DNA from: Plasmopara viticola
Lineage: Eukaryota; Oomycota; Peronosporomycetes; Peronosporales; Peronosporaceae
Reading direction: 5' to 3'
DNA: 64,000 nt
Assembly: GCA_001695595.3 (NCBI GenBank)
Contig: MBPM02000033.1
Span: 723,415 to 787,414 of the forward strand
Shown: piece after piece, positions 1 to 64,000 of the stretch
How positions within the stretch are numbered: position 1 is the first letter of the stretch
Layout: every line of letters starts with the position of its first letter
The notes under the pieces: model-generated
What the model saw: only the letters and a program-made list of their open reading frames with translations
What the model was told of the DNA's origin: nothing
The model's database searches: none
Position numbers and translations under genes: made by a program

Positions 1-3000
1 CAGAGCATTTCTAGCAGAATGTCATCATAGAACCAAGCCATTTTGACGCTAAATAGTGGCACGTGCTCGAATCGATCGTCTGCCAAGACGGTTCCCACAA
101 CGACGACGGTACACGGCACTCCAGCCGCTAAGGTGGATTTTCTAGTTGAGAGGTGGAGATATTTTGCTTCTCTGTCAAAGCAGAGTGAACTTAAATACTT
201 TCTGCCTTCTTGCTGTGCCCTTCGCCTAACGGCTTTTTGCAGTTTGGCATCCTGGACTAATCGGCATTTTTTGGCTTTGGTTGATATGACAATCGCGCCT
301 GGTCATCAGTAAAGTCAATCACGTCACACCATGCGTACCGAACAAGTAGAATAAACTTTATGTTAGCGATTTACAAAGCTTACAAAACTTGGTATTACTA
401 TCGTTTTCACCGAACATCACCAAGTATTGGTTATCCACAAAGAAATCTCGAAAATCGACCTCTTATAGCTACGTTCTGTAACAAACACCACACGACATTA
501 CCCAATCATTTGTCGCAAGTCATCGATTATACCCCGTTTTTTGCCAGCTGTTACTTAACAGCAAGAGTTTTTTTCTACCCGTGTCAGCGTCTTAAATGGA
601 CTATCAGACCCGTTTTAAGATATAAAGGCTGCACCTTAAGTTTGCTATGCGACTTAGAGTTTGTATGTTGCCAAGCCTGCCACGACTCTACGACTGTGGG
701 GTTCAAGTTGTATGTTCAACGTGCAGTATGTATGCTTAAGCGAATACTTAGATTCAAGAGCAAAGCACCTTGCTATTTACAAGCGAGATATAATACATTT
801 ATCCTTGAAAGATCGAAGTGCAATCAACTGCATATAAAAGACTGCCTTATATACTACAATAATGATGTGTTTAAGTGCTAGCTTTAATTCTCGCGACCAA
901 ATCAATATCGCAATGTATACAAAAACGTTATACAGTATCTTCGGATGTATCTCAATGTATGAAACAGGGTCGCGGTTAAAGCAGATACTACCAGTAAGAT
1001 ACCTTTCGCTCGGCAGCAGCTGCCATTTTGTTGAGCTTCCTTCTTCAAGCAGTGAGACAGCTTTATGACATAATAGCTCGGCTTTATGGAATGGCTCATT
1101 ATATTCTCACTCACTAATTCGAATCTTAATAAGTGTGCTTTATCACTCTCTAGCTTCTATACGAAGTGGTTGTCTGATCAAAGTTTTGATTAAGGAGGCA
1201 TGGGAGAAGGCTGCTAACATTAACCGATGACCAAACAGATTTAAAAGGGCTTTTATGGCATCTGAAGGCAATATCTGCACCGTGTGGATATTTGTGTTTA
1301 AGGCTATACTAACAACATGCGATGCACTTTTTTTACAAAGCTTAAGGTGACCATAAAGCTTCAATCCGCGCCGTGGGAAGTTGTTTGATTGTTATAAAAC
1401 AGCTGAGGCACTAAAAGATATAAAACGATGTCCTATTCCACCGTGGCGAAAAGTGTGAGTCTACCGTATTTCCTCGTTAGACGAGTCCTTCTTCATACTT
1501 TATAAGTGATGAGTGTTGCCACAGGCGCTTTAGCAAATATTGGCCTTGCTCTTAAACGCTAAGGCTGTGAAGAGGACTCAAGCTGATATAGATGTCGTCG
1601 AAACGACCAACAATATTAAAAACAAGTGTCCTTTTCTTTTTCGTTAGCATGTAATAGGTCACATCATCAAAGCCAAAGAAGCAAATGACACACCTTACGA
1701 GGAAAGACCAAAATAAGGTGCAAGGTCGTCACTAGGAGAACTAAAATAAAGCCAAAGACAACAAGCTCAGTATACTCTACCGATAGCTCAATGAATGACG
1801 TCAACAGATGTGCTTCAATATTCCCGCCCCGTCGGAAACCAACTTAAGTCGCCGTCTTGTGAAAGATCCGCTAACTCTCGGGTTGACAGGCCAAAAAAAA
1901 GATGGTCGAAGGTGATACTGGCCACAATGGCGGCGCGCCGAGTTGCCCCTCCACAAGCAACTTCTCGTGTGGCAGGTGTGAGAGGGGTTTGGCCAAATAT
2001 AATTTCGGCACAAGCTAAACGTGCCCTTTTAGCCTCATAGAGAAGCCCATCTAAATAATTCACTTGGTATCATTAAAGGCCAGAAGGGTTTCATTTGATA
2101 TAGGGATCAAAAGTTTTGGTTGCTCTTCAGCACTTTTCCTATCAAAGCTCATTTGGAAATGCAGTATTGAAAGTGGAAGACCCACTCAGGACCAAACAAT
2201 CCAAGAAGCAACCATACCCTCAAGATATTTTTTTATCCGCGACCGTGGAGTATCAATATTCTCGCTTGTTAATTTGGAGGCAGCCAATGTCTGAGTTGTC
2301 TCGGCTTCTAAGTCAGGCAAAAGCATGTGCTGGGATCTCGATGATTAAACGCAAGCATGAAGCACTCTGCTGTACCCCAACGTGCAGCCAGAAGACCGCA
2401 TCTTACTTACGAAGTGCCCTTGATCTTGATATTGGATCGCACCAGCCTTTGGTTAATCTGCCGGATCCGACTCAACAGCTTACACAGCGTTTTAAGCGGG
2501 GAGCCAAGCTACCTTAATAAAAATCGTTGCGCTCGTGAAAGCACATCTGCTTCACTACGCACATCATATGGAGGTGCCGCTTGTCTTGGTCAAAGAGTGC
2601 CAGAGGAAGATCTTGCTTCAACTTTGAGCTTTACCATGAGCATCATCCTGAGCTACTGAGTGTACGCATTTGCGATTAAATTCGGGTAGGCTCTAACGGT
2701 CAGTTGGTGGCTTTTTGAAGCTTACCTAGACAATTAAAGCACTCAAGAATAATCATACAACACAAGCTTCGAAATTAAGGTTTATCGCCAGAACACAAGT
2801 CAAGCCCAAGACGTCCACTTCACTTCGGAGTGGCGGATCATTATTAAGCGAGTTTCCTCCAAGCTGAGGTGCATTCACCTTTGCAGATGAACCACAATGA
2901 CAGCTAAATTTTGATAGACTGACTGCTCTTAAAGACGAAACTAGAAGTAATGAACAGCTAGCTGCACTGAATGGCGTACGTGGTCATAAGAAAGCAGCAT

Positions 3001-4499
3001 GATTCTCGGTACACTCTAACGCAATATAAAATTTTGCGTATCGACAAATGCTGCAAAATGATCTGACTGATGGAAGCAACGGAAAAAAGTAAGATTCGGT
3101 TTGGCGGACTAATGGGGTAATCTTAAGCGTTTTAAGGTAAAACAAACCTGGTTGTACACGTTGTGGTTTTCGACAGCATGGGGTCAATTCTTATTCTAGA
3201 CTTGGACATATATGACTTAATATTGAAATAGCGTGGTCAAGAAAGTACGAGCCGAGAAGCCATTGTAGAGCGAAGCCACAGGTTTTGCCACCCAATCTAG
3301 CGAACAAAATTGTCACGAGTCATGCTCCCACTCGTGTTTTGCGTATGGTCTCATTAAGGAAAGCTTGCGCTAGTACAAGTTCATAATAAATATGAGAGGC
3401 GTCGAAGGTACCGATGAGTAGACAAGACGATATCTTTTAAATTTTTCTTGACAGACAAGGAATTTCTGATAACAGCACCGATAGCCAAAACGTTTAAGAT
3501 AGCGTTCTATATGTGAGTAGAATTTTTCCACTGGTGGGCGGCGTTGCGTGCAACATAGCGCTACGGGCACCCGACAGCTTTATGTTCGCTCGTGGCTAAC
3601 ACAAGTCAGCAAGGAAGGACCGGGAGCTTAGGTATTTAGTTGGAACTAATCGCGGGCAACAATGTTTTGCCAGCACTTTCAATGGGTAACACATCACCAC
3701 CAACTGCGGGTATAAAATTCTGGACGCTGGATACACACGTGTAAAGTGTAAAGTCGGATAGCATATCCCGATTAGAAGAGACCAGGATTTAATACAGGAT
3801 CAGGTCCCGGGTGTTACGGACGACCCCTAATCGGCTACATCTATAATACTTAAGTACACAGGGAACCTGACACTACAAGCGTTCATCTGTTTAGGCAAGC
3901 ACGTTTTAATTATTTCAGAAATGGTGCTCCTAGCAAAAAAATATTATAAGAGTAGAATTTCTATTTACGCTTCAGACGAAATTGTCTTGGACTAACTTTA
4001 TAAGCAGCACACGGTGCGTCTAGGATCAGAAGTTTTGTATAATCTCAAGAAGCTACTAATATTTTATGGTATGTAAATGCGTTAGTGTGGTCATTGCCAA
4101 CCCTGCCATCGGATAGAAAAGTTTCGACCCCGCTTCGTGCAAGACAATGACCTCTGTCACGAGAGGAATGTAATTAATTTACACCAAAATGAAACGAATT
4201 GTATGTTCCAAATATCAAAACTCCCGCAATCTTCGCCAACATTTGTAGTTTAACGCTGAACAAAAAGCCGTGCTTACGATCGAAAAGAAAGAGCTGCTCT
4301 CGGACATTATCCGCTTGCACAATTTTGATGCACTAATTCTTTAGGTGACTGCTTCCAAAATTACATGAATGAGTCTCAAGCCGGTATGTCCGCCAATGGA
4401 AATATTAGTTACCCTTAAGATTTGTTGATTTCTTCATCGCCGAATCACTTAATCGTTCCAACCATTCCTGCCTTTATTAAGCATGCAATGACGACATTT
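1..4499. other. gene-poor, eroded repeat-like DNA
   Basis: No reading frame here looks like a real gene: all open frames are short, overlap on both strands and show no family signature. The composition is AT-rich with many stops. By position the right part may be the degraded 5' part (gag, protease, start of RT) of the Ty3/gypsy remnant that becomes recognisable from about 4.5 kb, but I could not confirm gag or protease motifs. No LTR pair was found by eye. Confidence 0.5.
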
Positions 4500-5480
4500 T
4501 CATTCGCAGTCATTCTATAGGCGATCAGAATTTACACGAGGCAAGGCCGGAGATGAATATACGTTGCCTTAGCATTGATAAGTGTGTCTTTGCGGCAAAA
4601 GATATTAAGGTCATTAGCTGCTCTGGGGTTCAAAAAGACTTTTGAAATTGTCGTCTTGGCCTAAGCCATGTTCTCAAAAAGGGTTGAGGTCCAGCATTAC
4701 GGAGCCTATAATTAGGTCCATTGAAAAAGAAGCAGTGCTGGCAAGACCGGCTACAGGGTGCTTTCAACAGCAGTCGAAAAAGCACCTGTTCTGGCTTTGA
4801 TGAATGCGACTCGTCTGTTTTGCGTTGTTTGGGACCATGTCGTCGGCTGCGCTTTACTGCAACTTGATGATATAGGTCACCTCGTTCCAATCACGACTGC
4901 CTAATTGAGCTACTTTGTCAAAGGCAAGACGTTGCCACTAATTCGAATACAAGAGTAATTTCTAGGCTCTACGCCCATTGTGGTCAATTCAAATCACACT
5001 TTTCTGCGGACGGCAATGATTCAACCCATTTGGCTCAGAAAATAGGAAGATCGTTGTCATTCCTCGTGAAAGATAACTTCCAAAGCCAGGCAAACTATTG
5101 TCTTGTCGACGCACTTTCGTGCACGCCGGTCTACGAACTGGTCAATATCACCTGGGCTGGAAACTTTATCGAAAAGCGAAGATTTCCTCCGGCATGTCAA
5201 TTAGATGGTCATCGCAGGCGACGATGTTAAGGCTAGTGGCTAACAACATTTGCAATCGCATAGCTGAAGGTGTGCGATGCACTTAATAGATCCACTTCAA
5301 TACGTTCTTATGAAGGACGGAGACATGTGGTACGATATACCTACAGAGGCGCATTATGCTTCAAAATACAGTCTTAATGGTCATTTAGGACGAGATGTAA
5401 CATTCTGCTCTCGGATACTATTGCACATTGGTAGCTCCACATGTACAGATGGGTGGCCTCGGTGGGACCCGTAAGATCTG
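4500..5480 (+). mobile_element. degenerate Ty3/gypsy retrotransposon pol remnant (RT end, RNase H, integrase HHCC)
   Basis: Broken reading frames on the plus strand line up in the order of a gypsy polyprotein. Near 4577 a segment reading SIDKCVFAAKDIKVI matches the RT stretch before the RT/RNase H connection. Around 4850 the segment VVGCALLQLDDIGHLVPI matches the start of gypsy RNase H. At 5060-5160 LSFLVKDNF followed by VDALSCTPVYEL matches the RNase H end. At 5345-5460 a frame with the GHLGRD motif resembles the integrase zinc-binding domain. Stops and frameshifts separate all of these, so the copy is dead. Family assignment rests on remembered consensus patterns. Confidence 0.72.
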
Positions 5481-6226
5481 CTAACGGTCAGCCAGCCGCT
5501 CATACGTCGGCTATCTTCTTAAACTTGTCGCTACAGGCGAACTCTGCTATTGTATAGCGGAATATTGAGTACACATTAAACAGCGTTTAGCGTCATACCT
5601 CTTTGCCTCCGATCAACCTTCAACAATCGGGTGCCATGCCAATTTTGTGACTCTCGAGCTCCATTTAAATAAAAATTTTCCGAGCAGCTGGCTGCCGCTC
5701 TGCAAACATGAAGTGAAGCAATACTCACGGCTATACGACCTGCTGGGCAGTCGCAAGCAGCTTCAAAAAGTGCAGAAGAAGCTCAATCTTTAGCTAACTG
5801 AGACAATTTATATGTAAGAGTTTCATGTTAAGCTTTTAAAGGCAAGACGACGCATTGACACGCGATTCGAATAGCCAACCCATTTTACTAAACCTGACTT
5901 CAGTCATGTGGAATCAATGCTTCCGTTATCTTATTGTCTTGACCAACTTGGGGTGGTGTACCGCAAAGCTCTATCCCTCTGCCACTTTGGAATCTCTTCA
6001 CACTTTCTAACTCAGCCTTCCTCGGTAGGTATTGTATTCCACAATCGTCCTCTTAAACTCGAACAGTCTCTGCTGGGTCGCCGGCCAAGTTCACAGCACC
6101 AATACAAGCTGCTAGAGCCAAAAGAAACTCATGTACAGCATACCCTTCACTATATCATCAACCTATCTAACTTCATTAATATCTGTATTCCTTGACTTAA
6201 GACTTTAAAAACTCGTTTTTATCGCC
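5481..6226. other. tail of the gypsy remnant and upstream region of the TRAPPC10-like gene
   Basis: Frames continue to be broken to about 6180, consistent with a degraded integrase C-terminal region of the element to the left. The last ~100 bases before 6227 must contain the promoter of the TRAPPC10-like gene. The stretch is pyrimidine-rich with CTTCATTA at about 6170, but I see no convincing core element. Confidence 0.35.
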
Positions 6227-9200
6227 ATGGCGCCGTCGTCCATGTACGCATCGGTCGTACCGCACTTTACGCGCGAGTTGTTGTCCCCGGGGTTACGCGT
6301 GGGGTACGCGGACGAAGGGGGGGTATGGCAATTCGTCGCCCCTTCGCTCTCGCAGCGTCTCCCTCTACGAGCGATCGAGTGGCGGAACCTCGTGGGCGTC
6401 ACGAAGCGCATTGACCAACTCCACGTGCATTTCATCGACCTTGCCACGGCACTTCCCGCGACGGAGCTTCCATTAGCGTGCATTTACGTGGTAAAGTGCG
6501 AAGATTTCGACCGGTACAAGAGTACCGTACGACCTCAATTAGTAGCCTGGGTCGAGGCCATGGCAGCGGCCAAAGTCGAGTGGCTCATCCTGTATGTACC
6601 CCTGGGTACACGACCGAAAGCGGCGGGGAATGTACCACATGCCGTGTACAAGAAAGTTTACGAACGGTTACGCAGCGACTTTGCCCATCCCAAAAGCAGT
6701 CCAATGGTACGTGGTTCAAGTGGGCCCGCCCACTCGAGTGGCCTCGACCGCGTGTGCAAGATCGATACCCTCGAGGGCACGAGTGTCTTGGGACAGCAAC
6801 AACAGCATGAAGCGCAATGGACCGACTTGCTCGTGCGCTTGCGCCATTGTGTCATGGATGCGTTCGAGACCAAGTGTTTTCAGTACGAAGAACACCTTCG
6901 CGTATTGGATGCCCAACGCGGGACGGCGGGATGGGACCGGGGGGCCTTCTTCAAGGCCAAAGAGACCGTGGCCCTCATGTACCAGCAAATGTACCTCCAA
7001 GACGATGCCATTCGCCATGTAAGCGCTGGCGTACCAATGAAAAGGTAGAGGGACTGACTATGCATTTTCACAGTTGGACGAACTCGAGGCCATTTTTGGC
7101 ACTTTGGATGAAAGTGAAAAGCCACATTTGCCAAGCAGCGGCAACCATCATTCCTTCACGCGGCACGATGCCATCTTTACGCTTTCGCCCGTACGTCCAC
7201 GCTCGTGTCTTCCCTTGTCTTTCCTGTACTAATTATCAAGGATACTCTAGCTAGCATTGGATTTACCCGCAACTCAGCATTTGATTGCCACAAATCGCGC
7301 GTCTCGGCAACTCGTGGCACTCTACTGTTTTTGTCGGCAACTTCGTACGTTTTATGTCATGGGTACGTTTTCCCAATTGCTAGAACGGGCAACAAGTTTT
7401 ATCGAGTCGTTTGTATTAAAATTGAGCACAATGACCCATTTGCTCGAGTGGTACCACCCGTTTTTATGGGCAATTGGCGCTTGTTTGGAAATTGCCTATG
7501 CCTGTGAACTCTCGTGGAGCGGGCGGGACGACGAGTGGACGGCCTCGAGCGTCTCGGTGCAAACCGCGCAGGCGATTCCCGTCGAAGAAATGTCGCGTGG
7601 CCTTGGCAACGTCTTGTACCTTGCCCGTCGGCTCCTTTGCAAATTTGCGACCCAGTGTCAAGTGGATCCCTTTGTGGCAACACCAAGGACGGAACCCACT
7701 ACGTGGTACCAGCAATTGGCACACGTGTTGCAAGAAAGGGGGACTGAGGCGTCCGCCCATTGTCTTGCTGAACTCACCCATCTCGCGTCCATGCACTTTT
7801 CACAGTCGGGACGCCATCGCTTTGCAGTGTTTCTGGGACAAGAGTGTGCCACGTATCATTTGTTGCACAACGAGTTGGAAACGGCGTCGAGTTTATTGCG
7901 TTCTGTTGCTCGACAGAGTGAAGAAGATGGGTGGTACACCATTTATGGGCCGTGCATGCGTCAACTCTGTCAGACGGAACTGGCTTTGGGACGAAGGACG
8001 GAAGCCGTTGCTGCGTGCTACAATCTCTTGGAAGTCGCCCAGGACGAAGACGTGCACGTGAGTGACGACGAGATGCAAGCATTGATTGAGCAACTCGTGA
8101 CCAGTTGCAACGAGGGTACCTTGAACCCCGAATGTGGTACCGTGACCCCCCTCTTTCGACCAACCCTTGCCATTGAAACGGTACAGTCGCAAGAAACGCC
8201 AGGGACGCATGGAGATTTGCGTGTGACGCTCGAACTGGCGAATGCGTTTCCTGCTGCAGTACAATTAGAGACTGTGCGCATTCGATTTGAAAAAAGCCAC
8301 GAGAAGGCAGCGTCTCTTTTGCTCGAAGATGCGCCGCAACGTGAAGAAAGGAACAGTGTACCACTTCTCGACAATGAACACCAACCAGAGCATCACGCCT
8401 CGAGCGTCGTGTTAGAAGAAACGTGTGTGCATTTCGATGCCAACACGGGCGTCAAGCTCGTGTTTCTCCACTCAAAGGTTCCAATCGGGCACTATTCGTG
8501 TACGCAAGTCGACTGTGTCCTTGGAAAGCGTCTCTTTCGCTTGTTGCCGTCCAGTGACTTGCATCAAGCCACTTTTTGCATCCAAGCCAAGGAACAGATT
8601 GGGCACGTGACGATTGAAGGCCCACGCGTCTTGATCCCGAGCAATTTTACGCCCGTCGAGACTGTCGTCGTCACGATGCAAGCCAATGAAGAAACGATTG
8701 CGAACGGGACGCTCGAGATGCGTGTGTTGCAGGCTCCAAGTCACACGAACCACGTGGGAAGCAAAGACGACGGGGATGAAGACGCGACGAGTCGGCAAGC
8801 GTGTACCGTGCGATTGATCCAAGCAGCGAGACGAGAGACGGCAGAGAAGGTGCTTGTACCAAGTGATTGTAAAGAAGAAGAAGGAGGTCGAGTCTTGAGT
8901 GTGGCCCTCCCCACGATACCTCGTCAAGGCCACGTGGCGTATCTCGTATCGCTCGCAACGGATCCCGTCTTTTGCACCTTGCTTGCCAACGCGCACGATC
9001 GCTCTGACTCGCACGTCACGCTGCGCGCAAGTGTACGCTATGATCGAGAAGCCAAGGACGGCCATGCACCTGCATTATCCACGACCGTGCGTCAAGTCGA
9101 CTCGACGTTTCGCATTGTCTTACCATTGACGCACGTCGTGCGATGCCAACGCGTGGGGTCGAGACTCTTCACGTCGATTGCTCTCACGTGTCACGCTGGC

Positions 9201-9851
9201 GTCGCACTCACCCTTTGTGACTACAAGGTCCTTCTCAGCGCGTCCGTGCACGTTGAAACGGATCCGAATGACCAGGTACGAGGCATCACGTTGCGTCCAC
9301 GTGAGTGCGTCCACCTTGCGTTTACGCTCGTGTGTGGACCAGAGTTTGATCAAGTGGGTACAAGGGACCACTGTTCCCTGCGCGTCTTGTTCACTTACAA
9401 TAACGAGCCATTGTGGGAGAAAGCCATGACGTTTCCCCTCTCCGTCGCCACCGTTTCTGGTCCCCAGTACCAACTTGAGGTTGTACCCGTCAAGGCAAAG
9501 GAAGAGATGGAAGCGACCGTTAATGAACCACTGACGTTTACGCTTCGTGTGCAAGAAACGGCGCACGTGGCCCCGAGCAAGGACTCGCAGTTGTTTGCCG
9601 TGTGTCTGGACGAACAGAGTGAAGGCGATTGGATCCTTGTGGGAAAACCCATGGAATGTTTTCAATTCGATTCGATCATGAGGTCGAATGGAGCGTACCA
9701 GCGTGCCTTTTGTACCCAAAAGCGCGTGTTGGCGACGCGCTGTGGTCGCGTTCGATTCCCCGCGTTTCGACTTCAAGTGAATGGCCACACGATCCATTCC
9801 ACGCGCGTGTATTGCCAACAAAGCAGTCGAAGGATCCTTATCACTTTGTGA
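6227..9851 (+). CDS. TRAPPC10: TRAPP II complex subunit TRAPPC10 (Trs130-like)
   Basis: Predicted tethering subunit of the TRAPP II complex, which acts with Rab GTPases at the Golgi and endosomes. Model: exons 6227-7018, 7074-7190 and 7251-9851, all phase 0, introns of 55 and 60 nt with GTAAGC/CAG and GTACGT/TAG borders; product about 1168 aa, close to animal TRAPPC10 (about 1260). The N-terminal third matches the family: a tyrosine/leucine-rich start, LSQRLPLRAIEWRNL near residue 45, then DFDRYKSTVRPQL and VEWLILYVPL, and after the second splice LALDLPATQHLIATNRASRQL. The C-terminal half is beta-rich, as in the family. The ATG at 6227 is the first in frame. It is convergent with the neighbouring repeat protein, with an 82-bp gap between stops. 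The family call is based on sequence pattern, not a search. Confidence 0.82.
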
Positions 9852-9933
9852 CGATTGCTCGAGTTCATTGTACCCTTTTTAATGTACCCGTGTGCAATGT
9901 AATTGTGTGCAGTGTACCCAACGTACCTATTTC

Positions 9934-11595
9934 TCACGAAGGGAGCTGCTTGCCATACGTCCCAGTAGTGTCGACGAGAATCCCCAGTGCACGCAACTCG
10001 CGCTCTTTCTCGCGACAATGAACGTAGGAATCACCGTTTCGAATGTGCCACAGGGCACCGCCTAAATTGACCCCCCACGCGGCCCGAGGGTACGGCTTTT
10101 CGGGAGGAACCACAAACTTGGTACTCATCGAGGCACACGTACCACCGTGCAGGGTGGCATACACTTGGAACGCGGGACGGAGCACTTGGGTCCACCGCTG
10201 ATCGTTTGAGCGCCACACGAACCCGAGCTGGTCCAATTTTTGGCGTAACTTGGTCGACAGCACGATCTGACCCGACCGGACGCGCGTGATCCACGGTCCC
10301 AGTCGAAACCCGCGGGTCTGGACCGGCCACTGGACGTCCCGATCGGGGACGACAAAGTCGGTCGTCACACACGCTTCGTGGCCGTGGAGTTTCTGGTACG
10401 TTTGGAGAGCAGGGAGCACGATCCGCCGCACGGTCGTCTCTAAGCGATGGCGTGCATTCCACACGAACCCAAGCGCGTTCAAGTCGTCGCGATCGCGTTG
10501 GACTTGGGCATTGTAGGCTCCTCGACGAAGGTTCTTGACGGTCTCCCCTAGTTTCAAGCCCCACGATGCGCGTGGCCACGGGCTTTGGGACGGGATGACA
10601 AAGTCTTGGCCCACGTCACAATGGCCATAGTGCGTCGCAAACACTTTTAAAGCTGGCAAGATTTTGTGGTGCCAGACGTGGTCTTGGGCGCGAAAAGCAA
10701 AGCCGAGCTTTGCCAGTTCGTGTCGGCTTTCGTGGACTTGACTCGCGTATTGGCCCGAGCGTACCATGTAGACATGCCGTCCCAATTTGTACCCTTCCAG
10801 GGCCTTGGGCCACCGCGGGTCCGCGGCGTGGGATGGGATTGTAAACGCCAGGGGTACGTCCACCGTACCCTCTATTTCTTTATACTTTTGTAACCCCGGT
10901 AAGAAATAGTGGGACCACTTGGCGTCGCGGACGTGCCAGACAAACCCAAGCGCGTTCAATGCGTCAACGTGGTGCTGTGGCAAGGGCGAGGAGACGGGAC
11001 GGGGCGTGGCACGCGGTGGCGTGGGCGGAGGTTCCGCCCATCGCTGTCGTTGTATTTGTTTTCGGAGGTTGGCCACGGCAAGGCCAAGTTTGTACCCCCG
11101 TGTGGCTCGTGGCCACGGTGTGGCGTCGGGAACGCTAAACTTTTGGGGTACAAACAAGTTGCCATGCTGTTGCTGGTACATTTGCAACGCCGGCAGACAA
11201 ACCTCTTGAAATTGATAGTCGGCCCAGGCCTGCAAGGGGAAGCCCAGGCGTTCCAGCTCGTGGAGCTCCTCCTTCCTCTGCTCTGTGGCCTCGCGTCCCG
11301 AGGCCGCTCGTTTGCTGAACGATTGCATGAAGCGATGCACTTTGACGCCCAGTGGCAAGGAATGCAACTCCGGAGGCCACTTGGAAGTGCGGGGCACGAC
11401 AAAGCCATAGGGGACGGCGAAATGGTGTTCGAGCGCGTGAAACGTCCGCAACGCATCGACAAGGTGGCTTGGCGAGCGTGGCTGGTCGTTGGAGGACGCG
11501 ACGCGGGCGTAGTGCGCTTGGAGGGATGGTGGGGAGGGGAAGAGGGATGGACGGAGAGTGAAGGGCGCGCGGAAGCGCTGCAGGGACCGAGGCAT
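9934..11595 (-). CDS. helicase-associated-domain (HA) repeat protein, no helicase
   Basis: Single-exon protein of 553 aa. The first ~25 residues are basic and free of acids (MPRSLQRFRAPFTLRPSLF), like a mitochondrial presequence. The rest is six tandem units of about 80 aa. Each has a LPALQxYxxxHG-like helix, a F(V/T)(V/I)P strand, a WPRAxxGxKLG turn and ends LxxLGFVW. This is the layout of helicase-associated domains (PF03457 type), which in oomycetes often occur as free-standing repeats; the molecular role is not established, nucleic-acid binding being inferred. Unit 2 carries a proline-rich insertion (PPPTPPRATPRP). High GC, as in the neighbour. The minus-strand start at 11595 is the first ATG. 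Confidence 0.7.
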   Translation of the reverse strand: MPRSLQRFRAPFTLRPSLFPSPPSLQAHYARVASSNDQPRSPSHLVDALRTFHALEHHFAVPYGFVVPRTSKWPPELHSLPLGVKVHRFMQSFSKRAASGREATEQRKEELHELERLGFPLQAWADYQFQEVCLPALQMYQQQHGNLFVPQKFSVPDATPWPRATRGYKLGLAVANLRKQIQRQRWAEPPPTPPRATPRPVSSPLPQHHVDALNALGFVWHVRDAKWSHYFLPGLQKYKEIEGTVDVPLAFTIPSHAADPRWPKALEGYKLGRHVYMVRSGQYASQVHESRHELAKLGFAFRAQDHVWHHKILPALKVFATHYGHCDVGQDFVIPSQSPWPRASWGLKLGETVKNLRRGAYNAQVQRDRDDLNALGFVWNARHRLETTVRRIVLPALQTYQKLHGHEACVTTDFVVPDRDVQWPVQTRGFRLGPWITRVRSGQIVLSTKLRQKLDQLGFVWRSNDQRWTQVLRPAFQVYATLHGGTCASMSTKFVVPPEKPYPRAAWGVNLGGALWHIRNGDSYVHCREKERELRALGILVDTTGTYGKQLPS

Positions 11596-13634
11596 TGTTG
11601 GGGACCAGTGCTTTGAAGGGGGGGAACCGCTTTTTTGGGTACAGGGAGTGGTAATAGGAATTGGAGTAGTAACAACACTTAAATGAGAATATAGCTTTGA
11701 TTATAGAGTCTAAAAGCCGGCATTGAGTTGCTGGTTCGCAGCGATACTGAAGGGTCTAGGACTTTATCGTCGACAGTGCTGTTAGCGAGACTTGAGAACA
11801 AACGGTATGTACACGGCTTGCAGAGCTTTTACGACCTTAATCACGCACGGACTGCTGGCTTACAAAAGAGTATTTTGGGGTTTTGAAGGGTCTCACCTTG
11901 TGTACTCGTCAACGAGAATTCTCTTTTGTCTCTTGATATGGCAGATCGGCTGGTGTCCGTCTAGAAGTGAGCAAGACGGATGGTCGGCTGCGTGTGGAAG
12001 TCTCCGGACAGTGAGTTAGATAGTGTAAAATTGTATAGACTTCATTTGACTCAACACGGAAGAACTCACCAGGCCCACACACCCGGGATTTGGAGCAGCG
12101 ACCTTGCATGTTCTTCTTACACACCCAACACGATATGCGCCAGGGTCGAGAACGACATTGGGTATGGAAAGCACCTGTCGAGCGATTGCGAGGTATCCTG
12201 CACCATTGTCGTCGAAGGGGTCACGGCAAAGCTGAGGCAGGTAAATGCTTCATCCTGACCCGGGGACTGCTTGACAAGATTATCGAACGATCTGGTCAAC
12301 CTTTGCAAAGCCATTGGTCACACCAACGTCAACGAGCTTGGCTTGATCAAAGCAGTCTTGCCAGACGTCAGGGAGCTTTCGACTTGCGTCAGTGAGATCC
12401 ATAAGCTCAAACGCCATATGATGGAATGCGCATCGCATGAGCTATCCTCATTGCGATCATGGCAAGGAGGATGCTGCAGCATTAGGCAAAAAAAACTTGG
12501 TAACTGATGCCACGATCAGGGCTGCGTGTGAGGTATCTATCCACAATGTCAATAAATTCTTCGTTATTCTCTCCGTTGGGATGCTTGCGAGAGAGCAAAG
12601 AACGCTCAGAAGAATCTGCTCGAGGGACTTGATCTTCGTAAGCGTCAGCACGACCCCGATAATCGCCAATAGTCTCAATTTCGACGACGTACGCTTGGGG
12701 GGCTGTATAGCGGCAAGTTGTTCGGCAGATCGCTTTTGGAGTTGGTAGTGCTGGGTGGACTTGTCCTCGCTCAAACTGGCTTACGTGAGGACAGCGTTTC
12801 GTGTCGCAGACTTAAAAAAAACTAGCCAGATCTCGTGAGATAAGTATAGGCAGGCATGAAGTCAACACTGGTGTCTTAAAAGGTGGAGAGACTGGCATAG
12901 ACGCAAGTTTTGTAGCCTTGTCCGGAGTGGCAGAAGACGTAGTCGGCGTTGCAGCTCCCGGTCTGATGCAGACGCGCCGATTGAATGAGGCCAACCGCTT
13001 TTTCCACAACATAATTTGGGCTCGAGTCGCCCGTCACCCTTTTGGGCTTTGGCGACATTGCTCTTATCTTCGAAAGTAAAGCGCAGGGAAAGCGGAGATG
13101 TATTACTTGGACGAGCTGCCGTCATTTGGTGCCTCTCCTCAACCGCAGCGACTGAAACAAGAGTCGGGCTCAGGCCGCTCGTTACTACCCTTTCGGGCCC
13201 TGGCGATGACTTTCTAGACTCTGACCCTGGTCCGATCGTCTTGGTGGGGGAGTCCCTAAGGAGTAGCCCAACGTTGTAAGCGCTTGTCGGGATCATCTTG
13301 GCTGCCTTGGGGCTTGGCTGCCTTGACTTGGGTACTTATAGATTTGAGGAGTCAGATGCGCAAAAAGTACTTGCCATACTTTATTGCCCTCCTAAGTTAA
13401 TCACTTTAGGACATTATATTCCGCAAGATCTTATATAATGTCTCACAGGTAAACCGAGATTTTGGCGCGCCGAGGATAAGTTCGGAGCCAAGTCGAGTCG
13501 AGTCAGCCGGTGGGAAAAATGGGGACAGCTGCAGGAAGTGCACAGCAAGCATCGGTGCGTTGGTGTGCGTAAAGGTGTCCATCGAGCAAGAGCATCAAAG
13601 CTGGGTTAGCACAGACTAGAGCGACGATTGCTGC
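11596..13634. other. intergenic, no supported gene
   Basis: The left edge holds the upstream region of the HA-repeat gene. Several short overlapping frames at 12.0-13.3 kb on both strands have moderately even composition but no start-to-stop model, splice pattern or family motif. They may be remains of a transposon or an old gene copy. I cannot name any. Confidence 0.4.
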
Positions 13635-14091
13635 TTATCCTACGAATTCACGCACGCGCATGCGCATGCGCACTGAACATGGTGTACACGACCCGGAGTG
13701 CAGGGACCGAAGGCAGAGACACACGCTGGCGAAACCAACCTCATTGCGCACTGTCCACACCAAGTGTAGCGTGATGCAACGTTTGATCTGCCACAAGTCA
13801 CGCACTACGGAGGCATGGTCGTGTAAGGGCTGTTGGGCGTCCAAGAGCGATGTCGTATTATGTCAGCGTGGTGACGGAGAAAGCTGACCAGTCACGAAAC
13901 TGGACGAAGCAAAGCTTGGCTTGCAGAAAGCACCCGAAGAACCGATGCCAATCAATTCTCACTGCGTTGCACCCGCTGCGCATGCAATAGATGTTGTCGG
14001 GATGCGCCTCGCGCAAGAATGGAATTCGAGAGTGCACCGGAAGCAGACGGAAGGCGAGTAGGACTTGCAATTTCTTGATGTCGGTTGTCAT
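13635..14091 (-). mobile_element. probable non-LTR (LINE) retrotransposon remnant, 3' end of ORF2
   Basis: On the minus strand 14091-13858 reads a frame with FRLLPVHSRIPFLREAHP, then a Cys-Cys-His-Cys arrangement (NIYC, SGC, WH, FGC) and DWSAFSVTTL. This resembles the zinc-binding segment that follows reverse transcriptase in many LINE ORF2 proteins. The next frame (13844-13635) has WQIKRCITLHLVWTVRNEV, like the helical tail that follows that zinc motif. A stop and a frame change separate the two, so it is a fossil. No RT catalytic motif was found upstream. The call is from motif resemblance only. Confidence 0.42.
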
Positions 14092-17000
14092 GGCGTGTGC
14101 AACGTGCAGCTAGATTGGGTGTGGCTTCGTGAGCGTTGGGGTGGTCCGCACAAGAAGGAGCAACTGGGATCGTGGCAGCAAAGGTACAAAACATACATGT
14201 TCAGCCACACGCACAGCGACGTATGGCGCAGTGTGACACACCCAGGCCACGCCTGAAGGCGGGAGCGGTGCATTGGTGCATAGAGCACGGATTCGCTTAA
14301 ATATTTGTGTGGCTTGGTGATGCAGGCGTCGGACCCACTGTGTACAACTTATTTTACAAAGCAGTCTTGAAAGACACTAAAAAGGCATTTAGTGCATGGG
14401 ATAAATTTTTGTTTTTGGAGATACCTCGGATCCGTACTATCCTGCGCTAAAGATTGTCTCACGTGTGGTCTCGCGAGATGGCCTTCGGCAATTTACCTGA
14501 TCGAGATGTACGGCATGAAGTTGACTTCGTTCCAGCGATCAAATCTGCGTGACACGGCAGCAACCTGTACGGAAAAAGCAGTGCGACGTCACGTACACAT
14601 TCTTTCGCGTAAAGCTTGAGGTGGTGCGGTGCGATGAACTTTCTTTTTGCCTCGACAATCAGTAACTGTGCCAAAACAGTGACCGCATGTATGCATCAAC
14701 ACTTTTGACGCAGTGTAAGTGGATTATCACGGTCATTATTAATTTGGTACGGGTTGCTGACTGTCGTGGAACGATGTGCTTCCAAATAACATGGCCGTGC
14801 ACTTTACAATTCTCAGCGCTCAAGAGGACAAAACTGCAAAGTGTATGTCTAGTCGGCCTTGCACTCCATGTGATAAGCTAGAGTCGAGTGCTGGGTAAAT
14901 ACCTTTACGGATAGGGTATCAGCACCGCAAAACACGTGTCTCAGTTTCATAGAAGAGCTAAGCTCATTTTCTCGACCCCTTTTTGATTAAGTTTGTTTGA
15001 CCAATGGTTGCGACTGCCAAATTTTGTCGGCATGAGCTTACAATTATAGATCTGCATCATCCCCACTAATACAGCTGGGGCCGAGTATCCAATCTGGTCA
15101 AGCGCACAATCTAGAGCAGTTTTGATTATGTGCTTTAGCATGCCGAATGACACTTGGCCAAGGTGATCTGACAACTTCTATCAGCGTTCTCGGTTTACCA
15201 TGGTCGAATGTGTGAGGGCATTCGCGGATTTCTACCGTGTGTATCTCATAAGGGAGAACGTTTAACTCGCCTTGTCAAAAAAACAGCAAAAATGAATTTA
15301 GACTATTAAGAAAGGATTGCTCCTGATGCAGAGTGAGCAAGAACGGCAGACAAATTAGCATTTTAACATTCTTCAGACAAGCCTCATAACCGTCCATATA
15401 CTTACGGTGTTTAAGGTATTCCATCGTGCGGAATTTTCAAACGATTTTTACAATGCTAATAGACAGATTTTTTTTATTTGTCATTTCCTATGATTATATC
15501 GGACAGGCGTCAGATACTCACATCTTTCATTTCGGAACGATCGACTCATCAGCAACCGCACAGGGCCAATCCAAAGAGATGCCGAACGATACGTAGTGCA
15601 ACCTTGGCTCAAAAAGAGTGAGGGGTTACTCGAATAGCCGGTACAGAGTGATAGAGGCGCGGGCTTGTTAAGCATGCTCTGTTATTTGAAGAAGTTTGCC
15701 GTATCCATGATGCAGTACCATAAATCTTTGTCCAGCTTTTCAAGCATGCCAATAATTACCGGAACTTAAATGGCCATCAGGCGGATCAGTCTATTCATTA
15801 TAGTAATTGCCACAGGTTCAAAGATTAACAACAATTAACTTGACGGTCACTGCAATTGGTGATTTTCCAGGAAAGGTAGAAACATGAATGATTTCTAATG
15901 ACAAAAGCCCTAGGCATTTTCTCGCAGATTTACGGGACTACATTTCGTACACGCTGTCTTACTTCTCAGGCATTTTTTATTTGATACTGCAATAGACTAT
16001 TTGCACTGGTTTCAACGAAGAATTACCTTTCCCAAGTGAAGGTGGCGCCGATTCCAGATAATTTGTCGCTTTTTCGACTTCGTTCGGCGTATCAATTGGA
16101 TTTTTTAATTACAATCATCTAGAGTTAGTATACGTTCTTTAAATAAAAACGCTTTGTGTTTCTGTAAATCTTAAGCAAAACATCTTTTTTTCGTGGATGC
16201 AGACTTGTTCGGCTTCGGCGTCTTGATCTAGCAGCTGCTTCCTCAGCCGAGATGAACCGAAGTTGTTTTCGATTCGATCATCCGATCGTTGACCCACCTC
16301 AGTGTCCACAATCTTTCGTACTACGTATCAGCTCGGTCGAGGGCTTAATTTAGACATTTGAAGAGTAATTAGTCTGATCTGAATGATTTAATTAGCCATC
16401 TGCGTTTTTTCCCCTTAAAACATTGCCACACGATCGAATTGTCAGTACAATCGTACATCTATTATATATTGAATCATGTTCGTTTTGCCGTGTAGAGTCA
16501 TACTATGAGAATAAAGCTCCTACGATAAAGAAAACTTGACTTCGTTTTCGTCTTGTCGAAGAGAATCACAGTATGTGAATAAGGCCGATATGTGTATTGT
16601 GACAGTTACCAACAAAGCATTTGCATAGGTTTTCAGCGTAAGTTCAGGCGCGTCTCAGATGTTCGTCACGCCGGTTAATCATGACCTCTTTTACTGCCGG
16701 TTATGCTTGACTCATGCTCTCAAGAGAAGATACGTGGTGTTGCTTTCAGTTCAAACGGGTTCCGGTTTGGCAGCATGCAACCAACATCCATGCAAAGTCT
16801 AAATTGTCACGGCTTCTTTGTATACATACAATATATTATCTGCTAAAGCGTACGGGCTAGACATTTCTTACGAGATGAAATCTATGCAGCAATACAATGC
16901 TCTACCGCCAATTGACGGACTACATCTTGCTCCTAGTACAATTAAAAAAAGATGGAATAGTCAATCTTACAGCCCAAACCCTCATTCCAGACATATCAAG

Positions 17001-19385
17001 CACCCAATTTCTTTTAGTAATTGAGCTTTGAATCCAAAACATCCAATGGCTCGAAACGTGTCTGACGGTATCGAAGTCAGAGTGCAGCGACAAGAGAGAG
17101 CGGACATCACATCGAGCACTTCGCATAATTGCGCTACAGGCTATATTTTTCGCACCAGAGTGACGACGTCCTCGGCAGCTACTAATTTATGAGTTGCCTG
17201 GCACTAATTTTCTTCTAGCCACAAAATTAGTCGCCACCTTTATAAAAGCTTATGCTTACAATCCGACCGAGGTATTATGTCGAATCATTACAATTAATAC
17301 AATTGCAGAGACTGAGCTTGTGTTTTTATTGTATGTGTAATATCTTCTCCTTAGTCAGAGCCATTCGATTACCGCCTTCGGATCGTAAAGCAAGTTGCGT
17401 ATGTGGAATGGACATCTGCCATTAGAAAGAGCTTTATGTAGATGGACGAATGTATGATCTAGTATCATTCGATACGCACAGCATCATTAATGCCCCCATT
17501 GTGGAACTTCGCACTACATTACATGTTTGAAGCTTTCAGATGTCAAAGATCAAGCTCAATGGCCAAAAATTGCGCTATGTAATGGACAAAAATTGCGTTA
17601 TGTAGGATCACTTCACTAATAGTAAAATCGCTTTGCAAAGAGAGCGCGCAAGCTATAAATTATTGGCGAAGTTATGTACCATCCACGACTTACCATACCT
17701 TGCTGCTGCTCGGATTGATTAAAGTTGCTTACTCATTTCAGACTAACCAAAAAAGATGACGCGCAAGCCTTGACGACGAGCAAATTGACATGGTGAGCTC
17801 TCACCGGAAGCGATCAATTATCGGTATGAGCAATACTACGCATATAAGACCAAGATGAAGGACAGAAAGAAAGTGCAGACATACTACCTTGGTCACCAAT
17901 TGCTAGCTGGAAGCTGCACCGCCCATCCACAGGCTCATTGCTGCTGCTTCAAGAAGGTGTGGCGCGTGCTTGTACACAAAAATGTTTGTTGCAGTTGAGG
18001 CTGCTAGAAGTATACATCTGAGTCAAACACGGGTATAGTGCAATCTTAGTGACGTAGACGTGAATCAGTAGCATCCCAATAATTACATAGCTTGTTCACG
18101 ATACAAACCAGCAGAATTTAGTTCACTATAAATTTTTTTAACGCATCTGGGGACTGGATCAAACCCCACAAAGCTCAACCCAGCGTAGTCCCACCACCAT
18201 GTTCGCGTGTCGCCGGTCGAAGTGGTGCACGCAATCTAGAGTTTCAGATTGGTTACCCCTGTATGAGGCTCGAGCGACGGTACCAACTCGAAGGTGTCAC
18301 CTCTTTTTTCTCAAATTCTCCGAAAGAAGCTAGTTTATTACAATCACACAATCCACAAAAGGTCGAGGCGACCTCATTTATGACCGCAGCTATTGAGAAA
18401 TTTCTCTACAAAAAGAAGCTTTGTTGAGATTGTATAATTTCTAGCCTAGCTTTCTGTTGTTGCTATGCTGCAAATACCCGTAGGTATTCGCTGCTTACAA
18501 TGGCATTTAGTTTATGTCTGTTATGCTGACGCGAATAAAGGTATGCAGCATGGAAACAACTACAATGCAATTGTGGAAAAAAGAAAGCGTCTTATTGAGT
18601 TCACACTAGCTTACGATCTAATGACGCTATACACAAAGTACAAATGCTGCATCGATAACACCGCTCAACAGACATTAGCTTAATGCTTCCCGTTTGATAA
18701 AATTTTCCTGTGACCTAAAATCTGCCATGTTACCAGGATATCATCAAAATGAGTTTTTTTTAGTATATAATTTAAATTTCTGGATCAATTAATTGCTCAA
18801 TGGCTTGCTACATACATTTCATATATTCTATATGAGAAAGACATTACACATGAGACCGGCACAGAGTTATGGACTTGGTCTGGCACTTTTAAGTTATACG
18901 AAATTGTCCGCACAGAGCCGTCATCTGAGTCGATGACGCAGATGCTACACGGGCCAATTGCCAATCTACCTTACCTTGCTTGAAAGGTTATGGATATCAA
19001 AACTAATCTTGGTGGATGACGTAATGATTGATTATCGCAAAGAAATTTGTCGTGCGAGTCAATACGTGCTCAATAATACAGCTCTATCTATGATCTAAGA
19101 GCGCAACTAAGCCTTGCCAAACTATCGATGATCCAGCTCTATAATATCTCCACTTTCATAAGGTAACAAATTCGTAGCCTCAAGCGATATTATTTTGATA
19201 CAAGCTTGATAATGACTACCTTGATTCTAGCCAAGTGGCGCTTTAATATGTCGAAGACTGTGTGAAGTGATTAGGAGTTATCGAAGTGTATCTCGGATTT
19301 ATCTTTTTTTCGGTTTATCTGTAATTGCCACAGGCATGAAACTGATAAGTTAATTATATCCTCCATAGTTGGGTACTATTATTTA
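14092..19385. other. long AT-rich gene-poor stretch
   Basis: Only short spurious frames (under about 80 codons) appear on either strand. A short direct repeat of period 23 (CAAAAATTGCG core) occurs at 17564-17607. No RNA gene, terminal repeat or protein motif was recognised. The final ~100 bases are upstream of the channel gene; an upstream non-coding exon there cannot be excluded, because TTTAG occurs just before the first ATG. Confidence 0.45.
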
Positions 19386-19391
19386 GTGCGT

Positions 19392-22300
19392 ATGTGGAAC
19401 CGCATGACTGCAAAGGATCACAAAGCAGAATTTGTAGCCCACCATGACGACAAGCCACCACGACCTCCAGGCTACATTGACACCTTGGCAACTTCAATGT
19501 TCGGTGCCCTCCTGCATCGACGTGCCCCACCACCGCTCCCGAGCAAAAGTAAAGTGGACCCCCGTTTCTGGTTGCGAAATTCGCAATCTTCCTACCATCA
19601 TCCTCGAACATCAACTCGAAGCAGACGGGAAGATCAGAGTCGGCGGGAAGCGATGCGAAGTTATAGAGAAGGAATGAACCAAAAGGTGGGAAATCCGTTG
19701 CAACCCTTGCCTAAGAAGCTGTCTATAAAGCGCTCGAGCTCGGCTAGACAATTGCCTACAAGCTTGGCTTCGCGAAGATTGCGTCAAACTTTCGTGAGTG
19801 CGCGAAATTTGAAAATTGCAGCAAATGACAAGAACGAAGCGCCGGAAGTTGTGACGAATTACGTGTATGAAGTGCCCGAGAAAAAAGTCAAAGGCAAGCT
19901 TCACGAAGACGATAGTGACGACTTTGACGACGAGGACGACGAGGAGGAAGATGACTTTAGTGTCGATATGCGACCGTTTATTTCGGAAGACGACGACGAG
20001 ATCGCGTACTTTGCTCATCGATTGGGTGGAGCTGACTTTAAGTTGCTTCGACGACACGTGCTGCATCCCCACGGACGAATTCGCGCGATATGGGACACAC
20101 TCACGCTAGTCTTGCTGACATGTATGGAAGATTTTGGTCATCGTGACGTGATGCACAATGTATTAACCACCTCTTTTTCCATGCAGGGGTTCTCATTATC
20201 GTCCCATTTGAACTCACTTTTACTATGCGGGATTCTTTGCGTCGCGGGATCCTTCGCTTGGACTTGACTGTTGACACCTTTTTTTTCCTCGATATTGTCT
20301 TAAAGTACGTATGACGCTACCCATATTTTTTGAAAGCACTAATCACCTCTTGAAAGCTTTATGACTGCAGTCGAAGATGATGGCAAACTGCACTTTTCCT
20401 TCTTGGCCATTGCGCGTCACTACATTAGTGGGTGGTTTGTGCCCGAAGTGCTCTGGACCATTCCGTTCTACGCAATCTTTGAAGGACACGATCCACACGT
20501 CTATGGCGCCGCCATCACCTCGCTTTTCACGTTTTTTCAAGAAACTGCGTGGGCATACCCCGCAGCACGTTGTCTTCGACTGCTACGAGTCGTCGGTCTC
20601 CCTCGACTTCAGCATCGCCTGGAACACTCGTTGCTCATTTCTTCCAAAGTGAGCAGTCTCGGCAGCTTTCTCTTTATCGTCCTCGCCCTCTCGCACGTGT
20701 TTAGCTGCGTCTTTGCCTACTTGGCCTTTCACGACGACGACCAATTGGAATTTGCACTCACTACGCGCATGTTGCAGGATTCCGAGGTGAAATCGCGCTA
20801 CATTGCAGCTTTTTACTGGTCGATGATGACCATGACTACAGTCGGGTATGGGGACAGTACGTATGAAAGTCGTTTAATTATTGGTAGTACATTGCCTTAC
20901 TCTATCTGTAAATGTAATTAGTTACGGTCAAAACGAATGCTGGACGCTTATTCTCGATCGCTGCAATGATTGTCGGAGCTGGCGTCTTTGCTTACGGGAT
21001 TACGAACGTTGTGTCCCTCTTCCAGCAACTTTACGAAAAGGACACGGCGTATCGACGGGACATGGACCAAGTGAACGACTTTATGCAAGCCCGCATGCTC
21101 CCACGCGCGTTGCGCGATAAAGTGCGTGCCAATACGTTTCATTGGCGCAAAGCTGCTCGGGGTGAAACCAAGGAACGGGACCGCGCGATTGTCGCACGGA
21201 TGGCGCGTTTGGTCCGAGCTAAAGTTGCGGATCGCTTTTGCGAGGCTATGATGCCTCACAAGATGCCTTTTCTAGCCGGGTGCAGTGCCGAGTTTATCCA
21301 CGACTTGTATTTACGCATGCGAGTCCAATGTTATTTACCTGGGGAGGATATTATTTGCCAAGGGGACTACGGCTCTGAAATGTTTTTTCTCTTTGTCGGC
21401 CATGCGCAAGTCTTGCTTGGGTTGACGAAAGTCGCGCTCTTTGGGCCCAATTCGTGCTTTGGGGAGTTTAGCATTGCGAATCCACGCAAACCTCGACTGG
21501 CCACGATCCAAGCGCTTGAGTTTTGTGAAACCCATTGCATTGATCGAGAACAGATTCTACGCGTGCTCTTGTCACATCCAATTACCATGCGGTCTGCGCG
21601 TCAACTCGCAACGTTGCGGTCGCGAAAAGCACTGACATTAATCTATGAGAGCGGTGGCAAGTCGCGCACCTTGTTGCAAGGGCTCGCCTTGATGTGGCGG
21701 GCCGAGGGGGTGGAAGCGCTACTTCCAGCAGGCGTTTCCTCGGCTGCGTTGCCGTTTTTACAAGAATTCACGGCCGTGCCTTCAAACGGTGCGCGGCCCA
21801 ATGGGGGAGGTGCTCTTGTTCAATCGAGTGGTGGCAACCCGCACGTGCAACCTCATTATTTGGCCACGCAACACCATTTGGAGCCTCCACTACATTCTAA
21901 GGATACATTGCAACCGATATTGTCGCCATCTTTTTCAAAAGCGACCAATTCTGGTCCGACTCGCCGTTTATCTCTTGCAGTGACCCCTTTTCCGACTTCC
22001 CCGAGCTTGCTGTCGTCTCATTCGCAGTACCGTGGGCGCAGTCGAATACCGGATTCGTTAAAGACTAGCAGCGAGACGACCACATCCGATCGTATTGGTG
22101 GAAACAGAGAAGCGAGCTATAGTTTGTCGAGGTCTTACTCCAAATCTACACTGAGAAGAGGAGCGAGTGGGAATTTACTTGTTGAATCGCCAGGTAGTAC
22201 AGCCTCAAAGCAGGACGATCGATTGGATGTGCTGTTGATGGAGATCCGAAATGTCGCGAGGCGGCAGGATTTACTGGAACAGCAATTGAAAACGATGATA

Positions 22301-22420
22301 GAGAGGCAACAGCCGACACCAGCCAGCTTTTTGCCCTCTTTGGACGAGGTGGCAGAGTCGAACGAACCAGGCCACTATGAGTCTTCTCCAGTAAGATCAT
22401 TTTTTAAGGGTTACGCGTAA
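19392..22420 (+). CDS. voltage/cyclic-nucleotide-gated type potassium channel (CNBD channel)
   Basis: Plasma-membrane K+ channel of the HCN/KCNH/plant Shaker type. Model: exons 19392-20121, 20187-20304, 20357-20856 and 20922-22420; introns of 65, 52 and 65 nt; phases 1, 2 and 1; about 948 aa. Order: basic N-tail with an acidic run (DDSDDFDDEDDEEEDDF), S1 from VLIIVPFELTF, FFFLDIVLNF in S2/S3, S4 with spaced arginines (RCLRLLRVVGLPRLQHR), filter TVGYGD near residues 445-449 (K+ selective), S6 IVGAGVFAYGITNVVSLF, a C-linker with FMQARMLPRALRDKV, and a cyclic-nucleotide-binding fold with CYLPGEDIICQGD and CFGEFSIANPRKPRLATI, retaining the phosphate-cassette Glu and Arg. A serine-rich tail ends in a short coiled coil. 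The GYGD filter and the join at LNFMTAVEDDG support the splicing. I start at the first ATG, 19392; ATG 19404 is also possible. Confidence 0.85.
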
Positions 22421-22485
22421 ATTCTAACGCGGTCATTTGTATAGATCAATAGGGTACATTTGTTTGAGCATTGAAGTCGTAGCTT

Positions 22486-23530
22486 TTACTCAAAAAGCCC
22501 CGGTTTTGATGGAATTTGAGGAATCTCACCGCCTAATAGTCGCAACAGCCATGTGCGAACCTCGTCTTCAAGTGCTAATCGATCTTTGCTGCTGTCGTCA
22601 CAAGATTGGAACAGCGAAAGTTTGCTGCCTCTGTTGCTAAGACTCACGACAAAAGCTACAGATCGCGTTAAGCCCACTCCACAGTAGCCACACCATAGGA
22701 TGATCACCAAAGACACGTACGTGCTACTTGGTTCGTTCCAAATTGCTGCTGCCACAGCGCGCGCTTGTCCAGCGATTGAGCATTCAAGTCGAGCCAGCAA
22801 AATGTAAGCGGGTCACGCTGGAACTCGGTCGCCAGTTTTTCAATGATACTCAATTGGTCTATTGCAATATGACCACATGTATTATAACTCCTTTAACCTC
22901 CATCAATTGATAAGCCTCATAATTTTACTTACCTCTTACACTGCATCCATGCCGCATATCATCGGGAAGAAACACAAGCGTGCGTCTTCCTCTCGCCGTC
23001 AAGTATAGAGGCCTCAGTTCATAGATCGAAGGCGCAAAGACCTTTGCAAGCTGTTGCAATGAACTTGACTCGGTCGGCTGCGTCTTGGCTTCGGACCCTT
23101 TGATCCCAAGCATTCCCATTACCACAGCAACGAGAATCATGAGCAGAAAAGGCGTCGTCAAGTACGACAAGTCCCAATACCGAGTCGAATACTGAGACTG
23201 GTAGCTGTAGCCGTATCCGTTAGCATATCGTTGTCCGAAATCTCGATAACGCTGCTTTCCTTTCCTGTACTGTCTGGCCGGTTCAACCGGTACTGGCGTA
23301 TTTGTGAGCTGTTCGTAGGCAGCCCCAATGCGCATGAATTGTTGCTCTGCTTTCGGGTCGTCTCGGTTCTTGTCGGGATGCCACTTGAGCGCCAACAATC
23401 GATACGCGCGCTTAATCTCGGCATCCGAGGCTGAGTGCTTAACACCTAGGACTTTGTATGGATCCTCACGGTAGCTATCGATGCTTGCCACTAGCACCAG
23501 CGCTGCGACCGCGATTCGCCTCGTCCACAT
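22486..23530 (-). CDS. ER membrane J-domain protein with thioredoxin-like fold
   Basis: Predicted Hsp70 co-chaperone of the secretory pathway. Model on the minus strand: exons 23530-22933, 22858-22721 and 22655-22486 (introns 74 and 65 nt, phase 1 both), 301 aa. It starts with a signal peptide (MWTRRIAVAALVLVASIDS), then a J domain (YKVLGVKHSASDAEIKRAYRLLALKWHPDKN) with the HPD motif intact. A Tyr/Gln-rich linker and a membrane helix (TPFLLMILVAVVMGMLGI) follow. The C-terminal part looks like a thioredoxin fold: RRTLVFLPDD, PLTFCWLDLNAQ and VAPFVVSLSNRG with a cis-proline position, but no CxxC, so redox catalysis is unlikely. An in-frame ATG lies 18 codons upstream (23584), but 23530 gives the clean signal peptide. 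It is divergent from the CEP70-like gene, 122 bp between starts. Confidence 0.78.
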
Positions 23531-23652
23531 TGCCTTTACGTTTGCGGTTTCAACGAATACTATTTTACAATTGTTAAAACACATGGTTCTATTATTTTAT
23601 TGCGTCCATTTAAACCCGTTTTGGTTTTACAAATTGGGTCGTTTTTCGGATC
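23531..23652. promoter_or_regulatory. short shared (bidirectional) promoter region
   Basis: Only 122 bp separate the start codons of the J-domain protein (minus) and the CEP70-like gene (plus), so both core promoters must lie here or overlap the 5' leaders. The stretch is AT-rich with pyrimidine tracts; GTCCATTTAAA near 23604 weakly recalls the oomycete initiator. No TATA box stands out. Shared regulation is an inference from the spacing. Confidence 0.45.
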
Positions 23653-26600
23653 ATGGAGGACGAGAGTTTGTTGAGCGTGGACCAATTCTTGCAGGACAAT
23701 GGCTTTAGTATCTCCGACTCGGGATTAGAACTTGCGTCGTTAAGTGGAGACGAGCTACTAGACGATGAACTGCTTAGCGACGTAGGCGAGCGCGAGACGC
23801 CGCGTTTTGTACTCCTCGAAGATGAAGATCTCCTGGTCGGGAGAGACCACGAGCGACTTTGTGGGGACAGGACGAGTGAACGTCCCGAGAACGACGACAC
23901 TGCGAGGTCGCGACAGCTGTGCAACGAGTCGCTGGACCGGTCGATGCTCTTTGGAAGGTCAGGACTCTCTCGCTCAAGTCACACCACGCCGATCAGTGAT
24001 ACTCGAGACCAAGCCACGTTGTCCGCACCGCCTTCTGTCGCCTCGTCGTCTTCTCTACAAGACATGCAGCATAGTGAGATTCCTACCGCACCGCCACTTG
24101 CTTCATTGTCTCAACAGGAGGTAGAAGGGGCGTCCATGGTATCTGCAGCATCGTCGACGTCCCTCCCGCCATCAGGATCCTCCAGTGTCTCGAGTCAACG
24201 TCTAGATGATGAGCTTAGCGATGCTTTGGGTGTACCACGGTCGTCCATGATTGGTGGAAAAGAATCGAGTTTCTTACCACGAGATGAAGCGGAAAGAGGC
24301 AAGACCTCGGCAAGCAGTAGCCATGACCATCACTCGTCTACGTCGACGACTGAAAAGGCATTGATTCGATTGGAAGAAATGCCGATGAGGAACCGTGACG
24401 AGAATGATGGTGGCAAGTCGATGGAGACGTCGAAGGAGGTAGTGAGCTCGTTTAATGACGAGAATGATTACGTAGTACTGTCGCAAGTGGAAGAGAAGAA
24501 AGGAGAAGACGAGACCAAGGTTGAGGAGGTCGCTCCTAGGCTTGATTGGACACGTACAAGTGAAGGCAATGAAGGTGGTTGGGATAGTTTGAATGATTTA
24601 TTGAGGAGGAATGGACTTCCAGCTGTGCGTGTTCGTTTTACTGGACCGGATGAGGGTCAACCCGATCGAGAATCGCTTTTTAATCTGATTCATGAGGTTG
24701 CCATGCAATTAGAGCAAAAAAATGAGGTTCGTGAAGCAGGTGCAAAGTGAAGGGTACACGGTTTAATTTTGATTGTACCTCCAGACGATTCAAGACTTGG
24801 TGTTGGCATCCAAGCACAATTCGAGGGTGCAAAGCAGACGAGATGAAGAACGGCAAAGTCTAGAGAAAGAGAACTTGGGAACGCAAAAGGCTTATGAAAG
24901 CGCAAAAGCGGAGATTTTACGCTTAAAGGTGGGCAATGGTAGCAATTCTTTTCGATATTGCGTTAATTTTTTATTGTAAGCGTAATCTTATCAATGAAAT
25001 GGGCTGGTGGCAGACTTTGCAGAGGAAAGAAAGCGAAAAAGCTGAGGCTTTGTTAAAAAAGGTGAAAAAGTCGTGTCTGTGTTTACAACAGCAGCTCAAA
25101 GTGAGTGAACACCGCGTGAAAGCCAAAGAAGTGTTAGTGGAAAGGATGCAGGCCAAGCTGCAACAACAAGTTGACAAGGAACTCCTAAACACGACACGCG
25201 ACCGCCGTGCATTCCGTAATTTGCAGGATCGGGATCCACGGCGTGCGAATCCGCACGATATTCGAGCACTTGAGACAATTAACGGATATGAAGCGCAACG
25301 TGAACAGATGCGCGAAGAGATTGAACAATTGAAGATTCAAGTGACTGCACTGAACAGTGAGCTTCGAGACAAGGACAATTTGATAGCTCGGCATAGTCGC
25401 ACAGCGTTGCAAAGGGAACCGCCAGTTTGGGAGCAATTTGCTAGTGAAGACTCTCAATACCGACATCGTCCTGGATCATCATTGGCATCCGATGAGATGA
25501 TCCTTGAACAACTTGAAGCTGCTCGTCGAGAGCAAGAAGTAGCGGCTGCTAAGCTACGGCATCGTGAAGCTGTGATGCTGAAAAAAGTTGCGACAATCGA
25601 ACAAGAATTGCTTACCGCCCGTGAAACGATTGCCGAATTGAAAGAGGAAAACGCCAACTTGACGCTCGAAGCAGAATCGCGTCCAAGTATCCGTGACTAT
25701 CGATTAAGCCAGCGCCGGATTCATCAGTTGGAGCGCCAAGTGACTGAGAACAAACTCGCATTGGAAGAGGCGAATGATATCAATGAGCTGCGAAAGTACA
25801 TGGGAACAAGAGAGCTTGTGGATCGGGATCGGTTAAATCATCGATTGCATCTGAATCGACTGAATACGCTTCCGCGGGAAACGACGTTGGAGGTGGTCAA
25901 GCATGTTTGCCGTATCCTCCATCTGACCGACATTACTCTCATTGGTCCTAGTCTTGACAAACTCTGTAGTGTCGTGGCTGCCGTACCGCGTATGGAAAAG
26001 TTTATCCGTGACGTGTGTGGGTTTGTGTATTTGAATTTAGATGGCAAAGCTGAGGAGAAGATAAGCGATCGCTTTGAATTGGAACATGTGCTGCCAACGT
26101 TGCAACAATGGATGGTCAAGCGACAAAAACTTCATGCTCTAGAGGGATTTAAGGTGTCTATTATTACCGAGCTGTGCAAGCGTTCGGTTGCTCCGAGTCT
26201 TTTGGACGAGAAGGAAGTCACTAGCGACGAGCAGATTCCAGGTGGCCACCCAAGCACGCTGTCTCGTGCCGTTCATATCGTTTCTGAGCTAGTGGAGCTG
26301 GAAAAGAGCGTGATTCATCATCGCGAGATTTACACACAAGCTGCGGTAGAAGTGGAGGTACGATTGGCGCTTATCTGCTGCATGTAGAAGAAGCTAATTG
26401 TTTGTTGTACGCTATTCAGCGCCGTCCAAATGTGTTGATAAACCAAATTGTACGGCACTTTTCACATCTTTTTCAAGTCAAGACGATCGATGGAGTGCTG
26501 CCAAAGATAAATGTGCACAAATTTTCTACTTGCTGACGTCTTTTTGCCGTAATTAAACTCACAAGTTTGGTTGTTTTTCCACAGGAAACGTATTTATTCG

Positions 26601-27080
26601 TAAACGAAATGAGGAATTTCTTACGCGTTATAAACGACCTCCTTTGCTTAGGTACGTTATATCGGGCTCTGTAGTCAAGTTTTTTACTAATTTATATATT
26701 GTTTTAAAGAGAAGAACACTTCGTTAGTTCATTGCCTCAATGCTATTAAGGAGCGGCTGCAGACGACTACATCCGAGTCGCGTGATGCTGATGGACTCGA
26801 AGCCGAAGAGACCGAGCCGAAAAATGGGCATAAAGGCCATTCGTTGAATTTTGTTGTGGAAAAGCGTCCGTCTCAATTGAATGCTCATGGTGTATCAGAT
26901 CTTGTTGGTGTTCGCCAAGTTCGCCAAATGAGCATTTTGATCCGAGAACTTAAGCGGGAACTTGGGGCTGTTTCGATGGAAGATATCTTGCCGAGAACGA
27001 AGCGGTTGATGGAGCTTTTGAGTCTCTCCATTCATAATACAGAGCCTGAAGATGAAAATGAGCTACTGAGGGTCGCATGA
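23653..27080 (+). CDS. CEP70: CEP70-like centrosomal coiled-coil protein
   Basis: Probable centrosome/basal-body protein. Model: exons 23653-24726, 24785-24928, 25014-26357, 26420-26512, 26585-26651, 26710-27080; about 1030 aa against about 600 in vertebrate CEP70, the extra length being an acidic, serine-rich N-terminal extension of about 300 residues. Family-like blocks in order: GWDSLNDLLRRNGLPAVRV (vertebrate form EWESINVLLMMHGL), long coiled coils, SRPSIRDYRLSQRRIHQLE (form TRPTQHELRLYKQQVKKLE), FELEHVLPTLQQWMVKRQKL, and IVRHFSHLFQVKTIDGVLP joined across a splice to NETYLFVNEMRNFLRVINDLL. The last blocks become continuous only after removing introns at 26513-26584 and 26652-26709, which supports the model. 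The donor at 26513 (GTGCAC) is weak. Similarity was judged from memory of the family. Confidence 0.75.
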
Positions 27081-28836
27081 TATTTATTGCCTGAATATAA
27101 GGGAATTACTTTGAATTGTCATCGATGATGCTGACGTCAAGATGTGAGTGATCTTGAGTGGTTCGCTCACCAAAGAGGCTAGAAAAAGAAGGCTAGCACG
27201 AACGAATTCGCTCCGGCAAAAGCCGCCTTCTTCTTCGCCTGCTATGACTACGATGAAACCCATAATCATCTCTCAAAGGGATCCCTTAAGGATCTCGATT
27301 GTTATCGCATTTCCTGATTATGCGATTGGCCTTAGGGCACATTGAAAGAACGACATCACCCACGGTGCATTTTGAATGTGGGTGTTCGCGCAACGAGCGA
27401 TGAGCTTTGCGACCTTCTCATTGACAAAAGTCGCCGGTTTTTATATTTTTTGTAGACCAGAGTTGACAAAAAGATGACGAAGGCTTTCCGGATGAATATC
27501 ACCCAGTCAATGCAGGTCATAACACAGACAAGTTGGCTTACGTTATCACGCGACTTGAGATATTTTCCCGTGCCACCCCTCGCGTGGCATTCACGAAAAT
27601 TTTTTAATACATACAAAGCCATAGTATTTGCGCAACGTGCTTTGCATTAAAAGCTGAAGGACAAGGGCGGCTTGCATCCCGTCTGGTTATACATCCCAAC
27701 ACTATTTCCACTAGGGTGAGCTTTTACAAGCTCCATTTTAAATACATCAGACGAAGTACTATATGTTCGTGGGCTTTGGGATGATAACAATTAGACACTT
27801 AAAATTACGAATTTTAAGCGCGAGTATGTTGTAAATTCGTGATGGTCGGCTAACCACCGAAATTAACTATTAAAGCGCCCGTCCGAGAGCACAACAATTG
27901 CTGGGCAATCTTACCGAAGCCGGTCAAATGGCTTTTACGATAAGCGCATCATTTTACAAAATACTTTTGACGCCTGCGAAGGTGCCACTGCTTCTCTACG
28001 CTCTCCACATCTAGCCTTGTCGTGGCATTTTTCCCCAGCAATATTACTCTTCACAACAGTACTTTTCTATGAATAAGTAAGTAGGTTCTTTACAAGCTAC
28101 ACATCTGAGACGACAAAATTTAAGTTTTTGAAATTCTACTTTTGATCGAGTCTGAGTTAACTAGTTAATGTCTTATTACCAAATCCGACATGAGTCACTA
28201 ATTTTTAGCAATTCTTGATGGAAAATGTACTTTGAAAAATATGTTAGCCAATGTTTAACTATGCTTTCTTCTTTATGCTTTGCATTGGAGACTTCTAATG
28301 CCTTTTTGCCTGAGTGTATAAACAGGGCCTAGTATAAATCTCATTCAATGGAGCCGATTATGTATCTCTTCGCTGCACAACCGGTCTTAAAACTAGAACT
28401 CGTTTTGGCTCTGACAACTACTAATCAAAGTTGAGCTCGAAATTTGAAGTCGGTCGACTAGACCCATAATAATGTGTGTGCCCTTGGCTTTATCTTGGCA
28501 TCATATAGATAATTAAACTCTACCGATGACACTATATTAGCAACTATGGTAACAAGAAGTGATAGTCCTTTCCTTGCAGAAATACACATATGTAACAGCT
28601 GAGATATTGGTAGATAATATGAGTTACTTCTCGTAAGCAGTACTACCAAGCTTGCCTACACACTAATTAGCGACTTTGAGTGCTCTTTTGCTTTGTCGCT
28701 GTCTGCTTTCAGCCTTTTTAGTGAGAAGCTAGGCGCTAAGAAACATATCATGCTGCTCATCAAACTTAGCCTGATCATTAGTATTCACTATACAATATCA
28801 AGATTAAATACATTTATTATATAATTCGATCGAAGC
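27081..28836. other. intergenic, nothing recognised
   Basis: The sequence after the CEP70-like stop shows a small region of long open frame on both strands (27150-27345) without family features, then AT-rich DNA with no frame over about 90 codons. No repeat with recognisable ends was seen. Confidence 0.45.
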
Positions 28837-29699
28837 TTAATTGATTGAAGCAGATTCTTCGATAGCTATAGTGCAACAGTCCGCGGTTTCCTTGGCTTGC
28901 CCAGGCGTGTCTGACTCCATCACAGTATAAGTGAGCTCTGATCTTTGATCTTTTGGAAGATGGCACAATGCATCATCGCCTCCAGTCGTACAGCGAGAAG
29001 GATGGAACAAACCATAGAGTGCCACTTGAATAATTCCGAGAAACATGTTGACACTGGAAGGGATAACTACAATCAGGTCGAAAACGAGAAACCCGTACAC
29101 AATCCACAACAGATTGTTGATAACTCCAGCAAGAATCATGGCAAACGGCATTGAAACCGATGACCGCGTTTGCAATACCACTCTGATAGCTGCGAAAGGT
29201 GACGCATACATGAGAAGACTGGAAGTGACAGCAGTAATACCGACCACTGGCGTCACGTTCTGATTGAAGACTCCGTTCATGCCCAGTATAACGTACAGAG
29301 AGACTGCTGCATTACATACTAGTGCAATTAAGCACGTCTTGAATACGGCCTTGCGATCCGTCGCATAGCAAAGGTATACAGCTAGAAAAATGATACTGAG
29401 AGCGTCGCCGATGGCATATGTCAGGAATATTGGGAACATATTATTTGTGACGTGACCATACAGCATCCTATGGATACAAAAAGAACAATAGGATTTAGGA
29501 AGCTGGCGTTCTTTATTGTAGAAGTTAGCACGTACCAAATGTGATTACTGACCCAGAGCGTTGCAAACGGAAGAATCGACTCACTCCCAACGTTACGGTG
29601 TTTAATGATGCGGTAGACCGCAGACGAAGGACTTGCACACATGTATAAAGCCGATACGGTCGTAAGTACCCGCATCACATCTTCAAAAGAGGTCTCCAT
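28837..29699 (-). CDS. SWEET (MtN3/saliva) sugar transporter
   Basis: Predicted bidirectional sugar uniporter in a cell membrane. Two exons on the minus strand: 29699-29536 and 29467-28837, with a 68-nt intron (GTACGT...ATAG, phase 2), giving 264 aa, a normal SWEET length. Seven hydrophobic segments form two MtN3 triple-helix units joined by a linker helix. Unit 1 has SPSSAVYRIIKHRNVGSESILPFATLWVSNHIW, with the conserved prolines and the SNHIW end of TM2 restored by splicing. Unit 2 has ASPFAAIRVVLQTRSSVSMPFAMILAGVINNLLWIVYGFL. The hydrophilic tail is cytosolic and unremarkable. The start is the first ATG. Substrate (glucose or sucrose class) cannot be told from the sequence. Confidence 0.88.
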
Positions 29700-32600
29700 T
29701 GTTTGAGAAGAAGTGTTGTATGTCGTAGCAGAAAAAAAAGTGGGGCATTGGAGTGGATGGCTATGAGTTACGACAACAACGTCGCACCCAGTGCCCGATT
29801 AGGAAACATATTACGGCCCCTCTCGGTTCAGTGGCGTCCGTCCTCAGTTTTTACTGAGAAAGTATTCGTCAATTTGGATCTGAATCGTTGCGAGTCGACT
29901 GAATGTCTCGTTGAGTCATTCAAAAGCGACATTTGCTGCATCGCTCAACGTTTTTGATTAAAATTGTTTTCAGGAGATCCGCATGGCCTAAAGCTTACCA
30001 CCCTTCTCCCCCACAGTCCACACGATCTTACTTTAGCCTTTTTAATTCTTGTTTCCAATCCACACACGATAATCTCACACTCTAATTGCTCTGCCCTCAA
30101 GGGCTCTGCGACGAAATACCAGAGTCCTTTGTCGCCATACTCGAAATCTGTTTGACCGTTTTCCTGCTGGATTTATCAGCCACCACTGCCGCGTCACATA
30201 TTGCACGCAAGCACCTTCAGTCTTTGTCAAAATTGCTTGGCTTGATATCATGACGTTTCATCTTTTTCAAGGCGGGGATACTTATTGGAGCTCTATACGT
30301 GTGGAATATCATTTTCTCCTACTCAGGCATGTAACGATTCTCGGGCAATAAGCGTTTAAGTAGTTTCCGGATGAAGTATTACAAACAGTCATTAAAGCTC
30401 TATCGAGAAATTACGTGCTTCCACGACACAAAGTCGGCTTTAATGACAACGCGCATAACTTTTTATTGTTGCTCAGTTTACCTGCCAGTGAGAGCACTGC
30501 GGGTCATGTACGATCTGCATTGAAGGCATCCTAGAGATGCTAAAAAACATCGACCTTGCTAAAAAATAACAAACCTTATAACAGTAGAACTTCCATCATC
30601 CCCCATCGTGCAAAACTCTTTGAAGGGGTTATTCGAGAGACCCTCGCGTGAGAATTAAGGGTGGTCAGTCAGAAAAACTGACTATATGCTCGGACCAGAC
30701 AAGGTAGGCGTCAAACATGTCTCGTCACACAAGTTGGGTGCATTTAGCCTTTCTAAGAGAAGAGGTCTGCACAACCACAGGGTTTAACTGAGGGGGAATG
30801 TCGCGAAATGAATAGCTCAACGCCAGGAACGAAGACAGCCTACGTTGTTTTGCGTACTTTCAGAGAAAAGGAGGGACTGAACTGAGAAACCACATAGTTT
30901 TCTTATTAGCTTAGGTTTGCGTACTTTTTATTGAGAAAAGACAGAAAAATAAAATACCAAGCACATACCATATGACCTTTCGCGTTATAAAAGTAAAAAG
31001 TTAGGGACTCAGAATGCGAGCAAGCACGAGCGCAAAGCATATCTTTGAAGGCGGTCTGCAAAGTAAGGCGAGGCAACGACTTTGCATGAGGCAAATAACC
31101 GGCAAGCTATAAAAGCTCATTGTCGAAGCGCAAGCAAAAGAAACTGTGGGGGTGCCGCAGCAGTTAAGGCGCGGTCAATGGGTATTTTTTGCAAGTTATA
31201 AATGTATGCGAGATGGCTCTATACGAAAGCAACGGGTATTATTCATGTTAATTGTAAGTCATGACCAAAAATATACGGCGGTAAGGCTAACACCTGATTT
31301 ACTATTAATTTAAGGCTATAACTGAATACAAAGCAAAAAACTCATTCTCTGTGAAGTTTTCTTGTCATCCGACTACCATTTGCTTCATCAAACCAGCGTC
31401 GCGTCCAACAAACACTGTAATACACACCTTCTATCGAGGGTTTGCATATTGAAAAGAAATTTCGCAGAAAATAAGTTAGAGCACATAAATCATTAAAGGT
31501 GAGAACAGAAAGGATATTTCACTCAATAAATCAGTAACCTGCAACCCGTTGCAAATGCCGATCCTCTTAAGATTGAGGATGATGAGCGATCTTGCGTTGG
31601 AGCTCGTATATCTTTGTGCAGCCTTCTCTATATAAGAAGCTGTGTGACCTCGTTACAAGTGAAATAATTTTGTACTTCCACATTCGTAGTTTGTCGGCCT
31701 GAACCCTCACAAGATTGAAAATTTGATCAGATTACCTCCACGCACACAACTCCACGATTCATGAATTACTTGCTGACTACAATGGACCTAAGGCGGCGGC
31801 TGCGTTTGCAATTCTCCCAACCACCAAGCCGATAGAGCGCATGTCGGTATATCAGCTCTACGAGCAAAGTCAAGACTCTACACCTCTGGCAACGTGAGCT
31901 CATTAGTCTTGGCGGCGGATCCTAGTGCGAGGTCCACACCCTATTAATGCTGAAAAGAAAGGAAAACTAATAAATACTTCTTTAACTAAGAAGGAATCGA
32001 TGACCACTAAGGCACGGATGAGCAATAACATGTTGGCGTTGACACTCTTTCAACAAAGGGACCGGACTTAAGGCTGGAAACTCAACTATGAAATTAATCA
32101 AGTGAACTATTTTGTGTCCTGACTTCAGATTAGGACGCAACAAACTTGAGCTTTGCCAGCGTTAATGCTCTTTTGCCTGCAAATAAGGTAGGAAGGAGCT
32201 TCACATATACTTTTGATGAATTATAAGAACCAGAAGCCTCCATAACTAAGACAGTGCCATTGCACGAATAGGTCAAGTAAATTGTATTTACGAAAAGACA
32301 AAAAAAGGTCTGCTTGCACTCAGCTTATCAAGAATTTAAGATACTTTATCAAGAGAAGTAAAGTCACAGACGAGCTCATTTTTCTAGAATGCCATGGACG
32401 GTCGGCTTTCGACTTTCAAGAGGTGTCCGTGGGCCCACCGATTTTAGTAAGAAATAGTCGATTAGCCAAAGTTGCAGCTGCTTTGGCTGCTATAAGTTAG
32501 GGCTAATCATTGGTGATTGCCTTGAAGTTGGGTGACCAATTGCTTAAGATATCTAAAGAATCGTTGTCCTCATGCGCCACGGAAACGCTCGTCGCCAGTA

Positions 32601-33739
32601 GGGAGACTCGCGCTCCAGAAAAGAAACTATGCGTTTCATGGTTGATACGCATTATGTAAATTAGCCTTAAGGTGTTGCTCCGTTAAAAGCTGCAGTTCAC
32701 CGCGAAATAAACTGAAATTTGAAATCACACAAACACGCCCGGTAACTATTATATCAGAATTCCCAATCTGCATGCCAAAATACTCGTGATTGTTGTACTC
32801 TTTTATAGAGGAAACTATCGGTAGTAAAGTGCTAATTGTGAACGCATATATATAAAGTTATTTTCAGTCAATTTTCATCTCGTTTGGCTATGGCACGTCG
32901 ACGAATTTTATGCACCAGCAAACACTTGAACATAAATAATATAGCTTGGCTGACACTTTAAAGGAAGAAAGTCGGATTTAGCTTGACTGTGCAATGGGAC
33001 GGTAATTCAACAAAGTAGATCTGGTTAAGGAATTTGGGCATTTTTAGAGCATGAAGTCATTTTGTGTTCTTAACATGGACAAGTATACCTTGCTTTAAGG
33101 TATGCCATAGCTAATTAAGCACGAGCTTTTACACAATAAGCGGGTCAAGACCGTAGGTGTTTGCCGACAAATTTCGCGCAACATGGCTTTGGTGAATCCT
33201 AACAGCTTCTCAAGGATGAATTTTGCGCACTTACACGTCCAAAACAAACATGAGAGGATTCGAAGGTACAAATTTGTCCACGAAGGTAGACATGACGTCA
33301 TTCTTGAGATCTTTACAATCAGATTGCCATTTTCTGCTAGCAGCATCGGGTGCCAAAGGCGCTAACGATAGCATTTAAACTGTGTATTGACAAATGAGCA
33401 ACATAGCACCACCTACCCTAAAAAATGCTACGTATGGGAACAAAATGAATTCGCGAGACATAATGAATGGCTTAGGTCTATTGACAAAGAAACCACATCT
33501 GCAAAGATAAGCAGAAGCTTATCTCACAGCAGGTGGTCAATTGAAGGAACTTCTAGAGATGTTAAAGTCTTGAGCCTCAAAGAATCGTTAGATACTAATG
33601 GTGAAGCTAAAAAAATTTATGTCACTCCTTGGTGATGGAGATCCTCTCACGCATATTGTTACGTCTTACGTTTCGGACAAAGATTGTTCGGATCGGCTTT
33701 GTATGCACCGCTTAATACGCCCGAGCTCAGACATCCTGA
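29700..33739. other. repeat-rich gap, possibly gag side of a second gypsy element
   Basis: No gene model is supported. Short frames near 31.7-31.9 kb and 33.4-33.7 kb lie upstream of, and in the same orientation as, the recognisable pol remnant starting near 33740, so they may be the degraded gag and protease part of that element. The rest is AT-rich with no motif I recognise. The first ~150 bases are the upstream region of the SWEET gene. Confidence 0.4.
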
Positions 33740-34743
33740 ATATCCGAGATATCTCAAATTTCTTTTGCCGAAGGAATACTTAGCTGTATTGTCCGTAGAA
33801 CCATCATCGAAATCTAAACCGATTGGCCTTATTCCAGACCCAAACTACTGTGTCACCACACAATGGCCAATGCCACGAGAGTAGTGTGAGCTCATTGTTC
33901 CTCCTTTTCTGTAAGCAAATAATGGCATGAGAAGAATGCCAAAGCTTTTGCACTCGTCACCGACTTTCTGTGCGCAGAAATATACGAAAACTGGCGACTA
34001 CTTCGTTTCTCTACGAAGCTGAGCTCCTCCACATAACCCCTTTCATATTCTCCGGGTGCACGTCGTATAGTGCACCGGATCTGGTATTTAATACAAACGA
34101 AGGAGGATTTATCTCGCGATTGACATACCTAGTGGCATGATATGAGAGTATTTAAGTCTTGGCGACGCTCACTCGTCTGGTCGTGCAGTTATTTTATCCA
34201 GCAAGCGAGTCTACCCAACAAGGCGTTGGAAACGTATATATCTAGATTCGCTTTGAGGTATAACTGTCGGCTTTATCGGTATATTAATATCGCAACCTGA
34301 GACAAGGTTTTGATGCCATGAGGTTCAATGAGATATACATCAGTGTCGACAAATGCGAAAGCAATCAAAGCGCTCGGCTGTTCCATGGGATTCGAGAAAA
34401 CCCCGAGAGCTTTGATGTCGTTTGAGTTTGAATTTTGCTACGATCCCAAAACGCTTTGATGGAGTGTTCGGGCCCAACCAACTAGTTATACGAGTACAGT
34501 CCGGGCTACAGGGGTCTCGCAAAACCGTTGTATCATCTATCAAAAACAAACGTTGAGTGGTGCTGGCCCTTTAAACACCAGAATGCTTTTAATAGCACCA
34601 AGAAATTTCCTGCTTCGGCTTTGCCGAACCAGACAAAGCTGTATAGCGACTTATGCGATGCTTTCGACAACATCATCGCTTGCGCGTCACTGCAACTTGA
34701 TAAAGACGGTCATCTCGTTATCTTAGACAGCTTGATGCTATAA
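33740..34743 (+). mobile_element. second degenerate Ty3/gypsy pol remnant (RT start to RNase H)
   Basis: At 33820-33884 the plus strand reads KPIGLIPDPNYCVTTQWPMPRE, matching the DLVPGTKYCVTRQWPLPRE-type block that opens the reverse transcriptase of oomycete gypsy elements. HSSPTFC follows in a shifted frame near 33950. At 34547-34720 a frame with CWPFKHQNAFNSTKKFPASALP, then CDAFDNIIACASLQLDKDGHLV, matches the RT/RNase H connection. The distance between blocks fits one element, but frames are broken many times. It resembles the remnant at 4.5 kb, yet the two are too diverged to be a recent duplication. Confidence 0.7.
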
Positions 34744-36976
34744 TATATAGCCACCTCACCTGCAACAAGATGGTTTGGTCGGATAGTGCTACTTGTTAGA
34801 GCTCGTGTCAGAGAAACTTACTAGGGTTGGACATTATGAAGTTTGATAGAACAATTACAAAAGGATTTAAGAGGAAAATAAACACTGACAATGTGAGTTA
34901 GGAATCTAGCTTACTGTATGAGCTTTAGACCATTGCGATTGTATCTCATGTGTGGGTGCGAGCGAATGAGCATTATGTCTCAGACCTTAATAGTACTACA
35001 AATGAAAAAACGGTAGTCAATTATCACACTAATGGTCGCAAACATGTCTTTAGACTTATCAATCTTGTTGGCATGTCGAAAAAGTCCTTTATCTACATTC
35101 GCAAAGCTAGCGTCTTTGCAAATAAACATAAAGTACTCGTTTCAAAAAAGCAATGCTGTGTCTAGCACTGTGTTGGTGCTACTGCCATTTGTATTATTTT
35201 TAAGGTAGTCATTTTTATTTTTCAATAGGATATTAGCATTGACAATATCAGATCCAAATGTTGGTTAACATGCCGAGCTCGGTGTCCTGAGCTCTGATTT
35301 GCCACGTTTTCTACGTTGCAGCAGCTTATCTAATACTGAGCCATAGTCAGTAATATTGACCATGTTGTTGTCTTAGTGCACACCGAACCCTAGACATTAC
35401 GTTCCCACCTAATCGCTCTGCAATCTTCTTCTCTTTCTAATTCGAGCCTTGACGCTTTAATTTGACTTTTCAAGCTTTTTTTAATTTCAATTATTTAAAA
35501 TCTAGCCCTGGCAATCGCCCGATTGCAATACTTTTTCGACAGCATTTCACCTATAAGCCATTCACACTCAACTTGCCAGTGAATCGTACACGCAGCGACT
35601 CACCGATTTCACTTAAAACCATATTCCATCATCGGCCAGATTATTGTGGGAGCGCCCGCCTACCAAAAACGACGCTACAAGTAAGAAATCTAAATTAGAG
35701 CCTCCTCATGAGAGCTTTTTCTCTCTTTTCTTGACAATAATTGCCAAATTGCCAGATTTTGCGCCGGCATCACTTGTCCAGGCTGATTTTGCAGCTGACT
35801 AGTGCTTTCTCAACTACTCTTTTTCAAAGTCCCCGTGAGAATTTCTTCCCCTATACTTTGCAAAGACAACACATCGGACAAGGTAGACAAAATCTAGTGA
35901 ATGAACTCACACTTCTGCTTCTGAGATAGCAGTTTCATCTGATGAACGTGGTCCATCTGATTGACGTGCGGCAAACTCTTTTTTTTTTCACATTGCGTAG
36001 GACTTGTAGTTGAAGTGGTTGGCATGGCCAGTGGCCGTCCAGAATCTTTCCATTTACATTCCTTGATTAATATGTTGGTGGGTAAGAAAGCAAGTGGCCG
36101 TATCGTACTGCCCTCATTGTGATTAATTGTGTACCCCGATACGCGTAATTTATTTTTTTTGGACATGACGCCTTCTCAAAAATGGAACTTTATCTCTGTG
36201 CTGATGTCACCACCTTCAAACTTTCTTTGCATACTCCCGTCACCATTACACATATTTCCTTATCTCAGCGTGATAAATTCTGGGTGTGCGTACATGCATA
36301 CCGGTCAAATACTGATTGCGTCACCCGTTTTGTATTCACATCAAAAGTTCGATTTTATCGAGCGCTCTAAACGAAACGGTGGGAGCCACACAAGCATGAT
36401 TCCTGATATGCAGAGGACAGTACAGCCACACAAAGAAGGCAAGATCAAGTTGCACGTCTTGATACCGCCAGAAGCCACACACTTTGGACCACGCGCTGCA
36501 TAGTGGGCCACTGTCGAGTGCAGCGACGGGCGGTGTTCGACCAACGTGTTGGGATACGTACCTGGACCAGTCCCGTTGTGCAACGACCATGCGAGGCGAC
36601 TGAAGTGGTAGCTCCACCCTCTCCCGCTGCGCAGCATTCATTGTCTTGGCGCTGTTTTCGTGACCGGGGCGTTGGTCTATCGGTTATATTTAGTGCAAAT
36701 CCCGTAGGGTTAGGTAGCATTTACTTTTTTCCCTATTCGCATTATCCTCGTGCTTCGTGCCCAACGAAGGCACTTGACGACAAGGCAACCTTAAATCAGC
36801 CAAGACAAATCCTGGGCTTGGGGTGACAGGCCTGCCATGCTGACAACTTCTTGGGAGAGGAAAGCAAGATACCCACTCTGGGCAAGGAACGCGAGCGACA
36901 GGGACGCTCTGGTTTCATTTCGCAACTTGCCACCCATCGACCACACGCAGAGCCACTTTGTTTTTTTTCAAACATT
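34744..36976. other. gap without a supported gene
   Basis: Frames at 34950-35165 may belong to the tail of the gypsy remnant. At 36340-36830 several open frames overlap on both strands, in DNA of higher GC than its surroundings, but none has a clear start, codon-use bias or domain. The part just before 36977 is the upstream region of the small coiled-coil gene and contains a T-run at about 36959-36968. Confidence 0.4.
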
Positions 36977-37447
36977 ATGGATCGCAACTACTCATTGGTG
37001 CAAGAACTCATGGCGACAGTACAATGGATTGGGGATCTTGAATTAGAATTGCACGATGCACAGCTATCGCTCCTGGAAGACCAAGAGGAAATTGAGTCGT
37101 ACACGGACGAGATGGCCGACTGTTGCGACCGCATCAACGCCATTGACGAGTTTATGAGCGACTTTGAGGCCGGCAACATTCCAGCGATGGCCGACATGGC
37201 GTCGATTGCGTCGAATATGAAGGAAGAGCGCGAGGAGGAGGAAGCCATGCTGGAGCGATTGGGGGAACTGCGGGCGTGCCACGAGCAACAAGTGCAGCAG
37301 ATGGGCGAGAAGATGATGACGCTTCAAGGGGAGAAACTCATGTTGCAAAAGAAAAACGCCCAGATCTGGAACACCCTTAGCCGCTCGGTAGTCTTTGACC
37401 AGGCGATGCGACGACTCTCGGAACGCGCCGTCAAAACGTTGAGCTAG
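36977..37447 (+). CDS. small coiled-coil protein, unidentified
   Basis: Intronless 156-aa protein. I chose the ATG at 36977 because the sequence turns from low-quality to strongly heptad-like there: MDRNYSLVQELMATVQWIGDLELELHDAQLSLLEDQEEIESY. An upstream in-frame ATG (36851) would add 42 residues of unlike composition. The protein is acidic and nearly all helical, with a central Met/Ala-rich hinge (NIPAMADMASIASNM), then EEREEEEAMLERLGELRACHEQQVQQMGEKMM and a basic C-terminus (FDQAMRRLSERAVKTLS). Codon use resembles the housekeeping genes. I do not recognise the family; a scaffold or adaptor role is only a guess from the coiled coil. Confidence 0.62.
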   Translation: MDRNYSLVQELMATVQWIGDLELELHDAQLSLLEDQEEIESYTDEMADCCDRINAIDEFMSDFEAGNIPAMADMASIASNMKEEREEEEAMLERLGELRACHEQQVQQMGEKMMTLQGEKLMLQKKNAQIWNTLSRSVVFDQAMRRLSERAVKTLS

Positions 37448-39404
37448 CTAATATTTATCAAGAGGCTGCTGCACTTTTTGTCCTGCTGCTGTTCCTGCTT
37501 GGCATAAGACTAATACTCATATCCACTTAATTATAGAATATTGATTAAAATTTTTTTTTAATATATTGATTGAGACCCTTCACGATATAGTACGAACGCG
37601 AATCAAAATCTTTCCAAGGGCATAGCGCATGATCATTTGGGACGTGCGGTACAAACACGTTGCATGCATGATGTGTGATCTTCGTCAACGATCAAGATAG
37701 TGCTGTTTGAATGCAACAATTGGGCCTCTCTACAGGGATTTTCAAAGGATTGCAAAGCGATTAATTACGTAGTTGTGAAGGTTGGTTGAGGTGGTTTGTC
37801 TGTCGATGGATTACAAAAATCGGTGAGTCGCAACTTTTGTTCTGTAAATCTTCAAGTGTAACTAGTTCTTTTTGCCACAGAGGAGGCAGAAAAATATACG
37901 ATCTTTCGGTGCCCAATTGCTCCCAATCCCTGATGCTAATGATGGTGATTTCCATATTAACCCGTCTACCCCCAACAATGACCTTTTTACAAGAACTGAC
38001 TTCATAAATAGTAGTGCACACTTCCGTTTGAATAAAATCATGACTTGATCAAGTAAGCATTCTATTGCTTTCTTGGTCCATTGTAGAGTTAGAGAAGGTT
38101 AGGCAGTCCAATAGTGTTTTCTCGTGCCTATAGTGTTTTCTCGTGCCTATATAGAGCCATGATCCCAATGGTTGCATCGCGACAAATTAGCCGCGATCGC
38201 GTCTTGACCGAAATGCGTGTTCTAATGCAGCGAAGTAATACTAAATTTACCACTGTGAGGCATCGTGTGAGGTGTCATCGTCATAAAATCACTGGACGCA
38301 ATGGTGAATCACACGTTCTTCATCCCGTCATCCCGTCCTTTGCTGATGCCTTTTCACTGACAACCCTTTTCTTTCCTTGGAAATTACTGACGCCATCGAA
38401 ATTTGAATGGATTCGACGAAATCCTGTGTTACCATGAAACCACACGTGCGACCCATTGAGGCGCTGTCGTTGAGACAATTGAGGCGGTTGGGATCGTATT
38501 GGATCTTGTGCTGCCAATCGTATGCTTAGCAATTCATGCGACCGAAACGGACGCGCTAAACCCAAGTCGACCGAAAACATAGCTAGTTGACCAATTTTTG
38601 GAACCGGGCTCACATTATTGAGCGTTTTTGGTCATTCACTTACCTGTACTCCATTATAATGATATAGTACTCTGAATACTGGAGGTTATAGCCGGATGCT
38701 AAAAAAATAATAGTGCATTAATCCATACATTCGGTAGAAAAGTGATAAAAGCATCGCTGAACTAGAAGAAGTGATGACTCACCTATGACAAGCAGAACTG
38801 GCGTACGGCACACGCAAAAGAGTCACATAGTGAGCACAGCAATGCGTTCAATCCGCTTCATACGATTTCGCAAAAAAGAGAAGATTACAGTGCCTATTAG
38901 TCCAGCGCCAGCTCCAGCACCACGACTGACACGTTGGTCATACCAAAGTATCTGCCTGCAAACGTAATCGCTAAAATTTACGTACCATAAATGACCACAT
39001 TCGGTCTTTTCAAGCCAAAAGTAGACGACAAACGTAAATGAACGTCCTCACTCATCGCCTTGCGGTCCTTTTTGCACTACTTTTAGGCTGCTGCTGTTCA
39101 TGACTTTGCTCGCACGAGTGTACCGTAATCGAGGATGAGTGTCACCATATTGGCGAGGAAGGACATGATGCGACTCAATTCGACACGTATAACGCATATT
39201 GCAGGAAGTAGTGCGAACATCTTATTAATCGATCGCAATACTACATTTGTCGACATTAGTGTGTAAAAATCGATGCATCTTGTATCATGCGTGTCATTAC
39301 TTTTTTTTGCTCACCACTTCATTCTCTCTTTGCCATGGTGTGATATTTACTATTAACCGTAGGACTTACGGCTTTTAAAATAGTAATCGAGCGCCTGTCA
39401 CAAC
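37448..39404. other. intergenic, nothing recognised apart from a short duplication
   Basis: No frame here looks coding. A perfect tandem duplication of 19 bp (TAGTGTTTTCTCGTGCCTA) lies at 38112-38149. The right end is upstream of the glycosylase gene. Confidence 0.5.
38112..38149. repeat. perfect 19-bp tandem duplication
   Basis: The unit TAGTGTTTTCTCGTGCCTA occurs twice without spacer or mismatch. It looks like a recent slippage or repair duplication; no function is implied. Confidence 0.9.
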
Positions 39405-40764
39405 ATGATACCGCGATCTCTCAAAACTCGGACCCACATGCGTCGTTCCGCTCGTCTCCTGACTGCCTCCTCTAGCATCAAAAATGAGCTTTCCGATGCC
39501 ACATCATGTACTGTTCTACCAGCTGTCGTACCTGCACCACTTTCCCCATCAAACTCGCATGTAAAAGCAGAGCAAACCAAGGCCGACGACTGGGCCTCTC
39601 TCTGTAGTACTCGAGAGCTCTCTTGCTCACTGACGCTTGAATCAGGACAAGTCTTTTCATGGCGGAGGCATCCAACGGAGCTAGCATCGTGGCTAGGAGT
39701 CATAAAGCGTCGAGTCTTTGCCTTACGGGAACGTCACAACATGGTCGAATTCCAATGCCTCTATCCTTCAAACGGTGCGTTCGTATGCCACAGCCAAGAC
39801 TGGACGAAACAATGCCTCTTTTAATTTCTCGCCATTGTAAAGTATCGTACCAGGAAGGGTTCGAGGCCTTATCATACTACTTTCGTCTCGATGTTTGTAC
39901 TATATTTCTCGCAACTTATATTGACCAAAAAGCTAACTTCCATGCTGTGGTGGATAGATGCCCGCGGATCCGCTCTACGAGCGCTGGACCGAGACCGCTG
40001 ATCGCATGTCCGAGCGTATAAAGCGACTCCGAGGGTTGCGGATCGTGCGACAGGATCCCGTCGAGTGTTTGTTCTCGTTCATTTGCTCGTCCAACAATAA
40101 CATTGGTCGGATCCAAGGAATGGTCGAGAACCTAAAGGCGACGTACGGGGATTGGCTCTATACAGCCGATTTTCAGCTCACCAACAAGACTGAGCGATCG
40201 TTCTATGCATTTCCGTCCGTAAAGACACTGGCGCGTGCATGCAACGAGGAAACGCTGCGAGCTTTGGGCTTTGGCTATCGAGCAGCGTTTCTTGTCAAGA
40301 CTGCCCACCAGCTGGAAGAACGGGGTGGCGCTCTGTATCTTGATCACATTCGAAATGGCAAAACTGGTGCGAGCAGTTGCCCGAATAAAGAGGAGGCCAC
40401 TTTCAATCAGGCCTATCAAGACGACCTCATGGTGTTTGCGGGCGTTGGACGCAAAGTTGCTGACTGTGTGGCCCTTTTTTCGTTGGAAAAACTCGACGCG
40501 ATCCCAGTGGATACGCACGTGTGGCAAATTGCGTGTCGGGAGTTCGATCCAACGTTACGAGATCGAAAGAGCATCACGCCGAGGGTTTATCGCTGGGTCG
40601 GAGACTTGTTTCGCACTCGCTTTGCTCCTCATGCCGGTTGGGCTCATAGTGTCCTCTTTGCTGGGGATGTCTTGGTCTCTAGGGATGCCAAGAAGATGAA
40701 AAGCAAGCAAGTAAGTTTTAAGCGCAAATTTCGTCAAGAGGAGCAGGTCGCCAATAATAGTTGA
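39405..40764 (+). CDS. OGG1: 8-oxoguanine DNA glycosylase, OGG1 type
   Basis: Base-excision repair enzyme removing 8-oxoguanine. Model: exons 39405-39774, 39843-39892 and 39958-40764 (introns of 68 and 65 nt), 408 aa. The N-terminal OGG domain has LTLESGQVFSWRR, then, across two splices, EALSYYFRLDMPADPLYERW. The glycosylase core has RIVRQDPVECLFSFICSSNNNI, the helix-hairpin-helix GVGRKVADCVALFSLEK with the catalytic lysine at about residue 306, and PVDTHVW with the conserved aspartate near 325. Basic residues at the start (MIPRSLKTRTHMRRSARLL) suggest mitochondrial as well as nuclear targeting. The second donor (GTTTGT) is weak but gives the exact family spacing. A GTAAGT at 40709 could splice to an alternative tail; I kept the open frame. 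Confidence 0.87.
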
Positions 40765-41087
40765 CGTCGAATGGATTTTTGAACATGTTTGTTAATATAC
40801 ATTGCTCAAAGTGCTATTTTTCAGTACTATTGAGAGTAGTAAACGAAATAAGATTTCAAGGTCGATAATTGACTTGCGCACTAAGTTGTAAAAGTATGGC
40901 CGCTTTCAAGCGACAGGAAGTTGTACTCACTCACTACCCAAAATCAGTACATGTTACTATTGTACATGCGCGCCTTTCTAACCCTTTCTTCCAGCTAACG
41001 TGTATACCTGTATAAACATTCTACAAGAGGAGTTTTTCAATCACAGCTCATTTCTTCAAGCTCAATCTAGGAGGTCAAGGACGTCTC
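40765..41087. other. spacer between the glycosylase and myotubularin genes
   Basis: 323 bp of AT-rich DNA holding the 3' end of the glycosylase transcript and the promoter of the myotubularin gene. No frame is coding. Confidence 0.6.
41046..41061 (+). promoter_or_regulatory. oomycete initiator-like element
   Basis: GCTCATTTCTTCAAGC closely follows the known oomycete start-site consensus GCTCATTYYNCAWTTT over the first ten positions and lies about 27 bp upstream of the myotubularin ATG at 41088. That is a plausible spot for the transcription start. The match is imperfect at the 3' half. Confidence 0.42.
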
Positions 41088-43373
41088 ATGAGCACATGCA
41101 CCGCCACGACACACACAGGGACGCGCTGTACGTCCGTCGCAACGGCTGCAAGTGGCCACTGTTCGCACCACGCTCGATTAGCGCGCGTTATGGCATTGGC
41201 CCCCAAGCCCAAAGCGTCCTCGTCATGCGAAGCGCAAGCCCTCTCGCCATCGTCGTCGTCGTCGTCCTTGGACATGTCCCCCATCCACGCGACCCTGTCC
41301 GGCCTCAATAGTCACCACTTTCTACCCGACGAAACCGTCCACCATTCCGTCCCCTGTTCCTTTGTGTTTCCAGAAGCCTTAACGCTTCCAATCATCCCTG
41401 GCACGCTCTACATCACGTCGTTCCGGCTTCGCTTTGAGCCCCAGAGTGCGTCCTTACGTGGGAATGGCAACTTTCACCGATTACTAGACACTGCGCTCCA
41501 GGGAATGCCACGCGCAGCCGTCGCCAAGCTATCGTACCCCCAAGCAACAGTCACTACAGCGAGGTCCATGAATGCGTATACAAATGCCACGCCTACGCGT
41601 CTCGTCATTAAATTTAAAGATCTGCGGTCGTGGACATTAGGTGGCGAGGTTACGCGATTGTTACCCGCTTTAAACCGGTATGCATTTGTCGAGTCCCCTT
41701 TGCGTTTAGTAGCGTTTACGTCCCCATCCCCTACCGACACTCTGCAAGGACATGGACTCTATGACTTGGACACGGATTTTGCCAGAATGGGCATTGGGCT
41801 AAAAAATGGGGCCAGTGCCTTTCGTGTGACCCAATTAAACGCCACGTTTACCATGTGTCCGACCTATCCTGCCCAACTCGTCGTCCCCGCAGCCGCCACC
41901 GACGCGGAGATTGAAGCCGTCGCCTCGTTTCGATCCAAAGGGCGCCTGCCCATTTGTAGCTACGTCCATGCTGCCAACGGAGCGGCCTTGTGGCGCTGTG
42001 CACAGCCACAACGTGGCATTTTGCACGCCCAGAATCACTCCGACGAACAGTATTTGCTCCACATTGCACGGGCGTCCACGGCGCCCACGCACGCGACGCC
42101 ACGTCAGATCTGGATTGCCGACTGTCGACCCGAACTCAATGCCCGCGTCAACAACTTGACCGGCGGGGGCACCGAGAGCGGCAACCTTGCCCACGCTCGC
42201 GTGACGTTCTTGAACATTGGCAACATCCACGCCATGCGCGAGAGTCTCGAAGCTGTGCGTACATTGGGCGGGTTTGAAGCCACGAGTGGCCTGACGGAAG
42301 CCATGGACCTCACGTGGGGCACGCGCGTTGAAGACACAAAGTGGCTCGTGCATGTCCGACGGGTCTTGAGCGGCGCGCTGCAAGTTGCTCGGGCATTGGA
42401 CGCCCACGCCACGACCGTGGTCGTCCACTGTAGCGACGGCTGGGACCGGACAGCGCAGCTCTGTACGTTGGCCCAGCTCCTCGTCGATGCGCATTACCGG
42501 ACAAGACGCGGCGTGCTCGAAGTGATTGAAAAGGAATGGGTCCGTGCCGGCCACAAGTTTCAAGACCGCGTCGCGCCCGGGAAAGCCGAAGACGACGACG
42601 AGCAACAAGCCCCGATTTTCTTGCAATTCTTAGACTGTGTCTGGCAACTCTTGCGACTGTACCCAACGTACTTTGAATTCAACGAACGGATGCTTGAAAC
42701 GATGGCGGACGCATTGTTTTCGGGCCGATACGGCACGTTCTTGGGCAATTGTGAGCGTGAACGGGTCGCGTGGCGACTGCGCGAACGCACGCCGTCGCTG
42801 TATACGTTCTTGCTTCAAGACGATCGATTTACCAACCCGTTTTACCGTCCCAGTAGCACAGACGTGCTGTTGCCGGACGCACCCGCCATCTTGCGTCAAG
42901 TGACGCTGTGGACGTCGTACTATTTCCGTGGCGCGCCGTTCCCCGCATCACCGCCCGGCAATTCCATGCCACCAATGTACGCTCCGGATGATTACGGAGA
43001 AGACAATGTCGCGTCTCGTGGTGCGCAGGAAGATGTCGAGCATGCCATGGCTGCTGCATTACGTCGCATCCGCGACCTAGAGGAAGCGCTACGGGTGGCA
43101 AAGTCCGCGCCGTCTCCTCTACGACCAGCACCCGTGTCGTACCCGCCATTGTATTCACCCACTTCCGAAGCCGACTCCTCTGCTACCCAACACCCTTCAA
43201 CCGGGGCTCACGATTCCACTGAAAGGATAGAAAGCGCGTCCGCCGACCCATCCGCTTGTACCCTTCCACCAGCACCCACCCCTCCACTCTCGACGTGGAC
43301 GTGTAGTCTCTGTACAAAGACAAACGTCGCGGACGACCTCCAATGCGTCGTCTGTGGCCGCACACCCCGATAG
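41088..43373 (+). CDS. myotubularin-family phosphoinositide 3-phosphatase with terminal zinc motifs
   Basis: Predicted phosphatase removing the 3-phosphate from PI3P or PI(3,5)P2 on endosomal membranes. Intronless, 761 aa. Residues ~75-190 form a PH-GRAM-like part (GTLYITSFRLRFEP). The catalytic domain includes IADCRPELNARVNNLTGGGTE, VRRVLSGALQVARALD and the active-site loop VVHCSDGWDRTAQL with Cys448 and the CX5R signature intact, so it should be active. YFEFNERMLETMADALFSGRYGTFLGNCERER is typical of the domain end. A short coiled coil and proline-rich linker follow. Odd points: residues 4-28 hold a C-X9-C-X10-C-X2-H motif, and the C-terminus has WTCSLC...CVVC (C-X2-C-X10-C-X2-C, RanBP2-type zinc finger) instead of the usual FYVE. 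Convergent with the lipase gene, 68 bp between stops. Confidence 0.85.
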   Translation: MSTCTATTHTGTRCTSVATAASGHCSHHARLARVMALAPKPKASSSCEAQALSPSSSSSSLDMSPIHATLSGLNSHHFLPDETVHHSVPCSFVFPEALTLPIIPGTLYITSFRLRFEPQSASLRGNGNFHRLLDTALQGMPRAAVAKLSYPQATVTTARSMNAYTNATPTRLVIKFKDLRSWTLGGEVTRLLPALNRYAFVESPLRLVAFTSPSPTDTLQGHGLYDLDTDFARMGIGLKNGASAFRVTQLNATFTMCPTYPAQLVVPAAATDAEIEAVASFRSKGRLPICSYVHAANGAALWRCAQPQRGILHAQNHSDEQYLLHIARASTAPTHATPRQIWIADCRPELNARVNNLTGGGTESGNLAHARVTFLNIGNIHAMRESLEAVRTLGGFEATSGLTEAMDLTWGTRVEDTKWLVHVRRVLSGALQVARALDAHATTVVVHCSDGWDRTAQLCTLAQLLVDAHYRTRRGVLEVIEKEWVRAGHKFQDRVAPGKAEDDDEQQAPIFLQFLDCVWQLLRLYPTYFEFNERMLETMADALFSGRYGTFLGNCERERVAWRLRERTPSLYTFLLQDDRFTNPFYRPSSTDVLLPDAPAILRQVTLWTSYYFRGAPFPASPPGNSMPPMYAPDDYGEDNVASRGAQEDVEHAMAAALRRIRDLEEALRVAKSAPSPLRPAPVSYPPLYSPTSEADSSATQHPSTGAHDSTERIESASADPSACTLPPAPTPPLSTWTCSLCTKTNVADDLQCVVCGRTPR

Positions 43374-43441
43374 AGTACGTCACGTAACGAACACACCTTC
43401 TCGACTCGCCTCCGTCCGTCCGTCTCTTTCTCTAGCCTGTG

Positions 43442-45966
43442 TTACATCCGTTCACTCTCGTGCTCCTTCTTGCGCATCCGCTTGACACAATCTTGCAAGA
43501 CGTAATGCACTTTATCCGGAAAGTGGTCGTCCAGCATGGTCCGTCCAATCCGAATCTTGCCAAACTGGCCTTCGGCAGCCCACGCAAAGCGATAGTTGGT
43601 CCGGGCCGTACAGCACATGCCACCGCCGCCGGGACGACAGCAGACCCAGCACCCAGCCGCACCCTTCGTCCGCACCACACGCTTTAAATGCACGACACGT
43701 CCTGGCAACGTCAACTCGTGGATCGGTTCCGATTCTTGAATGCGCTGCAACATGGTGCGGTAATTTGACAAGTGCGCGATAAAAGGCGACGGCGCTCGAC
43801 TGCCGTCGCTCTGGTCGTCAAACGCCGAGGGGGCGTCCGAACGTTGATGGAGCAACTCGTCCGGGGTCCGCCACGCAATGACTTGACGCAAGATCGCCGT
43901 CTTGTTCACTTTGCTCCGTCCAATGAGGTCCAACACCTCGTCGCGCAACGCTTCAGCCGACGTCAAGGACGAGCGTGCAATAATGTCGTCGCCTACGACG
44001 ACCGAGTGCGTAAATTCGGCGGATCGTGACGCCAAGCCCGGGGACATGGTACACCCGGGAGGGCTATAGGCAAAGCACCGGAGGTTTGGGTACTTGGAGC
44101 GCAGCATGACGGCTAATAGACACGCCGTGCCTGCGCCCAGCGAGTGCCCAGTCAGTAGCAGACCATACTCCCGGTACGCGCCCCGTTCGCACACGTTGAC
44201 GCTGTGCGTCGCAATGGCCGTCGCGGCCTTTTCGTCAAAGAGCATGTCCAAGATCCCAAGACGATTGAGCTCGAGATAAATCGACTCGGCACACGAGAGA
44301 AAGCCTTGATGCGCGTACTCGCCCGTCCCATCGCAGTCCCACCGCGCCGCCACGTCGTCCATGGCCATGCCGTACGCAATGGCGTCCGTCAAACAGTCTT
44401 CAAGCGACAGCGTGCCACGAATGGCAAGCACGACCTCGCGCCGTTCGTGGTCCAACATGACGGCAAACGCTGGCCGGTACACCGAGTTCCGAAAGCTCGC
44501 GTACACAATGTCCTCGGTCCGGAGCTGCGTCTCGAGCTGAAGCGCCGTCTGGCCCAAGTGGAACCAATTGTCACCATGCACGTACGATCGAGTCCGGCGC
44601 AGACACGAGAACGCGAGGCTCATGGTGCCCGTCCACGGATGCGACCAGACGTACAACATCCAGCCGTAAATGCCAATGGCGTATTTCGAGAAATGCGCCA
44701 ATTCTTCGAGTTTGGCCGTCAACTCCACGTCGTGCAAGTGGGGATCGGACGGGTGGTAGTAAAACGCGCGTTTCGCGTGTTGAAACCGGGCATCCTCGTC
44801 CTTCAACGACGGAATGTCGATCGAGACTTGGTCCAGCGCATCGCCTTCCTTGGTCGCCGCCACAGAATCGTCGGCTTGAGCTACCGCCAGAGGATCAGAG
44901 CGAGGCGCCCGGTGGCTGCTTTTCGCTCGCATCCTCGCTCGAAACGTCTTCAACACTTGCTCGTCGTCGTCGTCGCCTTCGCGGTGCGGGGACGTGGCAA
45001 TCACTTCGTGATGCTCTTCGTACGCTTGCACGGCAGCGAGCAAGATGAACCCCGCCACAATATCCGACATGACGAGGTCGGGACTGCCGTAAAAGAGACG
45101 GGAAAAGACCTTGGCCACGACCGACATGCTGTCGTGACGCGTGCCTGCGCCCCCAAAGAGATTGCACGTGAAACAACGGAGACAGAGGCAACAGCGCGTG
45201 CACCGTTGTTGCCACATGCGTTGACTGGGGGGGACGTACAGGTCCGACGACGGGACTTCTTGGTCCATTTCTACCACGACAGACCGTTAGACTTGCTGGT
45301 CGTGCCCGGCCTCAAGGCCGCCACGTACCGTCCAATAAAGACTGACGTTCAGAGACAAAAGCGTTACCGTAAGGATCGACGGGGTGCGAGAGGGGGGGTT
45401 GCTCGAGCTGGAGGGCGTCTTGGAGTTCCACGACACTGAGGAGGCACATGCCAAGGGCAAACGTGAACAGCACTTCGAACAACAGGACCCCGCTAATGAC
45501 CTGATTGGCATTCGGTGGCATAAGCCAGTGCAAAGATAGAAGGAGAGAAAGCGCGTACCAATACAAAGCGGGCGTCCGGATGACAGAGGGTGTGGGCGTA
45601 CCAGCAGTAGACGCCGACGAGGCCGTAGGTGAGCAGGACGAGGGACCATAGGACGTGCACTTGCAGGATTCTGGGCATCAGGACGCGGCGCTCGTGATCC
45701 ACGATCGTTCCTTTCGCAGACACTTGCATGATCATGAGGTAGATGCAGCCACGAAAGAAGACGAGCGGGATGGTGACGACGAGGTACCAGAAGGGCAGGC
45801 CAGTCGCATCAAAGGCCGTGCTCGAGCATCGTCGCCATAGACTTGCGTAGAGTATACAGACGAAGGATAGTGGAAGCTGGTAGAGAAAGAGCAAGAGCGC
45901 AGGGCAATACAAGTCGTCGCTGCCCACCACGCGGCTGCGGCGTCCAAAGACTTCAAGCGCTGGCAT
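43442..45966 (-). CDS. diacylglycerol lipase (DAGL-type) integral membrane lipase
   Basis: Predicted sn-1-specific diacylglycerol lipase. Minus-strand exons 45966-45559, 45500-45329 and 45270-43442 (two 58-nt introns; phases 0 and 1), 802 aa. Four membrane helices come first: LYCPALLLFLYQLPLSFVCIL, FWYLVVTIPLVFFRGCIYL, VLWSLVLLTYGLVGVYCW and VISGVLLFEVLFTFALGMCL, as in animal DAGL. A Cys-rich segment (CTRCCLCLRCFTC) follows, perhaps palmitoylated. The class 3 lipase domain has AFAVMLDHERREVVLAIRGTLSLEDCLTD, the nucleophile elbow LLTGHSLGAGTA, FAYSPPGC and SVVVGDDIIARSS with the likely catalytic aspartate. The four-helix N-terminus plus SPPG..VVxGxD distinguish DAGL from soluble lipases. The ORF extending 43442-45277 alone would miss the helices. 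Confidence 0.86.
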
Positions 45967-46154
45967 GCGACTGGAAATAGTAAGAAATGGGACTGGAAAT
46001 AGCTTGGAGTGTCGATAAGAAGATAGTGATTAGCGATTGTAGCCAATGGGATTTCGTTTTGATGGAATTTGGTATTGAGTAATTACCGAGTGTAGATCCG
46101 CGAGGCTGATTTGTCAAAAAGAATGAAATTTGGAAATTGGCCACTTGCTTTCCG

Positions 46155-46350
46155 TCTCTCTGCTACAAGTAACCGATCCTGTGGTGCAGTGGTTTACTAC
46201 TCACTTCAGGACCGGGAGGTCCCGGGTTCGATCCCCGGAACCGGATAGACTCGGGTTAAGTGTAATGAACAACCCTATAGCACTTGCTTGACATGGCTTA
46301 CACGGCCCCTACTTAGGGGTAACGTACTCCATCATCTCTCTGCTACAAGT
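46155..46350 (+). mobile_element. tRNA-derived SINE with perfect 16-bp target-site duplication
   Basis: Element body 46171-46334 (164 bp) is flanked by identical copies of TCTCTCTGCTACAAGT at 46155-46170 and 46335-46350. The body starts with a tRNA-like head: an A box TGGTGCAGTGG at 46182-46192 and a B box GGTTCGATCCC at 46225-46235 with a good T-arm (CCGGG/CCCGG). The acceptor, D and anticodon stems pair badly, so it is not a working tRNA. A unique non-tRNA tail of about 90 bp follows. It inserted about 190 bp upstream of the lipase start. The perfect duplication suggests a recent insertion. tRNA-derived SINEs are known in Phytophthora; I cannot assign a family. Confidence 0.85.
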
Positions 46351-47330
46351 CTGAAGAGGTTTTTACCTTGTGAATCGTCTCTAGACAAAGGTCAGGATGG
46401 GATGAGCATATTTATAAAGTGTTGCCTAGGAAAGATGATGGAGGGAGAAATTGATTATATGCAACGAAGACAGTAGGAACAATTATTCATCGATTAAACT
46501 AGAAACTGAAGTTTAAAAACTATAGTAAGAGGACGCCATTGCTTCTCAAAATTATTGACTTGTTGGCTGGTGAAGCTTGGTCACGCATCCTTAAATCATC
46601 AAGTGTGCTTACGTGAAAAACTGTAACAAGCTCAAGACAGCTGTGGGCCAAATTTTTGTCTCACTACAAAAGCTACAGCAATTTGCGGTCCATTCGGCGA
46701 TAAATGAAGTATACTTCCATCGTAAAGCCTTAAAGGGCAATCAATTAGTGACCAGGCCGGCTGTAACTGCCATTTTTGACACAAGCGCAAGAAAAGTTAA
46801 CGCGCTTTATGTTATAGTGCGAAGAGCTCGTAACGGCATTAGATCGTATAAAGTTGCCGCTTAGGTTGTTCCTAAAGTCAGGAAAAATCACTTCAGTGCT
46901 AATTGGGAGCTTGAAGCGCGCACATTGTCGCCAAGTTGGCATAATAATAGGCCACTGAACTTTCGCGAAGTGTCGGCAAGTACCGCCGCTCGCAGTGAAG
47001 TCTCAGTGGCCCACCTGTTAATCATTGTTCGTATAGCGGCCAAAGTTATCACGGGAACAGAACTGCAGCTTTGGAGCAGCAACATATATTACGCAAATTC
47101 GTTCGTCACGTTAAAAATACACAAACCGTGAAAAAGACTTTATTTGTTGATCGTTTTATGGATAGTGCAGAAAGAGCTACGCAAGCACCGAAGCGGCAAA
47201 GCTACTGCACGTCAGGCCAAATTTGCACATGGTCTGATGAATCGTGTTGCATTTTTTTTCACACTCTCTCCAGGACGAGTATTGGCGACAAGACGACAAG
47301 TACTGCAGCAATTTGCTAAAATAGCAAAGC

Positions 47331-47416
47331 GTTCAAAAGATTATCTGGTTGTTAGTACGGAATTCGGACTAGCTTTTACCGAATTTTCGTGCTTACAACC
47401 AGATAACCTTTTGAAC
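47331..47416. repeat. 86-bp near-perfect hairpin
   Basis: Left arm starts GTTCAAAAGATTATCTGGTT and the right arm is its reverse complement ending AACCAGATAACCTTTTGAAC. The arms (about 37 nt each) differ by about three substitutions and one indel, with a loop of about 10 nt. No flanking target duplication is evident. It could be a small MITE, a replication-born palindrome or an RNA hairpin. Confidence 0.8.
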
Positions 47417-47471
47417 ACTCAGACAGCTCATCTTTCGCTCATTGTAAATCAAAGTGGTGGATGTTTGTTGA

Positions 47472-47619
47472 GTAGAAGGCAAATTGTAAAGGTTGATGAG
47501 CAAAAGCACGATGCAGAGTAATTGCATATGGAAGGCGTTGAGAGCCATACCCCGGACGTAGAGATGAAAGAAGGTGATTCAGACCAAGGAATTAACACAC
47601 TTCACAATTTGCCTTCTAC
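47472..47619. repeat. inverted repeat with 16-bp perfect arms
   Basis: GTAGAAGGCAAATTGT at 47472-47487 is exactly reversed as ACAATTTGCCTTCTAC at 47604-47619, 116 bp apart. It lies just after the 86-bp hairpin. Origin unknown. Confidence 0.75.
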
Positions 47620-49634
47620 ATAACGATGTTACTACGCTGGTGTGGTAGCAGCGACGAAAAGACTTTCAGAGCAAGCTTCAGAAGTCTGATCGCCATTGTT
47701 TTCTCCGGTAAAAAATATACCAAAAGGGTCTATAGAAACTAGTCTTAATGTCACAAGCGCACGCCGTACATTTCAATGCGGCGTCATACGTAATTCTGAA
47801 GAGTTACATAAATGCATTTATCAAGCGAGCGTATACTTTTATCTGCTTCGCCATTGAAAGAGCGCTCGGCTCTTCATCATGACAATATTTTTTTCGTCTT
47901 GACATCATGAAACTTGCTGTCGGAGGGACAGAACGAGATCGACAAGGGCTGAGTAGCCATTCCATCGATAAAAGACGTATCCACGCATGGATTGAGCTGA
48001 TTCCTACTTATATCTTGGGGGGGGGGACGAGATCGACTTAGACGAGACCGTAGAATTAACACGGAAAATTTGTTTGGTATTTCCTTGGCAGCTGATCCAG
48101 GCACATTTTGCGCAGCCGCTTTCTCTTGGCGAATACAAGTTTACGGTGATGTTACTTAAGAATAATGTGCAGCTTCCCAGTCAATAAAATTAGCTTGCTG
48201 TCATTAGGCGAAAAATAGTTAACTTACCGCAGCGGAAAACTTGGGGCTAGTACCAAAATAGCTGGCGCTTATCTTGCCCAAAGTATACTGCGTTACCTTG
48301 AGAGGTAAGGACAACGCATGGATGGTGCACCACGATTCAAGAACCAACCAAATTGAACGGAATCCGCTGCTGAATGCGGATGACAGAACAAATCTATAGA
48401 GTAGCGAAAGCCGTATTTTGAAAGCAGTGCAGTTTTGATATGAGAACTAAACGCATGTGAATTAAGTAAGCTAAAATTAGATCCAACAACATCAGCAGGA
48501 ACTTAAATCGTATCCCTGTAAGCTAAAAGTCTTGAAGAAGATGAGTCTATTCAGCCTCTTCAAAGCTAGGGCTAACCAACATTTGCATGCTCATCAAGCA
48601 CCTCAGCGAAATGCTAACGCTGAATAACATGTACATAAGGAGTTTACATGCGATGCAGCTCGGCCGAACAAACCCGTTATGTTGCCAGCCTAAGCCCTTT
48701 TAGCTGCAAAGCGTCAGATTTAAAAAAGCGAGGTCAGACTTGCTGGTCTCTAGCACTGTTTCCTCTTAATGCTGAGGAGTAATTTTTAAGCGGCGAGATG
48801 TTGAACGTGACATCACCATGATTACGATTACTCGCAAATAATGAATTTCTTTGCAGGTGACGGTCTGCAGTAAAATAGACAAGCTCAGATCTGGGAAACT
48901 TGTATTCGCGCAAAGCAAAAAGAGTCTCTTTTATAGGTCGCGAAGGGCGATACGTACCTAAATGGACGGCCCGATAATATTGCAGTCCTCAACTTAGAAC
49001 TACACAAGTTGTGCACTCCTTGGCAGGGTTCGAGGTCCATTAACTAAAACGCTACAAGCAGTAGGTATCAGACAACAACATGGGAGTAAGAGGGAGCCAA
49101 GCGCGCTAGGACTCCGAATTCCTAAAACAAAAGTAACAACGACGTGTCGCTGAAGACACATGCTTGGCAAGCCACAAATGCAACGGCAGCAGAGGCGACA
49201 AGGCGAATGCAACGCAGACGACTGCGAAATGTTGCGACCCCAGCGAGAGGCTTCGAGCGAACGACAGTGAACAAACACGGCTTGTGGCCATTTTCTGAGC
49301 AGGTGCGAAGTAATGTAGTGTATTCATTCCGGTATTGGAGCATTCCGGAATTCTTCGAAAATACCTAATTACGAGCCGGTTTAAATACCGGTAGGGTGCC
49401 TCGGAACCACCATTCTTTTTTACGGATGGCCAACTTTTACTGGCTGATGTCCATTCGCCAAGAAAATGAGTGGCACCTTTTAAGCACATACAGTAAACTA
49501 ATTGCACAGACGAATAATAAAGCTTTTAGATTCTGGTACATTCTAGCAAGTCACTGGACATTATTAATAAGATCAGAACTGTTCAGATTTGTTGTAAATA
49601 AATGCGGTCATAATGATGAGGGATGGACAGCCGC

Positions 49635-50844
49635 TTAGAAGCTGCTAATATCTGTGCGGCTCGAGTCGAAATCATAGGCCTCTAGCTTCACAACCAGCAC
49701 CGTAATGTTATCGCACGTATGACGTTGAAGTGCTAGTCCGACGAGTGCGTTTGCGACTGCTTGGGGGTCTGTGTAGCCAACCGCCACACTTGCGGCCCGT
49801 TTGCTGGATACGACATCCCATAGCCCATCTGTTGCCAAGATGAGGAAACGGTCGGTTTTCGAAAGCTTGCGAGTCTGAATCTCTGGGTCGCACGAAATGT
49901 ATGGCTTGAGCGTCACGTCACCAATCGACCGTGACATGGCCAATTGCCCATTCACCCGCGGGACGTCAATGATTTTCTTGAGGGGCCACATTTTGTACAT
50001 AAAGTCGGGCTTGCCTGTGATAAACGCTCCTTTGGCTTCCAGCCGTTTGCGCTCGTCTTTCCGGTTTGGTTTCTGGTCGTCCGACATGGCAATCGCGTCG
50101 CCCCAACGAGTGACGACGACAGCGCGGGAGTCACCGACGTTCCGACGTGGAGAAAGCCGTCCCGTACGAGGGCAATGAGCAGCGTCGAGCCATCGTCCGT
50201 GGCGAACGACCGACGGTTGCTGTACCGTGCAGCGGTGCTGAGTGCAGAGTTGGTGGCGTCACGTGCATTGGTACAAAAGTCAGCATCTACAAGAAAGTTT
50301 GTGTTAGGCCTCGAAAGGATTGACGTGCCACCTTTTCGTGTAGAGCTGGACGTACCGAGTGCTCGCACAGCTTTGGTAATAGCGTCGTTCACAGTCATTT
50401 TCTGAGCGAAATGCTCGAGCACTTTGGAAAAGATGTGCTCGGCGCAATACCGAGACGCACGGTCCCCTGCATGGCCATCAAAGATGCCAAAGCAGCCGCT
50501 GGCAGAGCTAGAGTAGCCGTTTAACGTAAGTCTCTTTGTTGCTTTTCCTCCAATAAAGTAGACGTCCTATCAGGTGACAAGGTCAAGTGGAATGTTTCAA
50601 TGATGATGATGGCGACTTGACGTACCTCTTGATTATGTTTTCCACCACGGTCGGACGAGATGCCAACGGGCACGTCGTATAGATCGTCGGCCTTGAGGTC
50701 CTTGTAGATCGAGTCAAAGTCGTGCGACGTTGCGTAGGTAAATGGCTGGTGTTTGTATGAAGGTTGGAAATCAGTCATCATGGTGTGGATGCGATGTGAG
50801 CACGAGCGCGCTAATTTGGTTATGGCGTCTGACTTGCAAGCCAT
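49635..50844 (-). pseudogene. PP2C-type Ser/Thr phosphatase with a one-base frameshift
   Basis: Mn/Mg-dependent PPM-family phosphatase. Minus-strand exons 50844 (or 50781)-50626, 50533-50356 and 50286-49635; introns of 92 and 69 nt. Motifs in order: SSDRGGKHNQE, FGIFDGHAGDRAS (metal-binding DG), DDGSTLLIALVRDGFLHVG, VGDSRAVVVTRWGDA, RVNGQLAMSRSIGD, ATDGLWDVVSS and TCDNITVLVV with the last metal aspartate. Between HVG and VGDSRA (about 50139-50143) the frame shifts by one base, which cuts an otherwise complete protein of about 350 codons. Either this is a young pseudogene or a sequencing/assembly indel. Start choice: ATG 50781 (MMTDFQPSY) avoids overlap with the upstream gene's stop at 50820; ATG 50844 is the first in frame. 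Confidence 0.8.
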
Positions 50845-52312
50845 CCAAGAGAGATTTGTGGCAGACGGTGCCCAAAGAAAGCTACCCGTAATCTAATTGG
50901 GTTTTTAATCAGCCTACACGTAATATATATACTTCGATTTTAAGCAAGCACACGTACCTAAAGTCGCAAGCGTGCCATAAATCACAAGCGATGCATTAGG
51001 AAGACTTTGGTGACCCAGTATTGGCTGCACAAGCTCTCGCATAGCGCCAGCAATGAGCGCTTCAAATCGCTGGCTTGCCAATCGAGCACATCTTGACCAG
51101 AAAGGCTCTGCCACAAACGGCACGTCAGCGGGGGGTTTCTTAGGCACCACCAGGTTGAGCCACAGTCACTAGATGCTTTGGTGGACATGCAAGATTTGTA
51201 AACGAGATTGATAAGCAAGTAGGTGTAGCACATCACCGTGTACTCAACCAGAGAGTGCAGTCCTCCTAGTTTTCCTTTGATTCTGCGCTTCAAGTTCAAG
51301 AACGGACAGATGGACTGTACCATGTGTAGCAAACAGGAGTCTAGTATTTGATCACATTGCACATGGCATGTATACTTCTCTAGGAGCAAGAATCCGAAGC
51401 TACTATGGCTGCCGTGTGGCATACTCTCGAGTGGGCTACCGCTACAGATGTGCCCTCAGTGGGTACAGATACGGGCAGTCGTACATGAAATCACACTTTT
51501 GCCTGTGTCACGACAGGTCTGCCGCGACGTGAATATACAGCAGCAAGGAGATGTACTTCATCCTGAATCCCAAGCAATATTACTCTTAGCTAGGGATTGT
51601 GATGAAGTACACGCGTCATTGTTCCATTTACGGTAGAGCGAGTAAATCACTCGATAAAAATCGCACGCGAACATGTACAGTCGCTCTGTTAGCCCTAATA
51701 TCTTTGCCATCGCAGGATTTTCTCGAGTTGGTGAGCGTAAAAGCATAACACGATACAAGAAAGGATTTTGATGCGTCATACAATATGTTACTGTGCTAAG
51801 AGGCTGCCCGTGTGACACGACGTTCTCTGTATCGTACGATCATTAGCATGCATTGAGCATTGTCGATTGGTAGTATTTTCTCAGGAGCCATCGCGAATGA
51901 AGGGATACTCAAGTGACGACAAAACTATCACCAGCACACGATCGAACCAAATACTTAGCTTTGAGTCTTTGTTACATACTTCAAATCGCTACAATATTGA
52001 ATACGATTCGATGATCGTAGATCTAATACACGTCCACCTTGCGCGGGTATCAGGCGAACTTCCAGGCTCGAAAATTCGCAGAGACTTCGCATTGTTGCTT
52101 CAAATCTTCTTGCACCCAATTTTTCTTCTGAGTCCACACCTTGCATCACAAAGACTATCTGAGTAACCAGAAGAACGAGTGGATGGCCGACTCCATGTGA
52201 CAGGCCGTCAGAAAGCCGAGTGATCGCGGTAAACTGGCTTGCTGTCAGAAGGCCTTTCAAAGGAATGGTGGACGACAGGCACGGGGTATTTCTCTAAATT
52301 GCAGAATTAGAT
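50820..52312 (-). CDS. unidentified multi-exon membrane-protein-like gene, partial model
   Basis: Several minus-strand frames look coding and can be linked by plausible introns, but I cannot name a family or find the start. Best-supported are the last exons: about 51138-50958 (KPPADVPFVAEPFWSRCARLASQRFEAL...SLVIYGTLATL), a 76-nt GTACGT/TAG intron, and 50881-50820 (AFFGHRLPQISLGWLASQTP, stop). Upstream are a frame with GGLHSLVEYTVMCYTYLLINL (about 51420-51204), one with AKILGLTERLYMFACDFYRVIYSLY (about 51780-51640), and one with TASQFTAITRLSDGLSHGVGHPLVLLVTQIVF (about 52310-52080). The hydrophobic runs suggest membrane helices. The MULE-like element begins 38 bp beyond the most upstream frame, so any 5' exon lies across it. 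It may be broken. Confidence 0.35.
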
Positions 52313-52341
52313 AGAGGTTAAAATAAATCATATTAATATTG

Positions 52342-53447
52342 ATATTAAAGGGAAATGATACAGAGCAGGCACTTTTCGCAAACGGGCAGGCACTGGTGTT
52401 TATATGAATCTAATTGATTGGCATTTCTTCTCTGTGATTGGCTGGAGGGCTAATTCGCAGTCGTGATAACTTCTTTTGGCTCCGCTTTAACGTCCGTAAT
52501 TCGCCAGATGCTTGAAATAGTGTTTTTTGTGCTTCGGCTGCTTTCTTTTAGAAATAACGAATTTCCTTTTCAAGCGATCTTCGCTCATTATCGCTCTCCA
52601 AACGCAGCTCTTCGTACCGGATAGACCAAGACTTTTCCAAAGATTGATTAGCATCGTTGGCATGAACAGAGGAACGTTGCAACACTTCCAACTTGCCTTG
52701 ACTAGAGCGTAGTTGTGACGCCAAGTGCTCAAGCTTGGAATTCACCGATAAATCGTGTTGTTTCCAGCATGCTTGCACTTCTTGAGTCCTTGTTTTAAAC
52801 TCTTTTTTAAGCGCTGAAATAGTCTTACGCACAAGACTAATCACCGACTGGTGTCTAGTTTTCTTCAAGACCTGACGGCCACAACTTGAATGAGAACATA
52901 GCTCCACCTTGACACTATCAAGCTCTCGCTGGGCTGCCTCTTTGTCATCGTTGAGCGCAGACGCCGCTTGCAATGCTTCGCTTGCCCGTCGACATTCGTC
53001 ATCAACTTGTCGCAATAGCGAACTCTTTTCCAAAGCAAATTGTTGTTGCCAGTGCGTCTGTCGCTGTCGAGCTGCCGGACTTGTTAGGGACTTGGCAGAC
53101 AATGCGTTTGCCAGCTGCTTCTCTACTTCCTGCACCTGAGTTGCCCGTCGCGCCAACTCTATATGTTGATGTAATTGAGCTTGCCAAGAGTTTGCAGGGT
53201 GTTCATGGTGATGTTACTGCGGAAGAATACGTCAAAGTTGCGTGGTAAGTCGCGGTTTTAACGTCGAAAAGTAGTTTTGGGATAAGTTGCATCTGAGATT
53301 GGTGTAGCATATGAGATTATTATCACGACTGAGAATTAACTCTCCAGCCAATCACAGAGAAGAATCGCCAATCAATTTAATTCATATAAACATCAGTGCC
53401 TGCCCGTTAGCGAAAAGTGCCTGCCCGGTATCATTTCCCATATTAAA
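52342..53447. mobile_element. MULE-like DNA transposon with 120-bp terminal inverted repeats and 8-bp target duplication
   Basis: Element 52350-53439 (1090 bp). The ends are inverted repeats of 120 bp (52350-52469 and 53320-53439), both starting GGGAAATGATAC and differing at about 11 positions (about 91% identity). Direct repeats ATATTAAA flank it at 52342-52349 and 53440-53447. Each TIR contains GGGCAGGCAC-like decamers spaced 21 bp apart near its outer end, possible transposase sites. Long TIRs, a terminal GGG and an 8-bp duplication fit Mutator-like elements best; hAT elements also make 8-bp duplications but have short TIRs. The 850-bp interior has no transposase, so it is non-autonomous, and carries a coiled-coil ORF (see next). 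Confidence 0.88.
52548..53156 (-). CDS. coiled-coil ORF inside the MULE-like element, possible captured gene fragment
   Basis: A 202-codon open frame lies wholly between the TIRs. Its product is a regular coiled coil: VQEVEKQLANAL, then FALEKSSLLRQVDDECRRASEAL, DKEAAQRELDSVKVEL, SALKKEFKTRTQEVQACWKQH and SLEKSWSIRYEELRLESDNERRSLEKEI. It contains no transposase feature. Upstream on the minus strand, AACATATAG before the frame looks like a splice acceptor, and a short ATG frame (from about 53204) could be a first exon. This is what a Pack-MULE-type capture of part of a host gene would look like. The parent gene is not in this window. Whether it is transcribed is unknown. Confidence 0.55.
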   Translation of the reverse strand: MARRATQVQEVEKQLANALSAKSLTSPAARQRQTHWQQQFALEKSSLLRQVDDECRRASEALQAASALNDDKEAAQRELDSVKVELCSHSSCGRQVLKKTRHQSVISLVRKTISALKKEFKTRTQEVQACWKQHDLSVNSKLEHLASQLRSSQGKLEVLQRSSVHANDANQSLEKSWSIRYEELRLESDNERRSLEKEIRYF

Positions 53448-55221
53448 TTACTTCATCTATAGACTACACAAGATCGAGGATAGTAAACAGTAAAAATTGC
53501 AACTCCTTGTGCAAGCCTCCACTGTGCAAAGGGTTGTATAAATTAATAGCTCTTGCTAGTACTATGCTGGAAAACTATCTATTTTTAATCCTCGCAAATA
53601 TCCAGAGTGGATAGAATCATCTGATTGCATCCGTCGTACGTGCAGTTGTTGCTGCATGAAAGTCTTGTTAGCCTCTACAAACTTGATGAGGCGGCTGCAT
53701 TGCAGCCCTCCCACCTGTCAAATAGCTGATAAGTGTCACAGTGATCGAGTTCTGTAATCCTGGGGTCAGAAAACTTCAGCCCGGGCGGTATCCATTACTG
53801 TGGGTCCTATGAAGGTAAATGCGAAGGTCTCCATCCTTAGACTGCGAAATATGGAGGTAGTTACAGTGGTTATCTGACCACTAAAGTGTCCATGATTCCA
53901 GATGGCCAGGTGCGTGTGACGCAAGCACTCTCGGCCTTAAACGTCAGGCTAAAAGTGATTTTTTTTACGTAAAATCACTTACTGAAGTTGTTTGTGTCTT
54001 TAAAACACATAAAGGACACGTCGAGTTTGACATTTTATCTAGAGAACTCAGACTTTCGCCAAAACGCGCACTTTCTTGAGGTAGGTGAGTATATTAAGGA
54101 AGCGGCTTCCATTGCTTGTACGCCACTCTCCAAACCACCCAAGCTGATTGTATCAGAAAACTACTACTCAAAGAAGGTCGCGATTTGGAATCCGAACCAG
54201 CGGAAACTCGTGCCGCACGATGGGGTCTGATACAATGATCATGCTTGCGCTCGTGCGCTCATAATATAAACTTCCGGCGCTTGTTTGGCGTAATGTCAAT
54301 GCCGAGACACATTGATGATACATCTTTTTCGGTGCTTCTTTGTCAATATAGTAAACAATGCAAGTTTAATCGATCGGCTCACCAATACTACATTTCCGCA
54401 AACTTCCCGCCAACTGTGCCTACAAGATCAATTGTACTATTTGTTTAGCGAATCGTGTGCGGATTGTCTGCTATCGGGCTCATCCCAATGATTGGAACAG
54501 CGTCTGTCAAATGTAGTGGAGATTTGTGGGTCCTTGTCCTGTCCGGAAGGACATGGCAATTCATACAGTAGCCTTGCTGTTTTTCCGCTTAATTGGCTAG
54601 GATGTATGTCAAATGCAGCTTTGCTCATGTTGCTATTGGTATTTAGCAAGCAAGAGGCGATGTCGAGGCTTACGACTTCGAAACAGTCCGCCAGTGTTGG
54701 CGGACTTTGTAAAAGAGCCGTGGTATTTTTACGTATTTTACCTATTACAGGACCTTTACGTGGTTTTTCCCCCACGAGTATACTACGAAAGCAAATAAAA
54801 CGCTTTCTTCAGGCCTTAGTAGCCGCCAATTTAAGCATTTCATCGCTCGAGATGTAGACCATACCTTTATTTTATTGTCGGTTGGAGCAAAGACTAAGCC
54901 GAATCTACTTTATCCACTTTAGGATGGAACACACCGTCTGGCAAATAATGGCATTGCACTAGCGTTGAATGTATTATATATGAGAATTGCTTTCGGTGAA
55001 AGGATAATTTGTTTTTTATGTCCCACCAACCGGTGATGGGGAAGCAAGTTGCTCGGCCGAAAATCAGCTTCAAGCCAATACCAATCGGAATGAGATGACG
55101 TCTCTACGTTTGATGAAAATTTGCAATTGAGGCCCTGGACTGGCATTTTATAAATAAGTAACATATCTGTTGTACAATAAGGCGCTCAATTCTACTAGTG
55201 TGTGCCAGCTAATTATCTTAC
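53448..55221. other. gap, probably eroded retrotransposon DNA
   Basis: No gene is supported. A minus-strand frame at 55164-54919 may be the integrase end of the gypsy remnant to the right (LVGHKKQIILSPK). Frames at 54.4-54.9 kb overlap on both strands. AT-rich overall. Confidence 0.4.
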
Positions 55222-56250
55222 CTATGATAAAGCACGTCGACGAGCACAATGAGCTTGCCGGGCTCGAAAAAACCATATTTCATGAAGAATGATAGTCATC
55301 TTGCTATTTATGAGGCGGACGTAGGGCGCATTAATTGTCGTCTTTAGGATTGCATGGCTCGGAACAATCCACAGATGGCTTATCACGCTAGTGATACACT
55401 CGAATTTTACATGTACATACTCTATGGCAAGTATCCCCAAGTCATAAGCAAAGTATTGTCATTTGGCAGCTCTAACTTTCCAGGAGGGAACGAGACGACG
55501 TCTCAGTGACGGTCCTCATCGAGTTACAGTAATGCGCACGTGATGGTACAGGCAAATGCTCGCCAAACAACATTGTTTGATCCGCAAAATTAAGACAAAT
55601 GACCACTTAAAGCTCTCTTTATAACTAGCAAAAGCCTTCTGGTGCTAGCTCCTTTAGTACAGTCCGATGTATAATACATCGAGAGAAAGCTTTACAAAAA
55701 CCCGCACAATACTTAAAAAGGAATTAGTTAGGCCTGATAATCAGCTAATATCATTTTGTATTCATACTTTAGACCAAGCCAGAATGAATCAACTATCTCG
55801 GATTTTTTTGCCCAAACCCTACAACTACTAAAAAGAAGCCGAGTGCTTCAATTTTATTTGCCGCAAAGGCATATTTGCCGATATAAAACATTTTTTTTGT
55901 TTGCCTTCATGATATAACAAATTTATTAGGTGCCTTCGGAGTCGACTGAACTCTTTTGGAATGGCGTTGTACGTGTCAAAGTATGCCGGGACGAAAGACC
56001 CGAATGATTTAAGCAATTATGTGACCAGATGACCAAACGATGCCAGAGTCAAGCGTCTAGTAATTTTGTGGCATCACAAGCTATACTGCTAAGCCTTCTG
56101 ACGTCATGAAGAGTATTTATGATCCTTTTGATCGTATAAAAGTGACCTTGTTTCAGGTCCATTACACCATATAGCGTACGTGCATCGCCAATATGCAACA
56201 CGTTCTTCGTTAGGATCGGAGTTAAACTGCTAAGCATTTGCATGAGCTAT
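55222..56250 (-). mobile_element. third degenerate Ty3/gypsy pol remnant (RT to RNase H)
   Basis: Read on the minus strand from 56250: YGVMDLKQGHFYTI matches the YSTIDLTDGFYQI-type RT block; LLKSFGSFVPAYFDTYNAI (about 56015) matches LLRPVRDFAPSYFDDVFVH, with the FDD catalytic pair changed to FDT; then a KCIFAAxEI-like segment in a shifted frame near 55880. At 55440-55222 LGILAIEYVHVKFECI followed by SHAILKTTINAP matches the RNase H stretch KELLAMKYALVKF...DHASLRTATQSP. Catalytic residues and frame are lost. Orientation is opposite to the other two remnants. Confidence 0.68.
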
Positions 56251-58447
56251 TTTACCACCTCCCGTTAGGTTTGAGGATACAGAGAGTTGGTGACAAATGT
56301 GGAAACTTCAACTATCGCACCTCAATGCCTAATTCTTCTCTCTGATAGGGTTTTTGATGGTCGGTCTCTGTAGAAAACATTTAAATGACTCTTACATAAA
56401 TGGAACATCAGATCCTTGGAACCCTGCAGAAACTGTGAGACTAAGCACAACTACGTTGTCTGAAATGCTGATCCTAATTAACTTTGTCCAAAAAAAAATT
56501 ATGTATATGATCCTATGAGGAGCTTAGAACATCACCTCTTAGCTATCTAGAAATGATCTAAAATTATTCCTGTGCAAAAGTAAAGTGCTTCGATATTTTT
56601 TTAAAAGTTTAGGATACCCCCCCCCCTGAAATGTTTTCGGCTTCTGTCTCAGCCAAGAACTTAATTGTTTTGGGCTTTTCAACATTCAATACATTTGGCA
56701 TCTCTGGTCATGAAGCGCACCTGCGGTAACGCGCCAACTAGATGAAGAGCATGTAATGTAATGTATTACGGTATCGCGTTGCCAAGTTATGCACGTGCTA
56801 GGCTCAGTCTGGCTAGTCCACGGCATAGAGTGGTGTCCGCATACGTCGGGTCTCGTTCGGCGGGCAGTGCAGCCAGCACAGAGGTCGTGAGGGTCTTCCT
56901 TTTTTTTGTTTATCTCTGACTTGGTAAGAGCCCAGGTGGCCCTGGTGCTGGAGACCGTCGCGTCGAGGGTGAGACTCGTTAGAGACCTGCAGATGCCCGA
57001 GAGCACCTGCCCGAAGCGCGCGAGCATTTATCCCCCGCGCTTGGAAGGAGGGCGTCACCATGAAGAGCATATTATCCTAAACTAAGGCCTTTTTATTAAT
57101 TAGGGAGTACCTTTGTATCACATATCTAATCTTGGTTTTGTAAGCTGTATTAATTGCACTTAATTTCCATTTGTGTTAATGTGCTAGCTCCACCTCCACC
57201 ATTTTGTGAAAGTATGCCACAGTTGTGACTTGCAGAGCATTGTTACCCGAAGCTGGTGGCGCTATGTTGACCCTGTGAAAACAATGCTACCTAGGGAATC
57301 TTTGGTGTATTCGGCAGACAATGCTGCCAGCATATAACAAGAATTGTTTTTCGCAAGACGTCGTCACGTGCACGCACAATTGGGTTGGAGAGAGGTCTCA
57401 AAGTCAGTTGCGCTTGAGCAGGTCTGGACTAGTCTTATTGATCAATTCAGGGCTCGTAATTTAAACACGGCATACTCAGCATAAAATCATACTTGTCTAT
57501 GTCAAAAAAATGAAAGAGCGTCGTGCTTTTGAAGTCCACACAATTAGCAGCGAGGGGTACTTAGACCATGAAGTTGTCAAGAGTCATCACATTAGCCGGT
57601 CAAGCTAAGCTCTATTTGGTTTGGCTGCTTTCCTTAGAGCATCAGCTGACCAGAGCTATCTGACCGCAAGCATTTGCTGGTGCAAAGATCATTTTGGACT
57701 CATAAGACTCGAAATGATTTTATTTGCTTTTGTCCCCTTGCTTTTCCATGAACAGTCTACTGCCAGTGGGTGTTATATCGAGATCTAGGGGCATAAACAT
57801 TTTCCAAGGTGTATATCAAGCGCAGTTTGTGCCATCAGCACCAAAAGTAGCAAAGGTGTTGGTGCAAGAACTGCAATAATACTTTTTTAGGCCTGTATGT
57901 ACTTAAAGAGGCACGGATATAAGCCCGGAAGTCAAGTGTTCCACGCCTAGCTCAAAATTATGCCAAAGTCGAGATATCTAATAGGTGAGATGTATCTGAT
58001 CTGGAAAAGTGGTAAGTGTATGTTCCTACGTCTTAAGGGCCAGTATACAATTATAATACCAAAATAAGCCTAAGTAGTACTATAAGCTTTTTGACGGTGG
58101 GTACATCGTGTGTCTCAGGTCTCACACCTTACAGAATCACTCATACTAATATTTTTTGAATAAATTGTGTTACGTTCGGGTCTAGGGAGTGCGTACCATC
58201 TTATCTTTTGACTTCTTACAACACCGTGTGAGAAATTGTGACACGAGAAGGTTTGCACTTGAATGAATACTTCAAGGTCGTGCCGACTTGTTTGAGCCGA
58301 GTTTCTTCGTACACGCCACGCGAGGAGTGACTTCAAAAAAGCCCTCGCAGAGATAAACGTGCGAATCGGCTCCATGGCCTGTATCGATAATACCGACCTG
58401 AATGGTCCTCCTTGACCTTGTCGAGCCCGTTGTTTGATGGGTCATTG
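56251..58447. other. gap without a supported gene
   Basis: Overlapping minus-strand frames at 56.69-57.07 kb are of higher GC than the surroundings but show no motif. A C10 run occurs near 56621. Minus-strand frames at 58.1-58.6 kb run into the tandem repeat array and have no family signature I trust. Confidence 0.4.
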
Positions 58448-59100
58448 GAAGTCTCACAAGATGTCATCTTGCGTCGGTGATCGGTGGTGGACGAATCACA
58501 AAGTCCATCGCCAACTCCGTTTGCGTTCCTAGCAAATGTGTTAGCCCCAGAATGACTCGTCTCTAACAACTCTCTCTTCCTTTTGGTCCTCAATTTTGGT
58601 GACCCCCTAAATGAGTATCAGAAGTCTCACAAGACGACAACTTGCGTCGGTATCGGTGATGGACGAGTCACAAAGTCCATCGTCGACTCCGTTGGCGCCC
58701 GTGAATGACTCGTCTCTAACGACTCTATTTTCCTTTCGGTCCTCAATTTTGGTGACCCTTTAAATGAGTAATCAGAAGTCTCACAAGATGACCTCTTGCG
58801 TCGGTTATCGGTGATGGACGAGTTACATACTCTATCGTCAACTCCGATTGCGTTCCTAGCAAATGTAAGCCCTAGAATGAGTTGTCCCTAACGACTCTCT
58901 CTTCCCTATGGTCCTCAATTTTGGTGACCTTCTAAATGAGTGATCAGAAGTCTCACAAGACGACAACTTACGTCGGTAATCGGTGGTGGACGAGTCACAA
59001 AGTCCATCGCCAGTTCTGTAAGCGTTCCTAGCACACGTATTAGTCCGAGAATGACACGTCTTTTCCGACTCTACCTCCCTCCTGGTCCTTTACATCTCGA
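58448..59100. repeat. four-copy tandem repeat of about 155-173 bp
   Basis: Units start with GAAGTCTCACAAGA at 58448, 58621, 58775 and 58947 (spacings 173, 154 and 172). Each then has TTGCGTCGGT, GGACGAGTCACAAAGTCCATC, GAATGACTCGTCTCTAACGACTCT and TCCTCAATTTTGGTGACC in the same order, with substitutions; copy 2 has lost about 18 bp in the GTTCCTAGCAAATG part, and copy 4 degrades towards 59100. Copies differ by roughly 10-15% by eye. It may be a minisatellite or an old internal repeat of a gene; no continuous protein frame runs through all copies. Confidence 0.85.
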
Positions 59101-59974
59101 ATCGGTTTGGGACTTTGCGTACGGGAATCATAAACTGATCCGTCTTTACGGATGAGGCCTCCCGCATGCTCAGACGACAAGTCTACCACCGGACCTCAGA
59201 TCTTTTAAGTAGTATCATTGTCACTAATTTGCCGCTTTAGCGGGCAAAGGTCAAGCCGAAATTTTGTTTAAGCACTCGCAGCGCTCCTCATTGCTTTAAT
59301 CACCCGAAGGCGGAGATGTCTGCGATCTATCAGGCTTATAAGGCTCTTCCAGAGTATTCTTCACCTTAGAGGCTCTTTGGCGGGCGAATCGTTTCAGGCT
59401 CACCACCCTCGTCGAGACGTGGCCTTTTTTGTAGGCACAAACATAGGGACGGAGACCTGATCCGGTAAAAAAAACACTTAATTTTCAAAGCAATCTTTTC
59501 AGGGGTTGGCTCGATCTTTACTAGATGACCTAGCAATTGGTAGGCTTGTTTGGTCATTGCTACGAGTTTTCTATCAAGTCAAAAAGTTACAAATAACACT
59601 CATAGGATTGTACTCCAAGTTTTGTAAGAAGCATGAAGCTTTTCTGGTGAGAGCTGCATCTCATCCCTTTAGACAACCAAGTCACGCCTATAACCATTAT
59701 TTGACTTTGCGATACGGAAAGCATTTCTTTAAGATCAAGGTTGAGGCAAGGCACGGGAATGGCAGCGCGTTGTGTGCTGTAGAGGCCTAGAGTTGCTTGC
59801 GATACCATGCTGGTGCCAATATATCGTGCAATATTCTCGCTAGATCTCCTGCCACCCAATTGTCGATCTATTATAATGCAAAGCAGAATCATAGCAGATG
59901 CTTAATCAGTGGAAATAACCATATATTTTTTTCGGATGGTATCGAAATTTGGGCTGTCAGCTATCGGTGCATTC
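59101..59974. other. gap without a supported gene
   Basis: Contains short frames on both strands with no recognisable motif. The right end is the 3' flank of the APMAP-like gene. Confidence 0.45.
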
Positions 59975-61225
59975 TTACTGAACTAGAGCTGCTGGGAACC
60001 GCATAATAAAAGGACGAGCCCAGCTCATCAAATATATGTGATCACCAAAACGACAAGGTCCCGACACAAGTGGCACCTGACCCTGCGATGCTTCGTACAC
60101 GTGCTGAATATCGCCAGTCTCCAAGTTGATAGATGCAAACAGTCCAAGGCGGTGCACAAACATAATGGTCACCCACGTCGGAAGCAGCGACAGCAGCTTG
60201 CGCATTTTCACGCTTTGCTTGATATGATGAAAGAGACCTCCATCATTAAGCGACGCCAACCCGACCATCAACACCTCGTGCTCGTTCTCACCTGCACCCA
60301 CTTTTTCAATCGAGATATTATCCGGCTCGCCAGGAACGAATGCAAAGTCTTTTATTTGCTTGGACTTTAAATCAAATCGGACGATCTTGTTTTGAAACAT
60401 GAGGGCAATTAGTAGACCAGATCCATGTTTGTCAAACGTCAAGCCATTTGGAAAGGCCAACTCCCGTGCCAAGATTTTGGCCTTCCCCGTTTTCGGATCG
60501 AAACGTAACAAATAGCCCGAGGGTACGCGCTCCAAGAAGTCCAGCACTACCTGATTACGCTGAAAGCGATGCGACGAGTCTGTCACGTAAATCTCCCCGG
60601 TCGTTTGAGCCACTGCAATGCCATTCAAGAAATTGATTCGTTCCTCGCCAACCCGACTAAAAAGTAATGTACGGTTGCCCTTTGCATCAAAGAGTAGCAC
60701 GCCCTTGTATGCATCTGCCACGAGGAGCACCTGGTCCCCTGCAAACGTCTTTGCACCAGGAATTCGCTTGATAAACTTGGCAAATGGCTTGGCAGCTGCA
60801 AACACGAGTCCAAGTGGACGTCCGCATGTTGGTTCCATGTCCAGGGTCCCACACTCGGGTACATCGCGTCCAGTGCGAGAAAAATTGCGAAGGTCATCCA
60901 CCGTCTCGCGGAAAGCCGCAAGACGACCGTCGGCGAGTCCTACGTACGCAACTCCGTCTTGACTCACTGCCAAGTCTTCAGCACTAAGCGCCTGATTAAG
61001 GAAGAGAACTTCGGCGTGGGGAGCCTCGAACAGCGCCGGGTTGCGAATGACCGGCTTGGTTAGTTCGTAACGCGCCTCTTGCTCGCTCGTGCGCAATTCA
61101 TAAGCGTAGTCCAAAGGCTGAGGATCTGCTTCTCCTGAATATTGATCTAGGACCGAAGACAAAAGCATCACGAAGAAACATGCTGCGAGCAGCTCGCGAG
61201 ACAGAAAGTTGCGCAAGGAGACCAT
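59975..61225 (-). CDS. strictosidine-synthase-like / APMAP six-bladed propeller protein
   Basis: Intronless, 416 aa. A signal anchor (LLAACFFVMLLSSVL) near the N-terminus places the rest in the ER lumen or outside. The remainder fits the SSL/APMAP beta-propeller: EDLAVSQDGVAYVGLADGRLAAF, CGRPLGLVF, VLLVADAYKGVLLFDAKG, FLNGIAVAQTTGEIYVTDSSHRF, LLRFDPKTGKAKILARELAFPNGLTFD, FVPGEPDNISIE and SGPCRFGDHIYLMSW. The LAFPNGLTF and GEPDNI blocks are diagnostic of the family. Plant strictosidine synthase needs a catalytic glutamate I cannot place here, so alkaloid synthesis is not implied; arylesterase-like hydrolase activity is the usual guess for this group. It lies 227 bp downstream of the kinase gene, same strand. 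Confidence 0.85.
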   Translation of the reverse strand: MVSLRNFLSRELLAACFFVMLLSSVLDQYSGEADPQPLDYAYELRTSEQEARYELTKPVIRNPALFEAPHAEVLFLNQALSAEDLAVSQDGVAYVGLADGRLAAFRETVDDLRNFSRTGRDVPECGTLDMEPTCGRPLGLVFAAAKPFAKFIKRIPGAKTFAGDQVLLVADAYKGVLLFDAKGNRTLLFSRVGEERINFLNGIAVAQTTGEIYVTDSSHRFQRNQVVLDFLERVPSGYLLRFDPKTGKAKILARELAFPNGLTFDKHGSGLLIALMFQNKIVRFDLKSKQIKDFAFVPGEPDNISIEKVGAGENEHEVLMVGLASLNDGGLFHHIKQSVKMRKLLSLLPTWVTIMFVHRLGLFASINLETGDIQHVYEASQGQVPLVSGPCRFGDHIYLMSWARPFIMRFPAALVQ

Positions 61226-61452
61226 TGTATGAATGGACTAGATGACGACACGAAAGATACTGTTTGATATGTGCATTACCGTTTTATAGTACTAATATGT
61301 AAACGGTATTACTAAGCATGGTAGCAATATTAGCCGCTTATCCATATAATGATCGACTCGTAGGCATGCCAAAGCCCAATTTGTCCCAAATAGTACCATA
61401 TAAATTGCCTTCTAAAATGCCGAAAGTCATATCGTATCAAAAGGCAATCCTC

Positions 61453-63657
61453 TCAGCGATCACGGTCTCGGCGGTCGCGACTTCGACTTCGACTGCGGTC
61501 CCGATCTCGATCGTAGTAGTCACTATTAGGTCGATGTGGACGGTAAGATCTGCTGCGATCTGATTGGGTATGGTGACTCTCTCCACGATAATACACGTCG
61601 CGCTCGCGGTATCCGCTACGTTCGCCTCGTTGGCGCATATAGCGATGGTGTTCGCTGTTCTTCGTGTTGCCCTCTTTCGCTGCGGCAGCTGCTGCCATTT
61701 CTTCATGATGCCGCTTCTTTGATTGGTATTCGTGCGTAGACGACACGCAAAACTTAGGGAGGCTGACATGACAATAATATTGTAAGCTGCACAAGAGAAA
61801 GACGATAGTGCAAACAGCTCGTCACGTACTCTCTCGGTTTGCAAGTTTGTACACGCCAAAAGTAATCGTGGTCCATGGCCTCTGCAGCTGTAATGCGCTT
61901 TGCAGGATCAAGTTGCAGCAACTTTTCTAGTAAATCTATGGCATGTGGTGGGAAGCTAGAATATTAAAGATCAGCAGTTAGCGAAGACTACACAAATTCA
62001 TGATCAGTAAAAAGTCATACTTTTTGAACCGCTCACGCAGTGGATAGACATATTTATCGTCCACTTGGATACTTTCAGCCCCCGGTAGTTTATAAAATTC
62101 AGACCATGTTTCCTCCGTCGGCATACCGCATAATCCAAAGATTATTTGAAGCTGCATGTCAAGCATATAAAATTTTCAGCATTTATGAATTTGACGCATT
62201 CAAGTTAGCACCAAACCTGCTCGATTTCAGTTTTCCCCTGCAAAATGGGTTTTCCCAATAAAAGCTCACCAAAAATGCACCCAATGGACCATAAATCCAC
62301 CGAGAAATCATACGATGTTGAGCCCATAAGCAGCTCAGGTGGACGATACCAGAGCGTCACGACCTTGTTTGTGTACCTTCCCGCCTTCGCGTTCACTTCA
62401 TTCCAAAATCTTGAAAGACCGAAGTCACCGACTTTGAGCATGCCTTGATTGTTTAGCAGCAGATTCGAAGCTTTGATGTCGCGATGGATGATCTTGTTGC
62501 GGTGCATAAACGCAATTCCCGTCAGTAGTTGGCGCATATAGCACTGTATTTGAGTGCGCGTAAACTTGACGCGCGGGTGGTTCAACAGCCCGGAAAGATC
62601 ATGTTCCATGTACTCAAATGCAAAATATAACGGTGGTCTTTTGCCTTCCTTTGGCGAAGCTGCAGTGACGCAACACCGCACACAATTTGAACGAAAAGTG
62701 AGTTGCAATGTATTATCACTAGCAGAAAAGCAATTTACATTTACCACTTGATGACACGATTTCCTTCAACTCTAAAATATTTGAATGCCTAAGGTACTTA
62801 AGAATTTTCATCTCGCGAATGGAAGTTACAGGAAACTAGCACAAAAAATTACAGTCCACACTTAAACATACCAGTATCATAATTTTCAACGTACTCCATT
62901 TTTTCGACGTCCGGTCGAAGTTTCTTGAGCGCTACAATATCCTTCGTCACCTTATGCTGACACTTGAAGACCTCCCTATTCGTATACAAGCGCAGCATCA
63001 AGTTATCATGCCGGAGCGTAGGACACACTCATACTCAACGTACCCGTACGTCCCAGATCCGACCTTATCAATGATACTGTAATTGTCAATATCACCAACA
63101 TAAAATCGAGGCTTCTTGGTTTGCACCTCTTGCGCTATTTCCGTCATGATCTCGCGTTCTCGCACTGCGCTTCTCATTGATGCAATAACTGAGATCGACG
63201 AAGCCTCGGAGGCTACTGTAGCGTCTGCAGCGCTGCCACTTTCCTCTCGTTCGTCGTCTCCATCTTCTCCATCACTCGCCTCCCTTTCTCTCGGCTTTTC
63301 CACCTCTTTTGTGGCTTGTACTGCACTCTCAAGAGCTGTAGACAAGTCCACAGCAATCTTGGCACTAGGTGGACTAAATGGGGGTGGTGGAGGGGGCGGT
63401 GGCGTGTTAATTGGGCTCGTTACAGGTGGCGAAGGCGGAGGCGGAGGTGTGGGGAAACTCTGGGACTCTGTCGGCTCGTCCGCGCTTTCTAAACTGCGCG
63501 TCTCATCGTCATTCTCCTCTAATGGGCGGTACTTAGGTGGCGTACAAGATGGGGAAGCGAATCGGGCGGATCCTCGGACAAGGAGGCAATGGAGACGAAA
63601 AGCTGGAGCTCTGACCGCTCTTGGTTTTGCAAGACGGCGCAAGGTCGGGAGGTGCAT
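61453..63657 (-). CDS. cyclin-dependent kinase of the CDK9/CDK12 type with RS-rich tail
   Basis: Predicted transcription-linked CDK phosphorylating the RNA polymerase II tail. Minus-strand exons 63657-63044, 62975-62891, 62835-62745, 62659-62217, 62151-62021, 61955-61830 and 61786-61453; about 607 aa. N-terminal ~180 residues are proline-rich (PPPPPPPPFSPP) and acidic. Kinase: VGSGTYGEVFK, ALKKLR, the cyclin-binding helix FPVTSIREMKIL, YFAFEYMEHDL, IIHRDIKASNLLLNN, VGDFGLSRF, YTNKVVTLWYRPPELL, WSIGCIFGELL. After the kinase, LPKFCVSSTHEYQSKKRHHEE and a C-terminal DRDRSRSRSRDR tail, as in CDK12/13. The second intron uses a weak GTTGAA donor but gives correct spacing, and the sixth is only 43 nt. 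The start is uncertain: a proline-rich frame from ATG 63823 overlaps in another register. Confidence 0.84.
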
Positions 63658-64000
63658 TTGCTGTTCTGTTGCTTGCTGCAGCGACTTTGATCGAGCAACT
63701 TGTCACCGATGCAGATACTAATGACGAAACAGAGTGCGATGTTGGCAGAGGTGGCGGTGAAGAGACCGCAGGAGGTGTGGGAGACGGAGGTGGCGTTGCA
63801 TTTGCCATGTTAGGTTTGAGCAACTTAATAGGAGCAGGGCTCGGCGCAACATTAAATGACGCTTAAGTTAATGTTGAAGTTTGCTGCAATAAGATAACGG
63901 CTATGCTGTGAATGAAGTAAGGAATGGATCAAAAAATCGTTTTTTTGCCCGTTCGTTTCTTCCTACTGCCACCGTCAACATATATTGTGCTGTGGCATTT
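63658..64000. other. upstream region of the CDK gene
   Basis: A minus-strand frame starting at 63823 (MLKPNMANATPPPSPTPP) has the same proline/serine-rich character as the CDK N-terminus but is out of frame with it by one base, with no splice pair that would join them. It may be a 5' leader, an upstream ORF, or the true N-terminus separated by an indel. Beyond 63823 the DNA is AT-rich; no core element is clear. Confidence 0.4.

Follow-up and report, generated by a model that had tools for sequence, protein, structure and literature searches.

The 64,000-nt stretch of Plasmopara viticola DNA analysed here (the window; contig C33:723415-787414) holds a short transposon-like element with long inverted ends, and the question it raises is whether, in an oomycete, a MULE has taken up part of a host gene. 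Such capture is textbook material for MULEs of plants, whose Pack-MULEs were reportedly treated by Jiang et al. in 2004. A Pack-MULE is defined by terminal inverted repeats of the MULE family, a target duplication of about 8-11 bp, an interior free of transposase, a host-gene fragment whose parent lies at another place in the genome, and movement as a unit. Judged from sequence comparison, the window element is a Pack-MULE by every one of these features that we tested, residing in an oomycete and having a named parent gene family. We are highly confident, though not certain, that it represents a non-autonomous MULE of the Pack-MULE type, which arose by a single capture from a Cnn_1N gene, reached about 30 copies, probably through mobilisation in trans, and has drifted neutrally. 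A preliminary description of the locus had arrived at the Pack-MULE reading, and what follows agrees with it in the MULE ends, the interior in which no transposase was found, and the captured piece of a host gene.

The element is 1090 bp long (52350-53439), and its features are collected in Table 1. Its 120-nt arms are 91% complementary at a spacing of 850 nt, and the 8-bp target duplication is identical on both sides; the preliminary description had given both features correctly. As in that description, no transposase was found inside: the longest frame showed no Pfam family above the cut-off, and the remaining sequence is cargo and arms, of which the right arm touches only the first bases of the coding region of a transposase-bearing partner (see below). 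The right arm is also present in sibling MITEs without the captured piece.

Table 1 Features of the element and its neighbour, in window coordinates.
Feature	Position	Strand	Basis
Neighbouring PP2C phosphatase gene, outside the element	49641..50778	-	placed by homologues
Left target-site duplication, ATATTAAA	52342..52349	.	exact 8-bp match to right copy
Left terminal inverted repeat, 120 bp	52350..52469	+	inverted-repeat comparison
Cargo captured from a host gene, 693 bp (element 119-811)	52468..53160	- (coding sense)	sequence comparison
Open-frame relic, 221 codons between stops (202 when read from TTG)	52548..53213	-	ORF list, copy comparison
Filler, about 18 bp, between captured fragment and right arm	53161..53178	.	
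Right arm (element 830-1090)	53179..53439	-	comparison with partner and siblings
Right terminal inverted repeat, 120 bp	53320..53439	-	inverted-repeat comparison
Right target-site duplication, ATATTAAA	53440..53447	.	8-bp length supported across 41 elements

The genome (92,937,831 bases in 358 contigs) was searched for these ends, as the preliminary description had suggested, using a 30-base end pattern with at most 3 mismatches and the reversed pattern as a control. The pattern was found at 99 + 94 = 193 sites, versus 0 + 0 for the control. Target duplications were then assessed in 41 elements with both ends delimited, 25 of them cargo-bearing (loci with one end were left out), against flanks paired from different elements. 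In the 8-bp register the flanks agreed at a mean of 6.8 of 8 positions versus 3.9 in the control; the other registers lay near the control (3.4/7, 4.2/9 and 4.5/10 versus 2.9, 3.6 and 4.1). The duplication was exact in 15 of the 41 elements (control 0.18%) and matched at 7 or more of the 8 positions in 30 (control 3.3%), while fewer than 6 flank positions matched in 4. When four elements whose end had been shifted by one base by hand were removed, the counts were 13/37 and 27/37, respectively. The targets are AT-rich, with T as the first base in 35/41 and A as the last in 29/41; the duplication of the window element begins with A. The length of 8 bp lies within the range given above for Pack-MULEs. 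In plants the target duplication of MULEs is typically 9 bp, and hAT and Merlin elements likewise make 8-bp duplications.

The ends can be assigned to a superfamily through elements that share them and carry a transposase. A genome profile search with PF10551 (MULE transposase) returned 151 matches, 150 of which entered a proximity test. A listed end site lay within 4 kb of nine of these, facing inward in every case, against about 1.3 expected (100 of the 193 end sites were listed); the other 141 had none of the 100 listed end sites nearby, as would be expected if most of them are members of different MULE families. The strongest PF10551 match is enclosed by a 2566-bp element (C2:1163334-1165899), which shows both end patterns without a mismatch, an 8-bp duplication with one mismatch, and an inverted repeat of its own of 46 bp. 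Its 540-codon frame matches PF10551 (E 3.4e-25) and the ZSWIM1-3 RNaseH-like family, and a CCHC motif was seen by eye near the C-terminus of the encoded transposase. The 540-codon frame is directly preceded, in register, by one of 114 codons, with a single stop codon between the two. The resulting 655-codon frame thus has one stop, after codon 114, and the next methionine codon falls within the MULE domain, so this copy is probably itself broken, and we rejected the label 'autonomous' for it because of the internal stop. A second partner (C18:627169-630118) is collinear with the first save for about 360 extra bases, has a duplication matching at 7/8 positions, and carries a stop inside its MULE match. 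Among 7991 candidates scored, 13 relatives of the transposase protein were listed, and PF10551 was present in 13/13. The partners found for these ends are MULEs by sequence homology, and the ends of the window element are ends that surround PF10551 transposase genes. The preliminary description had called for siblings and an autonomous MULE to be sought; siblings and transposase-bearing partners were found, but no intact autonomous copy was seen among the two partners described.

Comparison with the rest of the genome shows that the interior of the window element was captured from a host coiled-coil gene of the Cnn_1N type. The 693-bp fragment is 93.9-94.7% identical, without gaps, to five Cnn_1N gene copies of the full-length type (L072-L076), and the long open frames that the cargo matches are three on C4 and two on C20. 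L074 and L075 are open over about 896 codons or more, and the other three long copies have frame breaks. In L075 the Cnn_1N domain (centrosomin N-terminal motif) is found at the N-end of the frame (E 1.6e-11, above the cut-off), and the captured stretch corresponds approximately to residues 503-733, i.e. to the middle of the gene. The protein search for the parent gene yielded 39 relatives (7993 candidates scored), every named one from an oomycete: Phytophthora, Plasmopara, Bremia, Peronospora, Hyaloperonospora, Peronosclerospora, Pythium and Globisporangium. The most similar among the long alignments, from Plasmopara halstedii, is 74% identical over 96% of the query. The captured stretch could be aligned to 9/9 relatives tested (of the 39), its identity being 65% in Plasmopara halstedii, 57% in Phytophthora infestans and 28% in Pythium oligandrum. 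The preliminary description had suspected a captured host gene and asked for the parent of its product; both points are answered by this oomycete-conserved family, whose long copies in this genome are 94-95% identical to the cargo over the 693 bp.

The Cnn_1N gene family comprises at least 12 copies in this genome, five of the long and seven of the short type. The copies are located on C4 (9.7k, 31.8k and 53.3k), C20 (911k and 939.7k), C88 (three) and C102 (four), in arrays with a spacing of about 14-29 kb that lie toward contig ends. The short form, which makes up the C88 and C102 arrays, is without an internal stretch, as known from one of its seven copies (L082). None of the five full-length-type genes is the exact donor, since they differ by 3.6-4.6% from the majority sequence of the element copies. 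No similarity to the TIR was detected in six gene copies (L072-L076 and L082) within the 2.4-3.6 kb examined per copy.

The number of element loci with cargo is 31 by manual count, including one on C42 that was not read further. Alignment and an unrooted tree were made for 30 element copies and the six gene copies just mentioned. Both breakpoints are kept within 4 bp in 27/30 element copies; L040, L045b and L048 are cut or deleted at one breakpoint. In the tree, a split with a support of 0.989 sets all 30 element copies apart from the gene copies, and the branches within the element clade are short, star-like and mostly weakly supported. Taken together, the shared insert, the shared breakpoints and the split in the tree point to a single capture followed by a burst, and the 30 aligned copies, along with the 25 cargo-bearing elements of the duplication test, indicate that arms and cargo moved as a unit. 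The mean distance of the copies to their majority sequence is 3.5%, the window copy being the closest (1.73%).

A seemingly identical sibling, C89:7795-8884, was rejected, since its flanks and duplication are those of the window element itself; it is the same locus or an allele and was dropped from all copy counts. At the places checked, the end of C33 agrees with the start of C89: a stretch of 3850 bp is identical and two others, of 442 bp and 1101 bp, match at 100%, with a slight difference in repeat length near window position 50.9 kb. If collinear throughout, the end of C33 (window about 44600-64000) and the start of C89 would overlap by approximately 19 kb, and the assembly would then hold this locus twice, as an overlap or as an allele. 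An empty allele of the site was not found, the left flank occurring elsewhere only as one 61-bp partial match.

The copies could also be viewed as a source of sense or antisense RNA that dampens the centrosomin-like genes, an effect comparable to one proposed for plant Pack-MULEs. The dispersal of about 30 copies, with long stretches approximately 94% identical to at least 12 gene copies, would suit such a role, and we infer that the inverted arms could form a hairpin; however, nothing in the sequence demands such an effect, and we consider it improbable. A more elaborate version, to which we assign a still lower probability, would have the roughly 30 drifting copies with inverted arms feed RNA silencing of the parent gene, the 12 or more gene copies being a dosage response or an escape.

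The frame inside the window element was examined with respect to a second alternative, namely that the cargo is a functional captured gene and that a coiled-coil protein is made by the window copy or another one. The 202-codon ORF (52548-53156, minus strand) drew attention in the preliminary description; the frame exists, with TTG as its only start, but it does not stand as a meaningful coding unit. The 221-residue frame from stop to stop contains no methionine codon at all, the parental frame is interrupted by a stop in 28/30 element copies, and the very stop that ends the frame of the window copy recurs in 17/30. The private changes of the element copies are distributed over codon positions 1/2/3 as 95/88/95 (chi-square p 0.84), and the differences between the element-majority and gene-majority sequences as 6/6/9. 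A functional gene would find its best candidates in the window copy, with its 221 open codons and its closeness to the majority sequence, and in a copy on C26 (L033/L063), in which the parental frame is stop-free and open over 308 codons; L048, the other copy with a stop-free parental frame, has internal deletions. Given the missing methionine codons, the stops and the lack of codon-position bias, the ORF is, by the comparison of copies, not a gene but what remains of the frame read in the host gene, and a functional captured gene is very unlikely. Changes among the gene copies number 54/60/82 at the three codon positions, a mild excess at position 3, and hence the Cnn_1N gene arrays may also be under weak constraint.

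The origin of the arms became apparent from comparison with the C2 partner. Over its bases 1-119 the left arm shares 87% identity with bases 1-119 at the left end of that element, and the outer 244 bp of the right arm (847-1090) are 93% identical, in inverted orientation, to positions 1-246 of the same left end. The window element has its 120-bp inverted repeat because it carries two copies of one partner end. Arms derived from the left end were present on both sides in 16/16 cargo-free siblings examined, a sample biased toward such arms, as most were found by the 120-bp arm query of the window element and a subset was read. In a plain MITE the interior would be the element's own non-coding sequence and the ORF would have arisen by chance, as the siblings without the gene piece and the broken frames of most copies might suggest. 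This is refuted by the match of the cargo, over 693 bp, to the middle of a conserved Cnn_1N host gene, and such an explanation is scarcely credible. The reverse course of events, in which the gene arrays on C4, C20, C88 and C102 are transposon products and the element their source, could accommodate the array position near contig ends and the broken frames of three of the five long copies but is contradicted by the full-length orthologues in other Peronosporales and Pythium, by the purely internal gene piece in the element and by the gene copies without TIR similarity in the stretches examined, and its probability is negligible.

Several siblings deserve a separate description. In the fold-back siblings L005, L007, L009, L011, L024, L025 and L085 each of the two arms, at most about 470 bp long, matches the partner's left end, and the cargo-free siblings L016 and L084 are interrupted by other insertions. 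A class of about 604-614 bp (L003, L004, L015, L022, L023, L027 and L083) has the same ends and a different interior of 310 bp, which has 29 matches in the genome and is possibly another capture. L086 (C40) was considered as an outside source of this interior and rejected: it is without complete ends yet still carries arm sequence. Likewise, the 1716-bp element on C101 (L083) is not a second gene-capturer, since it consists of the 604-bp class plus a repeat-like insert of about 1.1 kb, parts of which recur beside other loci; no Pfam family was matched by the two L083 frames tested.

For the Pack-MULE-type origin of the window element, the following course may be proposed. The progenitor would have been a MITE-like fold-back element, both of whose arms stem from one end, the left, of a MULE that carries a transposase. 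In a one-time acquisition of the 693-bp internal piece of a Cnn_1N gene, its left inner arm would have been replaced from base 119 by gene sequence, leaving a filler of about 18 bp where the cargo meets the right arm. The capture may have occurred by copying, for example by repair of a gap or by a template switch on a fold-back intermediate, with which the likeness of both arms to one transposon end is in keeping. At the right breakpoint, 7 bases of the gene (AACTCTT) recur in the inner arm of one of the fold-back siblings, and at the left there is an AA match; both were read by eye and are too short to serve as proof. The shared ends suggest that the chimera subsequently moved in trans, with MULE transposase supplied by same-ended elements. 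It would in this way have spread to about 30 sites, its insertions duplicating 8 bp of AT-rich target sequence, and its cargo has drifted without coding constraint since the capture.

Plant Pack-MULEs are described in PMC6446971. Like them, the window element is non-autonomous, with long inverted ends, a short target duplication and no transposase found, and carries in several copies a host-gene fragment with an identifiable parent family. It differs from them in its oomycete host, in its duplication of exactly 8 bp, in the resemblance of both arms to one end of the transposase-bearing element, and in the amplification of a single cargo piece to about 30 copies. The same paper presents MULE-Phytophthora_2 (group 39) with one ORF, SWIM and CCHC domains, and TIRs of 67 and 81 bp. 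The partner resembles it in domain make-up (PF10551, the ZSWIM1-3 RNaseH-like match and the CCHC motif), whereas the inverted repeat of the partner is just 46 bp. According to PMC3538342, histone H3-like genes have been transduplicated in hAT elements of Pyrenophora tritici-repentis; there, too, part of a host gene is multiplied by a DNA transposon in a filamentous organism that attacks plants, although in that case a fungus and hAT are concerned, and here an oomycete and a MULE. Finally, PMC12477816 calls certain families of giant, non-autonomous elements in the brown alga Ectocarpus analogous to Pack-MULEs. These are likewise stramenopile DNA elements with only non-transposase genes; they are giant and their accessory genes mostly of unknown function, whereas the piece here is short and comes from a named host gene family.

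No report of an oomycete Pack-MULE, or of an oomycete host gene captured by a MULE, was found in the open-licence literature searched (titles and abstract openings), which within that scope supports the earlier impression that such capture in oomycetes is little described. Pack-MULEs as such are already known; the branch of life is new, as far as literature searches reach. A clear oomycete case shows MULE gene capture outside plants. With the parent gene family, the transposase-bearing partner, the single capture and the neutral decay all readable in one genome, the system is a simple one for working out the mechanism of capture. Annotators should be warned that such fragments mimic coiled-coil genes.

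With regard to the neighbourhood, the preliminary description had raised the possibility that the insertion disrupted a possible host gene whose most upstream frame lies 38 bp away. On the left side, this found no support once the PP2C gene had been placed by its homologues: its start codon lies near 50778, 1564 bp from the left duplication of the element, which is situated upstream of that start, and its first exon matches a homologue at 49%. Two frames of 99 and 101 aa between PP2C and the element matched no Pfam family. The insertion may nevertheless touch regulatory sequence. Elsewhere in the window, the repeats at positions 58370-59039 are tandem-like but imperfect, their units being 46-171 bp long and spaced at 153-327 bp.
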